Positions 1 to 64,000 of a stretch of 64,000 bases of DNA are shown in pieces (within the stretch, counting starts at the first letter, position 1; each line of letters opens with the position of its first letter). The translations under genes and the position numbers were made by a program. Source of the stretch: Modestobacter excelsi (GTDB taxonomy: Bacteria > Actinomycetota > Actinomycetes > Mycobacteriales > Geodermatophilaceae); the NCBI RefSeq assembly GCF_005930495.1, contig NZ_SJEX01000012.1, forward strand, positions 1-64,000. Direction: 5' to 3'. Below the pieces are notes generated by a model that ran no database searches, was not told where the DNA came from, and worked only from the letters and a program-made list of their open reading frames with translations.

Positions 1-58
1 CCCCAAATCGAGCCGGGGCGGCCCGGTTCGCCTCCGTCCGCCCCGGCTCGATTTGGGG
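1..58. terminator. Long perfect inverted repeat, probable terminator
   Basis: Two 20-base arms (1-20 and 39-58) are exact reverse complements around an 18-base spacer. The outer end of the arm reads ccccaaatcgag. The structure may continue to the left of the window. It lies just before the IS-derived orfA and could be the terminator of a gene outside the window or part of an element boundary. There is no clear T-tract after it, which is common for actinobacterial hairpin terminators. Confidence 0.5.
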
Positions 59-106
59 TGTACCAACGATCTTGGACAGTGACTCGCTGCTTGAGAGGAT
101 CCGTCC

Positions 107-400
107 ATGCCAGAGCAGCGGCGACGGTTCAGCCCGCAGTTCAAAGCTGAAGCCGTCCAGATGGTGCTCGAGACCGGCAAGCCCATCGCCGAGGTCGCTC
201 GCGACCTGAGGATCAACGAGGGCACCCTGGGCAACTGGCTCAACATCTGGCGACGTGAGAACCCCGAGCCCGTTCCAGACCTGAATCCTGTGGAGCGCGC
301 CCGCGTGAAAGAAATGGAAGACGAGATCCGCCGGCTGCGGATGGAGAACGAGTTCCTGAAAAAAAGTAGTCATGCCGCCGCCGGCGCCACCTGGCGGTGA
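107..400 (+). pseudogene. IS3-family transposase OrfA, orphan remnant
   Basis: The 97-residue product has the layout of IS3-family OrfA: an N-terminal helix-turn-helix (RRFSPQFKAEAVQMVLETG, then a recognition helix near EVARDLRINEGTLGNW) and a C-terminal leucine-rich coiled coil ending MENEFLKK. An A7G run at about 358-365, where the coiled coil ends, matches the usual position of the -1 slippage site between orfA and orfB. No OrfB with a DDE catalytic core follows. The next 250 bases have no recognisable transposase, so the element is a dead fragment. The upstream sequence gatcttggacag resembles that of the second remnant at 656. Confidence 0.8.
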
Positions 401-655
401 TGAGAATCGACGGTGGTCGGGGCTGGCCCGCGCCGGTGTGCCGGGTCGATGATGTCAGGCGCCGTCCGGCTCGACGTCGCTGCCGCTTGGTGCCGCGAGC
501 CCGGAAAAAAGAATGACGTGGAGGTCTGGGGCACCCGGTCGTGCTGCTTCGAGCGCGAACTTCAGACTGCTTGACCGACAGACCTCGGGACTTGACCCCT
601 GATCTTGGACACGCTGAACCCAGGCCGGGCCTGGAGGAAGCGAGAGGATCAGACG
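401..655. other. Decayed IS-flanking sequence
   Basis: No supported gene. The stretch lies between two IS3-type orfA fragments. It contains a gatcttggaca motif (601-611) like the one upstream of the first orfA (68-78), probably a relic of the left end of a related insertion sequence. Confidence 0.4.
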
Positions 656-820
656 GTGGCGAGGAAGACGTACTCCGAGGAGTTCCGCCGGGACGCGGTG
701 GAGCTGTATCGGTCGACTCCGGGGGCGACGGTGGTGGGCATCGCCGGGGACCTGGGGATCATGGACGGGACGTTGTCGGCGTGGCTTAAGGCCGCCGGGG
801 TAGCATGCGTGCCGACTTAA
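656..820 (+). pseudogene. IS3-family OrfA fragment (second copy, different element)
   Basis: Reading from the GTG at 656, the product begins MARKTYSEEFRRDAVELY, the usual start of an IS3/IS911-type OrfA. It continues through the helix-turn-helix (GIAGDLGIMDGTLSAWLKAA) and then stops after 54 residues, before the coiled coil. It is a truncated relic distinct in sequence from the fragment at 107-400. The two together suggest repeated IS insertion and decay at this spot. Confidence 0.75.
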
Positions 821-1153
821 GTGAAGTCTTGGGTAATGACAGTAAGGGTTGAACGCTTTCGACTATTCGAAAGACCTTTGGACGTCAGTGATGGTTGATG
901 GCCCGTTCCACGTCCGGGTGTCTGTCCACTCTGGCGCTTGCGGATTGGCCTCCCTCTTGCGGCAGCCAGCGCTGACTGTTTGACCTGCTGTCTGCGCATT
1001 CGTCGTCGCGCAGTCCCTCCGCGACCGAAACCCCGGGACCGGCCGTCCTCGCTCGGGACGTCTGTGCGATGACGGATCGCGTCCCAGCCTCACCAGCCAG
1101 CAGCAGTTGGCCGACTGTCCCTGAAGGCGGCTGTAGGGATACGTCCCGGGGTG
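821..1153. other. Non-coding gap with lower GC, likely IS debris
   Basis: No gene is supported here. The sequence is visibly less GC-rich than the rest of the window and has a small perfect hairpin (arms 856-862 and 867-873, loop ctat). It lies between an IS fragment and the cut end of a hemerythrin gene, so it probably contains the breakpoint that removed the rest of that gene. Confidence 0.4.
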
Positions 1154-1309
1154 TTATCGCTGCAGGATCAACAAGTGGACTAGTACTGCAACGGCAGTTA
1201 TGGCGTGATGCATCACGTACATCGACATGATGTCGACCGGCCCCTCGGGCGCCGCGGTCTGGCCAGGCAGCCGTATCTGGGTCGGCCAACCTTGCTGGGT
1301 AGTGGTCAT
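1154..1309 (-). pseudogene. Hemerythrin-domain protein, truncated remnant
   Basis: The first 35 or so residues after the ATG at 1309 read like the N-terminus of actinobacterial hemerythrin-domain proteins (LPGQTAAPEGPVDIMSMYVMHHA, with the first iron-ligand histidines at MHHA; shown here only in part as LPGQT and MYVMHHA). After that the similarity ends and the frame runs into a stop after 51 residues. A complete hemerythrin domain needs more than 100 residues and several further His/Glu ligands, so this cannot bind a di-iron centre. It starts two bases after the stop of the SDR gene, so it was the last gene of that operon before it was cut. Confidence 0.65.
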
Positions 1310-1311
1310 CG

Positions 1312-2190
1312 TCAGACCTCGACGCCGAGCCCGGCGACCGAGGTGCGGCGCGCGAGCACATGTGCGAGGTAGTCGACCAGCGTACGCGGCTCCGCACCGG
1401 TGACCTCGCGCACCACGTCGCCGGTCCGGCATTGGGCTCCGGCGCGGATCGCGGCAAAGACCTTGACGATCTCCGCCGCGGTGGCAGCCGGCAGACCCGC
1501 CTGCTGCAGCTGCTCCGCCGCTTGCTCATCGGACACCGGCTGGTAGGCCACCGGCTTGCCCAGCCGGTCGGCCAACGCCTGGGCGACGGCGTGAAAGCTC
1601 ACCGGCTCCCCGCCGGTGATCGTGAGCGTCCGACCAGCCAGAGTCGCCTCGGTCATGGCTGCGGCAGCGACGGCCCCGACGTCCCGCGGGTCGACCATGG
1701 CGGTGGCGGCCTCGGCGGCGGGGGCGAAGACCATCCCGAACGCCTGTGCGGTGTGGACGGCCCCGAGCAGGTTCGACATCAAGAAGTAGGGGCGGAGGAT
1801 CACGTGCTCCAGCCCACTGGCCCGCAGCCGGTCCTCGATCTGCGCATGGGCCCGCCAGAACGACACGGGCGCCCGGTGTCCCGCGCCGTGCGCGGAGAGC
1901 TTGACCAGCCGTCGTACGCCCGCGGCCTGCGCACGGTTGATCACGGTCGTCTCGTAGTCCACCTGCTGGGCCACGTTCGCGCAGGCCAGGAAGACGGCGT
2001 CGACTCCGGCGAGGGCCGCGTCGAGGGAGTCGGGGTCGGCAAAGTCGCCGAGGCGGTAGTCGACGCCGGGCAGTGGATCGACTGGTGCCGATCGGACGAA
2101 GGCGCGTACGGCGAGCGGGGTGTCGCCGAGCGCCGCCACGACGCTTCGACCAACCGTGCCAGAGGCGCCGGTAATCAGGGTGGTGGACAT
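1312..2190 (-). CDS. NmrA-like atypical SDR, NAD(P)-binding oxidoreductase
   Basis: The 292-residue Rossmann protein has the nucleotide motif GASGTVG at residues 8-14 and the DAVFLACANV strand typical of NmrA/azoreductase-like atypical SDRs. It lacks the classical YxxxK catalytic pair, so it may be a reductase of quinone-type substrates or a redox sensor. It lies in an operon on this strand after the PQ-loop gene and the broken flavin oxidoreductase. The ribosome site looks like accgaaaggc, the same style as that of the oxidoreductase. The substrate cannot be named. Confidence 0.8.
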   Translation of the reverse strand: MSTTLITGASGTVGRSVVAALGDTPLAVRAFVRSAPVDPLPGVDYRLGDFADPDSLDAALAGVDAVFLACANVAQQVDYETTVINRAQAAGVRRLVKLSAHGAGHRAPVSFWRAHAQIEDRLRASGLEHVILRPYFLMSNLLGAVHTAQAFGMVFAPAAEAATAMVDPRDVGAVAAAAMTEATLAGRTLTITGGEPVSFHAVAQALADRLGKPVAYQPVSDEQAAEQLQQAGLPAATAAEIVKVFAAIRAGAQCRTGDVVREVTGAEPRTLVDYLAHVLARRTSVAGLGVEV

Positions 2191-2217
2191 GGGTTCTGCC
2201 TTTCGGTGGGTGGTGGG

Positions 2218-3627
2218 TCACTCGAAGGACGCGGGCAGGATGTTGCGGTTGAAGCGGAAGAGGTCCGTCGGGTCGTAGCGCTCTTTGACGGCCACGAGTC
2301 GGGCGAAGTCCTCGTCCGAGAAGGCCGCCCTGACCCGGGCGGGGCCGGCCATCCGGGAGTCCAGGAAGTTGACGTAGCTGTCGCCGGTGGCGTGCGGTCG
2401 CAGCACCTCCTCGAGGGTTCGGAGCTGACCTCGGAGGGCCAACTCCTGCTCACCTGTGCCGGACAGGCCGATGGCGTTGAGGGAGTAGTTCGCTCGGGTG
2501 TGCGCCATCGGGCTGAGCGCCCCCGGATCCCCGCGCAAGGCGCCTCCGAGCGTGCGCAGCTCGAGCATCACCAAGCTGGTGACTGCATCCGGGCCCACGA
2601 GGCCGACCAGATCGCCGATCAGCTCCGGGGTCAGCCGCTCGAGCAGCTCTGAATGGCTGACCGCGGCGAGCGGCTGTACCGGATCGAGGCTGACCCCGGT
2701 CAGCGCGGCGACCGGGATCTCGGCGAAGGTGTCGACCACCGGCGGCCCCAACGCGGACCGCGCCGCGTCCACCAGTGCCACGCCGTCCGCGCGGTCACAG
2801 CAGTGCACACCGCGGAGCGCGACCAGCCGCCGACCGCGCAGCTGCTCCGGCACGGTCGGCAGCGGCGGGAAGGCGCGGAAGGTCGCCGCCGCGGTCATCT
2901 CCTCGGGGAGGTCGGCCGACCAGCCGGCGAAGCACTCCAGCAGATCGGCCGCGCGCTCGATCCCGTAGTAGAGGTTGCCGCCGTACACCCTCGACAGCCG
3001 ATGGACCGCGAACTCCAAAGGCGGTGACGACGCCGAAGTTGCCCGTGCCGCCGCCGAGGGCCCACAGCAGGTCCGGGTGGGAGTCGGGCGTCACCCAGCG
3101 CGCAACGCCGTCGGCGGTGACGATCTCGGCGCCGAGCAGGTGGTGGGACGCGAGGCCGAAGCGGCGTCCGAGCCAGCCGAAGCCGCCGCCCAGCGTGTAG
3201 CCGACCACACCGGTGATCGGGCTGGAGCCGGGCAGGCCGGTGAGGCCGTGCGAGGTGAGCGCGTCTGTCAAGGTGCCCCACTGCACACCCGCACCCACCC
3301 GCACCCGAGCGGCGACCGGGTCCACGGAGATCTCGGTGAGCGCGGACGCGTTCACGAGCAAGCCGCCGCCGTCGCAGGGCGTCACGATGCCGTGGCCGGT
3401 CGCCATCACGGCGACGCCCAGCCCGCACGTACGTGCGTGGCCCACGGCTGCCTGCACATCCGCCGGGTGCGCGCGGCCCGTACCACGATGGCGGGGCGCT
3501 GCCGCACCGCCAGGTTCCAGCCCTGCGCTGCCGCGGCGTAGCCCGGATCGCCCGGCGCGAGCACCGCGCCGCGCACCGCTGCGCGCAGCCGTCGGTGGTC
3601 GGCGGTGATCGTGGAGGTCATGGTCAT
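2218..3627 (-). pseudogene. FAD-linked oxidoreductase (berberine-bridge type), two frameshifts
   Basis: Three reading frames joined end to end give one full-length flavoprotein. The first begins at the ATG at 3627 (MTMTSTITADHRRLRAAV) and carries the N-terminus. The second, from about 3465 to 3020, carries the FAD-binding PCMH/FAD_binding_4 core (GHG, then GYTLGGGFGWLGRRFGLA and GGGTGNFGVVTAF). The third, from about 3015 to 2218, carries the substrate domain and the C-terminal BBE motif (KERYDPTDLFRFNRNI). The frame changes near 3470 (net shift at gcgcgcacc) and near 3014 (one extra G in tttggagttc). All three parts are otherwise well conserved, so the lesions are recent or are sequencing errors. 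The start overlaps the stop of the PQ-loop gene by 4 bases. Confidence 0.8.
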
Positions 3628-3941
3628 GCCTTTCGGGTGATGGGTCGGCGTGGGTCCTCGACGGACATCCCGCAAGCCGCTCGTGGTCGATGGCGCAGCC
3701 GCAGCCGCAACATGAGCAGGGTGCTGAGCAGGTAAAAGTTGTGCAGCGCCCAGATGGGGCCGGGCGGGAGCCCGAGGACGTAGGCGGAGTAGCCGAGGTT
3801 GCCGACGTTCGTGATGACCAGGCTGGCCAGGCTGTAGGACGCGAGGTCCCGGGTCCGGAACGCCTTGAGCAGCATCGGCAGGTGGCCGGTGACGAAGAGC
3901 AGGGTGGCCACGCTGCCGGCGATCAGCGAGATGTCGCTCAC
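3624..3941 (-). CDS. PQ-loop / SemiSWEET-like small membrane protein
   Basis: The 105-residue product has three predicted membrane helices and a single PQ-loop-like repeat (TGHLPMLLKAFRTRDLASYS, then NVGNLGYSAYVLG). This is the size of half-transporters of the SemiSWEET / MtN3 type. It is the first gene of the operon running down to 1154, and its stop overlaps the next start (ATGA), so the two are translationally coupled. The charged C-terminal tail (RLRLRHRPR) is presumably cytoplasmic. The cargo is unknown. Confidence 0.65.
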   Translation of the reverse strand: MSDISLIAGSVATLLFVTGHLPMLLKAFRTRDLASYSLASLVITNVGNLGYSAYVLGLPPGPIWALHNFYLLSTLLMLRLRLRHRPRAACGMSVEDPRRPITRKA

Positions 3942-4051
3942 CGGAGCCTCCCTCCTTGACCCTGCCGCGCTCTGCGGTGCTTGCTGCGGGATCAGGGTGG
4001 CCAGGCGTCGCTGCGGTTCGGCTGCGGTCGAGCGCGGGCTACCCTGCTGGG
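3942..4051. promoter_or_regulatory. Divergent promoter region, SARP gene / redox operon
   Basis: A 110-base gap separates the start of the PQ-loop operon from the ATG of the SARP-type regulator. Both promoters must lie here, and the divergent arrangement suggests that the SARP protein controls the operon. I could not identify a confident direct-repeat SARP box or -35/-10 pair by eye. Confidence 0.4.
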
Positions 4052-5716
4052 ATGGGACTGTCCGTCCTCGGGCCGGTGCAACTAGACGGTGCGGATGGAC
4101 CGATCAGGGTGCCGGGGCGCAAGGCGCGCGAGGTCCTCACGATGCTGGTTCTGGCTTCGCCCAGGCCCCTGTCCGTGGAGACCATCTCTACGCAGCTGTG
4201 GGAGGATCCGCCGCCGGCGGCGACGAAGACCATCCAGGGCCATCTGTCCCGGCTGCGGTCGGTGCTGGCGGCGGCCCGTCCGTCCGTCGGATCCATCGAT
4301 GGCACCACCTCGGGCTACGCGTTCGCCGCCCGCAGCGGCGAGGTGGACGTCGCGGTCATCGACGACCTGCGTGCGGCGGCGCGGCTGGCTGGACTGGCCG
4401 GTGATCATCGACGTGCCGCCGAGCTGCTGGATGAGGCCGTGGCGCTCTGGCGTGGGGAGCCCGAGCTGCCGGCGACGATCCGCGGTGACCTCGAGCGCGC
4501 GGCCCTGGCCGAGCAGCGGCTGGACCTGAGCGAGGACCGGCTGGCGGCGATGATTTACTCCGGTCGCAGCCGGGAGGTGATCGCCGAGCTGGACCGGCTG
4601 GTCGCCGTACACCCGCTGCGGGAGCGACTGTGGGCGCTGCTGATCGAGGCACTCTACCGCGCGGGCCGGCAGGCGGACGCCCTGGCGCAGTGCCGACGGG
4701 TGCGGAGCCAGCTCCGCCGGGAAATCGGCGTCGACCCGGGGTCGGAGCTACGCCGCATCGAGCACCAGGTGGTTACCCAGTCTCTGCCGGAGGCCACCGT
4801 CTCGCCGGTCGATAGCGGAGAGGGGTCAACCGTGCGCTTCGACGGCCCGCACTACGCCGTCGCGGGCGAAGCGCACGTCGCCTACGGGATCATCGCCGAC
4901 GTCGCGTCCGGGACCGCCGCCGTGCGCGACCTGCTCCTAATCAACCCGACCTTCATCCCGATCGACTCCTATCTCGAGCAACCCGACGTGGCGCGGGCCA
5001 TGCGGCTGCTGGCTCGTGACCGACGCGTGCTTGTCTACGACCGACGCGGAGTCGGACTGTCCGACCCGGCCACGCCGCAAGACGCACCGTCCATCGCCGA
5101 GTGGGCCGCCGACGCAGTGGCGGTCCTCGACGCGGTCGGCGCGACGACCGTCGACGTGCTGGCCAACGCCGACACCTCGATGATCGCCGTGACCCTCGCG
5201 GCCGACCACCCCACCCGGGTCCGGGCGATCGGCCTTGTCAACGGCTACCCCCGCTTCACCCGTGCGCACGATTACCCCTACGGACAGCCGACGGCAGAGA
5301 TCGCCGGCCTACTGAACGCCATACGGAGCACGGCGCCGCCGCCAGGCGTCGACGTGCTCGCCTGGCGCCTGCCCGCCGTGGCCCCCGACCCTGGGTTTCG
5401 TGCGTGGTGGGACGCGGTCGGCCGCCGCGGTGCCAGTCCGCGATCAGCGGCGGTCATCCACGAGGTCATCCTCCGGGCGGACGTGCGCAACCGCCTCGCC
5501 GAGGTGAGCACCCCGGTGCTGTTGATCTGCCGCACCGGCTGCGCGTCGTACGACCCGGGGCACAGCCGCTATCTCGCCAGCCGGCTTCCCACCGCCACCT
5601 TCCGCGAGCACGCCGACCCGAACGACGCGTGGTTCGTCGGCGACGTCGACTGGGTGGTCGAGGAGCTCAACGCGTTCCTCCGCCCGGTCAACGACGTGAC
5701 CTGCAACTCTGCGTGA
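4052..5716 (+). CDS. SARP/AfsR-type regulator fused to an inactive alpha/beta-hydrolase domain
   Basis: The 554-residue protein starts with an OmpR-like winged helix (about residues 1-90, GRKAREVLTMLVL to TSGYAF). A BTAD helical domain follows (about 95-240, HPLRERLWALLIEALYRAGR), as in AfsR/SARP activators. From about residue 270 it continues as an alpha/beta-hydrolase of the kind found in adenylate-cyclase-linked hydrolases (LVYDRRGVGLSDP). The nucleophile elbow reads A371-N-A373-D-T375 instead of G-x-S-x-G, and the usual catalytic His position near the C-terminus is Asp525. The domain therefore looks non-catalytic and may bind a small ligand. The ATG at 4052 is chosen because it begins the winged helix. 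The gene is divergent from the redox operon it may control. Confidence 0.85.
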   Translation: MGLSVLGPVQLDGADGPIRVPGRKAREVLTMLVLASPRPLSVETISTQLWEDPPPAATKTIQGHLSRLRSVLAAARPSVGSIDGTTSGYAFAARSGEVDVAVIDDLRAAARLAGLAGDHRRAAELLDEAVALWRGEPELPATIRGDLERAALAEQRLDLSEDRLAAMIYSGRSREVIAELDRLVAVHPLRERLWALLIEALYRAGRQADALAQCRRVRSQLRREIGVDPGSELRRIEHQVVTQSLPEATVSPVDSGEGSTVRFDGPHYAVAGEAHVAYGIIADVASGTAAVRDLLLINPTFIPIDSYLEQPDVARAMRLLARDRRVLVYDRRGVGLSDPATPQDAPSIAEWAADAVAVLDAVGATTVDVLANADTSMIAVTLAADHPTRVRAIGLVNGYPRFTRAHDYPYGQPTAEIAGLLNAIRSTAPPPGVDVLAWRLPAVAPDPGFRAWWDAVGRRGASPRSAAVIHEVILRADVRNRLAEVSTPVLLICRTGCASYDPGHSRYLASRLPTATFREHADPNDAWFVGDVDWVVEELNAFLRPVNDVTCNSA

Positions 5717-5982
5717 ACCTTGCTCCGACGAACCACCACCGATCGTAGGAACAGTTGTCCAAATCCGAACACCGCGCGGAGTTGCCCTCACAAGCCGTGA
5801 CACTCGCCAGCTGTGCCGCCGCAAGCACCGAGTTTTCAGGACGCGCCCCGCAATGGCGTCCCTGGGTGGGCCGCTCAAGGACACCAGGGCCAGCGCGCCC
5901 CCAGGCGGCTTCAGGCGGCTTGGTGAGTTCTCGCTTGGCTGCAACGCCCATTCGAGTGTGACGCGCTGCTGCACCGGCGCGC
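5717..5982. other. Convergent intergenic gap
   Basis: This gap lies between the 3' ends of the SARP gene and the hypothetical gene on the other strand. No gene or strong hairpin is visible. Confidence 0.4.
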
Positions 5983-6345
5983 TCAGCTCCCCGCGAGACG
6001 TCCAGCGTGCTCCTGCTCTTCCGGTCGGACCTCCGACGCCCATGTACCGATGAGCCGCCAAGAGGCGGTCCCGCCCTCCGGGATCGCGCCCGTGCCCGCT
6101 GCCAGGGTGTCGTCGATCGTGACCCGTACCCGCGATTCGTCGTCCGGTTCGGCCGCGAAGAGCACCCGCAGCCGAACCTCTTCCCCTGCCCGCTCAGCCC
6201 GAGTGTGGTGCGGAGCGAGCGGGCACGGCGGCTCGTGTTCGGTGCTGCCGCACAGTGCAACGGTGATGGCACCGCCCGGCGCACGGTCGTCGGCGCCAGG
6301 CTCCATCGACAGCAACGCGTCGTGCGCGAACCGCTCCTTGGACAT
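5983..6345 (-). CDS. Conserved hypothetical protein
   Basis: The 120-residue protein contains a beta-rich core with the pattern CGSTEHEPPCPLAPHHT followed by VRLRVLFAAEPDDESRVR. I recognise this as a small uncharacterised actinobacterial family but know no function. The His/Cys-rich middle could bind a metal; that is inference. An AAAGAG ribosome site lies a suitable distance before the ATG. The gene is isolated, with about 270 bases of empty sequence on both sides. Confidence 0.55.
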   Translation of the reverse strand: MSKERFAHDALLSMEPGADDRAPGGAITVALCGSTEHEPPCPLAPHHTRAERAGEEVRLRVLFAAEPDDESRVRVTIDDTLAAGTGAIPEGGTASWRLIGTWASEVRPEEQEHAGRLAGS

Positions 6346-6625
6346 GTGCTCACTCTTTCAGCTCATCCAGCCGCTCCCATGAAGTGACGAATGCGCCGAC
6401 CGATCAGGGCGCCCGCCGCCGGGCTCAGAAGGCCGCCCCGCATCCCACCCCGCCCTGAGTGGGCCGCTGGGGGCGACGCACGGCCGGCTCATCGGGCGGC
6501 CCCTTCAGGAGAGGTCTGACCGCACGAGGTTGAGCTCCTGGACGGCAGGGTCTACCTCGACCGGTTGGACGGCGAGCCTCCGGGGAGACCGCCGTGCTGG
6601 CGCTGCGCGAGGAGGTTGACCCGGC
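6346..6625. other. Intergenic gap without recognised features
   Basis: The 280 bases between two genes of the same strand have no supported coding region. They must hold the promoter of the hypothetical gene ending at 5983. Confidence 0.35.
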
Positions 6626-6931
6626 TCAGACGGCCACTTCGGCCCGCGGCACGACCAGGCCGTGTATCTCGATCTCCGTGACGGCTCTCCCGGCCGGGGG
6701 GATGCCGCCGGCGATCCGGGCCATGACCGGGCCGACCACCTCACGTTCGTAGCGCTCCGCCTGCTCTCGGGAGTCCCAGACCTCGACGATCTGAAAGCCA
6801 TCCCCGGTAGCCCGGGCCAGGTGCACGACAAGGCCGTCGACGACCCCGCCGGTCCGTTGCAGCAGCGCGGCGTGGACGGCGTCGTAGACCTCCACCGGCG
6901 CCGGCACGTCGACGATCACACCCCAGGTCAT
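6626..6931 (-). CDS. Small ABM-like (dimeric alpha/beta barrel) protein
   Basis: The 101-residue product has the feel of an antibiotic-biosynthesis-monooxygenase-like or EthD-like fold: VVDGLVVHLARATGDGF, then FQIVEVWDSREQAERY. The latter is the typical 'vevWdSreaaerf' edge of these dimeric ferredoxin-like barrels. No catalytic residue is diagnostic. Its start overlaps the stop of the upstream mycothiol-type enzyme gene by 4 bases, so the two are co-translated. It may be a cofactor-free monooxygenase or a protective protein; the substrate is unknown. Confidence 0.65.
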   Translation of the reverse strand: MTWGVIVDVPAPVEVYDAVHAALLQRTGGVVDGLVVHLARATGDGFQIVEVWDSREQAERYEREVVGPVMARIAGGIPPAGRAVTEIEIHGLVVPRAEVAV

Positions 6932-7572
6932 GTCGGTCTCCTCATCTCCTCGCGGCGTCGCAGGGCGCGGACGCCGTCCCCGGTGAGCTGGTCCAAGCCC
7001 GCGTCACGGCCGGTGACCAGCAGCAGCAGCGCCGCGACCGGGCCCTGCACCGGCGCGCCGGACCCGATGGCCCAGTCGACGTCAGTGGCGGCCAGCCGCA
7101 GCCCGGCCAGCCGCCGCTGCGCCCGGAACGGGAAGCCCATGTCCCACACCCGCCGGGCCGCCGCCGCCGCTGCGGCGGGGGGCATCGGCCGGGTTCGACC
7201 CAGCGGCAAGGCGACGTCCTGGCCGTGGACCAGCACGTCGATGAGCGGCTCCATCGGCGTGATGAACGGGGCCGTGCGCCGGGAGCCCACCATCGCGCGC
7301 AGCCGCCGCGCGCACTCGTCGGCAGGCAGGGGGGCAGCGCGCAGGGCGGCGTCCCGGATCATCCGGTCGAAGCTGCCCCCTGCCCGGACCGCGCCGACCA
7401 GCGCGGCCCCTAGCCCCATGTGCGCTTGGGTCAGGTGGACGGCGACGTCACCGACCCGCCAGCCGTAGCACAGTGAGGGCGTCTGCCACTCGGCCGGGGA
7501 GAGTTCCTCCAGCAGGTCGGCCAGGCTGGACCGCTCCGCATCGATGGCTTGCCACACCCGGTCGACGTCCAT
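6928..7572 (-). CDS. Maleylpyruvate isomerase family, mycothiol-dependent-type protein
   Basis: The 214-residue protein shows the DinB-like four-helix fold of the TIGR03083 family. The N-terminal part is LSPAEWQTPSLCYGWRVGDV followed by HLTQAHM, the usual 'W.vrDvlaHl' metal-binding region, and a second His lies in DVLVHGQDVALPLG. Members use mycothiol or bind a metal and include maleylpyruvate isomerase, but most are uncharacterised. The gene is divergent from the MarR gene at 7646 and may be its target. Its stop overlaps the ABM-like gene. Confidence 0.75.
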   Translation of the reverse strand: MDVDRVWQAIDAERSSLADLLEELSPAEWQTPSLCYGWRVGDVAVHLTQAHMGLGAALVGAVRAGGSFDRMIRDAALRAAPLPADECARRLRAMVGSRRTAPFITPMEPLIDVLVHGQDVALPLGRTRPMPPAAAAAAARRVWDMGFPFRAQRRLAGLRLAATDVDWAIGSGAPVQGPVAALLLLVTGRDAGLDQLTGDGVRALRRREEMRRPT

Positions 7573-7613
7573 GACGCCTCCTCCGTACCTGGTAAGATGC
7601 TCGTACTAGTTTC

Positions 7614-7628
7614 GTCAGATGATCTGAC
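7614..7628. promoter_or_regulatory. Palindromic operator, probable MarR site
   Basis: A perfect 7-1-7 inverted repeat (gtcagat g atctgac) lies in the 73-base divergent gap between the mycothiol-type enzyme operon and the MarR gene. It is flanked on both sides by tttcgtca-type sequence (7610-7617 and 7629-7635). Its length, symmetry and place fit a MarR dimer site that would control both directions. Confidence 0.6.
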
Positions 7629-7645
7629 TTTCGTCAAGGGGTGCC

Positions 7646-8092
7646 GTGGTAGCAGAATCGAAGGAGCGGCAGAATCTCGGCCTGCTCTGCTTCTACCCGT
7701 ACCGGGCACTGGAGGCGCGCCTGCTCGCCGAGCTCGCCGTGGCGGGGTTCGATGACATCACCCTCGCCCAGGGCCGCATCGCCGCGCGGATCGGTCCCGC
7801 CGGCACGCGGCTCACCGACCTCGCCGAGCAGGCCCTGGTCACCAAGCAGACCGCCGGCTACCTGGTCGACCAGCTGGAGAAGGCCAGCTACGTCCGACGG
7901 GTGCCCGATCCCACCGACGCCCGAGCCCGGCTGGTGCAGATGGCCGAGCGCGGCCAGGCGGTCGTGGCGATCGCCCGCCGCGTGGAGGCCGAGGTGGAGG
8001 CCGAGTGGACGGCGCACCTGGGCGGGGAGGCCACCGCCCAACTGCGGGCGACGCTGGAACGGCTGCGGGAGATCACCGACCCGCACCGCTGA
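7646..8092 (+). CDS. MarR-family transcriptional regulator
   Basis: The 148-residue protein has the MarR winged helix. The recognition region is RLTDLAEQALVTKQTAGYLVDQLEKASYV, whose core reads LVTKQTAGYLVDQLE, and the wing is RRVPDPTDARARLVQ with the conserved DxR. Helices for dimerisation flank it. The GTG start has an AAGGGG ribosome site. The gene is divergent from the 6626-7572 operon, with a palindrome in between that is its likely operator. The inducing ligand is unknown. Confidence 0.9.
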   Translation: MVAESKERQNLGLLCFYPYRALEARLLAELAVAGFDDITLAQGRIAARIGPAGTRLTDLAEQALVTKQTAGYLVDQLEKASYVRRVPDPTDARARLVQMAERGQAVVAIARRVEAEVEAEWTAHLGGEATAQLRATLERLREITDPHR

Positions 8093-8305
8093 CCGGGCCG
8101 CCAGGCAGGTGCAGCCGGCACGGTCGGTCCAGCGTCTATGTACCGACCGTCCGCAGCCTGCACAGACCGACGCGAAGCCTCCGTCCGGGCCTTTGCACCC
8201 GGAGGAGTGACGCGAACACGAAGGCGCGCCGCCGGTGCCGAGACGTCCCTTAGTGGGCCGCGCGGGACACGTCGTCGACCACCCGGCGTTCGGTCTGCCG
8301 GCTCG
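8093..8305. other. Convergent intergenic gap
   Basis: The 213 bases lie between the 3' ends of the MarR gene and the hydrolase gene. I see no gene, tRNA or strong hairpin here. Confidence 0.35.
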
Positions 8306-8992
8306 TCAGCGGACCCTGCCGAGAACATCGGCGAGCTCGTCAGGCATCGACGTCATGGGCGAATGAGATGAGGGAAGCCGGTGCCGGTGGTCGGCGGCAG
8401 CGGCCATCTGCTCCTGAGCGACGGGAGGAAGGCCCTGGTCCCGCTCACAGATGATGTACGTCGTCGGATGGCCGCGGTGAGGTGCGGTGCTGGGGTCGGT
8501 AGCGCTGGCGATCGATTGTGGTCCGAAGCGACGCAGGTTGGCATAGGCGCGCTCCTGGTCGACGTCGTCGCACAGAGCCTGCCGGAGCGCCTCCAGATCA
8601 TCGGTGGTCCTGAGCGTTCCGTCCTCGTGCGGCGACACCCACGTCGGCGGCGGCCCCCCGGCGAGCAGCTCCATCGCCGACTGCCCCCGCTGCGGCCAGA
8701 ACGCGGCGAGGTAGACGCTGTGGGCGACCGCCGGATGATCGGCGAGTTCGGTGATCACCATCCCGCCATAGGAGTGACCCACGAGGACGACGGGTTCCCC
8801 GACTCGTTCCACTGCCTGCCTCACAGCATGCGCGTCGGCGGCCAGGCCTCCGAGTGCCGCGGGATCGGTCCCACCGCTCGGTAGCTGTTCGATCACCTCG
8901 ACGCGATGCCCAGCCTTCCTCAGCCGGTCCGCGACCTCGTTCCAGTACCAGCCCCCGACCCACCCACCGTGCACGAGCACGAAGTTGGTCAT
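8306..8992 (-). CDS. Alpha/beta-fold hydrolase (esterase-like)
   Basis: The 228-residue protein starts MTNFVLVHGGWVGGWYW, with the HGG oxyanion strand. The nucleophile elbow is VGHSYGGMV and the catalytic His lies in SSHSPMTSMPDELA, the standard ending of the salicylate-esterase / hydroxynitrile-lyase-like group of small hydrolases. The reading frame is open upstream of 8992, but the fold begins at this ATG. It is a small stand-alone gene; the substrate is unknown. Confidence 0.8.
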   Translation of the reverse strand: MTNFVLVHGGWVGGWYWNEVADRLRKAGHRVEVIEQLPSGGTDPAALGGLAADAHAVRQAVERVGEPVVLVGHSYGGMVITELADHPAVAHSVYLAAFWPQRGQSAMELLAGGPPPTWVSPHEDGTLRTTDDLEALRQALCDDVDQERAYANLRRFGPQSIASATDPSTAPHRGHPTTYIICERDQGLPPVAQEQMAAAADHRHRLPSSHSPMTSMPDELADVLGRVR

Positions 8993-9098
8993 CACACCAG
9001 TGTGATGCTCGTCACTTGCTGACTGCAATGGCCGATCGTCGCTTCGTCGTCCCCACCCCGGGTGGACCGGGCCCGCGGGCACGGCGCAGGCTGGTGCC

Positions 9099-9332
9099 GT
9101 GGCGAACCTGATCGGCCTCCGGCCGCGACGACCGGGCACGGACGACGACGGCGGCGGTGCGCAGGACCGGCTGACCGGCCCGTTGCACGCGGTGGAGGGC
9201 GCGGCCGGCCGGGTGGCCGCCGAGCAGCACACCGACGTCCAGCCGCTCTGCGGGGAGTGGGTGCAAGTGGTGCCGGTGGAGGACGTGCCCGATGACGCCG
9301 GTCTGTGCCCGGCCTGCCAGCACGGGGGCTGA
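9099..9332 (+). CDS. Small hypothetical protein with two Cys motifs
   Basis: A possible 77-residue gene starting at GTG 9099. The C-terminal half (PLCGEWVQVVPVEDVPDDAG then LCPACQH) has a lone Cys followed by a CxxC, like small uncharacterised actinobacterial proteins that may bind zinc. The N-terminal half has low complexity. It lies between two minus-strand genes and has no good ribosome site, so it may not be expressed. Confidence 0.4.
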   Translation: MANLIGLRPRRPGTDDDGGGAQDRLTGPLHAVEGAAGRVAAEQHTDVQPLCGEWVQVVPVEDVPDDAGLCPACQHGG

Positions 9333-9459
9333 CCGCCCGCCGCGGGGCGGCCCGGTGGCCGTTGTCTCGACCACCGGACCTGGGCGCGGCCGCGCGTCGA
9401 CACGCGGCCGAGCCCTGCTCGCGTCCTGCCCCCGGAGCCGGTGCCGAACCGGCGCGGGG

Positions 9460-9839
9460 TCAGGTCGGCCCGGCTGCGCCGCGGTCGAAGGCGCCGGTCT
9501 GCACCAGCTCCTCGGCGACCGCGCGGACCTTCCGGTTCGTGCGCATGGAGACCGCCGCCAGCGCCTGGTGGCGGCCGCGTGCAGGCAGGGGCCGTAGCCG
9601 CGGCCGTACTGGCTCTCGTCCAGGTCCGTCGCGAGCTGCCCGGTGGACACCGCCGTGCTCGCCTTGTCGTTGACCAGCAAGGAGATCGAGCACTCCGGGT
9701 CGCCGGGAAGGACCTGCTTGGCGAGCTCGACGACGGTCTGCAGGACCGACTGCATCGAGTGCTCGCGGAGGGTCAGCGTGCCGAGGCGTTCGAGCGCCTC
9801 GACGACGCGGTCTCGGGGGACGTCGTCAATCGGGGACAT
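9460..9839 (-). pseudogene. GAF-ANTAR regulator with internal deletion
   Basis: From the ATG at 9839 the frame encodes the first half of a GAF domain (ECSISLLVNDKASTAVSTGQ, then DESQYGRGYGPCLHAA). At about 9590 the similarity jumps to another frame that encodes only the last helix of an ANTAR RNA-binding domain (HQALAAVSMRTNRKVRAVAE, then ELVQTGAFD) and stops at 9460. The second half of GAF and most of ANTAR are missing. I read this as a single deletion that fused the two ends out of frame. Intact members are antitermination regulators with a sensory GAF domain. Confidence 0.7.
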
Positions 9840-10252
9840 GTGCGTCTCCGGTCTGGTGCACCGGGGGGGCGACCTCGGCCGGAGCCCTGGGTGGGGCTCC
9901 GCTTCTCGCGCGCCGCTGCCTGACGCTGGCCGCCCCGACCGGGACGGCGCGCCCCTCACCCTACCCACAGCCACGCCGGCCCTGCCCGGATTCACAGCCG
10001 CACGGACCTCCCCCGGCTGGCTGTGCTGGCCGGGCACAACGCGTCACACAGCCGGCGTGGAGCACACGGGGTCCTCGGACCCCTTCCTCACCGGACCTCC
10101 GGGGCACCCCGGGTCCGGCATCCGCCGGCACCCGTTGTCCGGTGCCTGACGACGCCGGAGTACGACGTGAGCCGCCCCATCCCCCGGTTCGTCGAGACGG
10201 GCGAACTGCGCTCGGGGTGACCGGCCGGCCGCTGGCGCGGCAGGATCGCGGC
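9840..10252. other. Intergenic region upstream of enoyl-CoA hydratase
   Basis: About 410 bases without a supported gene lie between the divergent GAF-ANTAR remnant and the hydratase gene. Open frames through it have no family resemblance. The region presumably holds two promoters; I could not pin them down. Confidence 0.35.
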
Positions 10253-11041
10253 ATGCCGCAGCGCAGCGAGTCCGGTCTGGTCACCGAGACCCGGGGGCAC
10301 GTCCGGGTGCTCACCCTGGACCGGCCCGAGCGGCGCAACGCGCTGTCCAGCGCGCTGCAGGCCGACCTGGTGGCGGAGCTGCTGGACTGCGCCTCGGACG
10401 GCGAGGTCCGCGCCGTCGTGCTGACCGGGAACGGCCCGGCCTTCTGCGCCGGGTTCGACCTCAAGGAGATCCGCGAGCTCGACCAGCGCGGCGAGGCGTT
10501 CCGGCCGCCGATGGACCGCCCGGGGCGCAACCTGTTCGAGGTGCTCAGCGAGACCTACGTGCCGGTGATCGCCGCGCTGACCGGGCACGCCGTGGCCGGG
10601 GGCTTCGAGCTGGCGCTCGCCTGCGACATCCGGATCGCCGCCCCCGGCATCCGGCTGGGCCTGCCGGAGGCGACGATCGGCATGGGCGCCAACTACGGCT
10701 CCGTGGTGCTGCCCAAGCGGGTCCCGACCGGCATCGCGCTGGAGATGCTGTTCACCGGCGACCCGGTGACCAGCGAGGACGCCGCCCACTGGGGACTGGT
10801 CAACCGCGTCGTCCCGGCCGAGGAGGTGCTGCCCGAGGCGCTGGCGCTGGCCGAGCGGATCGCCGCCAACGCCCCGCTGTCGGTGCGCCGGATGAAGGAG
10901 ACCGCGGTCAAGGGGCTGGAGCTGCCGCTGGCGACCGCGCTGCGGCTCGACGTCGGGCCCAACCCCTACCTCAGCGAGGACCGCAAGGAGGGCATCGCCG
11001 CACGCCTGGAGAAGCGGCCGCCCCGCTGGTCGGGCCGGTGA
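10253..11041 (+). CDS. Enoyl-CoA hydratase/isomerase family protein
   Basis: The 262-residue crotonase-fold protein has the N-terminal LDRPERRNALSSAL signature, the CoA/oxyanion loop AFCAGFDLKEI, the second oxyanion segment ALTGHAVAGGFELALACDIR, and the PEATIGMGANYGS region, where a Glu at the first catalytic position is kept. The length is normal for the family. It would hydrate or isomerise an acyl-CoA; the chain length is unknown. It ends against the next gene (GTGA overlap or 15-base gap, depending on the start used there). Confidence 0.85.
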   Translation: MPQRSESGLVTETRGHVRVLTLDRPERRNALSSALQADLVAELLDCASDGEVRAVVLTGNGPAFCAGFDLKEIRELDQRGEAFRPPMDRPGRNLFEVLSETYVPVIAALTGHAVAGGFELALACDIRIAAPGIRLGLPEATIGMGANYGSVVLPKRVPTGIALEMLFTGDPVTSEDAAHWGLVNRVVPAEEVLPEALALAERIAANAPLSVRRMKETAVKGLELPLATALRLDVGPNPYLSEDRKEGIAARLEKRPPRWSGR

Positions 11042-11055
11042 GGGAGAGTGGGGAC

Positions 11056-11442
11056 GTGAGCGCACCGTCCGAGTCCCCCGCCGACGCCGGCGTCCGGCTG
11101 GCCCAGGAGCACCTGCGGCTGGTCGAGGCCGGCCGCCCGGACGACGCCGAGGCGCTGCTGGCCGGGCTGACCGACGCCCGCGCGCTGGTCTTCGCCGGCG
11201 CCGGGTTCACCGTGCTGGCCCGCCGCACCGGCCGCACCCTGCCCACCGCGATGCGCGCCCAGGCGAGCACCCGGCAGGTCCGGCTCGGCCAGCTGCGGGA
11301 CGCCAACCGGGGGGACGTCGAGGGCCTCCGCACCTGGCTGCGCGAGGCGGCCGAGGAGCTGGTCACGGTGACCCGGCTGGCCGCGGAGGCGCGCCTGCGG
11401 CTGGGGCCCCCGTCGTCGTACGGAGCGCCCGGGGCAGGGTGA
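11056..11442 (+). CDS. Conserved hypothetical, predicted helical protein
   Basis: The product of about 128 residues is mostly alpha-helical (AQEHLRLVEAGRPDDAEALL, then RQVRLGQLRDANRGDVEGLR). I do not recognise a family. The start at GTG 11056 is preferred because GGGAGAG lies before it; a GTG at 11038 overlapping the hydratase stop is the alternative. Its last 80 bases overlap the 3' end of the MFS gene on the other strand, so one of the two stop assignments constrains the other. It is probably co-transcribed with the hydratase. Confidence 0.55.
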   Translation: MSAPSESPADAGVRLAQEHLRLVEAGRPDDAEALLAGLTDARALVFAGAGFTVLARRTGRTLPTAMRAQASTRQVRLGQLRDANRGDVEGLRTWLREAAEELVTVTRLAAEARLRLGPPSSYGAPGAG

Positions 11443-12586
11443 CCGCCAGCGGCAGGACACCGGCCATCAGCACGGCGACGAGGACGTAGGTGGTCGGCAG
11501 CCCGATACCGGCGGCGATCGCGCCCACGGCCAGGGCTCCGATCGCCGTCCCGCTGTCGTAGCTGGCGTTCCAGACCGCACTGACCGTGGTCGACTGGTCG
11601 GCGTCGGCGCGGGCCAGGGCGACGACCAGCGTGAGGTTCTGCACCGCCCCGTAGGCGACGCCCAGCGCCAGCACACCGGCGAGCACCGCGGCGGTGCCGG
11701 GCACCCCCTCGACCGCCAGGCCGAGCGCCACCAGCAGCATGCCGACGATCCCGCTGGTCAGCGCAGCGGGCAGCAGCACCCGGGCGCCGGCGCGATCGAC
11801 GAGCACGCCCACCCGCCAGCGGCACAGCGCCGTGCTGACGCCGAACAGCAGCAGGGCGACCGCAGCGAGCGAGCCGTCCGGCCGCTCGATCGGCAGGAAG
11901 GTCACCAGCCCACCGCCGGCCAGCGTGACCGCGAGCAGCACCAGCGACGGCCCTGCGGCCGCCCGCACCGCCGCTCGGGACCCGCCCGGCGCGGGTGGCG
12001 GTAGTGGCGGTCCGAGCGCGCGCGCCAGCCCGGGCACGAACGCCAGCGCGAGCAACGAGCCCGCCGCCAGCACGGCGACCCACTCGAAGTGCCCAGCCAG
12101 GGTCAGCGCCGTGCCGCCCGGCACGGCGACCAGCGATGGGATCGCCGCCGCCAGCCCGAAGATGCCGATGGACTCCCCGCGGCGTTCCGGCGGCACCGCC
12201 TGCGCGGCGATCACCGAGCCCAGCACAGTCAGGACGGCGAACCCGGTGCCGCGGACCGCAGAGACGGCGAGCAGCCACGCCACGTCGTCGGAGACCAGGT
12301 AGAACGGTGACGGGAGCCCCAGGGCCACCAGGCCACCGACCAGCACCGGGCCCAGCCTCCAGCGCCGCACCAGCGCCGGCACCGTGCCCTGCACCAGCAC
12401 GGTGACCACCAGGAAGACCGTGGTCGCCGAACCGGCCACGACCAGCCCGGCCCCCCGGTCGGCCGCATGCGCCGGCAGCGCGGACAGCAGCAGCGCGTAG
12501 CTGGAGATGCCCAGCAGCACGACCGCGAACATGGCGCGCACCGCCGGCACCCGCCACAGGGAGCTGCGCTGCTCCACCGTCGTCAC
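11363..12586 (-). CDS. MFS transporter
   Basis: The 407-residue protein has about 12 hydrophobic helices in two halves. The motif-A-like loops are weak, but the ERRGESIGIFGLAAAIPSL segment after helix 4 is characteristic of drug-efflux type MFS proteins. The GTG at 12586 (VTTVEQRSS) is the natural start, just before the first helix. The C-terminal tail (RTTTGAPAAG, Pro/Ala rich) runs over the end of the convergent hypothetical gene. The substrate is unknown; efflux is the likely direction. Confidence 0.85.
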   Translation of the reverse strand: MTTVEQRSSLWRVPAVRAMFAVVLLGISSYALLLSALPAHAADRGAGLVVAGSATTVFLVVTVLVQGTVPALVRRWRLGPVLVGGLVALGLPSPFYLVSDDVAWLLAVSAVRGTGFAVLTVLGSVIAAQAVPPERRGESIGIFGLAAAIPSLVAVPGGTALTLAGHFEWVAVLAAGSLLALAFVPGLARALGPPLPPPAPGGSRAAVRAAAGPSLVLLAVTLAGGGLVTFLPIERPDGSLAAVALLLFGVSTALCRWRVGVLVDRAGARVLLPAALTSGIVGMLLVALGLAVEGVPGTAAVLAGVLALGVAYGAVQNLTLVVALARADADQSTTVSAVWNASYDSGTAIGALAVGAIAAGIGLPTTYVLVAVLMAGVLPLAVTLPRALRTTTGAPAAGAPPRPAGSP

Positions 12587-12631
12587 GCCCTGTCCCCCCG
12601 TTCCCCCGGCACCGACCCCTACGGTCAGCGC

Positions 12632-13177
12632 ATGGACTTTCCGCCCAGCATCCCGGCGACCACCTCGATCGTCGTCATGGGGGTGTCCGGGTCCGGCAAG
12701 ACGAGCGCCGCGCGGGAGCTCATCCGGCAATTGGGCTGGGAGTACATCGAGGGCGACGACCTGCACCCGGAGGCCAACGTCGCCAAGATGGCGGCCGGCC
12801 ACCCGCTGGACGACGAGGACCGCTGGCCGTGGCTGCGCAGGATCGCCGAGGTGATCGGTGAGCACGAGGCCGCCGGGACCTCGCTGGTCCTCACCTGCTC
12901 AGCGCTCAAGCGCAGCTACCGCGACCTGCTGCGCAACGGGCACCCGTCGGTCTGGTTCGCTCACATGGAGGTGTCCCAGCAGGTGCTCGCCGACCGGCTG
13001 GCGGAGCGGCAGGGGCACTACATGCCGCCGTCCCTGCTGGACAGCCAGCTGGCCACCCTGGAACCGCTGGCCGAGGACGAGCCGGGCGACGTCATCGCCG
13101 GCGACGCCCCGCTCGCCGAGTCCGTCACCGAGCTGCTGAGCGACCTCCGGCGCGAGCGCGGGGCCGCCGCCAGCTGA
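12632..13177 (+). CDS. gntK: Gluconokinase
   Basis: The 181-residue P-loop kinase phosphorylates D-gluconate to 6-phosphogluconate (EC 2.7.1.12). Diagnostic segments are the Walker A GVSGSGKTS (residues 17-25), EGDDLHPEANVAKMAAGHPL and DDEDRWPWL for gluconate binding, CSALKRSYRDLLR, and the C-terminal MPPSLLDSQLATLEPL. It feeds the pentose phosphate pathway, whose 6-phosphogluconate dehydrogenase is encoded at 37913. It is divergent from the MFS gene with only 45 bases between starts. Confidence 0.93.
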   Translation: MDFPPSIPATTSIVVMGVSGSGKTSAARELIRQLGWEYIEGDDLHPEANVAKMAAGHPLDDEDRWPWLRRIAEVIGEHEAAGTSLVLTCSALKRSYRDLLRNGHPSVWFAHMEVSQQVLADRLAERQGHYMPPSLLDSQLATLEPLAEDEPGDVIAGDAPLAESVTELLSDLRRERGAAAS

Positions 13178-13188
13178 CCCCGATGTTG

Positions 13189-13245
13189 CGGCCCCCTCGC
13201 AGGGTCCCGCCGCGAGCTCGCGAGTGGTGGGGGGCGAGGGGGTCC
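13189..13245 (-). repeat. 3'-end palindromic element R1 (terminator-like)
   Basis: On the minus strand the element starts directly after the stop codon of pruA (ggaccccctcgc) and closes with the complementary arm gcgagggggcc. An inner arm pair lies between them. Its far end is 12 bases from the stop of gntK, so it sits between convergent genes and could terminate both. It belongs to the family described in the findings. Confidence 0.85.
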
Positions 13246-14871
<1,626 letters not shown>

Positions 14872-14897
14872 GGAGGGCTCCTCAGCGGTGGACGTTC

Positions 14898-14919
14898 CGC
14901 CAAAAGCACGCTTTTGGCG
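14898..14919. repeat. Short intercistronic palindrome P1 (cgccaaaagc arms)
   Basis: A perfect 10-2-10 inverted repeat (cgccaaaagc, ac, gcttttggcg) lies between putB and pruA. The same design with one base pair changed in each arm occurs at 28476-28497. It could be an RNA processing or stability hairpin that sets the ratio of the two proteins, or a protein-binding site. Confidence 0.8.
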
Positions 14920-14931
14920 AAGAGCGGTGGA

Positions 14932-15864
14932 CTAGGACTTGGTGGCGAGGGAGCGGAGGAAGAACTGCAGGTTGGCGGGGCGCTCGGCCAGCCGGCGCAT
15001 GAAGTAGCCGTACCAGTCGGCGCCGTAGGGCACGTAGGCGCGCACGGTGTGGCCGGCGGCGGCCAGCCGGAGCTGCTCGTCGGGCCGGATGCCGTAGAGC
15101 AGCTGGAACTCGTAGCTGTCCGGGGTGCGGCCGGTCTCGGCGACCAGGGCCAGCAGCCGCTCGATCATCGCCGGGTCGTGGGTGCCGGCCATCGGGTACC
15201 CGCCGCCGCGGACCAGCACCTCCAGGCAGCGGGCGTAGGCCGCGTCGACGTCGGCCTTGTCCTGGTGCGCCACGCCCGCCGGCTCCCGGTAGGCGCCCTT
15301 GACCAGCCGCACCCGGGACCCGGGGACGGCGAGGGCGCGGGCGTCGTCCTCGGTGCGGTGCAGCATCGCCTGCAGCACCGCGCCGGTGCCGGGGTGGTCG
15401 CGGCGCAGCTCGGTCAGGACGGCGAGTGTCGAGTCGACCGTCGCGGAGTCCTCCATGTCGAGGGTGACCGTGGTGCCCATCGCCGTCGCCGCCTCCACGA
15501 CCGGGCGGACCAGCTCCAGCGCGACGTCGTGGCCGCCGACCGGGAGCGCCTGCCCGAACGCCGACAGCTTCACCGACACCTCGGCCCGCCGGCCCAGCTG
15601 CAGCGGCGCGAGCCCGTCGAGCAGCGCCAGGTAGGCGTCCCTCGACCGCGCGGCCGCGGTCCGGTCCGGGACGTCCTCGCCGAGGTGGTCCAGCGTCACG
15701 GCGAGGCCGTCGGCGGCCAGCGCCCGGACCGCGGCCAGCGCGTCGGTCAGCGCCTCCCCGGCGACGAACCGGTCGACCACCCGGCGGGTGACCGGCGTGC
15801 CGGTGACCACGCGGCGGAGCGCGGGGCGGCGGGAGGCGGCGAGCAGGGCCTTCTGGGTGAGCAC
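14932..15864 (-). CDS. putB: Proline dehydrogenase (monofunctional, FAD)
   Basis: The 310-residue TIM-barrel flavoenzyme oxidises L-proline to 1-pyrroline-5-carboxylate. Visible signatures are LDMEDSATVDSTL, VRLVKGAYREPAG (FAD/substrate Lys), YEFQLLYGIRPDEQ and the closing RAYVPYGADWYGYFMRRLAE with the two conserved arginines that bind the proline carboxylate. The length is normal for Gram-positive monofunctional PRODH. It leads the putB-pruA pair and is divergent from a PucR regulator. Confidence 0.95.
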   Translation of the reverse strand: MLTQKALLAASRRPALRRVVTGTPVTRRVVDRFVAGEALTDALAAVRALAADGLAVTLDHLGEDVPDRTAAARSRDAYLALLDGLAPLQLGRRAEVSVKLSAFGQALPVGGHDVALELVRPVVEAATAMGTTVTLDMEDSATVDSTLAVLTELRRDHPGTGAVLQAMLHRTEDDARALAVPGSRVRLVKGAYREPAGVAHQDKADVDAAYARCLEVLVRGGGYPMAGTHDPAMIERLLALVAETGRTPDSYEFQLLYGIRPDEQLRLAAAGHTVRAYVPYGADWYGYFMRRLAERPANLQFFLRSLATKS

Positions 15865-15995
15865 GACGACCTCCAGCTGGGGACCGGACCTGACCAGAAC
15901 GCTAGGGACGACGCCCTCGCCGCACCAGCGACAGATGTCCGGACTCGCCGCGATCGCCTCGTACGATTGTCTGAACAGCGGCGGGAGGAGCCCGG
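15865..15995. promoter_or_regulatory. Divergent promoter region putB / PucR regulator
   Basis: The 131-base gap between the two divergent starts must hold both promoters and the operator of the PucR-type protein. No clear inverted repeat was found by eye. Confidence 0.4.
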
Positions 15996-17156
15996 GTGCG
16001 CGACGACCTGCAGGACCTGGTGGACGAGGTCTCCCGGGTGCTCGGCGCCCCGGCGACGCTGGAGGACCGCGAGTTCACCCTGCTGGCCTTCTGCGCCCAC
16101 GACGGCACCGGCCCGGCCACCCCCGGCGCGACGATGGACGCCGTCCGGGCCCGCTCGATCCTCGGCCGCAGCTCCACCCCCGAGGTGCGGGCGTGGTTCG
16201 AGAGCCACGGCATCACCGCCGCGACCGCCCCCGTGCGGGTGCCGGCCGACCCCGCCGCCGGCATCCTCACCCGGCTCTGCGTCCCGGTGCGCGCCGACGG
16301 CCGCCTGCACGGCTGGCTCTGGTTGCTCGACGAGGGCCGCACCGACGTCGGTGACCCGACGGCCCCGGGGCTGTCCGAGGCCGTGCTCCTCGCCGCCGAG
16401 GCGGGGCGGCTGCTGGCCGAGGGACGCCCCGGCGCGGACGACTTGTCCGCCGCCCTGCGCGCCGTGCTCACCGGGCCCGCGCCGCAGCGCGCGGCCCGGT
16501 CGCTGACCGAGGCGCTCGGCCCGGCCAGCGCGGTGACCCTGGTGGCGCTGCTCCCCGCCGCTCCCGGTCTGCCCACCGGCTGGGTTCCGCCGGGTGCGGG
16601 CGCGGTCCCCGCGGTGCTGGCCGGCGGCGCGGAGGTGGCGGTGCTGCTGCCGCTGCCCGGCGACGGCGACCCGCGGCCGGCCGGTGCGCTCAGCGGCGCC
16701 GCCCTCGGCGGGCTGCCGCCGGGCAGCACGGCCGGCGTGGCCGCCGCCCGGCTCGGCTGCGGCGACCTCCCCGCGCAGTGGCACGAGGCCCGCACGGCGG
16801 CCCGGGTGGCGGCGATCGACCCGCGGCTCGCACCGGCGGCGTCCTGGTCGGAGCTCGGCGCCTGGCGGCAGGTCGCCGCGGTCGGCGGCCCGGACCCCTC
16901 GCTGACCGCCCTGCTCGCCGACCCCGTGCTCTCCCGGACGGCAGAGGTGTGGCTGGACTGCGCCGGCAGTCCGCAGCGCGCCGCGACCCAGCTGTGCATC
17001 CACCGGCAGACGCTGTACTACCGGCTGGGCCGGGTCCAGGAGCTCACCGGCCTGGACCTCGCCGACGGGGGCGACCGGCTGCTGCTGCACCTGGGGGTGC
17101 GTGCGGCCCGGCTCACGCCCGCGGCGCCAGGACGGGGTCCCCGGCCCCGACCGTGA
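15996..17156 (+). CDS. PucR-family regulator, likely of proline catabolism
   Basis: The 386-residue protein has an N-terminal GAF-like region (LGAPATLEDREFTLLAFCAH), a central domain, and the C-terminal PucR helix-turn-helix (SPQRAATQLCIHRQTLYYRL followed by GRVQELTGLDL). In other actinobacteria a PucR-type protein next to the proline genes (PutR) activates them in response to proline; the divergent position here supports the same role by inference. It starts with GTG after a GGGAGGAG ribosome site. Confidence 0.85.
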   Translation: MRDDLQDLVDEVSRVLGAPATLEDREFTLLAFCAHDGTGPATPGATMDAVRARSILGRSSTPEVRAWFESHGITAATAPVRVPADPAAGILTRLCVPVRADGRLHGWLWLLDEGRTDVGDPTAPGLSEAVLLAAEAGRLLAEGRPGADDLSAALRAVLTGPAPQRAARSLTEALGPASAVTLVALLPAAPGLPTGWVPPGAGAVPAVLAGGAEVAVLLPLPGDGDPRPAGALSGAALGGLPPGSTAGVAAARLGCGDLPAQWHEARTAARVAAIDPRLAPAASWSELGAWRQVAAVGGPDPSLTALLADPVLSRTAEVWLDCAGSPQRAATQLCIHRQTLYYRLGRVQELTGLDLADGGDRLLLHLGVRAARLTPAAPGRGPRPRP

Positions 17157-17170
17157 CCTAGGCTCATGAC

Positions 17171-17845
17171 GTGCGTCATCCCGGTCGGGGGTACGGCGGC
17201 ATCGACGACGGGACCGGGGTGCCAGGAGACGACGTGCTGCGCCGGCTGCGGACGGAGACCGCAGCCGAGCACCAGGCGGTCGAGGACACCCTGGACCTGC
17301 TCTCGGCCGACCTGACCCGGGACCGGCTGGTCGACGTCCTCACCCGGATGCACGGCTTCTGGCAGGCCGCCGAGTCCGGGTTGGACGACTGGGCCGCCGC
17401 CGAGCCGGCCGACGCCGGCTCGGTCGGGTGGGCACGCCGCCGGCGGTCACACCTGTTCAGCGCGGACCTCGTCGCCCTCGGCGCCGGCCCGGCCGACGCC
17501 GTGCCCGAGCTGCCCGAGGTGACCGGCACCGATGCGGCGCTCGGCCGGCTGTACGTGCTGGAGGGCTCCTCGCTCGGTGGCGTGTTCATCGACCGGCACC
17601 TCGCCACGCTGCCGCAGCTGGCCGGCACCGGCCGGCTGCGCAGCTTCTCGCCCTACGGTGAGCAGACCGGCGCCATGTGGCACGCCTTCCGCACGGTGAC
17701 CCGCGCCCGGGTCGCCGCCGGTGGCAACGCCGGCCGGCTGGTCGGTGCTGCCCGGCAGACCTTCGGTGCGCTGGCCTCCTGGTGCGGCGCGCCGCTCCCC
17801 GTCGAGCACCGGCGGCCGTCCTCCGCGAACGGGGCCCAGGCATGA
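17171..17845 (+). CDS. bphO: Biliverdin-producing heme oxygenase
   Basis: The 224-residue helical protein opens heme to biliverdin. The proximal-histidine helix is LRTETAAEHQAVEDTLDLL, and the C-terminal half has the typical distal helix region GRLYVLEGSSLGGVFIDRHL with Gly-rich bend. GTG 17171 gives a 20-residue tail before the fold; GTG 17219 or 17234 are alternatives. The stop overlaps the start of the bacteriophytochrome gene (ATGA), so chromophore synthesis and apoprotein are coupled. Confidence 0.9.
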   Translation: MRHPGRGYGGIDDGTGVPGDDVLRRLRTETAAEHQAVEDTLDLLSADLTRDRLVDVLTRMHGFWQAAESGLDDWAAAEPADAGSVGWARRRRSHLFSADLVALGAGPADAVPELPEVTGTDAALGRLYVLEGSSLGGVFIDRHLATLPQLAGTGRLRSFSPYGEQTGAMWHAFRTVTRARVAAGGNAGRLVGAARQTFGALASWCGAPLPVEHRRPSSANGAQA

Positions 17846-20190
17846 CGGACCAACTGCGGACCGGCACCTGGCTGGCCCCCGGCGAGCCGGTCGACCTGAC
17901 CAACTGCGAGCGGGAGCCGATCCACGTCCCCGGCAGCATCCAGCCCCGAGGGGTGCTGCTCGCGGTCAGCGAACCCGACATGGTCGTCCGCCAGGTCTCC
18001 CGCAACCTCGCCGACGTCGTCGGCACGGCCTGGGACGATGCGCTGGGCCGGCCGCTGGCCGAGGTGGTCGGCGTCGTGCCGGCCCAGGCGATCGCCCGGT
18101 CGGCCAGCGCGTTCGGCGACCTGCGGGAACGCAACCCGATCGAGCTGGTCCTCGACTGCGACGGCACCCCGTGCCCGGTCGACGCGATCCTGCACCGGGC
18201 CACGCACGACGGGACCGCCGCGGTCGGCGGCCAGCCGGTCGGCAGCACGCTCGTCGTCGAGCTGGAGCCGGCGTACGGCCCGCGGCCGTTCTCCTTCCCG
18301 AACACCTACCAGGCGGTGCGCGGGACGATCGCCGAGCTGAACCGGGCCAGCTCGCTGCAGGAGCTCTACGACATCACCGCCGAGGCGGTCCGCACGCTCA
18401 CCGGGTTCGACCGGGTGATGGTCTACCGCTACGACGCCGACCACAACGGCGAGGTCGTCGCCGAGGCCAAGCTGCCGGAGCTGAACTCCTTCCTCGGGCT
18501 GCACTACCCCGCCTCGGACATCCCGGCCCAGGCCCGGGCGCTGTACGAGAAGAACTGGATCCGGCTCATCTCCGACGTGCGCTACACGCCCTCGCGGCTG
18601 GAGCCGGTCGACCTGCCCGCCACCGGGCAGCCGCTGGACCTGACCTACTCGACGCTGCGCAGCGTCTCCCCCATCCACTGCGAGTACCTGCAGAACATGG
18701 GCGTGGGCGCCTCGATGTCGATCTCGCTGCTGCGCGACGACAGGCTCTGGGGCCTCATCGCCTGCCACCACCACTCCGGGCCGCACGCCCCGCCGTACGC
18801 GACCCGGGCAGCCGCGGAGTTCCTCGGCTCGACCCTGTCGCTGCGGCTGGTCGACCGGACCGAGGACGAGGAGCACCGCCGCGCGCTGCGGGTCCGCTCC
18901 ACGATGGCCTGGCTGACCGCCGCCGCGCTGGACGAGGACCGGCCGCTGGCCGAGACCGTGCTCGGCCGCCCGGGGCTGCTCGACGTGCTGCCGGCGGACT
19001 CCGTGGTGGTCAGCCTGCAGGGCTCGACCGGCAGCGCGGGGGTGCCGCTGACGGCGGAGGTCACCAGCGCGCTCGCCGCCTGGGCCGGGCACCAGGGCGG
19101 CGACGTGGTGAGCACCGACCGGCTGCCGCTGGTCGCCCCGGCGCTCGGCGTCCCCGGTGAGGTGGCCTGCGGCGTGCTGGCGCTGCCGCTGCCCGAGGGC
19201 CAGTTCGTCATCTGGACCCGGGTGGAGAAGGTGCACGCGGTCGACTGGGGCGGCGACCCGCACAACAAGGCGATCGCCGAGCGCGAGGGCGACGCGATCC
19301 GGCTGTCCCCGCGGAAGTCCTTCGACCGCTGGCAGGAGACCGTCCGCGACCAGGCCGAGCCCTGGACGCCGGCCGAGCTCTCCGAGGCCGGGGAGCTGCG
19401 CACCCACCTGCTCGAGGCGCTGTACGCCCGGTCCCGGCGGGTCGCCCGGACGGCGCTCACCCTGCAGCGCAGCCTGCTGTCGGAGCCGCCGGACCCCGAC
19501 CACCTGCACTTCGCGGTGCGGTACGTGCCCGCGGCCCGGGACTCGCAGGTCGGCGGCGACTGGTACGACGTGTTCCAGCAGCCCGACGGCGCGACCGTGC
19601 TGGTGATCGGCGACGTCGTCGGTCACGACACCGAGGCGGCGGCCTGCATGGGGCAGCTGCGCGGGCTGCTGCGAGGCATCACCTACGACAGCGCGGACAG
19701 CCCGGCCGGGGTGCTGACCCGGCTGGACCGGGCGATCGACGGCCTGCAGCTGGCGACGATGGCGTCGGTGCTGGTGGCCCGCCTGGAGCAGACCGACCAG
19801 GAGCGGGCGGCCGGGGTCACCCGGCTCCGCTGGTCGAACGCCGGGCACCTGCCGCCGGTGATCGCCGGCCCGGACGGCACCGTCTCGGTGCTCGACAGCC
19901 CCAGGCCGGACCTGCTGCTGGGCGTCGACGCCGGGGCGGCGCGCCAGGACCACGTGCTCACGCTCCCGCGCGGGGCGACGGCGCTGCTCTACACCGACGG
20001 CCTCGTCGAGCGCCGGGACCAGCTGTTCGACGACGGGATCGAACAGCTGCGCACGGAGCTCGGCGCGCTGTGGCAGGAGCCGGTCGACCGGCTGGTCGAC
20101 CAGCTCCTCGCCCGGCTGGTGCCCGGCGGCGCCGAGGACGACGTCGCCCTGGTGGCCGTGCGGCTCACGCCCCAGGGGCGCACCGGTTGA
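17842..20190 (+). CDS. Bacteriophytochrome with SpoIIE-type PP2C phosphatase output
   Basis: The 782-residue photoreceptor has PAS (about 15-115), GAF (about 130-300) and PHY (about 315-480) domains. The biliverdin-binding cysteine is Cys22 in LTNCEREPIHVPGSIQPRG. The GAF pocket shows HYPASDIPAQARALY and SPIHCEYLQNMGV, and the PHY tongue has the PRxSF motif in LSPRKSFDRW. In place of a histidine kinase, the C-terminus (about 560-775) is a SpoIIE/PP2C phosphatase with VGGDWYDVF, DVVGHDTEAAACMGQLRG and a final EDDVALVAV. Light would therefore gate dephosphorylation of a partner, most likely an anti-anti-sigma factor. No such STAS gene is in the window. Confidence 0.93.
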   Translation: MTDQLRTGTWLAPGEPVDLTNCEREPIHVPGSIQPRGVLLAVSEPDMVVRQVSRNLADVVGTAWDDALGRPLAEVVGVVPAQAIARSASAFGDLRERNPIELVLDCDGTPCPVDAILHRATHDGTAAVGGQPVGSTLVVELEPAYGPRPFSFPNTYQAVRGTIAELNRASSLQELYDITAEAVRTLTGFDRVMVYRYDADHNGEVVAEAKLPELNSFLGLHYPASDIPAQARALYEKNWIRLISDVRYTPSRLEPVDLPATGQPLDLTYSTLRSVSPIHCEYLQNMGVGASMSISLLRDDRLWGLIACHHHSGPHAPPYATRAAAEFLGSTLSLRLVDRTEDEEHRRALRVRSTMAWLTAAALDEDRPLAETVLGRPGLLDVLPADSVVVSLQGSTGSAGVPLTAEVTSALAAWAGHQGGDVVSTDRLPLVAPALGVPGEVACGVLALPLPEGQFVIWTRVEKVHAVDWGGDPHNKAIAEREGDAIRLSPRKSFDRWQETVRDQAEPWTPAELSEAGELRTHLLEALYARSRRVARTALTLQRSLLSEPPDPDHLHFAVRYVPAARDSQVGGDWYDVFQQPDGATVLVIGDVVGHDTEAAACMGQLRGLLRGITYDSADSPAGVLTRLDRAIDGLQLATMASVLVARLEQTDQERAAGVTRLRWSNAGHLPPVIAGPDGTVSVLDSPRPDLLLGVDAGAARQDHVLTLPRGATALLYTDGLVERRDQLFDDGIEQLRTELGALWQEPVDRLVDQLLARLVPGGAEDDVALVAVRLTPQGRTG

Positions 20191-20199
20191 GCCGGCGCC

Positions 20200-20460
20200 T
20201 CAGCGGTCGGTGAACTCCGGGTCCAGCCCGTCACCGGCCTGCCCGTCGCCGGCCGTGGCGACGGGCAGCGGTGCGTCGTCCCCGGCAGCCGCAGCCATCT
20301 CCGGGCCGTCCTCGACGGCCGGCTCGCCGGACCCGTCGGCCGACCTCCTCAGCTCCTCGAGCAGCGTGCGCTCGTCCTTCGCCAGCGGTCGGGTGTCGGG
20401 CTGCCCCGGCTCGCTCTCGTCGTTCCCGGTGGCCATCGCGGTGTCGGGGAGTTCGCTCAT
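20200..20460 (-). CDS. Small acidic hypothetical protein
   Basis: The 86-residue product is acidic and probably disordered (ELPDTAMATGNDESEPGQ), with one short helical stretch KDERTLLEELRRSADG. Nothing identifies a function. It is convergent with the bacteriophytochrome gene at a distance of 9 bases and lies 36 bases before the end of the monooxygenase gene in the same orientation. The codon pattern looks coding. Confidence 0.5.
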   Translation of the reverse strand: MSELPDTAMATGNDESEPGQPDTRPLAKDERTLLEELRRSADGSGEPAVEDGPEMAAAAGDDAPLPVATAGDGQAGDGLDPEFTDR

Positions 20461-20496
20461 GCCCCTGTCCTACCTGGTGGGCACCGCGCTGAACCG

Positions 20497-21588
20497 TCAG
20501 GCCGCGGCGTCGGTGGCCGCGAGCGTCCGCAGCAGCTCCCGGACGGCGCTCGGGCCCGCCCGGTTCGCGCCGATGGTGCTGGCCGAGGGGCCGTAGCCGA
20601 CCAGGTGCAGCCGGGGCTCGGCGACGACGCGGGTGCCGTCCATCGCGATCCCGCCGCCGGGGCCGCGCAGGCGCAGCGGCGCCAGGTGGTCCAGGGCGGC
20701 GCGGAAACCGGTCGCCCACAGGACGACGTCGGCGCGGACGGAGCGACCGTCGTCCCAGGCGACCCCGTCGGCGGTGAGCCGGTCGAACACCGGCAGCCGG
20801 TCCAGCACGCCGCGGGCCCGGGCGGCGAGGACCGCGTCGGTCTCCACCAGCCCGGTCACGCCGACCACGCTGCCCGGCGGCAGCCCGGCGCGGACCCGCT
20901 CGTCGACCAGGGCGACCGCGGCCCGGCCGGCGTCCTCGTCGAAGCCGCCGGTGCGCCAGACCGGTGGCCGCCGGGTCACCCAGGTGGTCGTGGTGACCTC
21001 GCTGATCTCGATCAGCTGCTGCACCGCCGAGGTCCCGCCGCCGACCACGACCACGTGCTGGCCGCGGAACTCCTCCGCGCCGCGGTAGTCGGCGGCGTGC
21101 AGCTGGCGCCCGGTGAACGCCTCGCGGCCCGGGTAGGCCGGCCAGAACGGGCGGGTCCAGGTGCCGGTGGCGTTCAGCAGCCCGCGCGCCGTCCACTCGC
21201 CCTCGCCGGTGTCCAACCGGAAGCCGTCGTCGGTGGCGTGCACCGAGCGGACGGCGACCGGGCGGTGCACCGGCAGGTCGAAGCGCCGCTCGTAGTCGGC
21301 GAAGTACCCGGCCACGACCTCGCTGGCCGGGTCGGCCGGGTCGGCGTGGGGCAGCGGCAGGCCGGGCAGCGGGTGGACCCGGTGCGCCCTGTCCAGCCGG
21401 AGCGAGGGCCAGCGGTGCTGCCAGGCCCCGCCCGGGGCGGCGTTCGCGTCGAGCACCACGAAGTCCGCACCGGCCCGGTGCAGCGCGTACGCCGCCGACA
21501 ACCCCGCCTGACCGGCCCCGATCACGACGACGTCCGCGTGCACGGGGTGTCCAACACCGGGGCGTCCCGAGCCATGCCCGGGGGCCAT
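20497..21588 (-). CDS. Flavin-containing monooxygenase-type NAD(P)/FAD oxidoreductase
   Basis: The protein of about 363 residues has the FAD dinucleotide motif VVVIGAGQAGLSAAYAL near the N-terminus, a second NADPH motif HVVVVGGGTSAVQQL in the middle and the closing ATG motif LWATGFRAALDHL followed by GYGPSASTIGANRAG. This is the layout of small YUC/CzcO-like monooxygenases. Candidate starts are the ATG at 21588 or an in-frame GTG closer to the FAD motif (VHADVVVIG). It would oxygenate or reduce a small substrate; which one is unknown. Confidence 0.8.
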   Translation of the reverse strand: MAPGHGSGRPGVGHPVHADVVVIGAGQAGLSAAYALHRAGADFVVLDANAAPGGAWQHRWPSLRLDRAHRVHPLPGLPLPHADPADPASEVVAGYFADYERRFDLPVHRPVAVRSVHATDDGFRLDTGEGEWTARGLLNATGTWTRPFWPAYPGREAFTGRQLHAADYRGAEEFRGQHVVVVGGGTSAVQQLIEISEVTTTTWVTRRPPVWRTGGFDEDAGRAAVALVDERVRAGLPPGSVVGVTGLVETDAVLAARARGVLDRLPVFDRLTADGVAWDDGRSVRADVVLWATGFRAALDHLAPLRLRGPGGGIAMDGTRVVAEPRLHLVGYGPSASTIGANRAGPSAVRELLRTLAATDAAA

Positions 21589-21613
21589 GGTGGCCGACCT
21601 GGCCCCCGGGGCG

Positions 21614-22378
21614 TCAGGTGGCGACGGCGGCGATCAGCCGGGGGCGCAGCGCTCCGGAGCCCAGCAGCCGGCCGACCCGACCGGACTGCTCCTCGGCCTC
21701 GGCCCAGGCCGGGTCCTCACCGTGCCGACGCTCGACCTCCTCGTCGACGGCGTCGGCCCGGTCCTTCCACTCCTGCGGGCTGTCGGCCAGGTCGGCGTCG
21801 GCGGCGCCGGTGACCCGGAACCCGGCCGCGGCCAGCAGCCGGTCCACCTCCTCCGACGAGGGGAAGCTGTTGCCCTCCGGCAGCGGCGGCGGCAGCGGCT
21901 CGTCGGCGACGAACACCAGCAGGCCCAGCCGGCCGCCGTCGACGAGCACCCGGCGCAGCTCACCGACCAGGTCCGCCTTCTCCTCGGTGGTGCACAGCAC
22001 GCCGAGGCACCACGCCGCGTCGAACGCGTCGTCGGCGAAGGGCAGGCGCTGGCTCAGCGCGACCACCGACGGCAGCCCGAACAGCCTCCGGCTGGCGTGC
22101 ACCGCCGGGGCCATCGGCTCGGCGCAGACCGGCCGCACCCCGCGCTCGGTGGCCAGCCACCCGGCGGGACCGCCGACCCCGGCGCCGGAGTCGAGCACCC
22201 TGTCCCCCGGCCGGACGTCGAGGGCGTCGGCCAGCCAGCGCAGCGCCCCCTCGCTCCCGCTGCCCCGGCAGCCGGCCGGGACGGCGTGCTCCGGTCCCAG
22301 CGCGAGCACCGCCTCCTCCGTCCAGCCGGCCACCGTGCCGAACTCGGACTCCATCGCCTCACTCGCCAGCTCGCTCAT
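21614..22378 (-). CDS. Class I SAM-dependent methyltransferase
   Basis: The 254-residue protein has motif I RVLDSGAGVGGPAGWLA, the acidic loop after strand 2 (VCAEPM), and the methyltransferase-11 strand LPFADDAFDAAWCLGVL. The ATG at 22378 overlaps the stop of the MTHFR-like gene by 4 bases, so the two are translationally coupled. A shared one-carbon theme is possible (folate methyl supply and methyl transfer) but is inference. The C-terminal extension is rich in Glu and may be helical. Confidence 0.8.
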   Translation of the reverse strand: MSELASEAMESEFGTVAGWTEEAVLALGPEHAVPAGCRGSGSEGALRWLADALDVRPGDRVLDSGAGVGGPAGWLATERGVRPVCAEPMAPAVHASRRLFGLPSVVALSQRLPFADDAFDAAWCLGVLCTTEEKADLVGELRRVLVDGGRLGLLVFVADEPLPPPLPEGNSFPSSEEVDRLLAAAGFRVTGAADADLADSPQEWKDRADAVDEEVERRHGEDPAWAEAEEQSGRVGRLLGSGALRPRLIAAVAT

Positions 22379-23433
22379 CCGACGCCCTCCCGGATCCTCG
22401 TGGCCACCTCGGCCTTGACCGCTGCCGCCCTCTCCTCGCCGGAGGCCGACGCGAGCCCCGACAGGTTCACCCCGACCACCCCCGGCACCGCCAGCAGCGC
22501 CCGCGCCTCCGTCACCGCCGCCTCGATGCCGGCGGCGACGGTGTCCGGAGCGGCGAGCACCCGCTCGACCTGGTCGTCGTCCAGGTGCAGGCCCGGGAAC
22601 CGCTGCAGCACGCGGGCGGACCGCTCGTCGGTGTAGACGGCGACCGCGGCGATGAACGGCAGCGTCGCCCCGGCGGCACGCGCCGCGGCGAGGAACTCCG
22701 CGAGCCGGGCTGCGCTGCCGACGTGGTTGAGCACGCAGAGCTGGGCGCCGGCGCGCTGCTTCTCCGCGACCCGGTCCGGCCGCTGCGGCACCGGTGGCGC
22801 GTCCGGTGACTCCGGCACCGCGGCGGACAGCCCGGCCGCGGTCGCCAGCGCGGTCAGCCGGGTGCCGTCGAGGTCGAACACCGACGTGACCTCCGAGCGC
22901 ACCCCGGTCCGCCGGCCGTCGCCGGTCACGCACAGCACCCCGTCGACACCGACGGCCGCCAGCCCGGCGAGCTCCTGCTCGAGCACCAGGCGGTTGCGGT
23001 CCCGGCAGGCCAGCGTCGTCCACGGCCGGCCACCGGCGGCGAGGACCTCCTGCGCCATCAGGGTGGGCGGCAGGTCGGGCCGGCCCTGGTGCTCCCCGAC
23101 GAGCAGGCCGTCGCTGACCGGGCCCAGGGTGCGCACCACCGACCGCACCGACGCCGGGTCGAAGGGGGCAACGGTGAGGTCGGCGAGCACGACCGGGCGG
23201 GACCGGGCCCGCTCCAGCAGCCCACCCGGCCTCGGTGCGGGTGCCACCGGGGTGGTGTCGGTCCAGCGGGGCAGCGGTGGGGCCAGGAAGACGCAGGCGT
23301 GCTCGGCGACCTCGCACCGGCCGTCGTCCCGGACGCCGCCGCAGGGTCCGAAGACCATCCGCTTCGGGCAGCCCGCCCGGGCCCCGGCCGTCGGGTCGTC
23401 CGGGAGCGGGCTCACCCCCTGTCGCTGTCCCAC
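22375..23433 (-). CDS. Methylenetetrahydrofolate reductase-like protein with PCGG motif
   Basis: The 352-residue product starts with the MTHFR_C-type Cys motif CPKRMVFGPCGGVRDDGRC, then a TIM-barrel like that of MetF: VVLADLTVAPFDPASVR, LACRDRNRLVLEQELAGL, GVDGVLCVTGDGRRTG, and AQLCVLNHVG. The 'CRDRN' and 'VTGD' segments are those that bind FAD and folate in MetF proteins. It corresponds to the divergent actinobacterial MTHFR-like class. The GTG at 23433 begins just before the Cys motif. The gene is co-translated with the methyltransferase that follows. Confidence 0.75.
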   Translation of the reverse strand: MGQRQGVSPLPDDPTAGARAGCPKRMVFGPCGGVRDDGRCEVAEHACVFLAPPLPRWTDTTPVAPAPRPGGLLERARSRPVVLADLTVAPFDPASVRSVVRTLGPVSDGLLVGEHQGRPDLPPTLMAQEVLAAGGRPWTTLACRDRNRLVLEQELAGLAAVGVDGVLCVTGDGRRTGVRSEVTSVFDLDGTRLTALATAAGLSAAVPESPDAPPVPQRPDRVAEKQRAGAQLCVLNHVGSAARLAEFLAAARAAGATLPFIAAVAVYTDERSARVLQRFPGLHLDDDQVERVLAAPDTVAAGIEAAVTEARALLAVPGVVGVNLSGLASASGEERAAAVKAEVATRIREGVG

Positions 23434-23559
23434 CCCCCGCGCCCCGAAACGCCGAGCGGCGCACCGTGGCCACTGTGAGCTGCGTGACGGATGTGTTCCG
23501 AGCGCATCCAGCGGGCACACGTGGAGGCGTCGAAGCAACCGACAAGAGACGGGGGCTCC

Positions 23560-24510
23560 GTGGTGCAGCCGATCCAGGACCAGCAGGTGTACCGGCACGT
23601 CGGGTACGTGATGAACGGCCGTGAGGACGTCGCCCACCGGGTGGGGCCGTTCCTGAAGAGCGCGATCGCCATGGGCGAACCCGTGGTGATCGCCTGCCCC
23701 GACCCGATGGCCTCCGCCCTCGCCGCCGCGCTGGGCAGCGACCAGGACGTCCACGTGGTGCCGGCCGAGCCCATCGGCCACCGGCCGCCGGACGCACTCG
23801 CCGCCATCGCCGACCTGGTCGACCGCGACCTGCCCGGTGACGGTCGCCGCCTGAACCTCGTCACCGGCCCCGGCCGGCAAGACGCCGGGTCGTCGTGGCT
23901 GCAGTTCGAGGCGCTGCTCAACCACGTGCTCGCCGACCGGCCGGTCGACCACCTCTGCCTGATGACCGCCGTCGAGGCCACGGACACCGCTGCCATGGCC
24001 CGGGCGACCCACCCGTGGCTGCTCACCGACGCGGGCCTGGTGCCCAGCCCGGACTACCGCGCACCCGAAGAGCTGCTGCGGGAGGTGCAGCGGGCCGGGG
24101 AGCCCGACCCGCTCGAGGCGACCGAGCCCACCCTGGCGCTGGTCGACCTCGACGACATGCGGGTGCTGCGCCGGGCGCTGAACCGGGTGCTGGCCCAGAG
24201 CGCGCTGTCCCCCGACGCCGCGCAGGACTTCGTGCTGGCCATCGACGAGGTGACCGCCAACGCCGCCGAGCACGGCATCCCGCCGGTCGACGTGCGGCTG
24301 TGGTGCACCCCGGAGCGGCTGCTGTGCGCGATCACCGACCACGGTGCGTGCTTCGACGACCCGCTGGTCGGCTACGGCCCCGCCCACGGGGACATGGCCG
24401 TCGGCGGGATGGGGCTGTGGCTCGCCCGCCGCTCGGTCGACAGCCTGACCGCCTCCCCGGCCGACGAGTTCGGCGACGGCTGCACCGTCCGCCTCGTCGT
24501 CAACGCCTGA
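23560..24510 (+). CDS. MEDS sensory domain fused to RsbW-like anti-sigma ATPase domain
   Basis: The protein of about 316 residues begins with a MEDS (DcmR sensory) domain: HVGYVMNGREDVAHRVGPFL followed by EPVVIACPDP and a RecA-like strand. It ends with an HATPase_c domain (from about residue 190) with the N-box IDEVTANAAEHGI, the G1-like DHGACFDDP and GGMGLWLARR. Such proteins are anti-sigma-factor-type kinases in partner-switching systems. GTG 23560 is preferred over the ATG at 23491 because GAGACGGGGG lies just before it. It could be a partner of the SpoIIE phosphatase domain 4 kb upstream. Confidence 0.8.
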   Translation: MVQPIQDQQVYRHVGYVMNGREDVAHRVGPFLKSAIAMGEPVVIACPDPMASALAAALGSDQDVHVVPAEPIGHRPPDALAAIADLVDRDLPGDGRRLNLVTGPGRQDAGSSWLQFEALLNHVLADRPVDHLCLMTAVEATDTAAMARATHPWLLTDAGLVPSPDYRAPEELLREVQRAGEPDPLEATEPTLALVDLDDMRVLRRALNRVLAQSALSPDAAQDFVLAIDEVTANAAEHGIPPVDVRLWCTPERLLCAITDHGACFDDPLVGYGPAHGDMAVGGMGLWLARRSVDSLTASPADEFGDGCTVRLVVNA

Positions 24511-24567
24511 CGGCCTCGCTGCAGGGGCCCGCCGCGAGCCTGCGAGTGGTGGGGGCAGCGAGGTCCT
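24511..24567 (-). repeat. 3'-end palindromic element R2
   Basis: On the minus strand it begins directly at the idi stop (aaggacctcgctgc) and closes with gcagcgaggccg. On the plus strand it begins directly after the stop of the MEDS/HATPase gene. It therefore fills the whole gap between two convergent genes. The arms differ from R1 by paired changes. Confidence 0.85.
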
Positions 24568-25125
24568 TCAGCGGTCCGTCAGCAGGCCGGCGGCCTCGAT
24601 GAGGCGAGCCTGCTCGCGGCACCACGGGGACCAGTCGTCGTGCTGCTGGGTCTCCTGCCGGTCGCGGAAGGTGGCCCAGTCCAGCATCTCCCACTCCCCG
24701 ACCTCGCTCGGGTCCGGGCGGGGCGTGCCGGTGAACCGCCCCAGGTAGACCGGGCAGATCTCGTTCTCCACCACGCCGCGGAACTCCGCGCGGTACCGGT
24801 AGGAGGGCACCGCGGGCCGCAGGTCGGCCACGCCGAGGCCGAGCTCGAAGTCTGCCCGCCGGGCGATCGCCGCGGTGTCGGTCTCCCCCGGCGCGGGGTG
24901 CCCGCACACCGTGTTGGTCCACATGCCCGGGAACGTCGCCTTCGTCTGCGCGCGGCGGGTGACCAGCAGCCGCGCCTCGTCGTCGAACAGGTAGGCCGAG
25001 AAGGCCCGGTGCAGCGGTGTCTCACCGTGGTGGACCAGCGGCTTGGGCATCGTGCCGATCGCCGTCCCCTGCTCGTCGACCAGGACGATCAGCTCTGCCG
25101 TCGGAGATGCCACCACGTCCCCCAT
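24568..25125 (-). CDS. idi: Isopentenyl-diphosphate delta-isomerase, type 1
   Basis: The 185-residue Nudix-fold enzyme interconverts IPP and DMAPP (EC 5.3.3.2), giving the starter for carotenoids, quinones and other isoprenoids. The catalytic cysteine lies in NTVCGHPAPGE, the Nudix helix in AIARRADFELGLGV, and the catalytic glutamate in VVENEICPVYLG. It starts at ATG 25125 or at a nearby GTG (VVASPT). No other isoprenoid gene is in the window. Confidence 0.92.
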   Translation of the reverse strand: MGDVVASPTAELIVLVDEQGTAIGTMPKPLVHHGETPLHRAFSAYLFDDEARLLVTRRAQTKATFPGMWTNTVCGHPAPGETDTAAIARRADFELGLGVADLRPAVPSYRYRAEFRGVVENEICPVYLGRFTGTPRPDPSEVGEWEMLDWATFRDRQETQQHDDWSPWCREQARLIEAAGLLTDR

Positions 25126-25207
25126 CGTCCCCGACGCGCGCGCGACGTGCGCGGACGGCCCCGACCGCCGGGTGCGCGGGCCCGGCGCAGCAGGCACTGT
25201 GGGGTGC

Positions 25208-26041
25208 ATGGACAGCTTCTCCCGCGGCGACCTCGTCTTCGACGTCCGGGACTCCGGCCCGGCCGACGGTGCCCCCGTCGTCCTGCTGCACGGCTTCCCG
25301 CAGGACGCCGGGGCGTTCGACCGGTTGAGCCCGGTGCTGCACTCGGCCGGGCTGCGCACGCTTGCCCCCGACCAGCGCGGTTACTCCCCCCGCGCCCGGC
25401 CTGAGGGGCGGTCGGCCTACGCCCTGCGGGAGCTGGTGGACGACGTCCTGGCCCTGCTGGATGCCGCCGGCCTGCAGAGCGCCCACGTGGTCGGGCACGA
25501 CTGGGGTGGCATCGTGGCCTGGGCGCTGGCCGGCTGGCACCCGTGGCGGGTGCGCACGCTGACCGCGCTGTCGGTGCCGCACCCGGCCGCGATGAGCCAG
25601 GCGCTGGTGCACAGCGACCAGGCGCTGCGCTCGTCCTACATGGGCTTCTTCCAGCTGCCGCTGGTCCCGGAGGGCGTGCTGCTGGCCGGGGGCGGCGCGG
25701 CGCTGCGGCGGATGCTGCGCTCGGGTGGCCTGCCGCCGGACCTCGTCGACTCCTACGTCGCCCGGATGCAGCAGCCGGGCGCGCTGACCGCCGCGCTGAA
25801 CTGGTACCGCGCGCTCCCCTACGGAGCCCGGACGCCGCTGGGCACGATCAAGGTGCCGACGCTGCACGTGTGGGGCGCCCGCGACGCCTTCCTGGGCCGG
25901 GCGGCGACCGAGGCCACCGCCCGGTTCGTCGAGGCGCCGTACGCCCTGGAGGTCCTCGAGGACGCCGATCACTGGATCCCCGAGCTGGCCGCCGAGCGCA
26001 CCGGGGAGCTGATCACCGCCCACGTGCGCACCTCGTCCTGA
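25208..26041 (+). CDS. Alpha/beta hydrolase, epoxide-hydrolase-like
   Basis: The 277-residue protein has the oxyanion strand VVLLHGFPQDAGAF and an Asp nucleophile in VVGHDWGGIVAW, which places it with epoxide hydrolases and haloalkane dehalogenases rather than serine esterases. The catalytic His lies in LEDADHWIPELA. A helical cap (about 140-220) lies between. The gene is divergent from idi, with an 82-base shared promoter gap. The substrate is unknown. Confidence 0.85.
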   Translation: MDSFSRGDLVFDVRDSGPADGAPVVLLHGFPQDAGAFDRLSPVLHSAGLRTLAPDQRGYSPRARPEGRSAYALRELVDDVLALLDAAGLQSAHVVGHDWGGIVAWALAGWHPWRVRTLTALSVPHPAAMSQALVHSDQALRSSYMGFFQLPLVPEGVLLAGGGAALRRMLRSGGLPPDLVDSYVARMQQPGALTAALNWYRALPYGARTPLGTIKVPTLHVWGARDAFLGRAATEATARFVEAPYALEVLEDADHWIPELAAERTGELITAHVRTSS

Positions 26042-26105
26042 TCGTCGGTGGCCGGGGGTGGAGGTCAGCGGTTGAGCGGTGTGCGTGTCCGGGTAGCGGT
26101 CCTGC

Positions 26106-27185
26106 ATGGCTGAGCTGACCAGCGGACTCCTCCCGGGCATGACCGTCGCGATCACCGGTGCCAGCGGCAACGTGGGCACGGCGCTGCTGCGTGCCCTCGC
26201 CGGCGCCGGGGTGGGCGAGGTGCGCGGCCTGGCCCGGCGCCGCCCGCCGGAGACCGAGCCCTACGCGGGGGTGCGGTGGTTCTCCGCCGACCTCGGCTCC
26301 CCGGACAGCGAACCGGTGCTCGCCGAGTTCCTCGCCGGGGCCGACGCCGTGGTCCACCTGGCCTGGGCGCTGATCCCCGACCGGCGGCCAGACGTGCTGC
26401 AGGCGGTGAACATCGAGGGCACCCGGCGGGTCCTCGCCGCGGCCGGGGCCGCCGGGGTGCCGCACGTGGTGCACATGTCCTCGATCGGCACCTACGCCGC
26501 CGGGCCGCAGGTGCACCCGGTCCGCGAGGACTGGCCCGCCACCGGCGTGCCCAGCTCGCAGTACAGCCGGCAGAAGGTCGAGTGCGAGCAGATGGTCGCC
26601 GCGTTCGACGCCGAGCACCCGACCACGACCGTCTCGGTCACCCGGCCCACCCTGGTGCTGCAGCCCGACGCCGCCAGCGAGATCGGCCGGTACTTCCTCG
26701 GCCCGCTGCTGTTCCCCGCAGCCCGGGCGGTGCCGGGGCCGGTGGCCAAGCTGCTCCCCCTGCCGCTGCCGAGCTCCCTGCACCTGGGCTTCGTGCACAG
26801 CGCCGACGTCGCCGACGGGATCGCCCGCATCCTCGACCGCCAGGCGCCGGGGCCGTTCAACCTGTCCGCGCCGCCGGACCTCGACGCCGACGGGATCGCG
26901 CGCGCGCTGGGGGTCCGCCGGGTCCCGGTGCCCGCCGCCGTGCTGCGCACCGGCATGCAGGCGGCGTTCCTGGCCCACGTGCTGCAGATCGAGCCCGGCT
27001 GGCTGGACCTCGGCATCGGCGTGCCACCGCTGGACACAACCCGGGCGCGCTCGCTGCTCGGCTGGCGGGCCACGCACAGCGGCGGTGACCTGCTGCGGGA
27101 GTTCGTCGCGGCGCTGGGCAGCGGCGCGGGCCACACCGGTCCGCTGCTGCACCCGGGCACCGGCCCGGAGCACACCCCCGCCTAG
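26106..27185 (+). CDS. NAD-dependent epimerase/dehydratase family protein
   Basis: The 359-residue extended SDR has the glycine motif ITGASGNVGTALL, the VNIEGTRRVL helix, the serine of MSSIGTYAAG and the catalytic YSRQK (Tyr-x-x-x-Lys). It resembles sugar epimerases and 3-beta-hydroxysteroid-dehydrogenase-like proteins of actinobacteria. It follows the hydrolase in the same direction after 64 bases. Element R3 follows the stop. Confidence 0.85.
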   Translation: MAELTSGLLPGMTVAITGASGNVGTALLRALAGAGVGEVRGLARRRPPETEPYAGVRWFSADLGSPDSEPVLAEFLAGADAVVHLAWALIPDRRPDVLQAVNIEGTRRVLAAAGAAGVPHVVHMSSIGTYAAGPQVHPVREDWPATGVPSSQYSRQKVECEQMVAAFDAEHPTTTVSVTRPTLVLQPDAASEIGRYFLGPLLFPAARAVPGPVAKLLPLPLPSSLHLGFVHSADVADGIARILDRQAPGPFNLSAPPDLDADGIARALGVRRVPVPAAVLRTGMQAAFLAHVLQIEPGWLDLGIGVPPLDTTRARSLLGWRATHSGGDLLREFVAALGSGAGHTGPLLHPGTGPEHTPA

Positions 27186-27188
27186 CAG

Positions 27189-27246
27189 AAGGACCCCCTC
27201 GCCCCCACCGCTCGCACGCTCACGGTGGGCCCCTGCGAGGGGGCCG
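27189..27246 (+). repeat. 3'-end palindromic element R3
   Basis: It starts 3 bases after the epimerase stop (aaggaccccctcgc) and closes with gcgagggggccg. The inner arms, cccaccg and cggtggg, pair perfectly in this copy, whereas other copies carry a mismatch or wobble there. The acyl-CoA dehydrogenase gene ends 15 bases away on the other strand. Confidence 0.85.
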
Positions 27247-27261
27247 GTCGATCCGCATGAC

Positions 27262-28425
27262 CTATCCCCTGGGCATGCCCGCCGCGCGCAGCAGCGCGCC
27301 GCCGATGATGACCTTCTGCACCTCGCTGGTGCCCTCGTAGAGGCGGTACAGCCGGGCGTCACGGTAGAAGCGCTCGACCGGGGTGGTGCGCAGGTAGCCC
27401 AGCCCGCCGTGCACCTGGACGGCGCGGTCGGTGGCCCGGCCGACCATCTCGCTGCAGAAGAGCTTGGCCGAGGACGGACCGACCGAGGTGTCCTCGCCGG
27501 AGTCGTAGCGGGCGGCGACGTCGACCACCATACTGCGGGCGGCGAGCAGCTCGGCGTGGGTCTCCGCGATCATCGCCTGCACCAGCTGGAACCGGCCGAT
27601 CGGGGCGCCGCCCTGCTGGGCGGTGGCGGCGTAGGCGACGGACTCGTCGAGCACCCGCTGCGCCATCCCCACGCAGAGCGCGGCGATGTGCAGCCGGCCG
27701 CGGGAGAGCACGGTGAGCGCCTTGGCGTAGCCGCGGCCCTCCTCCCCGATCAGCGCGTCGGCGGGGACCCGGACGTCGTCGAAGAAGACCTCGGCGGTCC
27801 AGGCACCGGACTGGCCCATCTTCTTGTCGTGCGGGCCGACCGTCACCCCCGGGGCGGTGGCGTCGACGACGAAGCTGGAGATGCCGCGACCGCCCTTCTC
27901 GGCGGGGTCGCTGCGGGCGAAGACGACGAAGAGGTCGGCGATCGGCGCGTTGGTGATGTAGCGCTTGCCGCCGGTGACCACCCACCCGTCGCCGTCCCGC
28001 CGGGCGGTGGTGCGCATGCCGGCCGGGTCCGAGCCGGCTTCGGCCTCGGTGAGCGCGAAGGACCCGATCAGCTCCCCCGCGGCCAGCCGGGGCAGGTAGG
28101 CCTTCTTCTGCTCCTCGCTGCCGAACCGGGCGATGACCTGACCGGCGATGCCGTTGTTGGTGCCGAACAGCGACCGGAAGGCCGGGGTCGTGTAGCCGAA
28201 CTCGAAGGCCAGCTGCACGTCCTCGCTCATCGTGACGCCGAGGCCGCCGTGCTCCTCGGGCAGGGCGTAGCCGAACAACCCCATGTCGGCGGCGGCGCCG
28301 CGCAGCTCATCGGGGATGCGGTCGGTGAGGTCGATCTCCTCCTCGCGGGGCACCACGACCTCGCGGACCAGCTGGCGAACGGCGTCCTTGACCTGAGCGA
28401 AGTCCTCGGCGTCCATGCCGGACAT
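27262..28425 (-). CDS. Acyl-CoA dehydrogenase
   Basis: The 387-residue flavoenzyme introduces the alpha-beta double bond into an acyl-CoA. Signatures are LTEAEAGSDPAGMRTTA, the FAD-binding GGKRYITNAPIAD, QVHGGLGYLRTTPVERFYRD, and the catalytic glutamate in YEGTSEVQKVI. The length is standard. Which acyl chain it uses cannot be told. It follows the aldo/keto reductase gene on the same strand, separated by a palindrome (P2). Confidence 0.92.
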   Translation of the reverse strand: MSGMDAEDFAQVKDAVRQLVREVVVPREEEIDLTDRIPDELRGAAADMGLFGYALPEEHGGLGVTMSEDVQLAFEFGYTTPAFRSLFGTNNGIAGQVIARFGSEEQKKAYLPRLAAGELIGSFALTEAEAGSDPAGMRTTARRDGDGWVVTGGKRYITNAPIADLFVVFARSDPAEKGGRGISSFVVDATAPGVTVGPHDKKMGQSGAWTAEVFFDDVRVPADALIGEEGRGYAKALTVLSRGRLHIAALCVGMAQRVLDESVAYAATAQQGGAPIGRFQLVQAMIAETHAELLAARSMVVDVAARYDSGEDTSVGPSSAKLFCSEMVGRATDRAVQVHGGLGYLRTTPVERFYRDARLYRLYEGTSEVQKVIIGGALLRAAGMPRG

Positions 28426-28475
28426 GCTGGACCCCCGGCCGCGACGATCGCGACCGGGGTCCGTGGTGCCTGTTC

Positions 28476-28497
28476 CGCCAAAGGCGTGCCTTTGGCG
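28476..28497. repeat. Short intercistronic palindrome P2 (cgccaaaggc arms)
   Basis: A perfect 10-2-10 inverted repeat (cgccaaaggc, gt, gcctttggcg) lies between the aldo/keto reductase and acyl-CoA dehydrogenase genes. It matches P1 at 14898 apart from one compensated base pair and the spacer. Even the flanking ttc is shared. Confidence 0.8.
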
Positions 28498-28503
28498 ACG
28501 GCC

Positions 28504-29358
28504 TCAGGCGAGGGTGTCGAGCTTGGCCATGTCGTCGGCCGAGAGGGTGAGCTGGGCGGCGCCCAGGTTCTCCGTCAGGTGGTCGACGGACTTGGTGCCC
28601 GGGATGGGGAGGACGACCGGCGACTTCTGCAGCAGCCAGGCCAGCGCGACCTGGGACGGCGTGGCGTCGAGTTCCTCGGCCACTGCCGCGACCGGGCTGT
28701 CGGGCTTGGCCAGGTCGCCGGTGGCGATCGGGAACCACGGGATGAAGGCGATGCCCTGCGCCTGGGCGTACTCGAGCACGTCCTGGCTCTGCCGGTTGGT
28801 CAGGTTGTACAGGTTCTGCACGCTGGCGATCTCGGTGATCGCCTGGGCTGCCTGGAGCTCCTCGACGGAGACCTCGGAGACACCGATGTGCCGGACCTTG
28901 CCCTGCTCCTTGAGCTCGGCGAAGGCGCCCAGCTGGTCGGCGAGGGGCACCTGCGGGTCGATGCGGTGCAGCTGGATGAGGTCGATCCGGTCGACCCTCA
29001 GGTTCCGCAGCGACAGCTCGACCTGCTGGGTGAGGTACTCGGGCCGACCGCACGGCGGCCAGACGCCCGGGCCGGTGCGGGTGAGGCCGGCCTTGGTCGC
29101 GATGACCAGTCCGTCGGCGTAGGGGAAGGCGGCCTCGGCGATGATCTGCTCGCTGACCTGCGGGCCGTAGGAGTCCGCGGTGTCGATGAAGTCGACGCCC
29201 TGCTCGAGGGCGGCCCTGACGACGGCGATCGCGCCGGGCCGGTCGGCCGGCTCGCCCCAGACGCCGGGGCCGGTGAGCTGCATGGCGCCGTAGCCGAGGC
29301 GGTGGACGGTGAGGTCGCCGCCGAGGTCGAAGGTGAGCTGCGTGGTGGACGTGGTCAT
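28504..29358 (-). CDS. Aldo/keto reductase
   Basis: The 284-residue TIM-barrel reductase has the catalytic Asp-Tyr-Lys-His set: [15 protein letters not shown] (Asp, Tyr), LVIATKAGL (Lys) and IQLHRIDPQ (His). The C-terminal NADPH-binding segment is [18 protein letters not shown]. It acts on an aldehyde or ketone that cannot be specified. The ATG at 29358 begins the fold. Confidence 0.9.
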
Positions 29359-29609
29359 GCGGGTCCTCCTGGTGTGGTCGTCGCCCCGGGCCTGTGCCAC
29401 CGGGGTCCCGTTGCGCACAAGCAGGTGAGGACGCCGACCCTTCCCGCATCCCTCCGATGTGACCGGCCGCACGACCAGTGCGGCGTCCGGCCATGGTGCA
29501 GGGTGGGAGCGGTTGGGCCGGCCCGCCGCTGGACATGTCCGGGACGTCGGCCCGGTCGGGAGCAGGCACAGGGCGGGACCGGGGACGGTCGCCGCGGGAG
29601 AGGATCGAC
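29359..29609. promoter_or_regulatory. Divergent promoter region, aldo/keto reductase / phosphatase
   Basis: A 251-base gap lies between divergent starts with no supported gene. It holds both promoters; no operator was recognised. Confidence 0.35.
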
Positions 29610-30209
29610 GTGGGTGAACTGGTGGTCGTCCGGCACGGGCAGACCGAGTGGAGCAGGAGTGGCCAGCACACCGGCCTCACCGACCTGCCGCTGCTGCCCG
29701 GAGGTGAGGACGACGCCCGCCGGTTGCGCCCGGTCCTGGCCCAGCGGCACATCACGCACGCCTTCGTCAGCCCGCTGACCCGGGCCCGGCGCACCGCCGA
29801 GCTCGCCGGGCTCTTCGACGACGGCATCGTGGCCGCGGTCGACCCGGACCTGGTCGAGGTGGACTACGGCCGCTGGGAGGGCCGGACGACCCCCGAGATC
29901 CGCGCCGAGCTCGGACACCCGTGGTCGCTGTGGGAGGACGGCACCGAGCCCGGCGACACCCCCGGGGAGAACCTGGAGCAGGTGGCCGAGCGGGTCGACC
30001 GGGTGCTGGAGCGGGCGCGCCCGCTGCTGGCCGACGGCGACGTCGCCCTGGTCGCGCACGGGCACGTGCTGCGCATCCTCACCGCCCGCTACCTGGGCCT
30101 CGGGCCGGAGAAGGGCGCACTGTTCCCGCTGGCCACGGGGCGCTACGGCGTCCTCGGCGCCGAGCACGACTGGCCCGCGCTCACCGGCTGGAACACCGGC
30201 TGCCCCTGA
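29610..30209 (+). CDS. Histidine phosphatase (phosphoglycerate mutase) family protein
   Basis: The 199-residue protein begins [19 protein letters not shown] with the phosphorylated histidine in RHG. It also has [32 protein letters not shown] and the second histidine in [13 protein letters not shown]. It belongs to the broad-specificity phosphatase branch rather than the glycolytic mutases. GTG 29610 has a GGGAGAGG site upstream. It may dephosphorylate a sugar or cofactor precursor. Confidence 0.85.
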
Positions 30210-30211
30210 CC

Positions 30212-30264
30212 CGCCGAACGGCCAACGGGCGAACGGCGAACGGTGAACGGTGAACGGCGAACGG
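30212..30264 (+). repeat. Tandem heptamers of the type gaacggc / gaacggt
   Basis: About seven consecutive units of the form (c/t)gaacgg, some slightly altered (ccaacgg), follow the phosphatase stop. Such a short tandem array is unusual in this GC-rich genome and may vary in copy number by slippage. It runs directly into the palindromes at 30265. Confidence 0.75.
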
Positions 30265-30359
30265 TGATCAGGTCACCTGATCAATGGGCGTCCTCCCGCA
30301 CCAACGCTGGTGTGGGAGGACGGCCGTGGATCAGGTGACCTGATCCACGGTGGACGCCC
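30265..30359. repeat. Composite palindrome array between convergent genes
   Basis: Three perfect or near-perfect inverted repeats lie back to back. The first is 30265-30283 (tgatcaggt c acctgatca). The second is 30290-30321, with arms gtcctccc and gggaggac around a cacca/tggtg stem. The third is 30324-30350, a 13-1-13 palindrome centred on ggatcaggt g acctgatcc. An outer pair, gggcgtcc (30286-30293) and ggacgccc (30352-30359), can enclose the last two, in competition with the middle hairpin. The first and third share the core atcaggtsacctgat. Terminator and protein-site roles are both possible. Confidence 0.8.
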
Positions 30360-30377
30360 GAGGGTCCGGCGGGCCGC

Positions 30378-31457
30378 TCAGGCGAGGACGAGCTCCGGCT
30401 CGGACTCCGGCTCGGGCCGCACCGGCCGGCCGAACAGCCACCCCTGCCCCAGGTCGGCGCCCACGGCCCGCGCCTGGTCCGCCGTCCGCTCGCTCTCGAT
30501 CCCCTCCGCGACAACCAGCCCGCCCTGCACGTGGGTGAGCTCGATGAGCGCCCGGGCGATCGCGTTGGGGCCCGGCTCGTGCAGCCGGGCGACCAGGGTC
30601 TTGCTCAGCTTCAGCACGTCGGGGCGGACGACCGACACCAGCGCGAGGCTCGACCAGCCGACGTGCACGTCGTCCAGGGCGATCCGCCAGCCCAGCGACC
30701 GGTGGTGCTCCAGCACCGACAGCAGGTGCTCCCGGTCGGTGACCGCGTGCGAGGCGACCACCTCGAACACCAGCTGCCGCGGGTCGATGCCGCTGTCGTG
30801 CACCACCGCCTCGGTGCTGGCCAGGCAGACCGACGGCCGGTGGACGGCGGCGGGGTTGGAGTTCACGTACAGGTCCGCGCCGCCCAGCCAGCCGGCTGCG
30901 CCGGTGATCGCGGCCTCCCGGGCCAGCCGGTCCAGCCGGCGCAGCCAGCCGGCCCGCTCGGCCAGGAAGAACAGGTCTCCCCCGCCCACCTCGCGGCCGT
31001 CGACTCGGCCGCGGAGCAGGGCCTCGTGCCCGACCATCCCGCCGGTGGCCAGCGACATGATCGGCTGGTAGACCGGCCACAGCACGGCGTCGGTGAGCAG
31101 CGACATCTCCACGGTGACGCCCCGGCGGGCGAGCTCCACCGCCAGGGTCGGTGCGGTGAGCAGGCGGGTGGCGAGGGCGACGCCGTCGGCGGGCGGGTCG
31201 GTGGTCACCCGCACGGCCTCGGTCTCCGCGGTGGTCAGCTCGCGCGCCAGCCGCTGCAGCAGCCGGTCGATCCGCCGGCCGCCCTCGTCGTCGACGATGT
31301 CGAGCAGCCCGGGGGCGGTGCCGATCCGCAGGCCCATCGCCCCGGCGACCCGGGAGATGCTGGGCAGCACGTGGCTGAGCGTGCTGGCCAGCAGCAGCCG
31401 GCGGGCACGCTGAGGGGTCTCCCAGGAGGGACGCACGACGTCGACAGGACCGGTCAC
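30378..31457 (-). CDS. EAL-domain c-di-GMP phosphodiesterase-type protein
   Basis: The 359-residue protein has an N-terminal helical region of about 120 residues and a C-terminal EAL domain. The signature is GHEALLRGR. Other conserved points are VNSNPAAV (Asn), LVFEVVAS (Glu), IALDDVHVGWSSL (Asp pair, with VH for the usual FG), VLKLSK (Lys), VAEGIES (Glu) and GQGWLFGRP (Gln). The metal and base residues seem present, so c-di-GMP hydrolysis to pGpG is plausible. The DDFG loop change may alter dimer-coupled activity. Confidence 0.82.
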   Translation of the reverse strand: MTGPVDVVRPSWETPQRARRLLLASTLSHVLPSISRVAGAMGLRIGTAPGLLDIVDDEGGRRIDRLLQRLARELTTAETEAVRVTTDPPADGVALATRLLTAPTLAVELARRGVTVEMSLLTDAVLWPVYQPIMSLATGGMVGHEALLRGRVDGREVGGGDLFFLAERAGWLRRLDRLAREAAITGAAGWLGGADLYVNSNPAAVHRPSVCLASTEAVVHDSGIDPRQLVFEVVASHAVTDREHLLSVLEHHRSLGWRIALDDVHVGWSSLALVSVVRPDVLKLSKTLVARLHEPGPNAIARALIELTHVQGGLVVAEGIESERTADQARAVGADLGQGWLFGRPVRPEPESEPELVLA

Positions 31458-31581
31458 GGCAGCAGGATGACCGACCGCCGAGCCGCTGCCCGGCAGGCGC
31501 GCGGGCGGGACCTGACAGCACTGTGTCCGTTCCGTGGGACCTGGGATGGGGCGTGAAGATCAACACGTCTACTGTTCAGGT

Positions 31582-32202
31582 GTGCCCAACCAGAACGGCT
31601 CCGATGGTGATCGACCGGGTCGTGGCGGCCGCCCGCGTGACCCGTCCCGGGACGGCGCCATCCGGGAGGCGATCCTGCAGGTGCTCGCCGAGTCCGGCTA
31701 CGCGGGCCTGACCATGGACGCCGTGGCCGCTGCCGCCGGCGTGGGCAAGGCGACGATCTACCGGCGCTGGCGCACCAAGTCCGACCTGGTCACCGACGCG
31801 GTCGCCGGGCTGAGCTCGATGTCGATCGACAGCCCTGACACCGGGTCGCTCGAGGGCGACCTGCGGGTGCTGCTGCGCTGGCTGGTCGGCGCCGTCAACG
31901 GCCCGCTCGGGGCGGCCACCTTGTCGCTGCTGTCGGCGATGCCGCACGAGCCGGGGTTGCGCGAGGCGTTCCACAGCGGCCCGATGGGCGTCTGGAGCAC
32001 GACGTTCCGCGAGGTCTGGGAGCGCGCCGAGGCCCGCGGTGAGGTGCAGCAGCCGATCGCCGGGACGGCGGTGGCCTCGACCGCCAGCGCGCCGATCCTG
32101 CAGCGCTGGCTGTTCAGCGCGGAGCCGGTGCCGGAGACCTTCGCCGACGAGCTGCTCGCCGACGTCGTCATGCCGCTGATCGGCGTGCGCAACGCCGCCT
32201 GA
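31582..32202 (+). CDS. TetR-family transcriptional regulator
   Basis: The 206-residue protein has the TetR N-terminal helix-turn-helix: AILQVLAESGYAGLTMDAVA followed by AGVGKATIYRRWRTKSDLV. The ligand-binding C-terminal domain (MPHEPGLREAFHSGP region) is of the TetR_C-16-like type. GTG 31582 is the likely start. It is divergent from the EAL gene and ends 3 bases from the csoR/copA chimera on the other strand. Confidence 0.88.
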   Translation: MPNQNGSDGDRPGRGGRPRDPSRDGAIREAILQVLAESGYAGLTMDAVAAAAGVGKATIYRRWRTKSDLVTDAVAGLSSMSIDSPDTGSLEGDLRVLLRWLVGAVNGPLGAATLSLLSAMPHEPGLREAFHSGPMGVWSTTFREVWERAEARGEVQQPIAGTAVASTASAPILQRWLFSAEPVPETFADELLADVVMPLIGVRNAA

Positions 32203-32205
32203 GGC

Positions 32206-32526
32206 TCAGCCCGTGTCGACCGCCGACCGGAAGCCGCGCAGCCGCAGGCTGTTGGCGACCACCAGCACCGAGGACGCCGCCATCGCCAGCCCGGCCAGCA
32301 CCAGGTTGGCGGTCGAGGCCTCGGCGATCTTCGCCTCGGCGGCCGCGCCGTCGTCGTCGGCGCTGCTGGTGACCGCCTGCAGGGCCTTGGTCGCCGCGGA
32401 GACCGGGGTGAGGACGTCGATGCAGCAGGTGTCCTCCTCCACCATCCGCGCGATGCACCGGACCTGGCCCTCGACGCGCTCGAGGCGGGCGAGGACCTGC
32501 TCCTTGTCGTCGGCGTGGCCGGTCGT
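32206..32526 (-). pseudogene. csoR / copA chimeric remnant
   Basis: The frame encodes the front part of a CsoR copper repressor (DKEQVLARLERVEGQVRCIA, then EEDTCCIDVLTPVSAATKAL). It lacks the segment with the His and second Cys copper ligands, retains EAKIAEAS from the CsoR end, and then passes straight into the last 33 residues of a CopA-type copper ATPase (AGLAMAASSVLVVANSLRLR, 32206-32307). No in-frame start codon lies between the stop of the upstream DUF427 gene and the CsoR segment. It is therefore best read as the scar of a collapsed csoR-copA locus, not a working repressor. Confidence 0.75.
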
Positions 32527-32554
32527 GCAGCCGTCGTACCCCCCGGGGTACCGG

Positions 32555-33073
32555 TCACCAGCCGCGGGTGCCGGGCTCCCCCTTGAACGGGCCGACCACC
32601 TCGGCGGTGATCCAGCCGCCGTAGAAGTTCCCGGCCTGGGCACGCACGGGCTCCCCGTCGACGGTCGCGCGGTCGACGCGGCTCGGGTAGAACGCGAGCG
32701 CGCCGCGCAGCTGCTCGTAGCCGGCGGTGGGCCGCTCGTAGGACCAGGCGACCGAGGACCACCGGACGCCGTCGACGACGGCGTCCCAGTAGGTCGCCGT
32801 CCCCTTGAACTCACACCACGACGACCCGGCGGCGCGCTCCAGGACACCGGGGGCGACGTCGTCGCGGGGCACGTAGAAGACCGGGGGGTGGCTGGTCTCG
32901 CAGACGCGGACGGCGCGGTCGGTGGCGGCGACGACGCGGCCGCCGAGGACGACCTCGATCCGCCGTCCGGTCACCTCGGCCGACGGCGGACGTGGGTAGT
33001 CCCAGACGGACTCCTGATCGGGGCCGACCGGGTCGGGCTGTGGGTGGCGCACTCCCCGATTGTGCGCCACCAA
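32555..33073 (-). CDS. DUF427 domain-containing protein
   Basis: The 172-residue protein matches DUF427: [35 protein letters not shown], the conserved TYWDAVVDG and the closing Tyr/Pro-rich block AFYPSRVD. Members are small beta-barrel-like proteins of unknown function found widely in actinobacteria. The gene abuts the csoR/copA remnant, whose copper context may be accidental. Confidence 0.85.
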
Positions 33074-33084
33074 TGAGGATCGGG

Positions 33085-33318
33085 TCAGCGCCGGACGCGG
33101 CGGACGATCTTCCGGGTGACGACGAAGGTGACGGTCAGGCCGACCGCGCCCATGATCGCCATGCCGGGCGGGCTCTGCAGGAACGCCTGCGCCTTCTCCT
33201 TGGCCTGGTCGCCCAGGCGCTTGGGGCTGGTCCGGAACGCCAGCTCGTCCAAGGTGGCGGCCAGCGACTCGCGGGCGGCGTCGATCTCGTTCTGGATCTG
33301 CTCAGGGCTGCGCGGCAC
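33085..33318 (-). CDS. DUF3618 small membrane-anchored protein
   Basis: The 77-residue protein (from GTG 33318; ATG 33342 is an alternative) reads [20 protein letters not shown], the DUF3618 start. It then has a basic amphipathic stretch and one C-terminal membrane helix ([20 protein letters not shown]) followed by RRVRR. Related actinobacterial genes often accompany phage-shock or YtrH-like membrane stress proteins. The function is unknown. Confidence 0.8.
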
Positions 33319-33523
33319 GCGCGACAGCCTGCCAGATGGCATCGCGGACGGCCCGGTCAGCGGTCCACGAGCACCCGATGGGGTGCCTCGTCACGGGCCG
33401 ACCCGGCCCCCGAGGACGCTCAGCGGCCCCGACGCGCCGGCCGCCGGGAGGTCAGGCGCACGTCCCGAGCCTGCGGACGCGGTCGACCGGTCTCCTGCGC
33501 CGGCCTCCTAGACTCCCGGCCAC

Positions 33524-33604
33524 GCGGGAGTGGTGTAACGGCAGCCACGCCAGACTTAGGATCTGGTGCCTTCGGGCGTAGGGGTTCGACTCCCCTCTCC
33601 CGCA
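33524..33604 (+). tRNA. tRNA-Leu (anticodon TAG)
   Basis: The 81-base cloverleaf has acceptor stem gcgggag / ctcccgc with discriminator A (33604). The anticodon arm is ccaga cttagga tctgg with TAG at 33557-33559. A type II long variable arm (tgccttcgggcgta) is present, and the T arm ggggttcgactcccc is perfect. It reads CUA (and by wobble other CUN) leucine codons. CCA is not encoded. Confidence 0.95.
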
Positions 33605-33651
33605 CGCGAGGTCTTGCCCACCGCGGGCGTCCCGGAGGAACCTGCGTCGGC

Positions 33652-34263
33652 ATGGGGGTCTACAGCCGGCACCTGCGGCCGCGGCTGCACGACCGGCTGC
33701 TCGCCGACACGGCGACGTCCGAGGTGCGGGATCGCGTCTGCGCCGGGCTGGCCGGGGACGTGCTCGAGATCGGCTTCGGCTCGGGGCTCAACCTCGCCCA
33801 CCTGCCGCCGGCGGTCACCGGGGTCTGGGCGGTCGAGCCCTCGGCCACCGCGGTCCGGCTCTCCGCGCCGCGCCGGGACGCCTCGCCGGTCCCGGTGTTG
33901 CTCGCCGGCGACGACGCCCAGGCGTTGCCGTTCCCCGACCACCGGTTCGACGCGGCCCTCTGCACCTGGGTGCTGTGCAGCATCCCCGACCGCCGGCGGG
34001 CGCTGGCCGAGGTGGCCCGCGTCCTCCGCCCCGGCGGCCGCCTGCACTTCGTCGAGCACGGGCTGGCCCCGGACCCGCAGGTCGTCCGGTGGCAGCGGCG
34101 GGCCAACCCGCTCAGCCGCGCGCTGTCCGGGTGCGAGCTGGACGTCGACGTCGCCGGGCTGCTCGCCGTCTCCCCGCTGACCGTGACCGAGCTGACCGGC
34201 TGGTACCTGCCGGGCGCACCGCGGTCCACCGGCTTCCTCACCGCTGGCCGGGCGACCGCCTGA
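33652..34263 (+). CDS. Class I SAM-dependent methyltransferase
   Basis: The 203-residue protein has motif [17 protein letters not shown], the post-strand-4 region [20 protein letters not shown] and the strand-5 segment [17 protein letters not shown]. This resembles UbiE/phospholipid-N-methyltransferase-like enzymes. The start at ATG 33652 is supported by cggagga upstream. It lies 48 bases after tRNA-Leu. The substrate is unknown. Confidence 0.85.
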
Positions 34264-34265
34264 GG

Positions 34266-35195
34266 TCAGTCCAGGACGACGCGCAGGTCCAGCTGGACGG
34301 ACGGCGCGTCGGGGTCGTCGGCGTCCACGACCGCCAGCAGGTGCACCGCGCCGCCGCTGGGCTCGCGCAGCGCCAGGCCCTCGACCTTCTGCACCCGGCC
34401 GCCCACCTCCGGGACCGCCGCGACGGCCACGACGTCGCCGCCGTCGACCAGCACCAGCGCGGTGGCGACCACCGGACCGTCGTCGACGGCGTTCGGGGTG
34501 TCCTCGGCAGCGGTGCTGAGCAGCAGCCGCCCGTCGGGGAGCGCGACGGCATCGGTGACGGCCAGCCCGACGCCGCCGACCTCGCCGAGGTCGTACGTCC
34601 GCGGGCTCGCCACGACCACCGAGTCCGCGTCGGCCCGGCCGAGGACCACCTCGACCAGCTCCGCGAGGGCCACGTCGACGCTCGCCGAGGGCAGTCCGGC
34701 GGCGAGGTTGCCGCGCTGGAACCAGCGCAGCGTCGCGCCTGAACGGCCGGCCCCCTCCAGGTTGAGCTGGTCGAGCGGGACACCCAGCCGCGCGGCGACG
34801 CGGGCGTAGAGCGGGTCCAGGTCGGCAGCGGTGACCGCCGGCCGGCCGTCGACCAACTGGACGAGCACTCCGCGCATGCGCCGTCCGGTGGAACCGGAGC
34901 CGAGGAGCAGCACGGCGGTGGACCCGTCCACCTCGGCGGGGCACGCGACCTCGAGGTCCGGCTTGAGACCCTTGGTCCCCGCCGCCTCGGTGAACCGGTC
35001 GTGGCCCTCGACGGCGGGGAGCAGCCGCAGCGGGTCGATGCGGCCGGCGCGCTGCCACGCGGCCGAGGTCGCGTCGTCCTGGGCGATGAGCCAGCCCTCG
35101 CCGAGCGGTGCGACGGCCGACGCCGCGGTCACCGGCGTCCCGTCGTCGAACCACAGCGCCCGGACGTCGTCCACGAAGACCTCCACCCGGTCCAC
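34266..35195 (-). CDS. Conserved hypothetical, beta-propeller-like (DUF6929-type)
   Basis: The 309-residue protein shows repeated beta-strand units of the form GWLIAQDDATSAAWQR, PDGRLLLSTAAEDTPN and VQKVEGLALREPSGGAVHLL, the kind of pattern seen in small propeller-like or phytase-like folds. I associate it with an uncharacterised actinobacterial family (DUF6929 or similar) on pattern alone. It ends 2 bases from the methyltransferase stop, on the opposite strand. Confidence 0.6.
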   Translation of the reverse strand: MDRVEVFVDDVRALWFDDGTPVTAASAVAPLGEGWLIAQDDATSAAWQRAGRIDPLRLLPAVEGHDRFTEAAGTKGLKPDLEVACPAEVDGSTAVLLLGSGSTGRRMRGVLVQLVDGRPAVTAADLDPLYARVAARLGVPLDQLNLEGAGRSGATLRWFQRGNLAAGLPSASVDVALAELVEVVLGRADADSVVVASPRTYDLGEVGGVGLAVTDAVALPDGRLLLSTAAEDTPNAVDDGPVVATALVLVDGGDVVAVAAVPEVGGRVQKVEGLALREPSGGAVHLLAVVDADDPDAPSVQLDLRVVLD

Positions 35196-35229
35196 TGTGC
35201 CGGGCCGGACGGTCGGTCGCGCGTCCAGC

Positions 35230-35493
35230 TCACTCCAGGTCGTCGTCCGCCCAGCCCTGCATCGCCTCGGCGCGGAACTGGGCCATGAACTGGTCGCGGG
35301 TGATCCCCCGCCGCTCGGCCTCGCGCTCGCAGAGCATGGCGATCACCAGGGACGCCTGGCGGACGACGTCGGCCCGGGTGTCCTGGTCCAGGCCGGCGAA
35401 CACCGACGTCCACGCGCGCCAGTCGCCGTCCCCGGCCGCCTCGGCCATCTCCAGCACCAGGCCGAACCGGCGCAGCGCCTCGAGGTCGGCCAT
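35230..35493 (-). CDS. Small helical hypothetical protein
   Basis: The 87-residue product is predicted all-helical (LEALRRFGLVLEMAEAAGDG, then VVRQASLVIAMLCEREAERR). The family is not recognised. The ATG overlaps the rdgB stop (TGATG), so it is the third gene of the rph-rdgB transcript. Frequent charged residues and the coupling to rdgB make it a real gene, but no function can be assigned. Confidence 0.65.
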   Translation of the reverse strand: MADLEALRRFGLVLEMAEAAGDGDWRAWTSVFAGLDQDTRADVVRQASLVIAMLCEREAERRGITRDQFMAQFRAEAMQGWADDDLE

Positions 35494-36101
35494 CAGCTGC
35501 GGCCCAGCACCTCGGCGACCACCGGCAGCAGCGCGGTGAACGCCTGGCCCCGGTGGCTGGCCGCGTCCTTCTCGGCGGGCTCCAGCTCCGCCGCGGTGCG
35601 CGCCGACCCGGCGGGCAGGAACACCGGGTCGTAGCCGAAGCCGTTCGTGCCCCGCGCCTCCCGCAGCACGGTGCCGCGCCACTCCGCCCGGAGCACGTGC
35701 TCCGCCCCCTCCGGCGTCACCAGCGCGGCGGCGCAGACGAAGGCGCCGCCCCGGCGCTCGTCCGGGACGTCGCCGAGCTGGCCCAGCAGCAGGGCGGTGT
35801 TCGCAGGGTCGTCCCCGTGCCGGCCGGACCAGCGGGCGGAGAAGATCCCGGGCATGCCGTTCAGCGCGTCCACGGTGAGCCCGGAGTCGTCGGCGACGGC
35901 CGGCAGGCCGGTGTACCGCACCGCCTCCCGGGCCTTGAGCAGCGCGTTCTCCTCGAAGGTCGCGCCGGTCTCCGGCGCCTCGGGGTACTCGGGCACGTCG
36001 CGCAGGCCGATCACCTCGACCCCCGGGACGGCGCTGGCCAGCAGCCGCCGGAGCTCGGCGAGCTTGCCGGCGTTGCGGGTGGCCAGCAGCAGCTGGGTCA
36101 T
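35493..36101 (-). CDS. rdgB: XTP/dITP diphosphatase (RdgB/HAM1)
   Basis: The 202-residue enzyme removes non-canonical purine nucleotides (ITP, dITP, XTP) by cutting them to monophosphates. Signatures are [18 protein letters not shown], the [12 protein letters not shown] metal region, [21 protein letters not shown] and [11 protein letters not shown] with FAxLxxEKdxxSHRgqA near the end ([12 protein letters not shown]). The start overlaps the rph stop by 4 bases, as in many actinobacteria. Confidence 0.93.
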
Positions 36102-36820
36102 GCCGCCAGCGCCTGCTGCTGGAGCCGGGTCAGCTCGGCGCAGCCGGTGACGGCGAGGTCCAGGAGCTGGTCGAGGGTCGTCCGGTCGAAGACGGCGCCC
36201 TCCGCCGTCCCCTGCACCTCGACGAAGTCGCCGGCACCGGTGCAGACGACGTTCATGTCGGTACCCGCCTTCACGTCCTCCTCGTAGGCGAGGTCCAGCC
36301 GGGGCTCGCCGTCGACGACCCCGACGCTGACCGCGGCGACCGACTGGGCGATCGCGGCGGGCTTGGCGAGCTTCCCGCGGCCGTCGAGCCAGCTCACCGC
36401 GTCGGCCAGGGCGACGTAGGCGCCGGTGATGGCCGCGGTGCGGGTGCCGCCGTCGGCCTGCAGGACGTCGCAGTCCAGGGCGATGCTGTTCTCCCCCAGC
36501 GCGGCCAGGTCGATCGACGCGCGCAGCGAGCGGCCGATGAGCCGGCTGATCTCGTGGGTGCGGCCGCCGATCCTGCCCTTGACCGACTCCCGGTCGCTGC
36601 GGGTGTGGGTGGCCCGCGGCAGCATCGAGTACTCGGCGGTGACCCAGCCAAGCCCCGAGCCGCGACGCCAGCGGGGCACGCCCTCGGTGACGCTGGCCGC
36701 GCACAGCACGCGGGTGCGGCCGAACTCGACGAGCACCGAGCCCTCGGCGTGGTCGAGCCAGTTGCGGGTGATGGTCACCGGGCGGAGGTGGTCGGCCGCA
36801 CGGCCGTCGGGACGGGTCAC
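36098..36820 (-). CDS. rph: Ribonuclease PH
   Basis: The 240-residue phosphorolytic 3'-5' exonuclease trims tRNA 3' ends. It opens [20 protein letters not shown], has [14 protein letters not shown] and [19 protein letters not shown], then [15 protein letters not shown] (phosphate-binding Arg), [20 protein letters not shown] and [10 protein letters not shown] near the C-terminus. GTG 36820 is the start. It forms an operon with rdgB and a small gene. Confidence 0.95.
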
Positions 36821-36859
36821 GGATGCCGACAGTAGTGCGGCTCTGCGAGGCTCTCCCCC

Positions 36860-37264
36860 ATGCGTTCGGAGCTGCGTGCGGTCCGCACCGGAGGAGTGCC
36901 CTCGATCGTCGACCTGACCGACGAGTGCGCGGACTTCGTCCGCGCAGAGGGTGACGGGCTGTTCCAGGTGTTCGCGCCGCACGCGACCGCCGGCATCGCC
37001 GTCATCGAGACCGGCGCCGGCAGCGACGACGACCTGCTCGCCCAGCTCGACGTGCTGCTCCCCCGCGACGACCGCTGGCGGCACCGGCACGGGGCGGCCG
37101 GCCACGGGCGTGACCACGTGCTGCCGGCCTTCGTGCCGCCGCACGCCAGCGTGCCGGTGCTGGGGGGGCGGCTCGCCCTGGGCACCTGGCAGCGGATCTG
37201 CTTCGTCGACACCAACATCGACAACCCGTCCCGGCACGTGCGGTTCACCTTCCTGCGCGGGTGA
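36860..37264 (+). CDS. YjbQ/UPF0047 family protein
   Basis: The 134-residue protein carries the family signature: [39 protein letters not shown] with two His, and a final [20 protein letters not shown]. The conserved His/Glu cluster binds a metal. Some members have weak thiamin-phosphate synthase activity. It is divergent from rph with 39 bases between starts. Confidence 0.9.
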
Positions 37265-37312
37265 CCCCGCCCGGGTTGGGAACCGTCGCCCGGGTGTAGG
37301 ACCATGCTGGCC

Positions 37313-37813
37313 ATGACCGAGACCGACAGCGGCATCAACACGGCGCCCGTCCGCCTCGCCCCCGGTGACCCCGCCCCGGCCTTCACCCTGCCCGACGCCG
37401 ACGGCACGCAGGTGTCCCTCGCCGATCACCTGGGCCGGCGGGTCATCGTCTACTGCTACCCGGCGGCGCTGACCCCGGGCTGCACCACCCAGGCGGTCGA
37501 CTTCACCGCCGCGGCCGGCGACCTCGCCGAGGCCGGGCTGGACATCATCGGCATCTCCCCCGACGCACCGGAGAAGCTGCACCGCTTCCGGGAGCAGGAG
37601 CAGCTGTCCATCACCCTCGTCTCTGACGAGGACAAGCAGGTGCTCACCGCCTACGGCGCCTTCGGGCCGAAGAAGCTGTACGGCAAGGAGGTCGTCGGGG
37701 TGATCCGCTCGACCTTCGTCATCGACGGCGCAGGTCGCGTGGAGAAGGCCGCCTACAACGTCAAGGCCACCGGGCACGTGGCCAAGCTCCGCCGGGACCT
37801 CGGGCTCGCCTGA
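37313..37813 (+). CDS. bcp: Thioredoxin-dependent thiol peroxidase (Bcp/PrxQ type)
   Basis: The 166-residue peroxiredoxin reduces hydroperoxides. The peroxidatic cysteine lies in [16 protein letters not shown], preceded by the Pro/Thr of the active site, and the strand [19 protein letters not shown] follows. The usual resolving Cys five residues after the peroxidatic one is Val here (TPGCTTQAV), so resolution may come from another thiol. ATG 37304 is an alternative start. Element R4 follows the stop. Confidence 0.9.
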
Positions 37814-37815
37814 GG

Positions 37816-37873
37816 AAGGACCTCCTGCCCCCCACCACTCGCAAGCTCGCGGCGGGTCCCTGCAGGAGGGCCG
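37816..37873 (+). repeat. 3'-end palindromic element R4
   Basis: It starts 2 bases after the bcp stop (aaggacctcctgc) and closes with gcaggagggccg. Here it separates two genes in the same direction (bcp and the 6-phosphogluconate dehydrogenase gene) rather than convergent ones, so it can act as a one-way terminator. Confidence 0.85.
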
Positions 37874-37912
37874 GGGCTGGCAGTGGCTCGTCCGATCAGG
37901 CAGGGTCGACCC

Positions 37913-39349
37913 ATGAGTGATCAGATCGGCGTCACCGGGCTCGCTGTCATGGGCGCCAACCTCTCCCGCAACCTGGCCCGGCACGGCCACCAGGTGGTGC
38001 TGCACAACCGCAGCCGGGGGCGCACGGACGCCCTGGTCGAGCAGCACGGCAGCGAGGGCGACTTCGTGCCGACCGGCACGGTGCAGGAGTTCGTCGCCGC
38101 GCTGCAGCGACCTCGCAAGATCATCATCATGGTGCAGGCCGGTGCGGCCACGGACGCCGTCATCGACGAGATCGCCCCTCTCCTCGAGGAGGGCGACGTG
38201 CTGATGGACGGCGGCAACGCCCGCTACACCGACACCATCCGGCGGACCGAGGCGCTCACCGCCCAGGGCCTGCACTTCGTCGGCACCGGGATCAGCGGTG
38301 GCGAGGAGGGCGCGCTCAACGGGCCGAGCATCATGCCGGGCGGGTCGAAGGAGGCCTACGCGCTGGTCGGCCCGCTGCTGGAGTCGATCTCCGCCGTCGT
38401 CGACGGCGAGCCGTGCTGCACCCACGTCGGGGCCAGCGGCGCGGGGCACTTCGTGAAGATGGTGCACAACGGCATCGAGTACGCCGACATGCAGCTCATC
38501 GCCGAGGCCTACGACCTGCTGCGGCAGGGGCTGGAGCTCACCCCGGCCGAGATCGGTGACGTCTTCGCCAGCTGGAACGAAGGCGACCTGGACAGCTACC
38601 TCATCGAGATCACCGCCCAGGTGCTGCGGCACACCGACGCGGAGACGGGCACGCCGTTCGTCGACGTGGTGGTGGACGAGGCGGAGCAGAAGGGCACCGG
38701 CCGCTGGACCGTGCAGTCCGCGCTCGACCTGGGGGTGCCGGTCAGCGGCATCGCCGAGGCCGTCTTCGCCCGGGCGCTGTCCGGCCACCGCGAGCAGCGC
38801 CGCGCAGCGCAGGCGGTGCTGCCGGGTCCGGGCCGCCAGTGGGACGAGCAGGTGTCCGACCGCGACGCGTTCATCGAGTCGGTGCGCCAGGCGCTGTACG
38901 CCTCCAAGGTCGTGGCCTACGCGCAGGGGTTCGACCAGATCACCCAGGGCGCCGACCAGTACGGCTGGGACATCGACCGGGCCGCGCTGGCGAGGATCTG
39001 GCGCGGGGGCTGCATCATCCGGGCCAAGTTCCTGGACCGGATCGCCCAGGTCTTCACCGACGAGCCCGACGTCACCACGCTGCTCACCAACGACTACTTC
39101 CGCGATGCGGTGAGCGCGGGCCAGGAGGGCTGGCGGCAGGTGGTCGCCGGCGCCGCGCGGCACGGCGTCCCGGCGCCGGGCTTCGCCAGCGCGCTGGCCT
39201 ACTACGACGGGCTGCGGGCCGAGCGGCTGCCGGCCGCACTGATCCAGGGGCTGCGCGACCTCTTCGGCGCGCACACCTACCTGCGCACCGACAAGGAGGG
39301 CGCGTTCCACACCATGTGGGGCGAGGACGGCCGGGAGATCAGCGCCTGA
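37913..39349 (+). CDS. gnd: 6-phosphogluconate dehydrogenase, NADP-dependent, decarboxylating
   Basis: The 478-residue enzyme makes ribulose 5-phosphate, CO2 and NADPH. It has the N-terminal [20 protein letters not shown] with NADP-binding Asn-Arg-Ser/Ser (HNRSRGRT), [32 protein letters not shown] (substrate loop) and the catalytic Lys/Asn in [19 protein letters not shown]. It is of the long dimeric type, complete at the C-terminus. The product of the gluconokinase at 12632 is its substrate. The start at ATG 37913 is preferred to 37883. Confidence 0.96.
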
Positions 39350-39402
39350 TCTCCCCTGGTCGCCGTTTCCCGCTGTCGTGGTGGAGGGCGGCGACCCGGT
39401 GG

Positions 39403-39418
39403 TCACCCCCGGGGGTGA
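39403..39418. promoter_or_regulatory. Perfect 16-base palindrome
   Basis: The sequence tcacccccgggggtga lies 54 bases after the 6-phosphogluconate dehydrogenase stop and about 145 bases before the peptidase start. It may be an operator for the peptidase or part of a terminator. There is no direct evidence for either. Confidence 0.4.
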
Positions 39419-39562
39419 TGGAGTAACGACTGCGTGCTGACACGGCGCGTGACGAGTGCGCTACTGATCGTGCATCACGGACCCGACTCTTCCGCCGGGT
39501 GCTGACACCAGGAACGGACAGGTGCACACAGTGTCACTTCTTTGCCTTCACGGACGATCGCT

Positions 39563-41098
39563 GTGAACGGCCGTCCGGCTCCTGCGGGCCGTCGGCTGGC
39601 CGCCGCCGCCGTCACCACGACGGCGCTCGCGTCGGTGGTCTTCACCGCCGTCCCGGCCAACGCCGCCAGCGGCCTCGGCTACGACGCGACCGGGGACAAG
39701 GGCTCGCTGAACAACATCGCCCAGGTGGTCGGCGCACAGGCCGCCTACGCAGCCGGGTACACCGGCAAGGGCGTCGGCGTGGCCCTGATCGACACCGGCG
39801 TGTCCCCGGTCCCCGGGCTCACCAGCGGCAACGTGGTCAACGGGCCGGACCTGTCCTTCGACAGCCAGGACCCGAGCACCGCTCATGTCGACGGGTTCGG
39901 CCACGGCACCCACCTGGCGTCGATCATCGCCGGGCGTGACGTCGCCGGCACTCCGGCGTCCTACCTCGACCCCAGCCGGTACACCGGTGTCGCACCCGAC
40001 GCCAACCTGGTCAACGTCAAGGTCGGCGCGAGCAACGGCGACGTCGACGTCAGCCAGGTCATCGCCGCCATCGACTGGGTCGTGCAGCACCGCAAGGACG
40101 AGGCGCTGAACATCCGGGTGATCAACCTGTCCTACGGCACCGACTCGGTGCAGAGCAGCATGGTCGACCCGCTCGCCTACGCGGTCGAGAACGCGTGGCG
40201 GAACGGCATCGTCGTCGTCGCCGCGGGCGGCAACGAGGGCGACACCACCACGAACCTGGCGAACCCGGCATCCGACCCGCACGTGCTCGCCGTCGGTGCG
40301 ATGGACTCGGCCGGCACGGACAGCACGACCGACGACACCGTCCCCTCGTGGTCCACCGACGGCACCGATCAGCGTCACGTCGACCTGACCGCCCCGGGCG
40401 TCTCCGTGCTGGGGCTGCGGGTGCCGGGCGGGACGGCGGACTCGGAGCACCCGCAGGCGCGCGTCGGCGACCGCTTCGCCCGCGCCTCCGGCACCTCGAT
40501 GGCCGCCGCGGTGGTCAGCGGGGAGGCCGCCCTGCTGTTCCAGGCCAAGCCGGACCTGACCCCGGACCAGGTCAAGCAGATCCTCACCGGGTCGGCGAAC
40601 GGCCTCAACAACGTCTCGACGTTGCTCGAGGGCGCCGGTACGACCGACCTGCGCAAGGCCCTCAAGGCGGTGCCGAAGACGGTCGTGGACCCCGCACCGT
40701 GGGGTACCGGCACCGGCTCCCTGGAGGCCGCGCGCGGCAACTTCCACGTCGTCGTGGGCGATGCCACCACGGGCGAGACCACGCTGTCCGGTGAGGTCGA
40801 CGTCTTCGGCCAGGCCTGGGACGCCGGCACCTGGGCCAAGCTGTCCAAGGACCGGAAGGCCTGGCACGACGGCGACTGGCGCGGGGCGACCCTGACCGCC
40901 AAGGGCTGGAAGGACGTCGGAGGTGGCCGCAAGGCCTGGGTCACCGCCTCCTGGAGCACGCCCGGCACGGCGGTGGCGGACGGCGACTGGTCGGCCCGGA
41001 TGTGGCGCGACGGCACCTGGTCGGCCCGGATGTGGCGCGACAGCATGTGGTCGGCCCGGATGTGGCGCGGCGGCTTCACCAGCGCCGGCTGGTTCTGA
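39563..41098 (+). CDS. Secreted S8 (subtilisin-like) serine peptidase with Trp-rich C-terminal repeats
   Basis: The protein of about 511 residues begins with a Sec/Tat-type signal (RRLAAAAVTTTALASVVFT, cleavage near ANAAS). The catalytic triad is seen in VALIDTGVSP (Asp), GFGHGTHLASII (His) and ASGTSMAAAVVSG (Ser), with the oxyanion Asn in AAGGNEGD. The C-terminus ends in three near-identical ten-residue units WSARMWRDxx encoded by 30-base repeats at 40988-41077. GTG 39563 is used; TTG 39542 is possible. Such Trp-rich tails may bind the cell wall or other polymers, which is inference. Confidence 0.88.
   Translation: MNGRPAPAGRRLAAAAVTTTALASVVFTAVPANAASGLGYDATGDKGSLNNIAQVVGAQAAYAAGYTGKGVGVALIDTGVSPVPGLTSGNVVNGPDLSFDSQDPSTAHVDGFGHGTHLASIIAGRDVAGTPASYLDPSRYTGVAPDANLVNVKVGASNGDVDVSQVIAAIDWVVQHRKDEALNIRVINLSYGTDSVQSSMVDPLAYAVENAWRNGIVVVAAGGNEGDTTTNLANPASDPHVLAVGAMDSAGTDSTTDDTVPSWSTDGTDQRHVDLTAPGVSVLGLRVPGGTADSEHPQARVGDRFARASGTSMAAAVVSGEAALLFQAKPDLTPDQVKQILTGSANGLNNVSTLLEGAGTTDLRKALKAVPKTVVDPAPWGTGTGSLEAARGNFHVVVGDATTGETTLSGEVDVFGQAWDAGTWAKLSKDRKAWHDGDWRGATLTAKGWKDVGGGRKAWVTASWSTPGTAVADGDWSARMWRDGTWSARMWRDSMWSARMWRGGFTSAGWF
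40988..41077 (+). repeat. Three tandem 30-base coding repeats
   Basis: Each unit starts tggtcggcccggatgtggcg and encodes WSARMWR plus three variable residues. The shared bases are identical across the three units, which implies recent duplication or ongoing slippage and conversion. The copy number could vary among strains. Confidence 0.85.
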
Positions 41099-41167
41099 GC
41101 CGATGGCGAGGATGTGGGCGAGCGCCCGGCCCGTGAGCGGGCGACCGACTCCCCAGGACGGGTGAGA

Positions 41168-41205
41168 CAGAGCGGGGTGTGACCTCAGGGTCACACCCCG
41201 CTCTG
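41168..41205 (+). terminator. Strong hairpin, probable terminator of the peptidase gene
   Basis: Perfect 17-base arms (41168-41184 and 41189-41205, beginning cagagcggggtgtgacc) surround a four-base loop tcag. It lies between the peptidase stop and the GGDEF-EAL gene, 28 bases before the latter's ATG. No T-tract follows. Confidence 0.75.
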
Positions 41206-41233
41206 CCGTTCAAGGAGGGAAGGAGGTGCGCAG

Positions 41234-43795
41234 ATGACGACCACGAACAGCATCCCGGCACCGCGGCGCTGGGTCCTGCCGCGGCTGGACCGGGAGGCCG
41301 GCTGGGTCCTGGCGATGAGCGCGGCCCTGGCCGTGTCGGCCGTGGTCGCCGGCTGGCCCTTCCTGGGGACGCCGGCGCTCGACGACGCCGTCCGGTTGCC
41401 CTGGTGGCTGCTGGCCGCCGGCTTCGCCGCGACCGAGGCCTGCGTCCTGCACATCCAAGTGAAGCGCGAGGCGCAGACCGTCTCGATCAGCGAGCTGCCC
41501 CTGGTCCTCGGGCTGTTCTTCGCCTCCCCGGCGCAGCTGCTGGTCGGGCGACTGGTCGGATCGGCTGCGATCCTGGTCTTCCACCGGCGGTCGTCGGTGT
41601 TGAAGACGGTGTGGAACCTGGCCTCGGTCGGTCTGCAGACCGCGGTCGCCGTGGCGGTGTTCCGCCTGGTCGCCACCGGGCACCACGAGAGCGACCCGAT
41701 GACCTGGCTCGGCGCGTACGCCGGACCGATTGCCGCCAACTGCCTGGCCATCGTGGCCCTCGCCGGGGTGGTCGCCGTCTACGACGGTGACCTCCGGCCG
41801 CGCGAGGTCGCCCGCGACATGGTCACCGGCGACCCGGCCGCGCCGGCCGTGGTGACGCTGGGACTGGTGGCGGTCACCAGCCTGTCGGCCGCCCCGAGCT
41901 CGGCCTGGCTGCTGCTGCTGACCGGCGCCGGGCTCCTCCTCGGCTACCGGGCCTATGCCGCCCTCTCCGACCGCCACCTCAACCTGGAACGGCTCTTCCG
42001 CTTCACCCAGGCGGTCAGCAGCTCGCCGGAGGTCGAGGGGGTGCTGGGCAGCGTCCTCGGTGAGGCCAAGGAGCTGCTCCACTCCGAGCGCGCCGAGGTC
42101 GCCTTCCTGGCCTCGCCGCAGGGGGACGTCGCGACCGTGCGGCTCGGTGCGACCGACCGGCTGACCCGCGCGGAGGCACCGCAGAGCCCCGAGGACGAGT
42201 GGTTGCTGTCCCAGGTCGTCGAGGAGGGCAACCCCCTGCTGCTCCCCCGCACCACCCGTGACCCGGACATGCGCCGCTGGCTGGACGCGCACGCCGCCCG
42301 CGAGGCCGTGGCCGTCCCGCTGCGCGGCGGGGCCGGCGTCCTCGGCGCGCTCATCGTGACCGACCGGCTCGGTGACGTGCGCACCTTCGACCAGGACGAC
42401 GTGCTGCTGATGGAGACGGTGGCCAACCACGCCGGCGTGGCGCTGCAGAACGGTGAGCTGGTCGACCAGCTGCGGCACGAGGCGCTGCACGACGCGCTGA
42501 CCGGTCTGCCCAACCGGGCGGCGTTGATGCGCCGGCTGAGCACCGAGCTCGCCGAGGTGGCCGACGGGTCGTCGACGGGTGCCGCCGTCATGATCCTCGA
42601 CCTGGACGGCTTCAAGGAGATCAACGACACCCTGGGCCACCAGCAGGGCGACCTGCTGCTGAGCGAGGTCGGCGCCCGGATCACCGCCGCCGTCGGCGGG
42701 GACGGGCTGGTCGCACGGCTGGGCGGGGACGAGTTCGCCCTGCTCGTCGACGGCACGTCGGACGAGGACCGCGTCGTCCGGATCGCCCGACGCGCCCTGC
42801 GCTCCCTGGAGCACCCGGTGGCGCTGGACGGCATGGAGGTGGAGGTCGGCGGCTCGCTCGGCATCGCCCTGGCCCCGGTGCACGCCACCGACCCGGCCGC
42901 GTTGCTCAAGATGGCCGACCTGGCCATGTACGACGCCAAGGCCTCCGGGCGCGGACTCCGCGTGTACGAGGCCGACCTGGACTCCTCCGACCCCCGCCGG
43001 CTCACGCTGGTCGCCGAGCTCCGCGCGGCCCTGAACCGCGGCGACGTCCGCGTGCACGTCCAACCGCAGGCGCGGGCCGACTCCGGCACCACCGTCAGCG
43101 TCGAGGCGCTCGTGCGCTGGGAGCACGCGGACCTCGGCTGGGTGTCGCCGGAGGAGTTCATCCCGATCGCCGAGCGGAGCGGCCTCATCGGTCAGCTGAC
43201 CACGCAGGTGCTAGACCAGTCCCTGGCGGCCGTCGCGACCTGGGAGCGGCAGGGCCTGGAGCTCGGCATCGCGGTCAACCTCTCGGCCAGGAGCCTGCAC
43301 GACCCCGACCTGGTCGACGAGATCGCACGGCTGCTGCGCCGCCACGGCGTGCCCGCCTCGCGACTGACCCTGGAGGTGACCGAGGGATCGGTCATGGCCG
43401 ACCCGGCTCGGGCCATCGCCGTCCTGCACCTGCTGCGCGACCTCGGGTGCCGGCTCTCGGTCGACGACTTCGGGACGGGGTACTCCTCGCTGTCCTACCT
43501 CAAGCGCCTGCCGGTGCAGGAGGTGAAGATCGACCGGAGTTTCGTGACCGGCGTGCGCGAGACCGGGGAGGACATCGCCATCGTCGGGGCCATCGTCGGG
43601 CTCGGCCGCCACCTGGGGTTGTCCGTGGTCGCCGAGGGGGTCGAGGACGAGCGGACCTGGGACCTCATCGCAGCGACCGGGTGCGACCTCATCCAGGGCT
43701 GGTACGTCAGCCGCGCCATGCCCGCCGCCGACCTCCCCGGCTGGCTCCGCGGCCCTGGCCGCCCGGAGCAGCGCCCGGTCCTGCACGCGCTCTGA
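41234..43795 (+). CDS. Membrane GGDEF-EAL protein with GAF domain
   Basis: The 853-residue protein has an N-terminal membrane region of about seven or eight helices (residues 25-245), a GAF domain (about 260-415), a GGDEF domain (about 420-580) and an EAL domain (about 595-840). GGDEF is intact in ARLGGDEFALL; no RxxD inhibition site is visible upstream of it. The EAL residues are complete: VEALVRW, NLSARSL, LEVTEGS, DDFGTGYSSL, KIDRSFV, VAEGVED and IQGWYV. It could both make and break c-di-GMP, with the GAF domain and membrane region as sensors. Confidence 0.93.
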   Translation: MTTTNSIPAPRRWVLPRLDREAGWVLAMSAALAVSAVVAGWPFLGTPALDDAVRLPWWLLAAGFAATEACVLHIQVKREAQTVSISELPLVLGLFFASPAQLLVGRLVGSAAILVFHRRSSVLKTVWNLASVGLQTAVAVAVFRLVATGHHESDPMTWLGAYAGPIAANCLAIVALAGVVAVYDGDLRPREVARDMVTGDPAAPAVVTLGLVAVTSLSAAPSSAWLLLLTGAGLLLGYRAYAALSDRHLNLERLFRFTQAVSSSPEVEGVLGSVLGEAKELLHSERAEVAFLASPQGDVATVRLGATDRLTRAEAPQSPEDEWLLSQVVEEGNPLLLPRTTRDPDMRRWLDAHAAREAVAVPLRGGAGVLGALIVTDRLGDVRTFDQDDVLLMETVANHAGVALQNGELVDQLRHEALHDALTGLPNRAALMRRLSTELAEVADGSSTGAAVMILDLDGFKEINDTLGHQQGDLLLSEVGARITAAVGGDGLVARLGGDEFALLVDGTSDEDRVVRIARRALRSLEHPVALDGMEVEVGGSLGIALAPVHATDPAALLKMADLAMYDAKASGRGLRVYEADLDSSDPRRLTLVAELRAALNRGDVRVHVQPQARADSGTTVSVEALVRWEHADLGWVSPEEFIPIAERSGLIGQLTTQVLDQSLAAVATWERQGLELGIAVNLSARSLHDPDLVDEIARLLRRHGVPASRLTLEVTEGSVMADPARAIAVLHLLRDLGCRLSVDDFGTGYSSLSYLKRLPVQEVKIDRSFVTGVRETGEDIAIVGAIVGLGRHLGLSVVAEGVEDERTWDLIAATGCDLIQGWYVSRAMPAADLPGWLRGPGRPEQRPVLHAL

Positions 43796-43828
43796 AGGAG
43801 CCGTCGGCCGGCCGCTACCGTCGAGGTG

Positions 43829-44389
43829 ATGCCCCCGGACCCGTCGCTGCCGCCCTGGCCGGCGGTCCCGCCGGCGCACGGCCCGGTGGTCCTCCGCGCA
43901 TTCACACCCGCTGACCTGCCCCTGGCGCTGGAGCTCTCGACGGACCCCTACGTCCCGTCGATCGGGACCCTGCCGGCGCACGCCTCCGAGGCCGAGGCGG
44001 CGGACTGGATCGTCCGGCAGCGGGGCCGGTGGGCGGAGGGCGCGGGCTTCTCCTTCGCGGTCGCCGAGGCGGCCACCGGGCGCGCCGTCGGGTCCATCGG
44101 CCTGTGGCTCCGGCAGCTGCCGGACGGCCGGGCCACCGCCGGGTACGCGATCACCCCGAGCGCCCGGGGCCGCGGCCTGGCGGCCGCGGCGCTGGTCGCC
44201 GTCACCGGGTTCGGCTGGACCATCCCGGAGCTGCACCGCGTCGAGCTGCACATCGAGCCGTGGAACGCCGGCTCGGTGCGCACGGCCGAGAGCGCCGGGT
44301 ACGTGCGCGAGGGCCTGCTGCGCCGCCACACCGAGATCGCCGGGCGACGGCGGGACATGCTGCTCTACGCCGCCGACCGCGGCGGCTGA
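43829..44389 (+). CDS. GNAT-family N-acetyltransferase (RimJ/RimL-like)
   Basis: The 186-residue protein has VVLRAFTPADLPLALELS at the start, the acetyl-CoA motif ITPSARGRGLAAAALVAVTG, and the late ELHIEPWNAGSVRTAESAGY followed by REGLLR, which is the RimJ/RimL pattern that modifies N-terminal amines or ribosomal proteins. It follows the GGDEF-EAL gene in the same direction after 33 bases. The target is unknown. Confidence 0.88.
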   Translation: MPPDPSLPPWPAVPPAHGPVVLRAFTPADLPLALELSTDPYVPSIGTLPAHASEAEAADWIVRQRGRWAEGAGFSFAVAEAATGRAVGSIGLWLRQLPDGRATAGYAITPSARGRGLAAAALVAVTGFGWTIPELHRVELHIEPWNAGSVRTAESAGYVREGLLRRHTEIAGRRRDMLLYAADRGG

Positions 44390-44418
44390 CCCGGACGGCG
44401 CTGCGGCGACCGCCCCGC

Positions 44419-44823
44419 TCAAGCGCGCCACGTCCCCGGCCGGGGCTGGCACGCCGGGCCGCACGGGTAGGCCAGGTCCCACGGCCACGTGCCGTCGTGG
44501 TGCTGCCAGGTGAGCTGGGATGCCGGCACCGAGTGCTCGTCGGGCCACCGGTGGTGCCGGTTGGCGACGAACAGCACCTCCCCGGCGTTGGGCAGCTCCT
44601 CCACGACCAGCTCGGGGTGCCCCATCCCGAACAGGCCGACGGTGTAGCCGAAGGGCGGTCCGCCGTCATCCTCGCACGCGTCGTCGCCCTCGTCGTCACC
44701 CTCGGCGCAGTCGGCGCAGTCGCCGGGGAAGACGTACTGCACCACCCACCGGTGGGCGCGGATGAGCTGGGCGAGGTGGGTGTCCTCCTGGTCGAGCCAG
44801 GCTGTCGTCTGCTGGTCCGTCAT
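44419..44823 (-). CDS. DUF4262 domain-containing protein
   Basis: The 134-residue protein shows the DUF4262 layout: an N-terminal helical segment ([20 protein letters not shown]), an acidic Cys-containing insert ([20 protein letters not shown]) and the typical [19 protein letters not shown]. The final [17 protein letters not shown] adds two more Cys. The function of the family is unknown. Confidence 0.75.
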
Positions 44824-44937
44824 GACCGGGACGCTGCCGGGCCGCACCGACACGACCGGGATGGGCGGAGGTGCCTGTGGACCGGCTGCCGGTCGGGGGA
44901 CGACGGCGGGCACCCGGGCAGCCGCCGTGCTACGTGC

Positions 44938-45891
44938 TCAGCCGGCGTCCTCCGCCGCCCGCGCGCGGGCGCGGCGCTTGCCCTCGTGCATCGCCTGGAC
45001 GCGGGCGATCGGGATGGTGTGCCCCTCGGCGACCAGGTCGGCGGGCAGCTGCTGCGGCTGGGGCAGCGCCGCAGCCCAGGGATCGCCGTCGCCGAGCCGC
45101 CCGACCGCCGTCGTCACGGTGACGTCGCCGGGGCGCACGCCCGCGAGGTCCTCCCAGCTCACCGGCGCGGAGACCGGCAGCCCCGGCCGCACCCGCGGGC
45201 TGTACGCGGCGGCGATCGTGCCCCGGCCCGAGCGGGTCGAGTCGACGAACACCCGCTCCCCCCGCTCGGCGACCACGTAGGCCGTGGTCGCGAGCTCGGG
45301 GTCCAGCCGCTCGGTGCGCGCGGCGAGAGCCCGGGTGGCCGCCGCGACGTCCTCGGCGGACGAGCCGTGCACCGGGACGACGACGTGCACCCCGGTCGAC
45401 CCGCTGGTCTTCACCGCCGCCGTCAGCCCGGCGTCCGCCAGCGCCTGCCGGCACAGCAGGGCGGTGCGCACCACGAGGTCGAACTCGGCGCCGTCAGGCG
45501 GGTCGAGGTCGAGCACCAGGCCGGTGGGCTCCTCCTCCCCCACCCGGCTGAACGGCACGTGGAACTCCACGGCCCGCTGGTTGGCCAGCCACAGCAGCGT
45601 GCGCCGGTCGTCGGCGAGCACCTGGTGCACCTCACGCCGGGCCCGGTCGGACCAGGTGGCGACGGTCCGCACCCACTCCGGGGCGCCCTTCGGGACGTCG
45701 CGCTGGATGAACGGCGCCGCGCCCGGCCGGACCCGCTTGACCGTCAGCGGCCGGTCGGCCAGCAGCGGCACCAGCCGGTCGGCGAAGGCGTCCACGTGGT
45801 CGACCAGGTCGCGCTTGGTCACCTCCAGCCCGTCGCCCAGCGGCGAGTCCAGGCTGGTCAGCCGGACGCCGTCCCGTTCGTCGTCCACCAT
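44938..45891 (-). CDS. LigD-type DNA polymerase domain protein (NHEJ)
   Basis: The 317-residue protein is a stand-alone polymerase (archaeo-eukaryotic primase-like) domain of the bacterial end-joining system: VTKRDLVDHVDAFADRLVPL, TLLWLANQRAVEFHVPFSR, the metal-binding LVLDLDPPDGAEFDLV and KTSGSTGVHVVVPV with the catalytic Ser-His. It has no ligase or nuclease domain and no Ku gene nearby. It would add nucleotides or gap-fill at broken ends with a partner encoded elsewhere. Confidence 0.88.
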   Translation of the reverse strand: MVDDERDGVRLTSLDSPLGDGLEVTKRDLVDHVDAFADRLVPLLADRPLTVKRVRPGAAPFIQRDVPKGAPEWVRTVATWSDRARREVHQVLADDRRTLLWLANQRAVEFHVPFSRVGEEEPTGLVLDLDPPDGAEFDLVVRTALLCRQALADAGLTAAVKTSGSTGVHVVVPVHGSSAEDVAAATRALAARTERLDPELATTAYVVAERGERVFVDSTRSGRGTIAAAYSPRVRPGLPVSAPVSWEDLAGVRPGDVTVTTAVGRLGDGDPWAAALPQPQQLPADLVAEGHTIPIARVQAMHEGKRRARARAAEDAG

Positions 45892-45960
45892 GGGGAGACC
45901 GTGCCGTGCCCGGGAGGACCGGGCAACCCCTCCGGCCGCTCCGCGCGGGCAGGAGGGTCC

Positions 45961-46701
45961 TCAGATCTGGTGGACCGCCGCGTGCTGCGCGAGCTCGGTG
46001 TCGGCGAAGACCTCGCGCGCGGCCGCCAGCTGGGCTCCCGCGTCGACCCAGGCCGGCACGTGGGTGACCAGCAGCCGCCCCACCCCGGCCTTGGCGGCCA
46101 GCTCCCCGGCCTGCCGGCCGGTGAGGTGCAGCCCGGGCGGGAGGTCCGGGCCCTCCGGGTAGGCGGCCTCGGCGAGCAGCACGTCGGCACCGCGGGCCAG
46201 CTCCACCACCGCGTCGCTGGGGCCGGTGTCACCGGTGTAGACCAGCGACCGCCCACCGACGGCCAGCCGGACGGCGTAGCACTCGACCGGGTGTGCGGTG
46301 CGCGCGGTCGTCACCGCGAACGGGCCGAGCGTCCAGCTGCCGGGGCCGATCGGGGTCACGTCGAACACGTCGTCGATCGGCCCGCCCGCGGGGTCGTAGG
46401 CGGTCGCCAGCCGGCGGTCGGCGCCGACCGGGGCGTACAGCGGCACCGCCCGGCCGTCGGAGCGTCCGGAGTACCGGTGCCAGACGATGAACGGCGCGGC
46501 GTCCAGGCAGTGGTCGGCGTGCAGGTGGCTGAGGTAGACCGCGTCGACGTCGGTGGGGTCGACCAGCCCCTGCAGGGCACCGAAGGAGCCGTTGCCCAGG
46601 TCGAGCACGAGGCAGAACTCCTCGTGCTGCACCAGGTAGCACGAGGCCGGGGACGACGGCCCGGGCGCGCTGCCCGCGCACCCGATGACGGTGAGCCTCA
46701 C
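45961..46701 (-). CDS. MBL-fold hydrolase, likely cyclic-nucleotide phosphodiesterase (Rv1339-like)
   Basis: The 246-residue metallo-beta-lactamase protein has the metal motif [19 protein letters not shown], the Asp of [14 protein letters not shown] and the His of LLVTHVPAW. The M. tuberculosis homologue in the same context, Rv1339, has been described as an atypical class II cAMP phosphodiesterase; the same role here is inference from synteny. Its GTG overlaps the murI stop by 4 bases. Confidence 0.85.
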
Positions 46702-47516
46702 GCCGCGGCACCGACCTGGGTCACCACGTCGACCTCGGGGCCCAGGAAGCGGCGGCCGAGCCGGGCGAACGGCTCGGGGTCGCCGGTGGCCAGGAAGCGG
46801 TGCACCGGCGGGGGACCGTCGGGGTCGCGCAGCAGATCGGCGCGGGTGAGCACGCGGTACACGTCCTTCGCCGTCTCCTCCGCGCTGGACACCAGCGTCA
46901 CCTCGTCGCCCAGCACCAGCGAGAGCACCCCGGTGAGCAGCGGGTAGTGGGTGCAGCCGAGCACGACCGTGTCGACCCCGGCGGCCAGCAGCGGGTCGAG
47001 GTAGGACTGCGCGAGCCCGACCAGCTGACGGCCGCTGGTGGTCCCGCGCTCGACGAAGTCCACGAAGCTGGGGCAAGCCGCGCTGGTGACGGTGATCTGC
47101 GGGGCGGCGGCGAACGCGTCCTCGTAGGCCCCGCTGGTGATCGTCGCCTGGGTGCCGATCACCCCGACCCGGCCGTTGCGCGTGGCAGCGGTCGCCCGGC
47201 GGACGGCGGGCAGCACGACCTCGACCACGGGGACGTCGTAGCGCTCGCGGGCGTCGCGCAGGCACGCGGCGCTGGCGGAGTTGCAGGCGACGACGAGCAT
47301 CTTGACCCCGGCGGCGACCAGGTCGTCCATCACCGCCAGGGAGTGCCGGCGGACCTCGGCGATCGGCAGCGGGCCGTAGGGGCCGTTGGCCGTGTCGCCG
47401 ACGTAGCGGACGGACTCGGTCGGCAGCTGGTCGAGGACCGCGCGGGCCACGGTCAGCCCACCGACGCCGGAGTCGAAGATCCCGATGGGCGCGTCGGCCC
47501 CTGCTGCAGTCGTCAT
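46698..47516 (-). CDS. murI: Glutamate racemase
   Basis: The 272-residue enzyme supplies D-glutamate for peptidoglycan. It starts with [20 protein letters not shown] and has [15 protein letters not shown], the two catalytic cysteines in [12 protein letters not shown] and [15 protein letters not shown], and [12 protein letters not shown]. It is co-translated with the downstream MBL gene. It matches the position of murI in mycobacteria. Confidence 0.96.
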
Positions 47517-47529
47517 CTCGCGGGTCAGG

Positions 47530-49470
<1,941 letters not shown>

Positions 49471-49593
49471 TGCGGGAGAACTCCTCTTACCGGGGTGATG
49501 GGGAACCGCGTGCCGGCACGCGGGAGGTGCGACTGCTGCGGGGAACGCCGCGGACCCGGCGACGATTCCGCCGGGCGCTGGGTGAGCTGGCGC

Positions 49594-50067
49594 TCAGTCG
49601 TAGACGACGGTGGTCGGCGAGTGGCCGAACAGGTAGGACTCGACGACCTCGACGTCCTCCTCGCTCACCTCGCCGTCGACGATCCGGAAGCTGCGGAACT
49701 CCACGGTGTCCCCGGCCAGGCCGGTCCGCGTGCCGTGCTCCCGGGTGGACACCAGCACGTAGTGCGCCTCGGGCTCGGACGCGTAGCTGATGTCGGTGCG
49801 CGAGGGACGGGCCTCGGTCGCGGTGTGCGAGTGGTAGACGACCACCGGCACCTCGTCGCGGGCGTCCATGTCCCGGTAGAGCCTCAGCAGGTCGCCGCTG
49901 TCGAACTCGTAGAACGTGGGTGACCGGGCGGCGTTGAGCATCGGGATGAAGCGCTCCGGGCGGTCGCTGCCCTCGGGGCCGGCGACGACGCCACAGGCCT
50001 CGTCCGGGTGGTCCTCCCGGGCGTGGGCCACGATGGCGTCGTAGGTCGCGCGGTCGATGCGCAGCAC
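49594..50067 (-). CDS. mec: Mec, JAMM-family metallopeptidase (M67)
   Basis: The 157-residue protein has the JAMM metal motif: Glu in the N-terminal ACGVVAG region, then VVVYHSHTATEARPSRTDISY (HxH-x7-SxxD). The mycobacterial homologue releases cysteine from the CysO-cysteine adduct. It leads the mec-cysO-cysM order and is the likely processor of the GGC tail of CysO here. A 123-base gap to cysO may hold a secondary promoter. Confidence 0.92.
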   Translation of the reverse strand: MLRIDRATYDAIVAHAREDHPDEACGVVAGPEGSDRPERFIPMLNAARSPTFYEFDSGDLLRLYRDMDARDEVPVVVYHSHTATEARPSRTDISYASEPEAHYVLVSTREHGTRTGLAGDTVEFRSFRIVDGEVSEEDVEVVESYLFGHSPTTVVYD

Positions 50068-50187
50068 GGCCCCAGTCTAGGCGCCGCCGCGCGGGCCGGT
50101 CCGCCTCCCCCTCGGGGTGCGCCGCCGGAGGACGGCGACCGGAACGGGCTGTGACGATCAGGTGTCCTACCGATAGCGTCGCGGACC

Positions 50188-50544
50188 GTGGTGATCGAGG
50201 TGCTCATGATCGTCGGCGTGGTGGCGCTGCCACTGCCGGCGCTCGTCCTCGGCTCCCGGCGGCTGCTGCGCCGGACCGGCCGGGCCAGCATCGACGAGCG
50301 CACCGACCGGGTGGAGCTGGTGCTGCTGGTCACCGGCCGGCTGATCGGCCTGCTGCTGCTGTTCGCGCTCTCCGCCGTCACCCTGGTGTCCTGCATCGGC
50401 GGGCTGGTCAAGGGCCTGTCGGTGCCCAGCCTGGTCTACGTGTTCTTCGTCGCCGACCTGCTGGTGGCCACCCTGGTGTTCCTCACCGTCGGCCGCCTCC
50501 GCCCGCCACCAGCGCGTCGACGAGCGACCCCTGCACGGCGGTGA
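50188..50544 (+). CDS. Small integral membrane protein
   Basis: The 118-residue protein has about three hydrophobic helices (IVGVVALPLPALVLGS, LLGLLL-type helix near residue 55-75, [19 protein letters not shown]) and a basic Pro/Arg tail. No family is recognised. It starts at GTG 50188 in the divergent gap beside mec. Its last 62 bases overlap the 3' end of the DUF2017 gene on the opposite strand. Confidence 0.6.
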   Translation: MVIEVLMIVGVVALPLPALVLGSRRLLRRTGRASIDERTDRVELVLLVTGRLIGLLLLFALSAVTLVSCIGGLVKGLSVPSLVYVFFVADLLVATLVFLTVGRLRPPPARRRATPARR

Positions 50545-50980
50545 GCCAGTAGTACACCGCCAGCTGGGAGCCCTCCTCCTCGGTTGGGTCCTCCGGCGGC
50601 TCGGTGTCCGCGGTGACCCCGAGCCGGGTGCCCAGCGCCAGGCGCAGGTCGTTGGTGGTGCGCAGCCAGGCCCGGGCCTGGTCGTCGTCCAGCCGGACCT
50701 CGCCGCCCTCCGGTGGCAGCGTCGCCCGGACGATCGCCAGGTCGTCGGCCTTGCCGCTGCGCAGCGCCGCCTCGGTCAGGTCCCGGTAGTCGGCCGCGAT
50801 CTCCGGGTCGCTGGCGTGCCCGGGGGGCAGCAGCCGCTCCACCACCGGGTCGCCGCCGGAGTCGTCCGGGTCGGCGGCCAGCAGCTGCTCCAGCTGGTCC
50901 AGCAGCAGGCCGACGATGCTGGCCTCGGCGTCGACGAGCCGGGCGACGAGCTCGTCACCACGACGGCGGAACGGCCTCAT
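50483..50980 (-). CDS. DUF2017 domain-containing protein
   Basis: The 165-residue protein has the DUF2017 layout: [53 protein letters not shown] and [19 protein letters not shown]. It is partly helical. Its function is unknown, but it is conserved beside clpS in actinobacteria. The start overlaps the clpS stop by 4 bases, so both are made together. Confidence 0.88.
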
Positions 50981-51273
50981 GCATCCCTCTGGTAGCTGGC
51001 CCAGAGACCGTAGGCGTGCAGCCGGCTCGTGTCGTGCTCCATCCGCTCGCGCGGGCCCGAGCTCACGATCGCCTTCCCCTCGTGGTGCACCTGCAGCATC
51101 AGCTCGGTCGCGGTCTGCTCGTCGTAGCCGAACAGCTCCTGCAGCACGAAGGTCACGTAGGTCATCAGGTTGACGGGGTCGTCCCAGACGACGGTCACCC
51201 ACGGACGGTCGAGGGAGTGGTCCTCCCCCGGCGTCGTGTCGGGCGTCCGTTCGGGCGCGAGCGGTCCGGCCAC
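50977..51273 (-). CDS. clpS: ClpS adaptor protein
   Basis: The 98-residue adaptor hands N-degron substrates to ClpC/ClpA-ClpP. The core [20 protein letters not shown] has the Asn-Asp/Met pocket, followed by the conserved [12 protein letters not shown]. The N-terminal extension is disordered ([11 protein letters not shown]). It starts at a GTG and is coupled to the DUF2017 gene. Confidence 0.93.
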
Positions 51274-51334
51274 GTGATCACTCTAGGACGGCCCCCCGGG
51301 CGGTGCAGGCGGCGGCCACCTATCGTGCTGGTCC

Positions 51335-52630
51335 ATGCCGAGCCCGTCCCCGCTGAGCCCCGCGCTGCTCACCGACCGCTACGAGCTGACGATGCTGGCG
51401 GCCGCACTGGCCGACGGCACCGCCGACCGTGACTGCGTCTTCGAGGTGTTCGCCCGTCGGCTGCCGCACGGGCGTCGCTACGGCGTGCTCGCCGGCACCG
51501 GACGCTTCCTGGAGGCGCTGGCCGACTTCCGGTTCGGCGACGCGGAGCTGGACGCGCTGCGCGCGCAGGGCCTCGACGACCCCACGCTGCTGGACCACCT
51601 GGCCGGGTTCCGGTTCACCGGCGACGTCGACGGCTACGCCGAGGGCGACTTCTACTTCCCCGGCTCCCCCGTGCTCACCGTGCGGGCACCGTTCGGCCAG
51701 GCGGTGCTGCTGGAGACGCTGGCGCTGTCGATCCTCAACCACGACAGCGCCATCGCCGCCGCCGGCGCCCGGATGGTCGGCGCCGCCTGCGGCCGGCCGT
51801 GCATCGAGATGGGTTCCCGCCGCACCCACGAGGAGGCCGCCGTGGCCGCGGCCCGGGCCGCGGCGCTGGTCGGCTTCTCCGCGACGTCCAACCTGGCCGC
51901 GGGCGCCCGCTACGGCATCCCGACGACCGGCACCAGCGCGCACGCGTTCACGCTGCTGCACGACGACGAGGCGGCCGCGTTCCGCGCCCAGCTGGACACC
52001 CTCGGCGTGGAGACGACGCTGCTGGTCGACACCTACGACACCGAGCAGGGCATCCGGACGGCGGTGCAGGTGGCCGGCCCCGAGCTCGGCGCGGTCCGGC
52101 TGGACTCCGGCGACCTCGCCATCCAGGCGACCTCCGCCCGGCAGCTGCTGGACTCCCTCGGGGCGACGAAGACCAAGGTGATCGTGACCAGCGACCTCGA
52201 CGAGTACGCGATCGCCGCGCTCGCCGCCGCCCCCGTCGACGGGTACGGCGTGGGCACCTCCCTGGTCACCGGGTCGGGGGCGCCGACGGTGGGCATGGTC
52301 TACAAGCTGGTGGAGCGGGACGGCGTGCCGGTGGCGAAGAACTCTGAGGGCAAGCGCTCGGTGGGCGGCCGGAAGCACGCGGTGCGCCGGCACGACGCCG
52401 CCGGGACCGCGACCGCCGAGGTGGTCAGCCCGGCGCCCGTCGCCACCGGGGAGCACGACCGGGAGCTCGTCGTCCCGTTGGTGCGCGACGGGCAGCTGGT
52501 CGAGCCCCGTACCCCCGCGGCCGCGCTCACCGCCGCCCGCGAGCTGCACGAGCGGCTGCGCGGGACGCTGCCGCAGGAGGCCTGGTCGCTGTCCCGCGGC
52601 GAACCCGCCATCGACACCCTCACAGCCTGA
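51335..52630 (+). CDS. pncB: Nicotinate phosphoribosyltransferase
   Basis: The 431-residue enzyme makes nicotinate mononucleotide in NAD salvage. Conserved segments are DRYELTMLAAALADG, the phosphate loop with RRTHEEAAVAAARAAALVG, PTTGTSAHAFTLLH (His that is phosphorylated), DTYDTEQGIRTAVQVAG and AVRLDSGDLA. It is divergent from clpS, as in M. tuberculosis. It lies 38 bases before pncA, forming a two-gene salvage unit. Confidence 0.95.
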   Translation: MPSPSPLSPALLTDRYELTMLAAALADGTADRDCVFEVFARRLPHGRRYGVLAGTGRFLEALADFRFGDAELDALRAQGLDDPTLLDHLAGFRFTGDVDGYAEGDFYFPGSPVLTVRAPFGQAVLLETLALSILNHDSAIAAAGARMVGAACGRPCIEMGSRRTHEEAAVAAARAAALVGFSATSNLAAGARYGIPTTGTSAHAFTLLHDDEAAAFRAQLDTLGVETTLLVDTYDTEQGIRTAVQVAGPELGAVRLDSGDLAIQATSARQLLDSLGATKTKVIVTSDLDEYAIAALAAAPVDGYGVGTSLVTGSGAPTVGMVYKLVERDGVPVAKNSEGKRSVGGRKHAVRRHDAAGTATAEVVSPAPVATGEHDRELVVPLVRDGQLVEPRTPAAALTAARELHERLRGTLPQEAWSLSRGEPAIDTLTA

Positions 52631-52667
52631 GGGGGACCGCGCGGCAGCAGCCGGGCAGGATGAGGGC

Positions 52668-53237
52668 ATGACCCGCGCACTGGTGATCGTGGACGTGCAG
52701 AACGACTTCTGCGAGGGCGGCAGTCTCGCCGTCTCCGGGGGGACGGCGGTCGCGCGGGCGATCAGCGCGCACGTCCCGGCCGCCGGGTACGCCCACGTGG
52801 TCGCCACCCGCGACCACCACGTCGACCCGGGCGGCCACTTCGCGGAGCAGCCGGACTTCCTGGACACCTGGCCCGCGCACTGCGTCGTCGGCACCGCCGG
52901 GGTCGAGCTGCACGGCGACCTGGACCGCCGCCCGATCGAGGCGGTGTTCGACAAGGGCGAGTACGCCGCGGCCTACTCCGGCTTCGAGGGCTCGTTCGAC
53001 GGGCAGGAGCTGGCGGACTGGCTGCGGGCCCGGGACGTCGACGCGGTGGACGTCGTGGGCATCGCCACCGACCACTGCGTCCGGGCCACCGCGCTGGACG
53101 CGGTCGGCGCGGGCTTCGCGACCCGGGTGCTGCTGCACCTGACGGCCGGGGTGGCCCAGTCCTCCACCGAGGCCGCCCTCGACCAGCTCCGCGCTGCCGG
53201 CGTCGAGCTGGTGGGCGAGGTCGCGCAGGCTGCCTAG
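52668..53237 (+). CDS. pncA: Nicotinamidase
   Basis: The 189-residue isochorismatase-fold enzyme turns nicotinamide into nicotinate, the substrate of PncB. The catalytic triad is in IVDVQNDF (Asp), VFDKGEYAAAYSGFEG (Lys) and IATDHCVRATALDA (Cys). Metal ligands are in TRDHHVDPGGHF. Its TAG stop overlaps the serB stop on the other strand within a shared palindromic ctag. Confidence 0.95.
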   Translation: MTRALVIVDVQNDFCEGGSLAVSGGTAVARAISAHVPAAGYAHVVATRDHHVDPGGHFAEQPDFLDTWPAHCVVGTAGVELHGDLDRRPIEAVFDKGEYAAAYSGFEGSFDGQELADWLRARDVDAVDVVGIATDHCVRATALDAVGAGFATRVLLHLTAGVAQSSTEAALDQLRAAGVELVGEVAQAA

Positions 53238-54493
53238 GGTGCTGCGTCGAGGACCTCGTCGCGGGTGAACCCCAGCACCTGCAGGACGGCGTCGAGGTAG
53301 GGCTGGTTGAGCGCCGCGTGCGCCTGCTCCCGGACGATCGGCTTGGCGTTGAAGGCGATGCCGAGCCCGGCGGCGTTCAGCATGTCCAGGTCGTTGGCGC
53401 CGTCCCCGACCGCGACCGTCTGCTCCAGCGGGATGCCGTGCTCGGCGGCGAAGCGGGCGAGCGCGCGAGCCTTGCCGGCCCGGTCCACGACCTCGCCGAC
53501 CAGCCCTCCGGTGAGCCGGCCGTCAGCGACCTCGAGGGTGTTGGCGGCGGCGAAGTCCAGCCCGAGCGCCGCGGCCAGCGGATCGGTGATCTGGGTGAAG
53601 CCCCCGCTGACGATGCCGCAGCGGAATCCCAGCCGCTGCAGCGTGCGGATCAGGGTGCGCGCCCCCGGGGTGAGCACCAGGTGCTCGCGCACCTCGTCGA
53701 GCACGCTCACCGGCAGCCCGGCGAGCACCGCCACCCGCGCCCGCAGCGACTGCTCGAAGTCCAGCTCACCGTTCATCGCGGCGGCGGTGATCCGGGCGAC
53801 CTCGGCGGCGCGACCAGCCCGGGCGGCCAGCTCGTCGATGACCTCCCCGCGGACGAGCGTGGAGTCGACGTCCAGCACGATCAGCCGCTTGCTGCGCCGG
53901 GCCAGCCCGGCCTGCTCGACCGCGACGTCGGTGCCGGTCTTCGCCGCGACGGTGGCCAACGCGGTGCGCAGCTCGGTCGAGCCGGCCCCGGAGACGGTGA
54001 GCTCGAAACTGGTGACCGGGTAGTCCGAGAGCCGGCGGATCGCCTCGATGTTGCCGCCGACGCCGGCGATGGCCTGGGCGGCACCGGCGACCGCGGCAGG
54101 GGGCACCGGCCGGCCCAGCACGATCACCTGGTGCCGGACCGTCCGCTCGCTGGGCGCGACGACCTCGACCGCCGCCTCCGCGGTGGGCTCGACGGTCACC
54201 TGCATGCCGGTGCGCTCGGCGACGTCGGCCGCGATGGGCTCCAGCCGGTCGGCGAGCGTGCTGGCACCGGTGGGTGCGGCGCCCCGCACCACGACACCGA
54301 GCACCAGCTGCCCGTGCACGATCACCTGCTCGACGTCGACCACCTCGACCGGCCCACCGGCCGCGGACTCCAGCGCGGCGAAGAGGCGGGCGGTGACCCC
54401 GGGGCGGTCGGCTCCGGTGACCGTCAGCAGGGCACCGGCCGACGCGGGCCCCAGGAGCGGGTCGATCAGCGCGGGGCGGGCGGCGTCGGTCAC
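53234..54493 (-). CDS. serB: Phosphoserine phosphatase with N-terminal ACT domains
   Basis: The 419-residue enzyme makes serine from phosphoserine. The N-terminal half carries ACT-type segments (LLTVTGADRPGVTARLFAAL and a second around residue 100-180, RHQVIVLGRPVPPAAV) that sense amino acids. The C-terminal half is the HAD domain: LIVLDVDSTLVRGEVIDELA, GIVSGGFTQITDPLAAAL and VAVGDGANDLDMLNAAG. It starts at a GTG. Confidence 0.94.
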   Translation of the reverse strand: MTDAARPALIDPLLGPASAGALLTVTGADRPGVTARLFAALESAAGGPVEVVDVEQVIVHGQLVLGVVVRGAAPTGASTLADRLEPIAADVAERTGMQVTVEPTAEAAVEVVAPSERTVRHQVIVLGRPVPPAAVAGAAQAIAGVGGNIEAIRRLSDYPVTSFELTVSGAGSTELRTALATVAAKTGTDVAVEQAGLARRSKRLIVLDVDSTLVRGEVIDELAARAGRAAEVARITAAAMNGELDFEQSLRARVAVLAGLPVSVLDEVREHLVLTPGARTLIRTLQRLGFRCGIVSGGFTQITDPLAAALGLDFAAANTLEVADGRLTGGLVGEVVDRAGKARALARFAAEHGIPLEQTVAVGDGANDLDMLNAAGLGIAFNAKPIVREQAHAALNQPYLDAVLQVLGFTRDEVLDAAP

Positions 54494-54606
54494 GACGTCA
54501 TCGTGCCGGACCGCCGTCCGCCGTCCTCAGCAGGCCCGTCCGGGCCCGGACACGCGGACGCCCCGCCGGCCAGTGGCCGACGGGGCGTCCGTCCGTGACG
54601 AGCTGG

Positions 54607-54669
54607 AACGGCCCCGCTGCAGGGTCCCGCCGCGAGCCTGCGAGCGGTGGGGGGCAGCGGGGTCCTTCG
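54607..54669 (-). repeat. 3'-end palindromic element R5
   Basis: On the minus strand it starts directly after the ctaD stop TAA (cgaaggaccccgctgc) and closes with gcagcggggccg. It separates ctaD from serB, which is read on the same strand further on. The outer arms again differ from other copies by compensated changes. Confidence 0.85.
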
Positions 54670-56421
54670 TTACGTCGGATCGGGGTCGTTGGCCCCGGCC
54701 CGGCCACCGCCGGTCAGCCCGGCCTCCTGGGCGTAGGGCTCGTGGCGCTTGCCCGCGTGCGCCTCCACCTGCAGCCGGTCCTTCAGGTGCGGGTAGTGCA
54801 GCTCGAACGCCGGGCGCTCGGAGCGGATCCGCGGGATCTCGACGAAGTTGTGCCGCGGCGGCGGGGACGAGGTCGCCCACTCCAGCGAGTTGCCGTGGCC
54901 CCAGGGGTCGTCACGCAGGGCGAGCCGCCCGTGCTTCCAGGACTTGACCACGTTGTAGACGAACGGGATGACCGAGGCGCCCAGGATGAACGACCCGATC
55001 GTCGAGATCGTGTGCATCGTGGTGAAGCCGTCGGTGGCCAGGTAGTCGGCGTACCGGCGCGGCATCCCCTCGTTGCCCAGCCAGTGCTGGATGAGGAACG
55101 TGGCGTGGAAGCCGATGAAGGTCAGCCAGAAGTGCAGCTTGCCGACCTTCTCGTCCATCATCCGGCCGCACAGCTTCGGGAACCAGAAGTACAGCCCCGC
55201 GTAGGCGGCGAACACCACGGTGCCGAAGACGACGTAGTGGAAGTGCGCGACGACGAAGTAGCTGTCGTTGACGTGCCAGTCCAGCGGCGGGGAGGCCAGC
55301 AGCACACCGGTCAGCCCACCGAGCAGGAAGGTGATGAGGAAGCCGATCGCGAACAGCATCGGGGTCTCGAACGTCAGCTGGCCGCGCCACATGGTGCCGA
55401 TCCAGTTGAAGAACTTGATGCCGGTCGGCACGGCGATCAGGTAGGTCAGGAACGCGAAGAACGGCAGCAGGACCGCGCCGGTGGCGAACATGTGGTGCGC
55501 CCACACCGCCAGCGACAGGGCGGTGATCGCGATGAGCGCGAACACCATGCCCTTGTAGCCGAACAGCGGCTTGCGGCTGAACACCGGGATGACCTCGGAG
55601 ATGATGCCGAAGAACGGCAACGCGATGATGTAGACCTCGGGATGGCCGAAGAACCAGAACAGGTGCTGCCACAGCATCGGCCCGCCGTTCGCGGCGGTGT
55701 AGACCTGCGCGCCCAGGTGCCGGTCGGCCAGCAGCGCCATCAGCGCCGCGGTGAGGATCGGGAAGGCCAGCAGCACGAGGACGCTGGTGACCAGCGTCGC
55801 CCAGGTGAAGATGGACATCCGGAACATCGTCATGCCCGGTGCGCGCAGGCAGACGATGGTCGCCACGAAGTTCACGCCGCCGAGGATCGTGCCCAGACCA
55901 CTGACCGCCAGGCCGGCGATCCACAGGTCACCGCCGGCGCCCGGGCTGTGCGCACCGGTGGACAGCGGCGTGTAGGCGTACCAGCCGAAGTCCGCCGCAC
56001 CGCCGGGGGTCAGGAAACCCGACACCGCCAGCGACGAGCCGAAGAAGAACAGCCAGAAGGAGAACGCGTTCAGCCGCGGGAAGGCGACGTCCGGCGACCC
56101 GATCTGCAGCGGCATGATCAGGTTCGAGAACGCGAAGAACATCGGCGTCGCGAAGAACAGCAGCATGATCGTGCCGTGCATCGTGACCAGCTGGTTGTAC
56201 TGCTCGGGCGAGAGGAACTGCAGCTCCGGGCGGGCCAGCTCACCACGCATCAGCAGCGCCATGAAGCCACCGACGAAGAACCAGATGAAGGCCGCCGTGG
56301 TGTACATGAGGCCGATGGTCTTGTGGTCGGTGGTGCGCAGCAGACCGAGGAGCCGCGACCCCTTCTCGGCTTCGTGTGCCGGACTCGGCCGGCTCACGAT
56401 CGGGGCGGGTGCGATCGTCAC
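54670..56421 (-). CDS. ctaD: Cytochrome c oxidase subunit I (aa3 type)
   Basis: The 583-residue membrane protein is the heme/copper catalytic subunit of the terminal oxidase. It has 12 helices. Ligand and proton-path motifs are visible: [19 protein letters not shown], the [20 protein letters not shown] with the CuB His and the cross-linked Tyr region, HHMFATG, and HFHYVVFGT with the heme histidines. It starts at a GTG. No other oxidase subunit is adjacent, as is common for actinobacterial ctaD. Confidence 0.96.
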
Positions 56422-56716
56422 GCCCGGAGCTTAGACCGTGCCCAACCGCCTCACGCGACGGGAGAGGCAGCCGGTGCGCCGCACGGTCGGGCCGGCCTCC
56501 GCGGACGTGCCCGTGGCCACACCGACGGCGCCGGAGGCGTGTCCCACCGACGGACGGAACCGCAGGTGGGGGACCTGTCGCGCGTCACCCGATCGGGTGC
56601 AGTCCATGAAACCTGTCGGTTCCGGGCGTTTGGCGGCGATCATGACGGGGAACATTTGATCTTGCGCTGGACGGCCCAGCGCACGACGGCGCTGCCGTCA
56701 TGCGTAGGAGGCTCAC
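56422..56716. other. Divergent intergenic region, ctaD / GlsB-like gene
   Basis: The 295 bases between the two starts contain both promoters. An open frame exists on the plus strand (56438-56659) but has no family resemblance, and I regard it as chance. No riboswitch or operator was recognised. Confidence 0.4.
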
Positions 56717-56995
56717 GTGGACGTTCTCTGGAACATCATCGTCTTGATCGTCATCGGTGCGATCGCGGGCTTCATCGCCCGGGCGGTCATCCCGGGGAAG
56801 CAGGACATCGGCATCGGCTTGACGATCGTGCTCGGCATCATCGGGTCCGTGGTGGGCAACCTGCTGGGCAGCCTGATCTTCGAGCCCCACCGGTTCGAGC
56901 TGGGCACCTCCGGCATCATCGGGTCGATCATCGGCGCGATCATCGTGCTCGGCATCTACGTGATGGCCACGAACAAGCGCCGCATCACCCGCTGA
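56717..56995 (+). CDS. GlsB/YeaQ/YmgE-family membrane stress protein
   Basis: The 92-residue protein has three short membrane helices: WNIIVLIVIGAIAGFIARAV, IGLTIVLGIIGSVVGNLLG and GIIGSIIGAIIVLGIYVMAT. The Gly-zipper spacing is typical of transglycosylase-associated proteins (PF04226). The exact role is unknown, but members respond to envelope stress. It begins at GTG 56717, and a hairpin terminator follows. Confidence 0.88.
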   Translation: MDVLWNIIVLIVIGAIAGFIARAVIPGKQDIGIGLTIVLGIIGSVVGNLLGSLIFEPHRFELGTSGIIGSIIGAIIVLGIYVMATNKRRITR

Positions 56996-57031
56996 CGCAC
57001 CGCCCGCGGCCCCGCGGGCAGCACTCCCCCG

Positions 57032-57060
57032 AAGGGCCCGGCCACTGCGGCCGGGCCCTT
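57032..57060 (+). terminator. Hairpin terminator of the GlsB-like gene
   Basis: Arms aagggcccggcc (57032-57043) and ggccgggccctt (57049-57060) surround the loop actgc, followed by ctggcg. It lies between two genes converging from both sides and may serve both. Confidence 0.8.
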
Positions 57061-57087
57061 CTGGCGTCCTCGGCCTCCCGGCCTCCG

Positions 57088-57939
57088 TCAGGCGCCCGCC
57101 CGCCAGCTGCCGACGTCGACGGCCACCGTCACCTCGACCTCCGGAGGCAGTGCGGCGACCCGCGCGGCCAGCTCCGCCTCCCCGAGGTGCCGCGCGTGCG
57201 GCCCCATGCCGACCAGCGTGCGCACCGCGGCGTGGTCGAGGACGAGCCGCTCCCGGTGGTCCGACGTGCCGACCGGGCGCAGGTGCGGTCCGAGGCTCGC
57301 CGTGAGCCGGTCGGCCTTCGCGGGGTCCACGCTGAGCAGCCCGAGCGGACCGACCAGCTCGGTCAGGTGGTCCGCGGCCGGGGTCACGACGACGAGCCGC
57401 CCGCCCGGTCGCAGCACCCGGGCGGTCTCGGCCCCGTTGCGCGGGGCGAACACCACCAGCACCCGGTCCAACGCCGCGTCCCGCACCGGCCAGCGGGCCC
57501 ACGTGTCGGCGACCACGGCCATCGCGCGCGGGTGCGCCCGGGCGGCCCGCCGCGCCGCGTACCGGGAGGCGTCCAGCACCACCCCGACGGCGCCCGGCGC
57601 CCGGTCCAGCACGCCGGCCAGGTGGGCTCCGGTCCCCCCTCCGGCGTCCAGCAGCGTGCGCGGCGACCCGTCGGCCAGGACGGCGTCGGCCAGCGCGGCG
57701 GTGATGCCGGCGTAGTGCCCCGCCGCCAGGAACCCGGCGCGGTCGGCGACCATGGCTGCTGAGTCACCCTCGTGCGGGGACCCGCCCGGCGGCAGCAGCG
57801 TCACGTGACCCTGCCGCGCCCGGTCGAACCCGTGCCCCACCGCGCACCGCAACCCGGCGACGTCGGCGCTGAGCGGCGCACCGCAGACCGGGCAGGCGAG
57901 CACGGCGACCGCTGCCTCCGGGAGCGGTGGCGCGCTCAC
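57088..57939 (-). CDS. RlmA-type 23S rRNA (guanine-N1) methyltransferase
   Basis: The 283-residue enzyme has the zinc module at the N-terminus (ACPVCGAPL, then LRCAVGHGFDRARQGHVTLL), which is diagnostic of RlmA(I)/RlmA(II)/TlrB, followed by a SAM fold with TLLDAGGGTGAHLAGVLDR. These enzymes modify G745 or G748; the G748 type confers tylosin-class resistance. Which position is used here cannot be told. It overlaps the metallophosphoesterase stop by 4 bases. Confidence 0.88.
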   Translation of the reverse strand: MSAPPLPEAAVAVLACPVCGAPLSADVAGLRCAVGHGFDRARQGHVTLLPPGGSPHEGDSAAMVADRAGFLAAGHYAGITAALADAVLADGSPRTLLDAGGGTGAHLAGVLDRAPGAVGVVLDASRYAARRAARAHPRAMAVVADTWARWPVRDAALDRVLVVFAPRNGAETARVLRPGGRLVVVTPAADHLTELVGPLGLLSVDPAKADRLTASLGPHLRPVGTSDHRERLVLDHAAVRTLVGMGPHARHLGEAELAARVAALPPEVEVTVAVDVGSWRAGA

Positions 57940-58454
57940 CGACGGGGTGGTCGCACCGGCAACCGGTGCAGCGTCACGTCGGAGAGCACCCCGCCGCCGG
58001 CGGTACCCGTCAGGTAGGTGGCGAAGGGCTGCCGCCGGCGATCGGTGGGCGAGCCGGGGTTGAGCAGCCGCAGCCCGGTCGTCGCCGTCGTGTCCCAGGG
58101 GATGTGGCTGTGCCCGAACACCAGGACGTCGACGTCGGGGAACCGCGCCGCGCAGCGTTCCTCCCGCCCCTGCGCCGCGCCGGTCTCGTGCACGACGGCG
58201 AGACGCACGCCCTCCAGGTCGACCCGGGCGACCTCCGGCAGCCGTTGCCGCAGCGCGCCGTGGTCGTTGTTGCCGTGCACCCCGACCAGCCGGCGGGCCC
58301 GCCGCTCGAGCTCGTCCAGCAGCGCGACGTCCACCCAGTCTCCCGCGTGCACCACGACGTCGCAGGTCTCGATCCGGTCCCAGAGCGGACCCGGCAGGTC
58401 ACGTGCTCGCTTGGGCACGTGGGTGTCGGAGATGAACACCACGGAAACCGGCAC
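57936..58454 (-). CDS. Metallophosphoesterase (YfcE-like)
   Basis: The 172-residue protein is a small calcineurin-like phosphodiesterase: VVFISDTHVPKRARDLPGP (the DxH), VVVHAGDWVDVALLDEL, VHGNNDHGALRQ (GNxDH), HETGAAQGR and VLVFGHSHIPWD. The GTG at 58454 is the best start; an ATG at 58484 is possible. The natural substrate is unknown. The gene is divergent from the DHA2 transporter gene. Confidence 0.9.
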   Translation of the reverse strand: MPVSVVFISDTHVPKRARDLPGPLWDRIETCDVVVHAGDWVDVALLDELERRARRLVGVHGNNDHGALRQRLPEVARVDLEGVRLAVVHETGAAQGREERCAARFPDVDVLVFGHSHIPWDTTATTGLRLLNPGSPTDRRRQPFATYLTGTAGGGVLSDVTLHRLPVRPPRR

Positions 58455-58532
58455 GACGACATCGTCCCAGGCCGCTACGTTCACCCCTTGGCCGACGACC
58501 CGGCCGACCGGAACCGAACGAACGAGGACCCA

Positions 58533-60065
58533 TTGAGCGACGCCGCCCCCACCACCCGGGCCGGGGACACCACCTCAGCGACCGAGCCCTACCCGAAGCG
58601 CTGGCTGGCACTGGCGGTCATCGCCGTCACCGTGCTGATGGTCATCCTGGACGCGACCATCGTGAACATCGCGCTGCCGGCGGTGTCGGTGGACCTGGAG
58701 GTCTCCGCCGCCACCCAGCAGTGGATCGTCACCGCCTACACCCTGACCTTCGGCGGCTTCCTGCTGCTGGGCGGGCGCATCGCGGACTTCTGGGGCCGCA
58801 AGCGCACCTACCTGGTCGGCGCCGTCGGCTTCGCCGTCGCCTCCGCGCTCGGCGGCCTGGCGCAGAACGAGGCGATGCTCTTCGGCGCCCGCGCGCTGCA
58901 GGGCGTCTTCGGTGCCCTCCTGGCGCCGGCCTCGCTGGCGCTGCTGACCGTGCTCTTCACCGACGCCAAGGAGCGGGCCAAGGCCTTCGCCGTCTACGGC
59001 GCCATCGCCGGTGGCGGCTCGGCCGTCGGCCTGCTGCTCGGCGGTGTGCTGACCGAGTACGCCGACTGGCGCTGGTGTTTCTGGGTCAACGTGCCGGTGG
59101 CCGTCATCGCCGTCGCGGCCGCCATCCCGATCGTGCCGGAGAGCAAGGCCCCCGGGGACGCCAAGTACGACATCCCGGGCGCCGTGCTGATCACGCTGGG
59201 GCTGGCGTCGCTGGTGTACGGCTTCACCAAGGTGGCGCAGGCCTCGCAGGAGGACCCGCAGGCCAACGCCTGGGCCAACGGTGCCGCGCTGACCTTCATC
59301 GTGGTCGGCCTGCTGCTCGTGGTGGCGTTCGTCGTCGTGGAGCTCCGGGTCAGGAACCCGCTGCTGCCGATGCGGCTGGTCCTCGACCGCAACCGCGGGG
59401 GCGCGTACCTGACCTCCACCCTGGTGGGCGCCGGCCTGATCGGGGCGTTCTTCTTCCTCAGCCTGTACTTCCAGCAGGTGCTGGGCTACAAGCCGGTCGA
59501 GGCCGGCTTCGCCTCCCTGCCGACCACCCTGGGCGTGCTCGTATCGGCGGGTGCGGCCAGCGCCCTGGTGCCGAGGATCGGGCCGCGACCGCTGATGGTG
59601 GTCGGTGCGCTGCTGGCCGCTGCGGGGCTGTTCCTGATGTCCTTCCTGGGCGTCGACACCTCGTTCTGGGCGCTGGCCTTCCCCGGCCAGCTGATCCTCG
59701 GCCTGGGCCTCGGCTTCACGTTCGTGCCGCTGTCCAACCTCGCGCTGATCGGCGCCGGCGAGCGCGACGCCGGCGCGGCCAGCGCGATGCTGAACGCCAC
59801 CCAGCAGGTGGGCGCCTCGATCGGCACGGCCCTGCTGGCCACCATCTCGGTCGGGGCGATCACCGATGCGATCACCTCGAAGGTGGCCGCGGGCGCCGAC
59901 CCCAACGACCCGGCGGTCGGCCTGGCCGCACAGGTCGAGGGCTACACCACCGCGTTCACCTGGGCGGCCGCCCTGCTGGTGGTCGGCGCGGTGGTCGCGG
60001 GCCTGCTCATCAAGGCCTCGAAGGAGGACCTGCCCGCCGAGGGCGCCGCGATCCACGCCGGCTGA
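58533..60065 (+). CDS. DHA2-family MFS drug transporter (14 TM)
   Basis: The 510-residue transporter has 14 helices. Motif D1 is MVILDATIVNIALPAVS, motif A is LLLGGRIADFWGRKRTY, and the antiporter motif C region is IAGGGSAVGLLLGGVLTE. This is typical of EmrB/QacA-type proton-coupled drug efflux. It starts at TTG 58533 after a GAGG ribosome site. A degenerate copy of the palindromic element (R8) follows the stop. Confidence 0.9.
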   Translation: MSDAAPTTRAGDTTSATEPYPKRWLALAVIAVTVLMVILDATIVNIALPAVSVDLEVSAATQQWIVTAYTLTFGGFLLLGGRIADFWGRKRTYLVGAVGFAVASALGGLAQNEAMLFGARALQGVFGALLAPASLALLTVLFTDAKERAKAFAVYGAIAGGGSAVGLLLGGVLTEYADWRWCFWVNVPVAVIAVAAAIPIVPESKAPGDAKYDIPGAVLITLGLASLVYGFTKVAQASQEDPQANAWANGAALTFIVVGLLLVVAFVVVELRVRNPLLPMRLVLDRNRGGAYLTSTLVGAGLIGAFFFLSLYFQQVLGYKPVEAGFASLPTTLGVLVSAGAASALVPRIGPRPLMVVGALLAAAGLFLMSFLGVDTSFWALAFPGQLILGLGLGFTFVPLSNLALIGAGERDAGAASAMLNATQQVGASIGTALLATISVGAITDAITSKVAAGADPNDPAVGLAAQVEGYTTAFTWAAALLVVGAVVAGLLIKASKEDLPAEGAAIHAG

Positions 60066-60113
60066 AGGAGGACCCCGCTGTCCGGCCCCCGTGCAGGAGC
60101 TCGCGCCGAGCGG
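60066..60113 (+). repeat. Degenerate 3'-end palindromic element R8
   Basis: Directly after the transporter stop, the sequence aggaggaccccgct and the later agcgggtga keep a short paired arm, but the inner pattern of the family is largely lost. It lies back to back with R6, so this convergent gap carries one element for each gene. Confidence 0.45.
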
Positions 60114-60125
60114 GTGACGTGCTGG

Positions 60126-60188
60126 AACGGCCCCCTTCCAGGGGCCCGCCCTGAGCGTGCGAAGGGTGGGGAGGAAGGGGGTCCTTCG
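60126..60188 (-). repeat. 3'-end palindromic element R6
   Basis: On the minus strand it directly follows the CDF gene stop (cgaaggacccccttcc) and closes with ggaagggggccg. The inner arms read cccaccct and agggcggg. A 42-base stretch including the stop codon is identical to R7 at 61170. Confidence 0.85.
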
Positions 60189-61106
60189 TCAGTCGTGGAC
60201 GGGCGACTCGTGGCCGCGGTGGCTGGAGGACTCGAGCTGGAACGTGCAGTGCTCGAGGTCGAAGTGGGCACCCAGGCAGCTGCACAGCGCGTCGAGCACC
60301 CGGCCACCGTGCCCCTCGGCCAGCACCTCCTCGCTCACCACGACGTGCGCGGAGAGCACCGGCTGACCCGAGGTGATGGTCCAGGCGTGCAGGTCGTGGA
60401 CGTCGAGCACACCCGCGACGCCGAGCACGTGGGCGCGCACCTCGTCGAGGTCCACGCCCTTGGGAGCGGCCTCGAGCAGGACGTCGAACGCCTCCCGCAG
60501 CAGCGTCCAGGCACGCGGGAGCACCAGCGCACCGACGGCGAGGGAGGCGACGACGTCGGCAGCGGTCCAGCCGGTGGTGGCGATGACGACCGCGGCGACG
60601 ATGACCGCCAGCGAGCCCAGCGCGTCACCGACGACCTCCAGGTAGGCGCCGCGGGTGTTCAGCGACTCCCCCTGGCCGGCGTGCAGCAGGGTCAGCGACC
60701 CGACGTTGACGACCAGCCCCAGGACGGCGACCCCGAGCATCCAGCCGGCGTGGATGTCCGGCGGGTCACCGATCCGGCGGACCGCCTCGATGACGACGTA
60801 GGCGCCGACCCCGATCAGCAGCAGGCCGTTGGCGACCGCCGCGAGCACCTCGATCCGCTGCCAGCCGAAGGTGCGGCGGCCGCGGGCGGGCCGCTGGGCG
60901 AAGGTGACCGCGCCGAGGGCCATCCCGATGCCGAGGGCGTCGGTCGCCATGTGCGCGGCATCGGCGAGCAGCGCCAGCGACCCGGACAGCAGCGCCCCGA
61001 CCACCTCGACGACGAAGACCCCGCAGGTCAGCACCAGGACGACGGCGAGCCGGCCCCGGTGCGCGGCCGCGGCGGTGCCGTGCGCCGTCCCGTGGTCGTG
61101 CCCCAT
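60189..61106 (-). CDS. Cation diffusion facilitator (CzcD-like) metal exporter
   Basis: The 305-residue transporter has six helices and a C-terminal ferredoxin-like domain. The metal site in helix 2 is LLADAAHMATDALGI (HxxxD). In helix 5 it is YLEVVGDALGSLAVI, where Glu takes the place of the usual His of HxxxD. The N-terminus is His-rich (GHDHGTAHG). Zinc or cobalt export with proton exchange is likely. The gene starts at ATG 61106 after GGGAGG. Confidence 0.9.
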   Translation of the reverse strand: MGHDHGTAHGTAAAAHRGRLAVVLVLTCGVFVVEVVGALLSGSLALLADAAHMATDALGIGMALGAVTFAQRPARGRRTFGWQRIEVLAAVANGLLLIGVGAYVVIEAVRRIGDPPDIHAGWMLGVAVLGLVVNVGSLTLLHAGQGESLNTRGAYLEVVGDALGSLAVIVAAVVIATTGWTAADVVASLAVGALVLPRAWTLLREAFDVLLEAAPKGVDLDEVRAHVLGVAGVLDVHDLHAWTITSGQPVLSAHVVVSEEVLAEGHGGRVLDALCSCLGAHFDLEHCTFQLESSSHRGHESPVHD

Positions 61107-61169
61107 CGACGCCTCCCTCCCACCGGTCCCTGACATGCAGGGTGCCGCATGTCAGACCCGGATGCCAGG

Positions 61170-61219
61170 AACCGACCCGCTCTGAGCGTGCGAAGGGTGG
61201 GGAGGAAGGGGGTCCTTCG
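61170..61219 (-). repeat. Truncated 3'-end palindromic element R7
   Basis: On the minus strand it follows the M23 gene stop (cgaaggacccccttcc) but lacks most of the second outer arm (ends gcgggtcggtt). The remaining 42 bases match R6 exactly, including the stop codon, which points to a recent copying or conversion event. It lies between two genes of the same direction. Confidence 0.8.
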
Positions 61220-62236
61220 TCAGACCTGGACGCCGCGGTCGCGCAGCCACGGGACCGGGTCGACCTCCTGCCCGTCGATCCCGCCCAGGTGCACCTCGAA
61301 GTGCAGGTGCGGGCCGGTGGACTGCCCCTGGTCGCCCAGCAGGGCGATGGTGTCGCCGGCCCGGACGACCTGCCCCTCCGCGACGAGGACCTGCTGCATG
61401 TGGCCGTAGACGGTCACGTCGCCGTTCTCGTGCTGGAGGTACACGGCCAGGCCGAAGCCGCTGGCCGCGCCGGCCCGGACGACGACGCCGTCCATGGCCG
61501 CGTACTCCGGCGTGCCGAGCGGGGCGGCGAAGTCGATCCCGGCGTGCAGCGTGCCCCACCGGCTGCCGAACCCGCTGGACAGCCGCGCGCCCTGCACGGG
61601 CAGCACCGCCTCGGGCCGGGCGGCCTCTGCGGCGGCGGCCACCGCCGCTGCGTCGGCGTCGGCCTGGACCCGCGCGGCGGCGGCCTGGGCGTCCTCGCGC
61701 TCGGCACGGCTGGCGACCAGCTGCTGCAACCGCGAGGTGGCGTCGTCCTCGCTGGAGGCGGGCTGCTCGGCCTGCACCATGCCGAGCTCCTCGGCGACGC
61801 TGACCGGCTCGTCGGCCCGCGCGACGGCCGGCGAGGAGTCGGTCGCCACCGTCGTGCCGGCGATGCCGGCCGCGCCGATGAGCGCTGCAGCCAGGTAGAG
61901 CGCCGGCCGGCGGGTGCGGGTGGAGGGGCCGCGATGCCGGGGCTCCTGGCCGGCGGCGACCGCAGCGACCACGGCCGCGTTGCTGAACTCCGGGCGGCGC
62001 GTGGCCACGTCCTCGTCGGCGACCTGGGCGGGATCGGCGGCCGGCAGCGGCCAGACGTCCGGGAGAGCAGGTCCGTCACCGCCCGCCGGCAGTGGCCAGG
62101 GATCGCGCGCGGGCGCCGGGACCGGCACCTCGGGACCCTCGGGCGACACGGCGGCGGTGCAGCCACCTGCCGTACCGGTGCACTTCACGCACACCGATCC
62201 GTCGTCGTCGGGCCGGGCGAGATGTTGCGGTTCCAT
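61220..62236 (-). CDS. M23 peptidase with cytoplasmic N-terminal Cys motif
   Basis: The 338-residue protein ends in a LytM/M23 domain (HAGIDFAAPLGTPEYAAMDG, then HMQQVLVAEGQ and GPHLHFEVHLG) with the His-Asp and HxH zinc ligands. One membrane helix (ALYLAAALIGAAGIAGTTVA) lies near residue 120-140, followed by a coiled-coil-like Ala/Glu stretch. Before the helix are about 115 residues with an unusual CVKCTGTAGGC motif, which may bind a metal in the cytoplasm. It probably cuts peptidoglycan outside the cell. ATG 62236 is the start. Confidence 0.85.
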   Translation of the reverse strand: MEPQHLARPDDDGSVCVKCTGTAGGCTAAVSPEGPEVPVPAPARDPWPLPAGGDGPALPDVWPLPAADPAQVADEDVATRRPEFSNAAVVAAVAAGQEPRHRGPSTRTRRPALYLAAALIGAAGIAGTTVATDSSPAVARADEPVSVAEELGMVQAEQPASSEDDATSRLQQLVASRAEREDAQAAAARVQADADAAAVAAAAEAARPEAVLPVQGARLSSGFGSRWGTLHAGIDFAAPLGTPEYAAMDGVVVRAGAASGFGLAVYLQHENGDVTVYGHMQQVLVAEGQVVRAGDTIALLGDQGQSTGPHLHFEVHLGGIDGQEVDPVPWLRDRGVQV

Positions 62237-62514
62237 GCACCTGTCTTCCGTCGGGCGGTCTGGCTCGGACGGGGCCCATGTAAACACGCCGTGACCAGTT
62301 CGTGATCTGCGCTTCCGGGCAGGCACATGTGGTCAAGTGGGTCAGGTCACAACACTTCTTGCCAAATGAGCACCCTGCGTGACGGCACAGTTCCTGGCAG
62401 GTCGTGACTGCAACGCGCCGTCACGGGTAGGAGCGAGGAACGTCACGCCCAGGAGTTCGGCCTGCTGACCGGAGTCGCGGCCGTCTCGAGCCCCCGAGAA
62501 CGAGGAGCACCACC
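62237..62514. promoter_or_regulatory. Divergent promoter region, M23 peptidase / alcohol dehydrogenase
   Basis: A 278-base gap lies between divergent starts with no gene. The part at about 62330-62400 is noticeably less GC-rich than its surroundings, as expected for promoters. A c-di-AMP (ydaO) riboswitch was considered, because these often precede wall hydrolases, but its conserved elements were not found. Confidence 0.4.
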
Positions 62515-63696
62515 ATGCGCGCAGTGACCTGGCACGGCCGCGACGACGTCCGTGTGGACACCGTTCCGGACCCCTCCATCACCGACCCCGCGGACGTGAT
62601 CGTCGAGATCACCTCCAGCGGCATCTGCGGCTCGGACCTCCACCTGATCGAGGTCATGGCGCCGTTCATGACCGTCGGCGACGTCATGGGCCACGAGCCG
62701 ATGGGGATCGTGCGCGAGGTCGGTCCCGGGGTCACCGAGCTGAGGGCCGGCGACCGCGTCGTCGTGCCGTTCAACATCTCCTGCGGCACCTGCTGGATGT
62801 GCAACCAGGGGCTGCAGAGCCAGTGCGAGACGACGCAGAACCGGGAGCAGGGCTTCGGCGCCTCGCTGTTCGGCTACACCAAGCTCTACGGGCAGGTCCC
62901 CGGCGGGCAGGCGCAGTACCTCCGGGTCCCCTTCGGCAACACGCTGCCGATCAAGGTGCCCGAGGGCCCGGCCGACGACCGGTTCGTCTACCTCTCCGAC
63001 GTCCTGCCGACCGCCTGGCAGGCGGTGCAGTACGCCAACGTGCAGCCCGGCAGCACGGTGCTGGTGCTGGGTCTGGGTCCGATCGGCGACATGGCCACCC
63101 GGATCGCCCAGCACCTGGGCGCCGCGCAGGTGCTGGCCTCGGACACCGTGCCCGAGCGGCTGGCCCGGGCACGCGCCAACGGCATCGACGTCCTGGACTC
63201 GACCACCCAGGCCGACGTCGTCGCCTGGGTGCGGGACAAGACCGACGGCCGCGGGCCGGACGCCGTCATCGACGCCGTCGGCATGGAGGCCCACGGCTCG
63301 CCCGGCGCCAAGTTCGCGCAGAAGGCCACCGCGCTCGTCCCCGACGCCGTGATGGAGAAGGTCATGCAGGTCGTCGGCATCGACCGGATGGCCGCGCTGA
63401 ACACCGCGATCGAGGCCGTCCGGCGCGGCGGGACCATCTCGCTGTCCGGCGTCTACGGCGGGGCGACCGACCCGATGCCCCTGATGCGGATGTTCGACAA
63501 GCAGATCGAGCTGCGCATGGGCCAGGCCAACGTCTGGCGCTGGGTGCCGGACATCCTGCCGCTGCTCACCGACGCCGACCCGCTGGGCGTGGACACCTTC
63601 GCCACGCACCACGTCCCGCTGGAGCAGGCGCCGCAGGCCTACGAGACCTTCCGGCAGAAGCAGGACGGCGCGGTCAAGGTGCTGCTCCAGCCCTGA
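62515..63696 (+). CDS. Zinc-dependent alcohol dehydrogenase, FdhA-like (formaldehyde dehydrogenase family)
   Basis: The 393-residue medium-chain dehydrogenase has the catalytic zinc site SSGICGSDLHLIE and GHEPMGIV, the structural zinc cysteines in CGTCWMCNQGLQSQC, and the NAD motif VLVLGLGPIGDMATR. The sequence and long insert resemble glutathione-independent formaldehyde dehydrogenases and related ADHs. It would oxidise an aldehyde or alcohol; formaldehyde is one candidate. A hairpin terminator follows. Confidence 0.92.
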   Translation: MRAVTWHGRDDVRVDTVPDPSITDPADVIVEITSSGICGSDLHLIEVMAPFMTVGDVMGHEPMGIVREVGPGVTELRAGDRVVVPFNISCGTCWMCNQGLQSQCETTQNREQGFGASLFGYTKLYGQVPGGQAQYLRVPFGNTLPIKVPEGPADDRFVYLSDVLPTAWQAVQYANVQPGSTVLVLGLGPIGDMATRIAQHLGAAQVLASDTVPERLARARANGIDVLDSTTQADVVAWVRDKTDGRGPDAVIDAVGMEAHGSPGAKFAQKATALVPDAVMEKVMQVVGIDRMAALNTAIEAVRRGGTISLSGVYGGATDPMPLMRMFDKQIELRMGQANVWRWVPDILPLLTDADPLGVDTFATHHVPLEQAPQAYETFRQKQDGAVKVLLQP

Positions 63697-63707
63697 CCCC
63701 CGGACCA

Positions 63708-63740
63708 TCGCGGGCCGTGCCGCAGGTCCACGGCCCGCGA
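63708..63740 (+). terminator. Hairpin terminator of the alcohol dehydrogenase gene
   Basis: Perfect 12-base arms, tcgcgggccgtg (63708-63719) and cacggcccgcga (63729-63740), surround a 9-base loop. It starts 12 bases after the stop codon. Confidence 0.8.
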
Positions 63741-63853
63741 CGTGACGAGGTTCATGCCCGTCAGGTGCAAGGATCTGGGGCCCGCTCCTCTTGGCTGTAG
63801 AGGACGCCGACGTCCGCGTCGAACCCCCGTGCCCCACCTCGAGGAGCTCTGCC

Positions 63854-64000
63854 TTGCCCCGCGCCCTGCTCGCGCTCGCCATCGGTGCCTTCGGCATCGG
63901 CACCACCGAGTTCGTGGTGATGGGCATGCTGCCCCAGATCGCCAACGGGCTGGACGTCTCCGTCATGGCGGTCGGGCTGCTGATCTCCGCCTACGCCATC
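63854..64000 (+). CDS. MFS transporter, 5' part only (cut by window end)
   Basis: From TTG 63854, preceded by GAGGAG, the frame reads LPRALLALAIGAFGIGTTEF and then VVMGMLPQIANGLDVSV with a second helix. This is the classic start of DHA1-type MFS proteins of the AraJ/YdhP group (sugar or drug efflux). Only 49 residues are in the window. Confidence 0.85.
   Translation, partial: MPRALLALAIGAFGIGTTEFVVMGMLPQIANGLDVSVMAVGLLISAYAI

Follow-up and report, generated by a model that had tools for sequence, protein, structure and literature searches.

The fused open frame in the window, the analysed stretch of 64,000 nucleotides from Modestobacter excelsi, is the pseudogene scar of the ancestral Modestobacter csoR-copA operon, a reading to which a probability of about 95% is assigned. 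It would encode neither a working repressor nor a pump and would be without function. The scar is of a known kind, a pseudogene left over from an operon whose type is known. The evidence consists of homology to CsoR and CopA, synteny with related genomes, two breakpoints, a lost start codon, altered operator spacing, lost copper ligands, and a junction that is absent from the relatives searched (Table 1). A deletion scar had already been proposed in the initial annotation, and the intact csoR-copA genes that relatives carry at the same place support this proposal and fix both breakpoints.

In the proposed course of events, a deletion of 51 bp would have occurred inside csoR and a deletion of ~2.4 kb would have removed the DNA from the end of csoR to the tail of copA. 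The start codon would have been lost, the operator would have been shortened by 1 bp, and csoR would have acquired several radical substitutions, with the remnant then changing at about the neutral rate. The frame would have stayed open because stop codons are rare at 73.7% GC and because both junctions happen to keep phase.

Table 1. Positions of the csoR-copA scar, its component pieces, and its flanking genes in the window
Feature	Position	Strand	Remarks
Fused open frame	32526-32206	minus	106 residues plus stop
CsoR front, residues 1-52	32371..32526	minus	Y4H, K16E, G24C, Y34C, and Q41P at conserved positions
CsoR C-terminal piece TSSADDDGAAAEAKIAEASTA, residues 53-73	32308..32370	minus	by alignment to relatives
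CopA tail, last 33 residues (frame residues 74-106)	32209..32307	minus	stop TGA at 32206-32208
Deletion 1 junction	32370..32371	minus	51 bp gone, between GCGGT direct repeats
Deletion 2 junction	32307..32308	minus	2,384 bp gone compared with G001, 2-nt CA microhomology
Former csoR start, now ACG	32524..32526	minus	ATG or GTG in relatives
Decayed CsoR operator TACCCCGGGGGGTA	32537..32550	minus	one base shorter than the relatives' TACCCC-N3-GGGGTA
DUF427 gene	32555..33073	minus	flank
TetR-family regulator gene	31534..32202	plus	flank, past the copA end

Composition of the fused open frame

The frame is assembled from three pieces that follow one another in the order CsoR front, CsoR end, and CopA tail. 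Residues 7-55 match the Pfam family Trns_repr_metal (PF02583, CsoR) over positions 1-49 of the 78-position profile with 60.6 bits (cut-off 22.8), which makes this part a CsoR homolog by sequence. The CopA tail on its own gives a weak match to copper P-type ATPases (TIGR01511 positions 520-542 of 542, E 0.019; solved CopA 3j09, E 0.074). Its match to the copA genes of the genus is unambiguous, with 91-94% identity from residue 74 to residues 104-106 (G001, G003, and G008). The phosphorylation motif of the CopA copper ATPase is DKTGT. Neither this motif nor the ATPase domains are found in the frame, in which the last 33 residues are what remains of CopA. The initial annotation had described a CsoR front and the last 33 CopA residues in one open frame; the profile and the genus copA matches confirm both. 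The strand, not stated there, is the minus strand. The CsoR C-terminal stretch as a third piece had been overlooked.

The fused frame lies within a stop-free run of 254 codons beginning at 32970. In the window, with its GC content of 73.7%, 42.6% of the codon positions in the six frames sit in stop-free runs of at least 254 codons. Because runs of this length are so common, the openness of the frame carries little weight, and what had initially been called notable is ordinary here. The frame had also been described as devoid of an in-frame start codon. This holds at the native place, where ATG has become ACG. Elsewhere it does not hold, as there is an in-frame ATG at 32445 and in-frame GTG codons are present at 32442, 32643, 32814, and 32847, with more inside the CopA tail.

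The intact operon in relatives and the two deletions

All 22 other genus genomes searched contain a match to the core csoR, with 71-81% identity across residues 2-59 or 2-60, and 21 of them contain a match to the core copA tail, the exception being G006. In G011 and G012, different contigs carry csoR and the copA tail. The site itself was compared in 17 of the 22 genomes. In all 17, csoR is located beyond the TetR gene and an EAL-domain gene, the same arrangement as in the window. The DUF427 gene is found at most 50 bp from csoR in 12 of the 17 and at a distance of 93-817 bp in four (G005, G006, G015, and G018); no DUF427 match was found within the stretch compared in G004. Full-length orthologues stand at this same site, csoR in 17/17 and copA in 16/17 genomes, with the copA of G006 being cut.

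An alignment with such intact loci had been suggested together with a guess at deletions, and it places both breakpoints as had been guessed. With the nearest relative (G001) as the reference, the breakpoints are exact to the base, and the ancestral spacing may have differed from that of G001. Deletion 1 corresponds to exactly 51 bp of G001, which encode CsoR residues 53-69 ALGLLDDHLGHCVRDAV and include the copper ligands His60 and Cys64. It would be explained by slippage between the short repeats. Deletion 2 spans the end of csoR, the intervening DNA, and most of copA, and would be explained by microhomology joining. Judged from their coordinates, csoR and copA of G001 are in different frames, and the length of deletion 2 puts them in phase. 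Both junctions keep phase, for which the chance is ~1 in 9 when phase alone is considered, and this counts against the scar reading.

According to the initial annotation, relatives with the same fused gene would speak for a real gene. As a one-piece match, this gene was found in 0 of the 22 other genus genomes. The deletion-2 junction, searched with up to 3 mismatches (a strongly diverged fusion would escape this search), was found in 1 of 112 family genomes, which is the window genome itself.

On a wider scale, a scan of the family anchored on the EAL-domain gene yielded 78 loci, of which 59 (L059-L117) were analysed and 19 were excluded with EAL matches of 29-38%. Matches to csoR and copA precede the TetR gene in 21 of the 59 loci, which belong to Modestobacter, Klenkia, and one other family member; the copA of L113 is truncated. 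The TetR and EAL genes occur without a neighbouring csoR or copA match in 37 loci from Blastococcus, Geodermatophilus, and others (within L070-L117), and in L116 the EAL gene alone was seen. Among these loci, the distribution of 21 with and 37 without the operon assigns its presence at this place to the Modestobacter-Klenkia side and splits the family.

An independent operon break was observed in G006 (contig C44, L049, ~4755-6450), apparently M. muralis. Its copA is truncated after ~437 residues of the reference stretch and joined to the 3' end of the TetR gene. The csoR of G006 is full length with Q50P (1 of 27 core CsoRs) and has an exact core operator.

Damage to csoR and its rate of change

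Among relatives, csoR starts with ATG in 24 of 27 genomes and with GTG in three; three more (G010, G011, and G012) have ATG as well. Their operator, TACCCC-N3-GGGGTA, is located 25-26 bases upstream of the start. It was evaluated in 30 distinct genomes, 27 of which derive from 38 core rows (11 duplicate ids, the paralogue row L050 being excluded) and are complemented by G010, G011, and G012. Of the 30, 29 have an exact core operator, and G010 retains 11 of 12 bases with the TAC-N9-GTA spacing kept. This spacing is common to 30/30 relatives and is one base short (N8) in the window genome. Thus, the remnant has neither the native start nor the operator spacing of a CsoR repressor (ACG; TAC-N8-GTA), and the stretch between the operator and the start is altered as well. 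In the accessible part of a study on Streptomyces lividans, CsoR sites have 9 bp between TAC and GTA, and binding was abolished when all of those bases were swapped together, which is a broader change than the single base lost at the window site (PMC3902906).

The protein sequence is affected at positions that are conserved in relatives. Y4, G24, Y34, and Q41 are invariant in 27/27 core CsoRs and all four are substituted in the window, and the position of K16E holds Lys or Arg in 27/27. By the RLXR motif and the spacing in the alignment to 4adz, Q41 is the counterpart of Q81 in S. lividans CsoR, whose Q81A variant gave no ITC binding profile in the portion of the study available (PMC3902906). 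The conserved glutamine of helix 2, which is needed for DNA binding, has been replaced with proline in the remnant. Of the Cys-His-Cys copper ligands (Cys35, His60, and Cys64), only Cys35 stays. The ligands of S. lividans CsoR presumably occupy these same positions. The assignment by position is based on C41/H66/C70 of S. aureus CsoR, as given in the accessible part of the source (PMC6191537). A full-length core CsoR with Ser instead of Cys64 was observed in G012, a genome that is 67% complete (L018, csoR 1677-1387, minus strand).

On its own branch, the csoR remnant has accumulated 0 silent and 7 amino-acid changes, counted with omission of the start codon and the CopA tail, compared to 42 silent and 26 amino-acid changes in the five flanking genes summed (Fisher p 0.002). 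The 7 changes are distributed over 160 non-silent sites (4.4%), and the silent rate of the flanks on the same branch is 3.0-5.2%. The amino-acid rate of the remnant is hence about that of silent change in the flanks, as is expected without selection.

When positions 32307-32526 of the window are compared with G001 (L033), no silent difference is seen in the csoR remnant, and the flanking genes differ at 8-15% of their silent sites. Zero silent differences are fewer than the flank divergence predicts, which counts against the scar reading. The third positions of G001 csoR are G or C in 97/97 cases. Such saturation leaves little room for a GC-ward mutation bias and may explain part of the missing silent changes. 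Gene exchange between the window lineage and the G001 lineage may be another account of them.

A rival reading is that the frame encodes a new small membrane protein of at most 79 residues, with translation starting at the ATG at 32445 or re-initiating downstream of DUF427, in which a CsoR helix fragment would be combined with one CopA membrane helix. The internal ATG and GTG codons of the open frame and the phase-keeping nature of both deletions are consistent with such a protein. However, the native start and operator spacing are gone, the stretch between them is altered, amino-acid changes prevail in the csoR remnant and include a proline in a CsoR helix, and the fusion is shared by no relative searched. 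The DUF427 gene, which ends at 32555, is furthermore read in a different frame. Expression by read-through from DUF427, the alternative offered in the initial annotation, is rejected on this ground, as a frameshift or re-initiation would be required. A small membrane protein is accordingly regarded as very unlikely.

Second copper locus and other CsoR sites

The initial annotation had advised looking for a second complete csoR/copA elsewhere in the genome, and one is present on contig C2 (L050, C2:4000-20000). The locus at 5020-12084 comprises an HMA-domain gene, csoR, a gene for a 329-residue protein without a Pfam match, and two copper-type ATPase genes. The sole exact operator of the window genome is located at C2:9545, and a further TIGR01511 match above the cut-off lies on contig C124. 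Copper handling has probably been kept by this second locus. The C2 CsoR shares 73-77% identity with the second CsoRs of five relatives, which share 82-91% among themselves. The term "second locus" thus lumps two kinds that differ in lineage.

The C2 CsoR is the only other CsoR match of the genome and represents a different paralogue, with 52% identity to the remnant over residues 6-61, compared to 71-81% for the core csoRs. These values do not support the idea that the scar arose through recombination with the C2 locus. They also bear on an assembly or sequencing artefact. The genome is a 5.26 Mb draft in 178 contigs, but the scar lies inside contig C25 (76 kb), and a single misjoin cannot account for two separate deletions together with the lost start codon, the operator shortened by 1 bp, and 7 substitutions. 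An artefact is thereby even less probable than a small membrane protein. The least probable of the alternatives is that a truncated CsoR regulates the second locus in a dominant-negative or copper-blind manner. In its favour, R14 and R17 of the RLXR motif are retained and, in the accessible part of the source, S. aureus CsoR with three replaced copper ligands still binds DNA (PMC6191537). Against it stand the loss of the segment following helix 2, the replacement of the essential Gln by Pro and of Gly24 by Cys, and the missing native start.

A general association of a broken core copA with possession of a second csoR-copA locus was considered and not adopted. Core copA is broken in 2 of 6 genomes with a second locus and in 0 of 17 without one (Fisher one-sided 0.059), a suggestive post hoc result that ignores kinship and in which several of the 17 genomes are incomplete (67-80%). 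The exact operator was likewise discarded as a marker of second loci, since in four of six genomes no site upstream of the second csoR matches more than 9-10 of 12 bases.

The exact operator occurs in 1-3 copies per genome in 23/23 genus genomes, and the reversed control pattern in none. A recurring second site (L143-L154) lies upstream of a gene for a DUF4396 membrane protein (Pfam match), which is matched in 13 of the 23 genomes. Eleven sites were readable; G004, where DUF4396 matched in part, was left out, as was G011, whose contig provides 136 bp of upstream sequence in which no site was seen. The operator matches at all 12 fixed bases in 9/9 genomes with an intact core copA and retains 11 of 12 in the two with a broken core copA, the window genome (G000) and G006, each through a different change in the TAC/GTA repeats (GTA to GTG in G006). 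The association has a Fisher p of 0.018, calculated post hoc and with kinship ignored. In the window genome, an operator-like site with one mismatch, CACCCCCGGGGGGTA, was also observed at C150:22737-22751 (L158). No similarity was found between it and either the G001:C77 site or the DUF4396 one.

From their operator sequences, the two cases hint that the CsoR regulon may decay as a unit. A broader proposal, which is rather doubtful, is that Modestobacter repeatedly retires the ancestral CsoR regulon (repressor, pump, and DUF4396 operator) as a unit when another csoR-copA locus is available, and that this happened twice independently, in the window species and in the apparent M. muralis. Against decay as a unit, G006 keeps an exact core operator and a full-length CsoR, albeit with Q50P. 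In G010, csoR and copA are intact and the core operator is inexact, which shows that a one-base deviation can also occur where the locus is unbroken.

The DUF4396 membrane protein is proposed as a candidate CsoR target under copper regulation. In the accessible portion of the literature found, DUF4396 is named once, among elements flanking a metal-resistance cluster. Among the titles listed in a search of the open-access literature, with subscription journals mostly outside it, none concerned a link between CsoR and DUF4396, a csoR-copA scar, or Modestobacter copper regulation. DUF4396 is a family without an assigned function, and the copper regulation by CsoR that this side result proposes for it is directly testable.

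As a pseudogene, the scar is ordinary, and it cautions against reading much into open frames at 74% GC. It is of value as a base-exact record of the loss of a metal-resistance operon, in which the losses of operator, repressor, and pump are all readable.

Compared to CsoR proteins (PF02583, with S. lividans 4adz as the best solved match), scar residues 1-52 and 53-73 are of CsoR descent. Missing from the scar are three functional residues (the conserved Gln and the His and second Cys that bind copper), the native start codon, and the segment that would link helix 2 to the C-terminus. With the CopA-type P1B ATPases (TIGR01511), the scar shares the C-terminal helix and tail, the last 33 residues, and it lacks all preceding parts, among them the domains for metal binding, phosphorylation, and ATP binding. 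The scar resembles other bacterial pseudogenes and operon deletion remnants in that its flanks are arranged as in relatives, its start and operator are lost, short repeats mark its breakpoints, and its rate of change is near neutral. Unlike the usual deletion remnants, its frame stays open, although this is common in GC-rich DNA.
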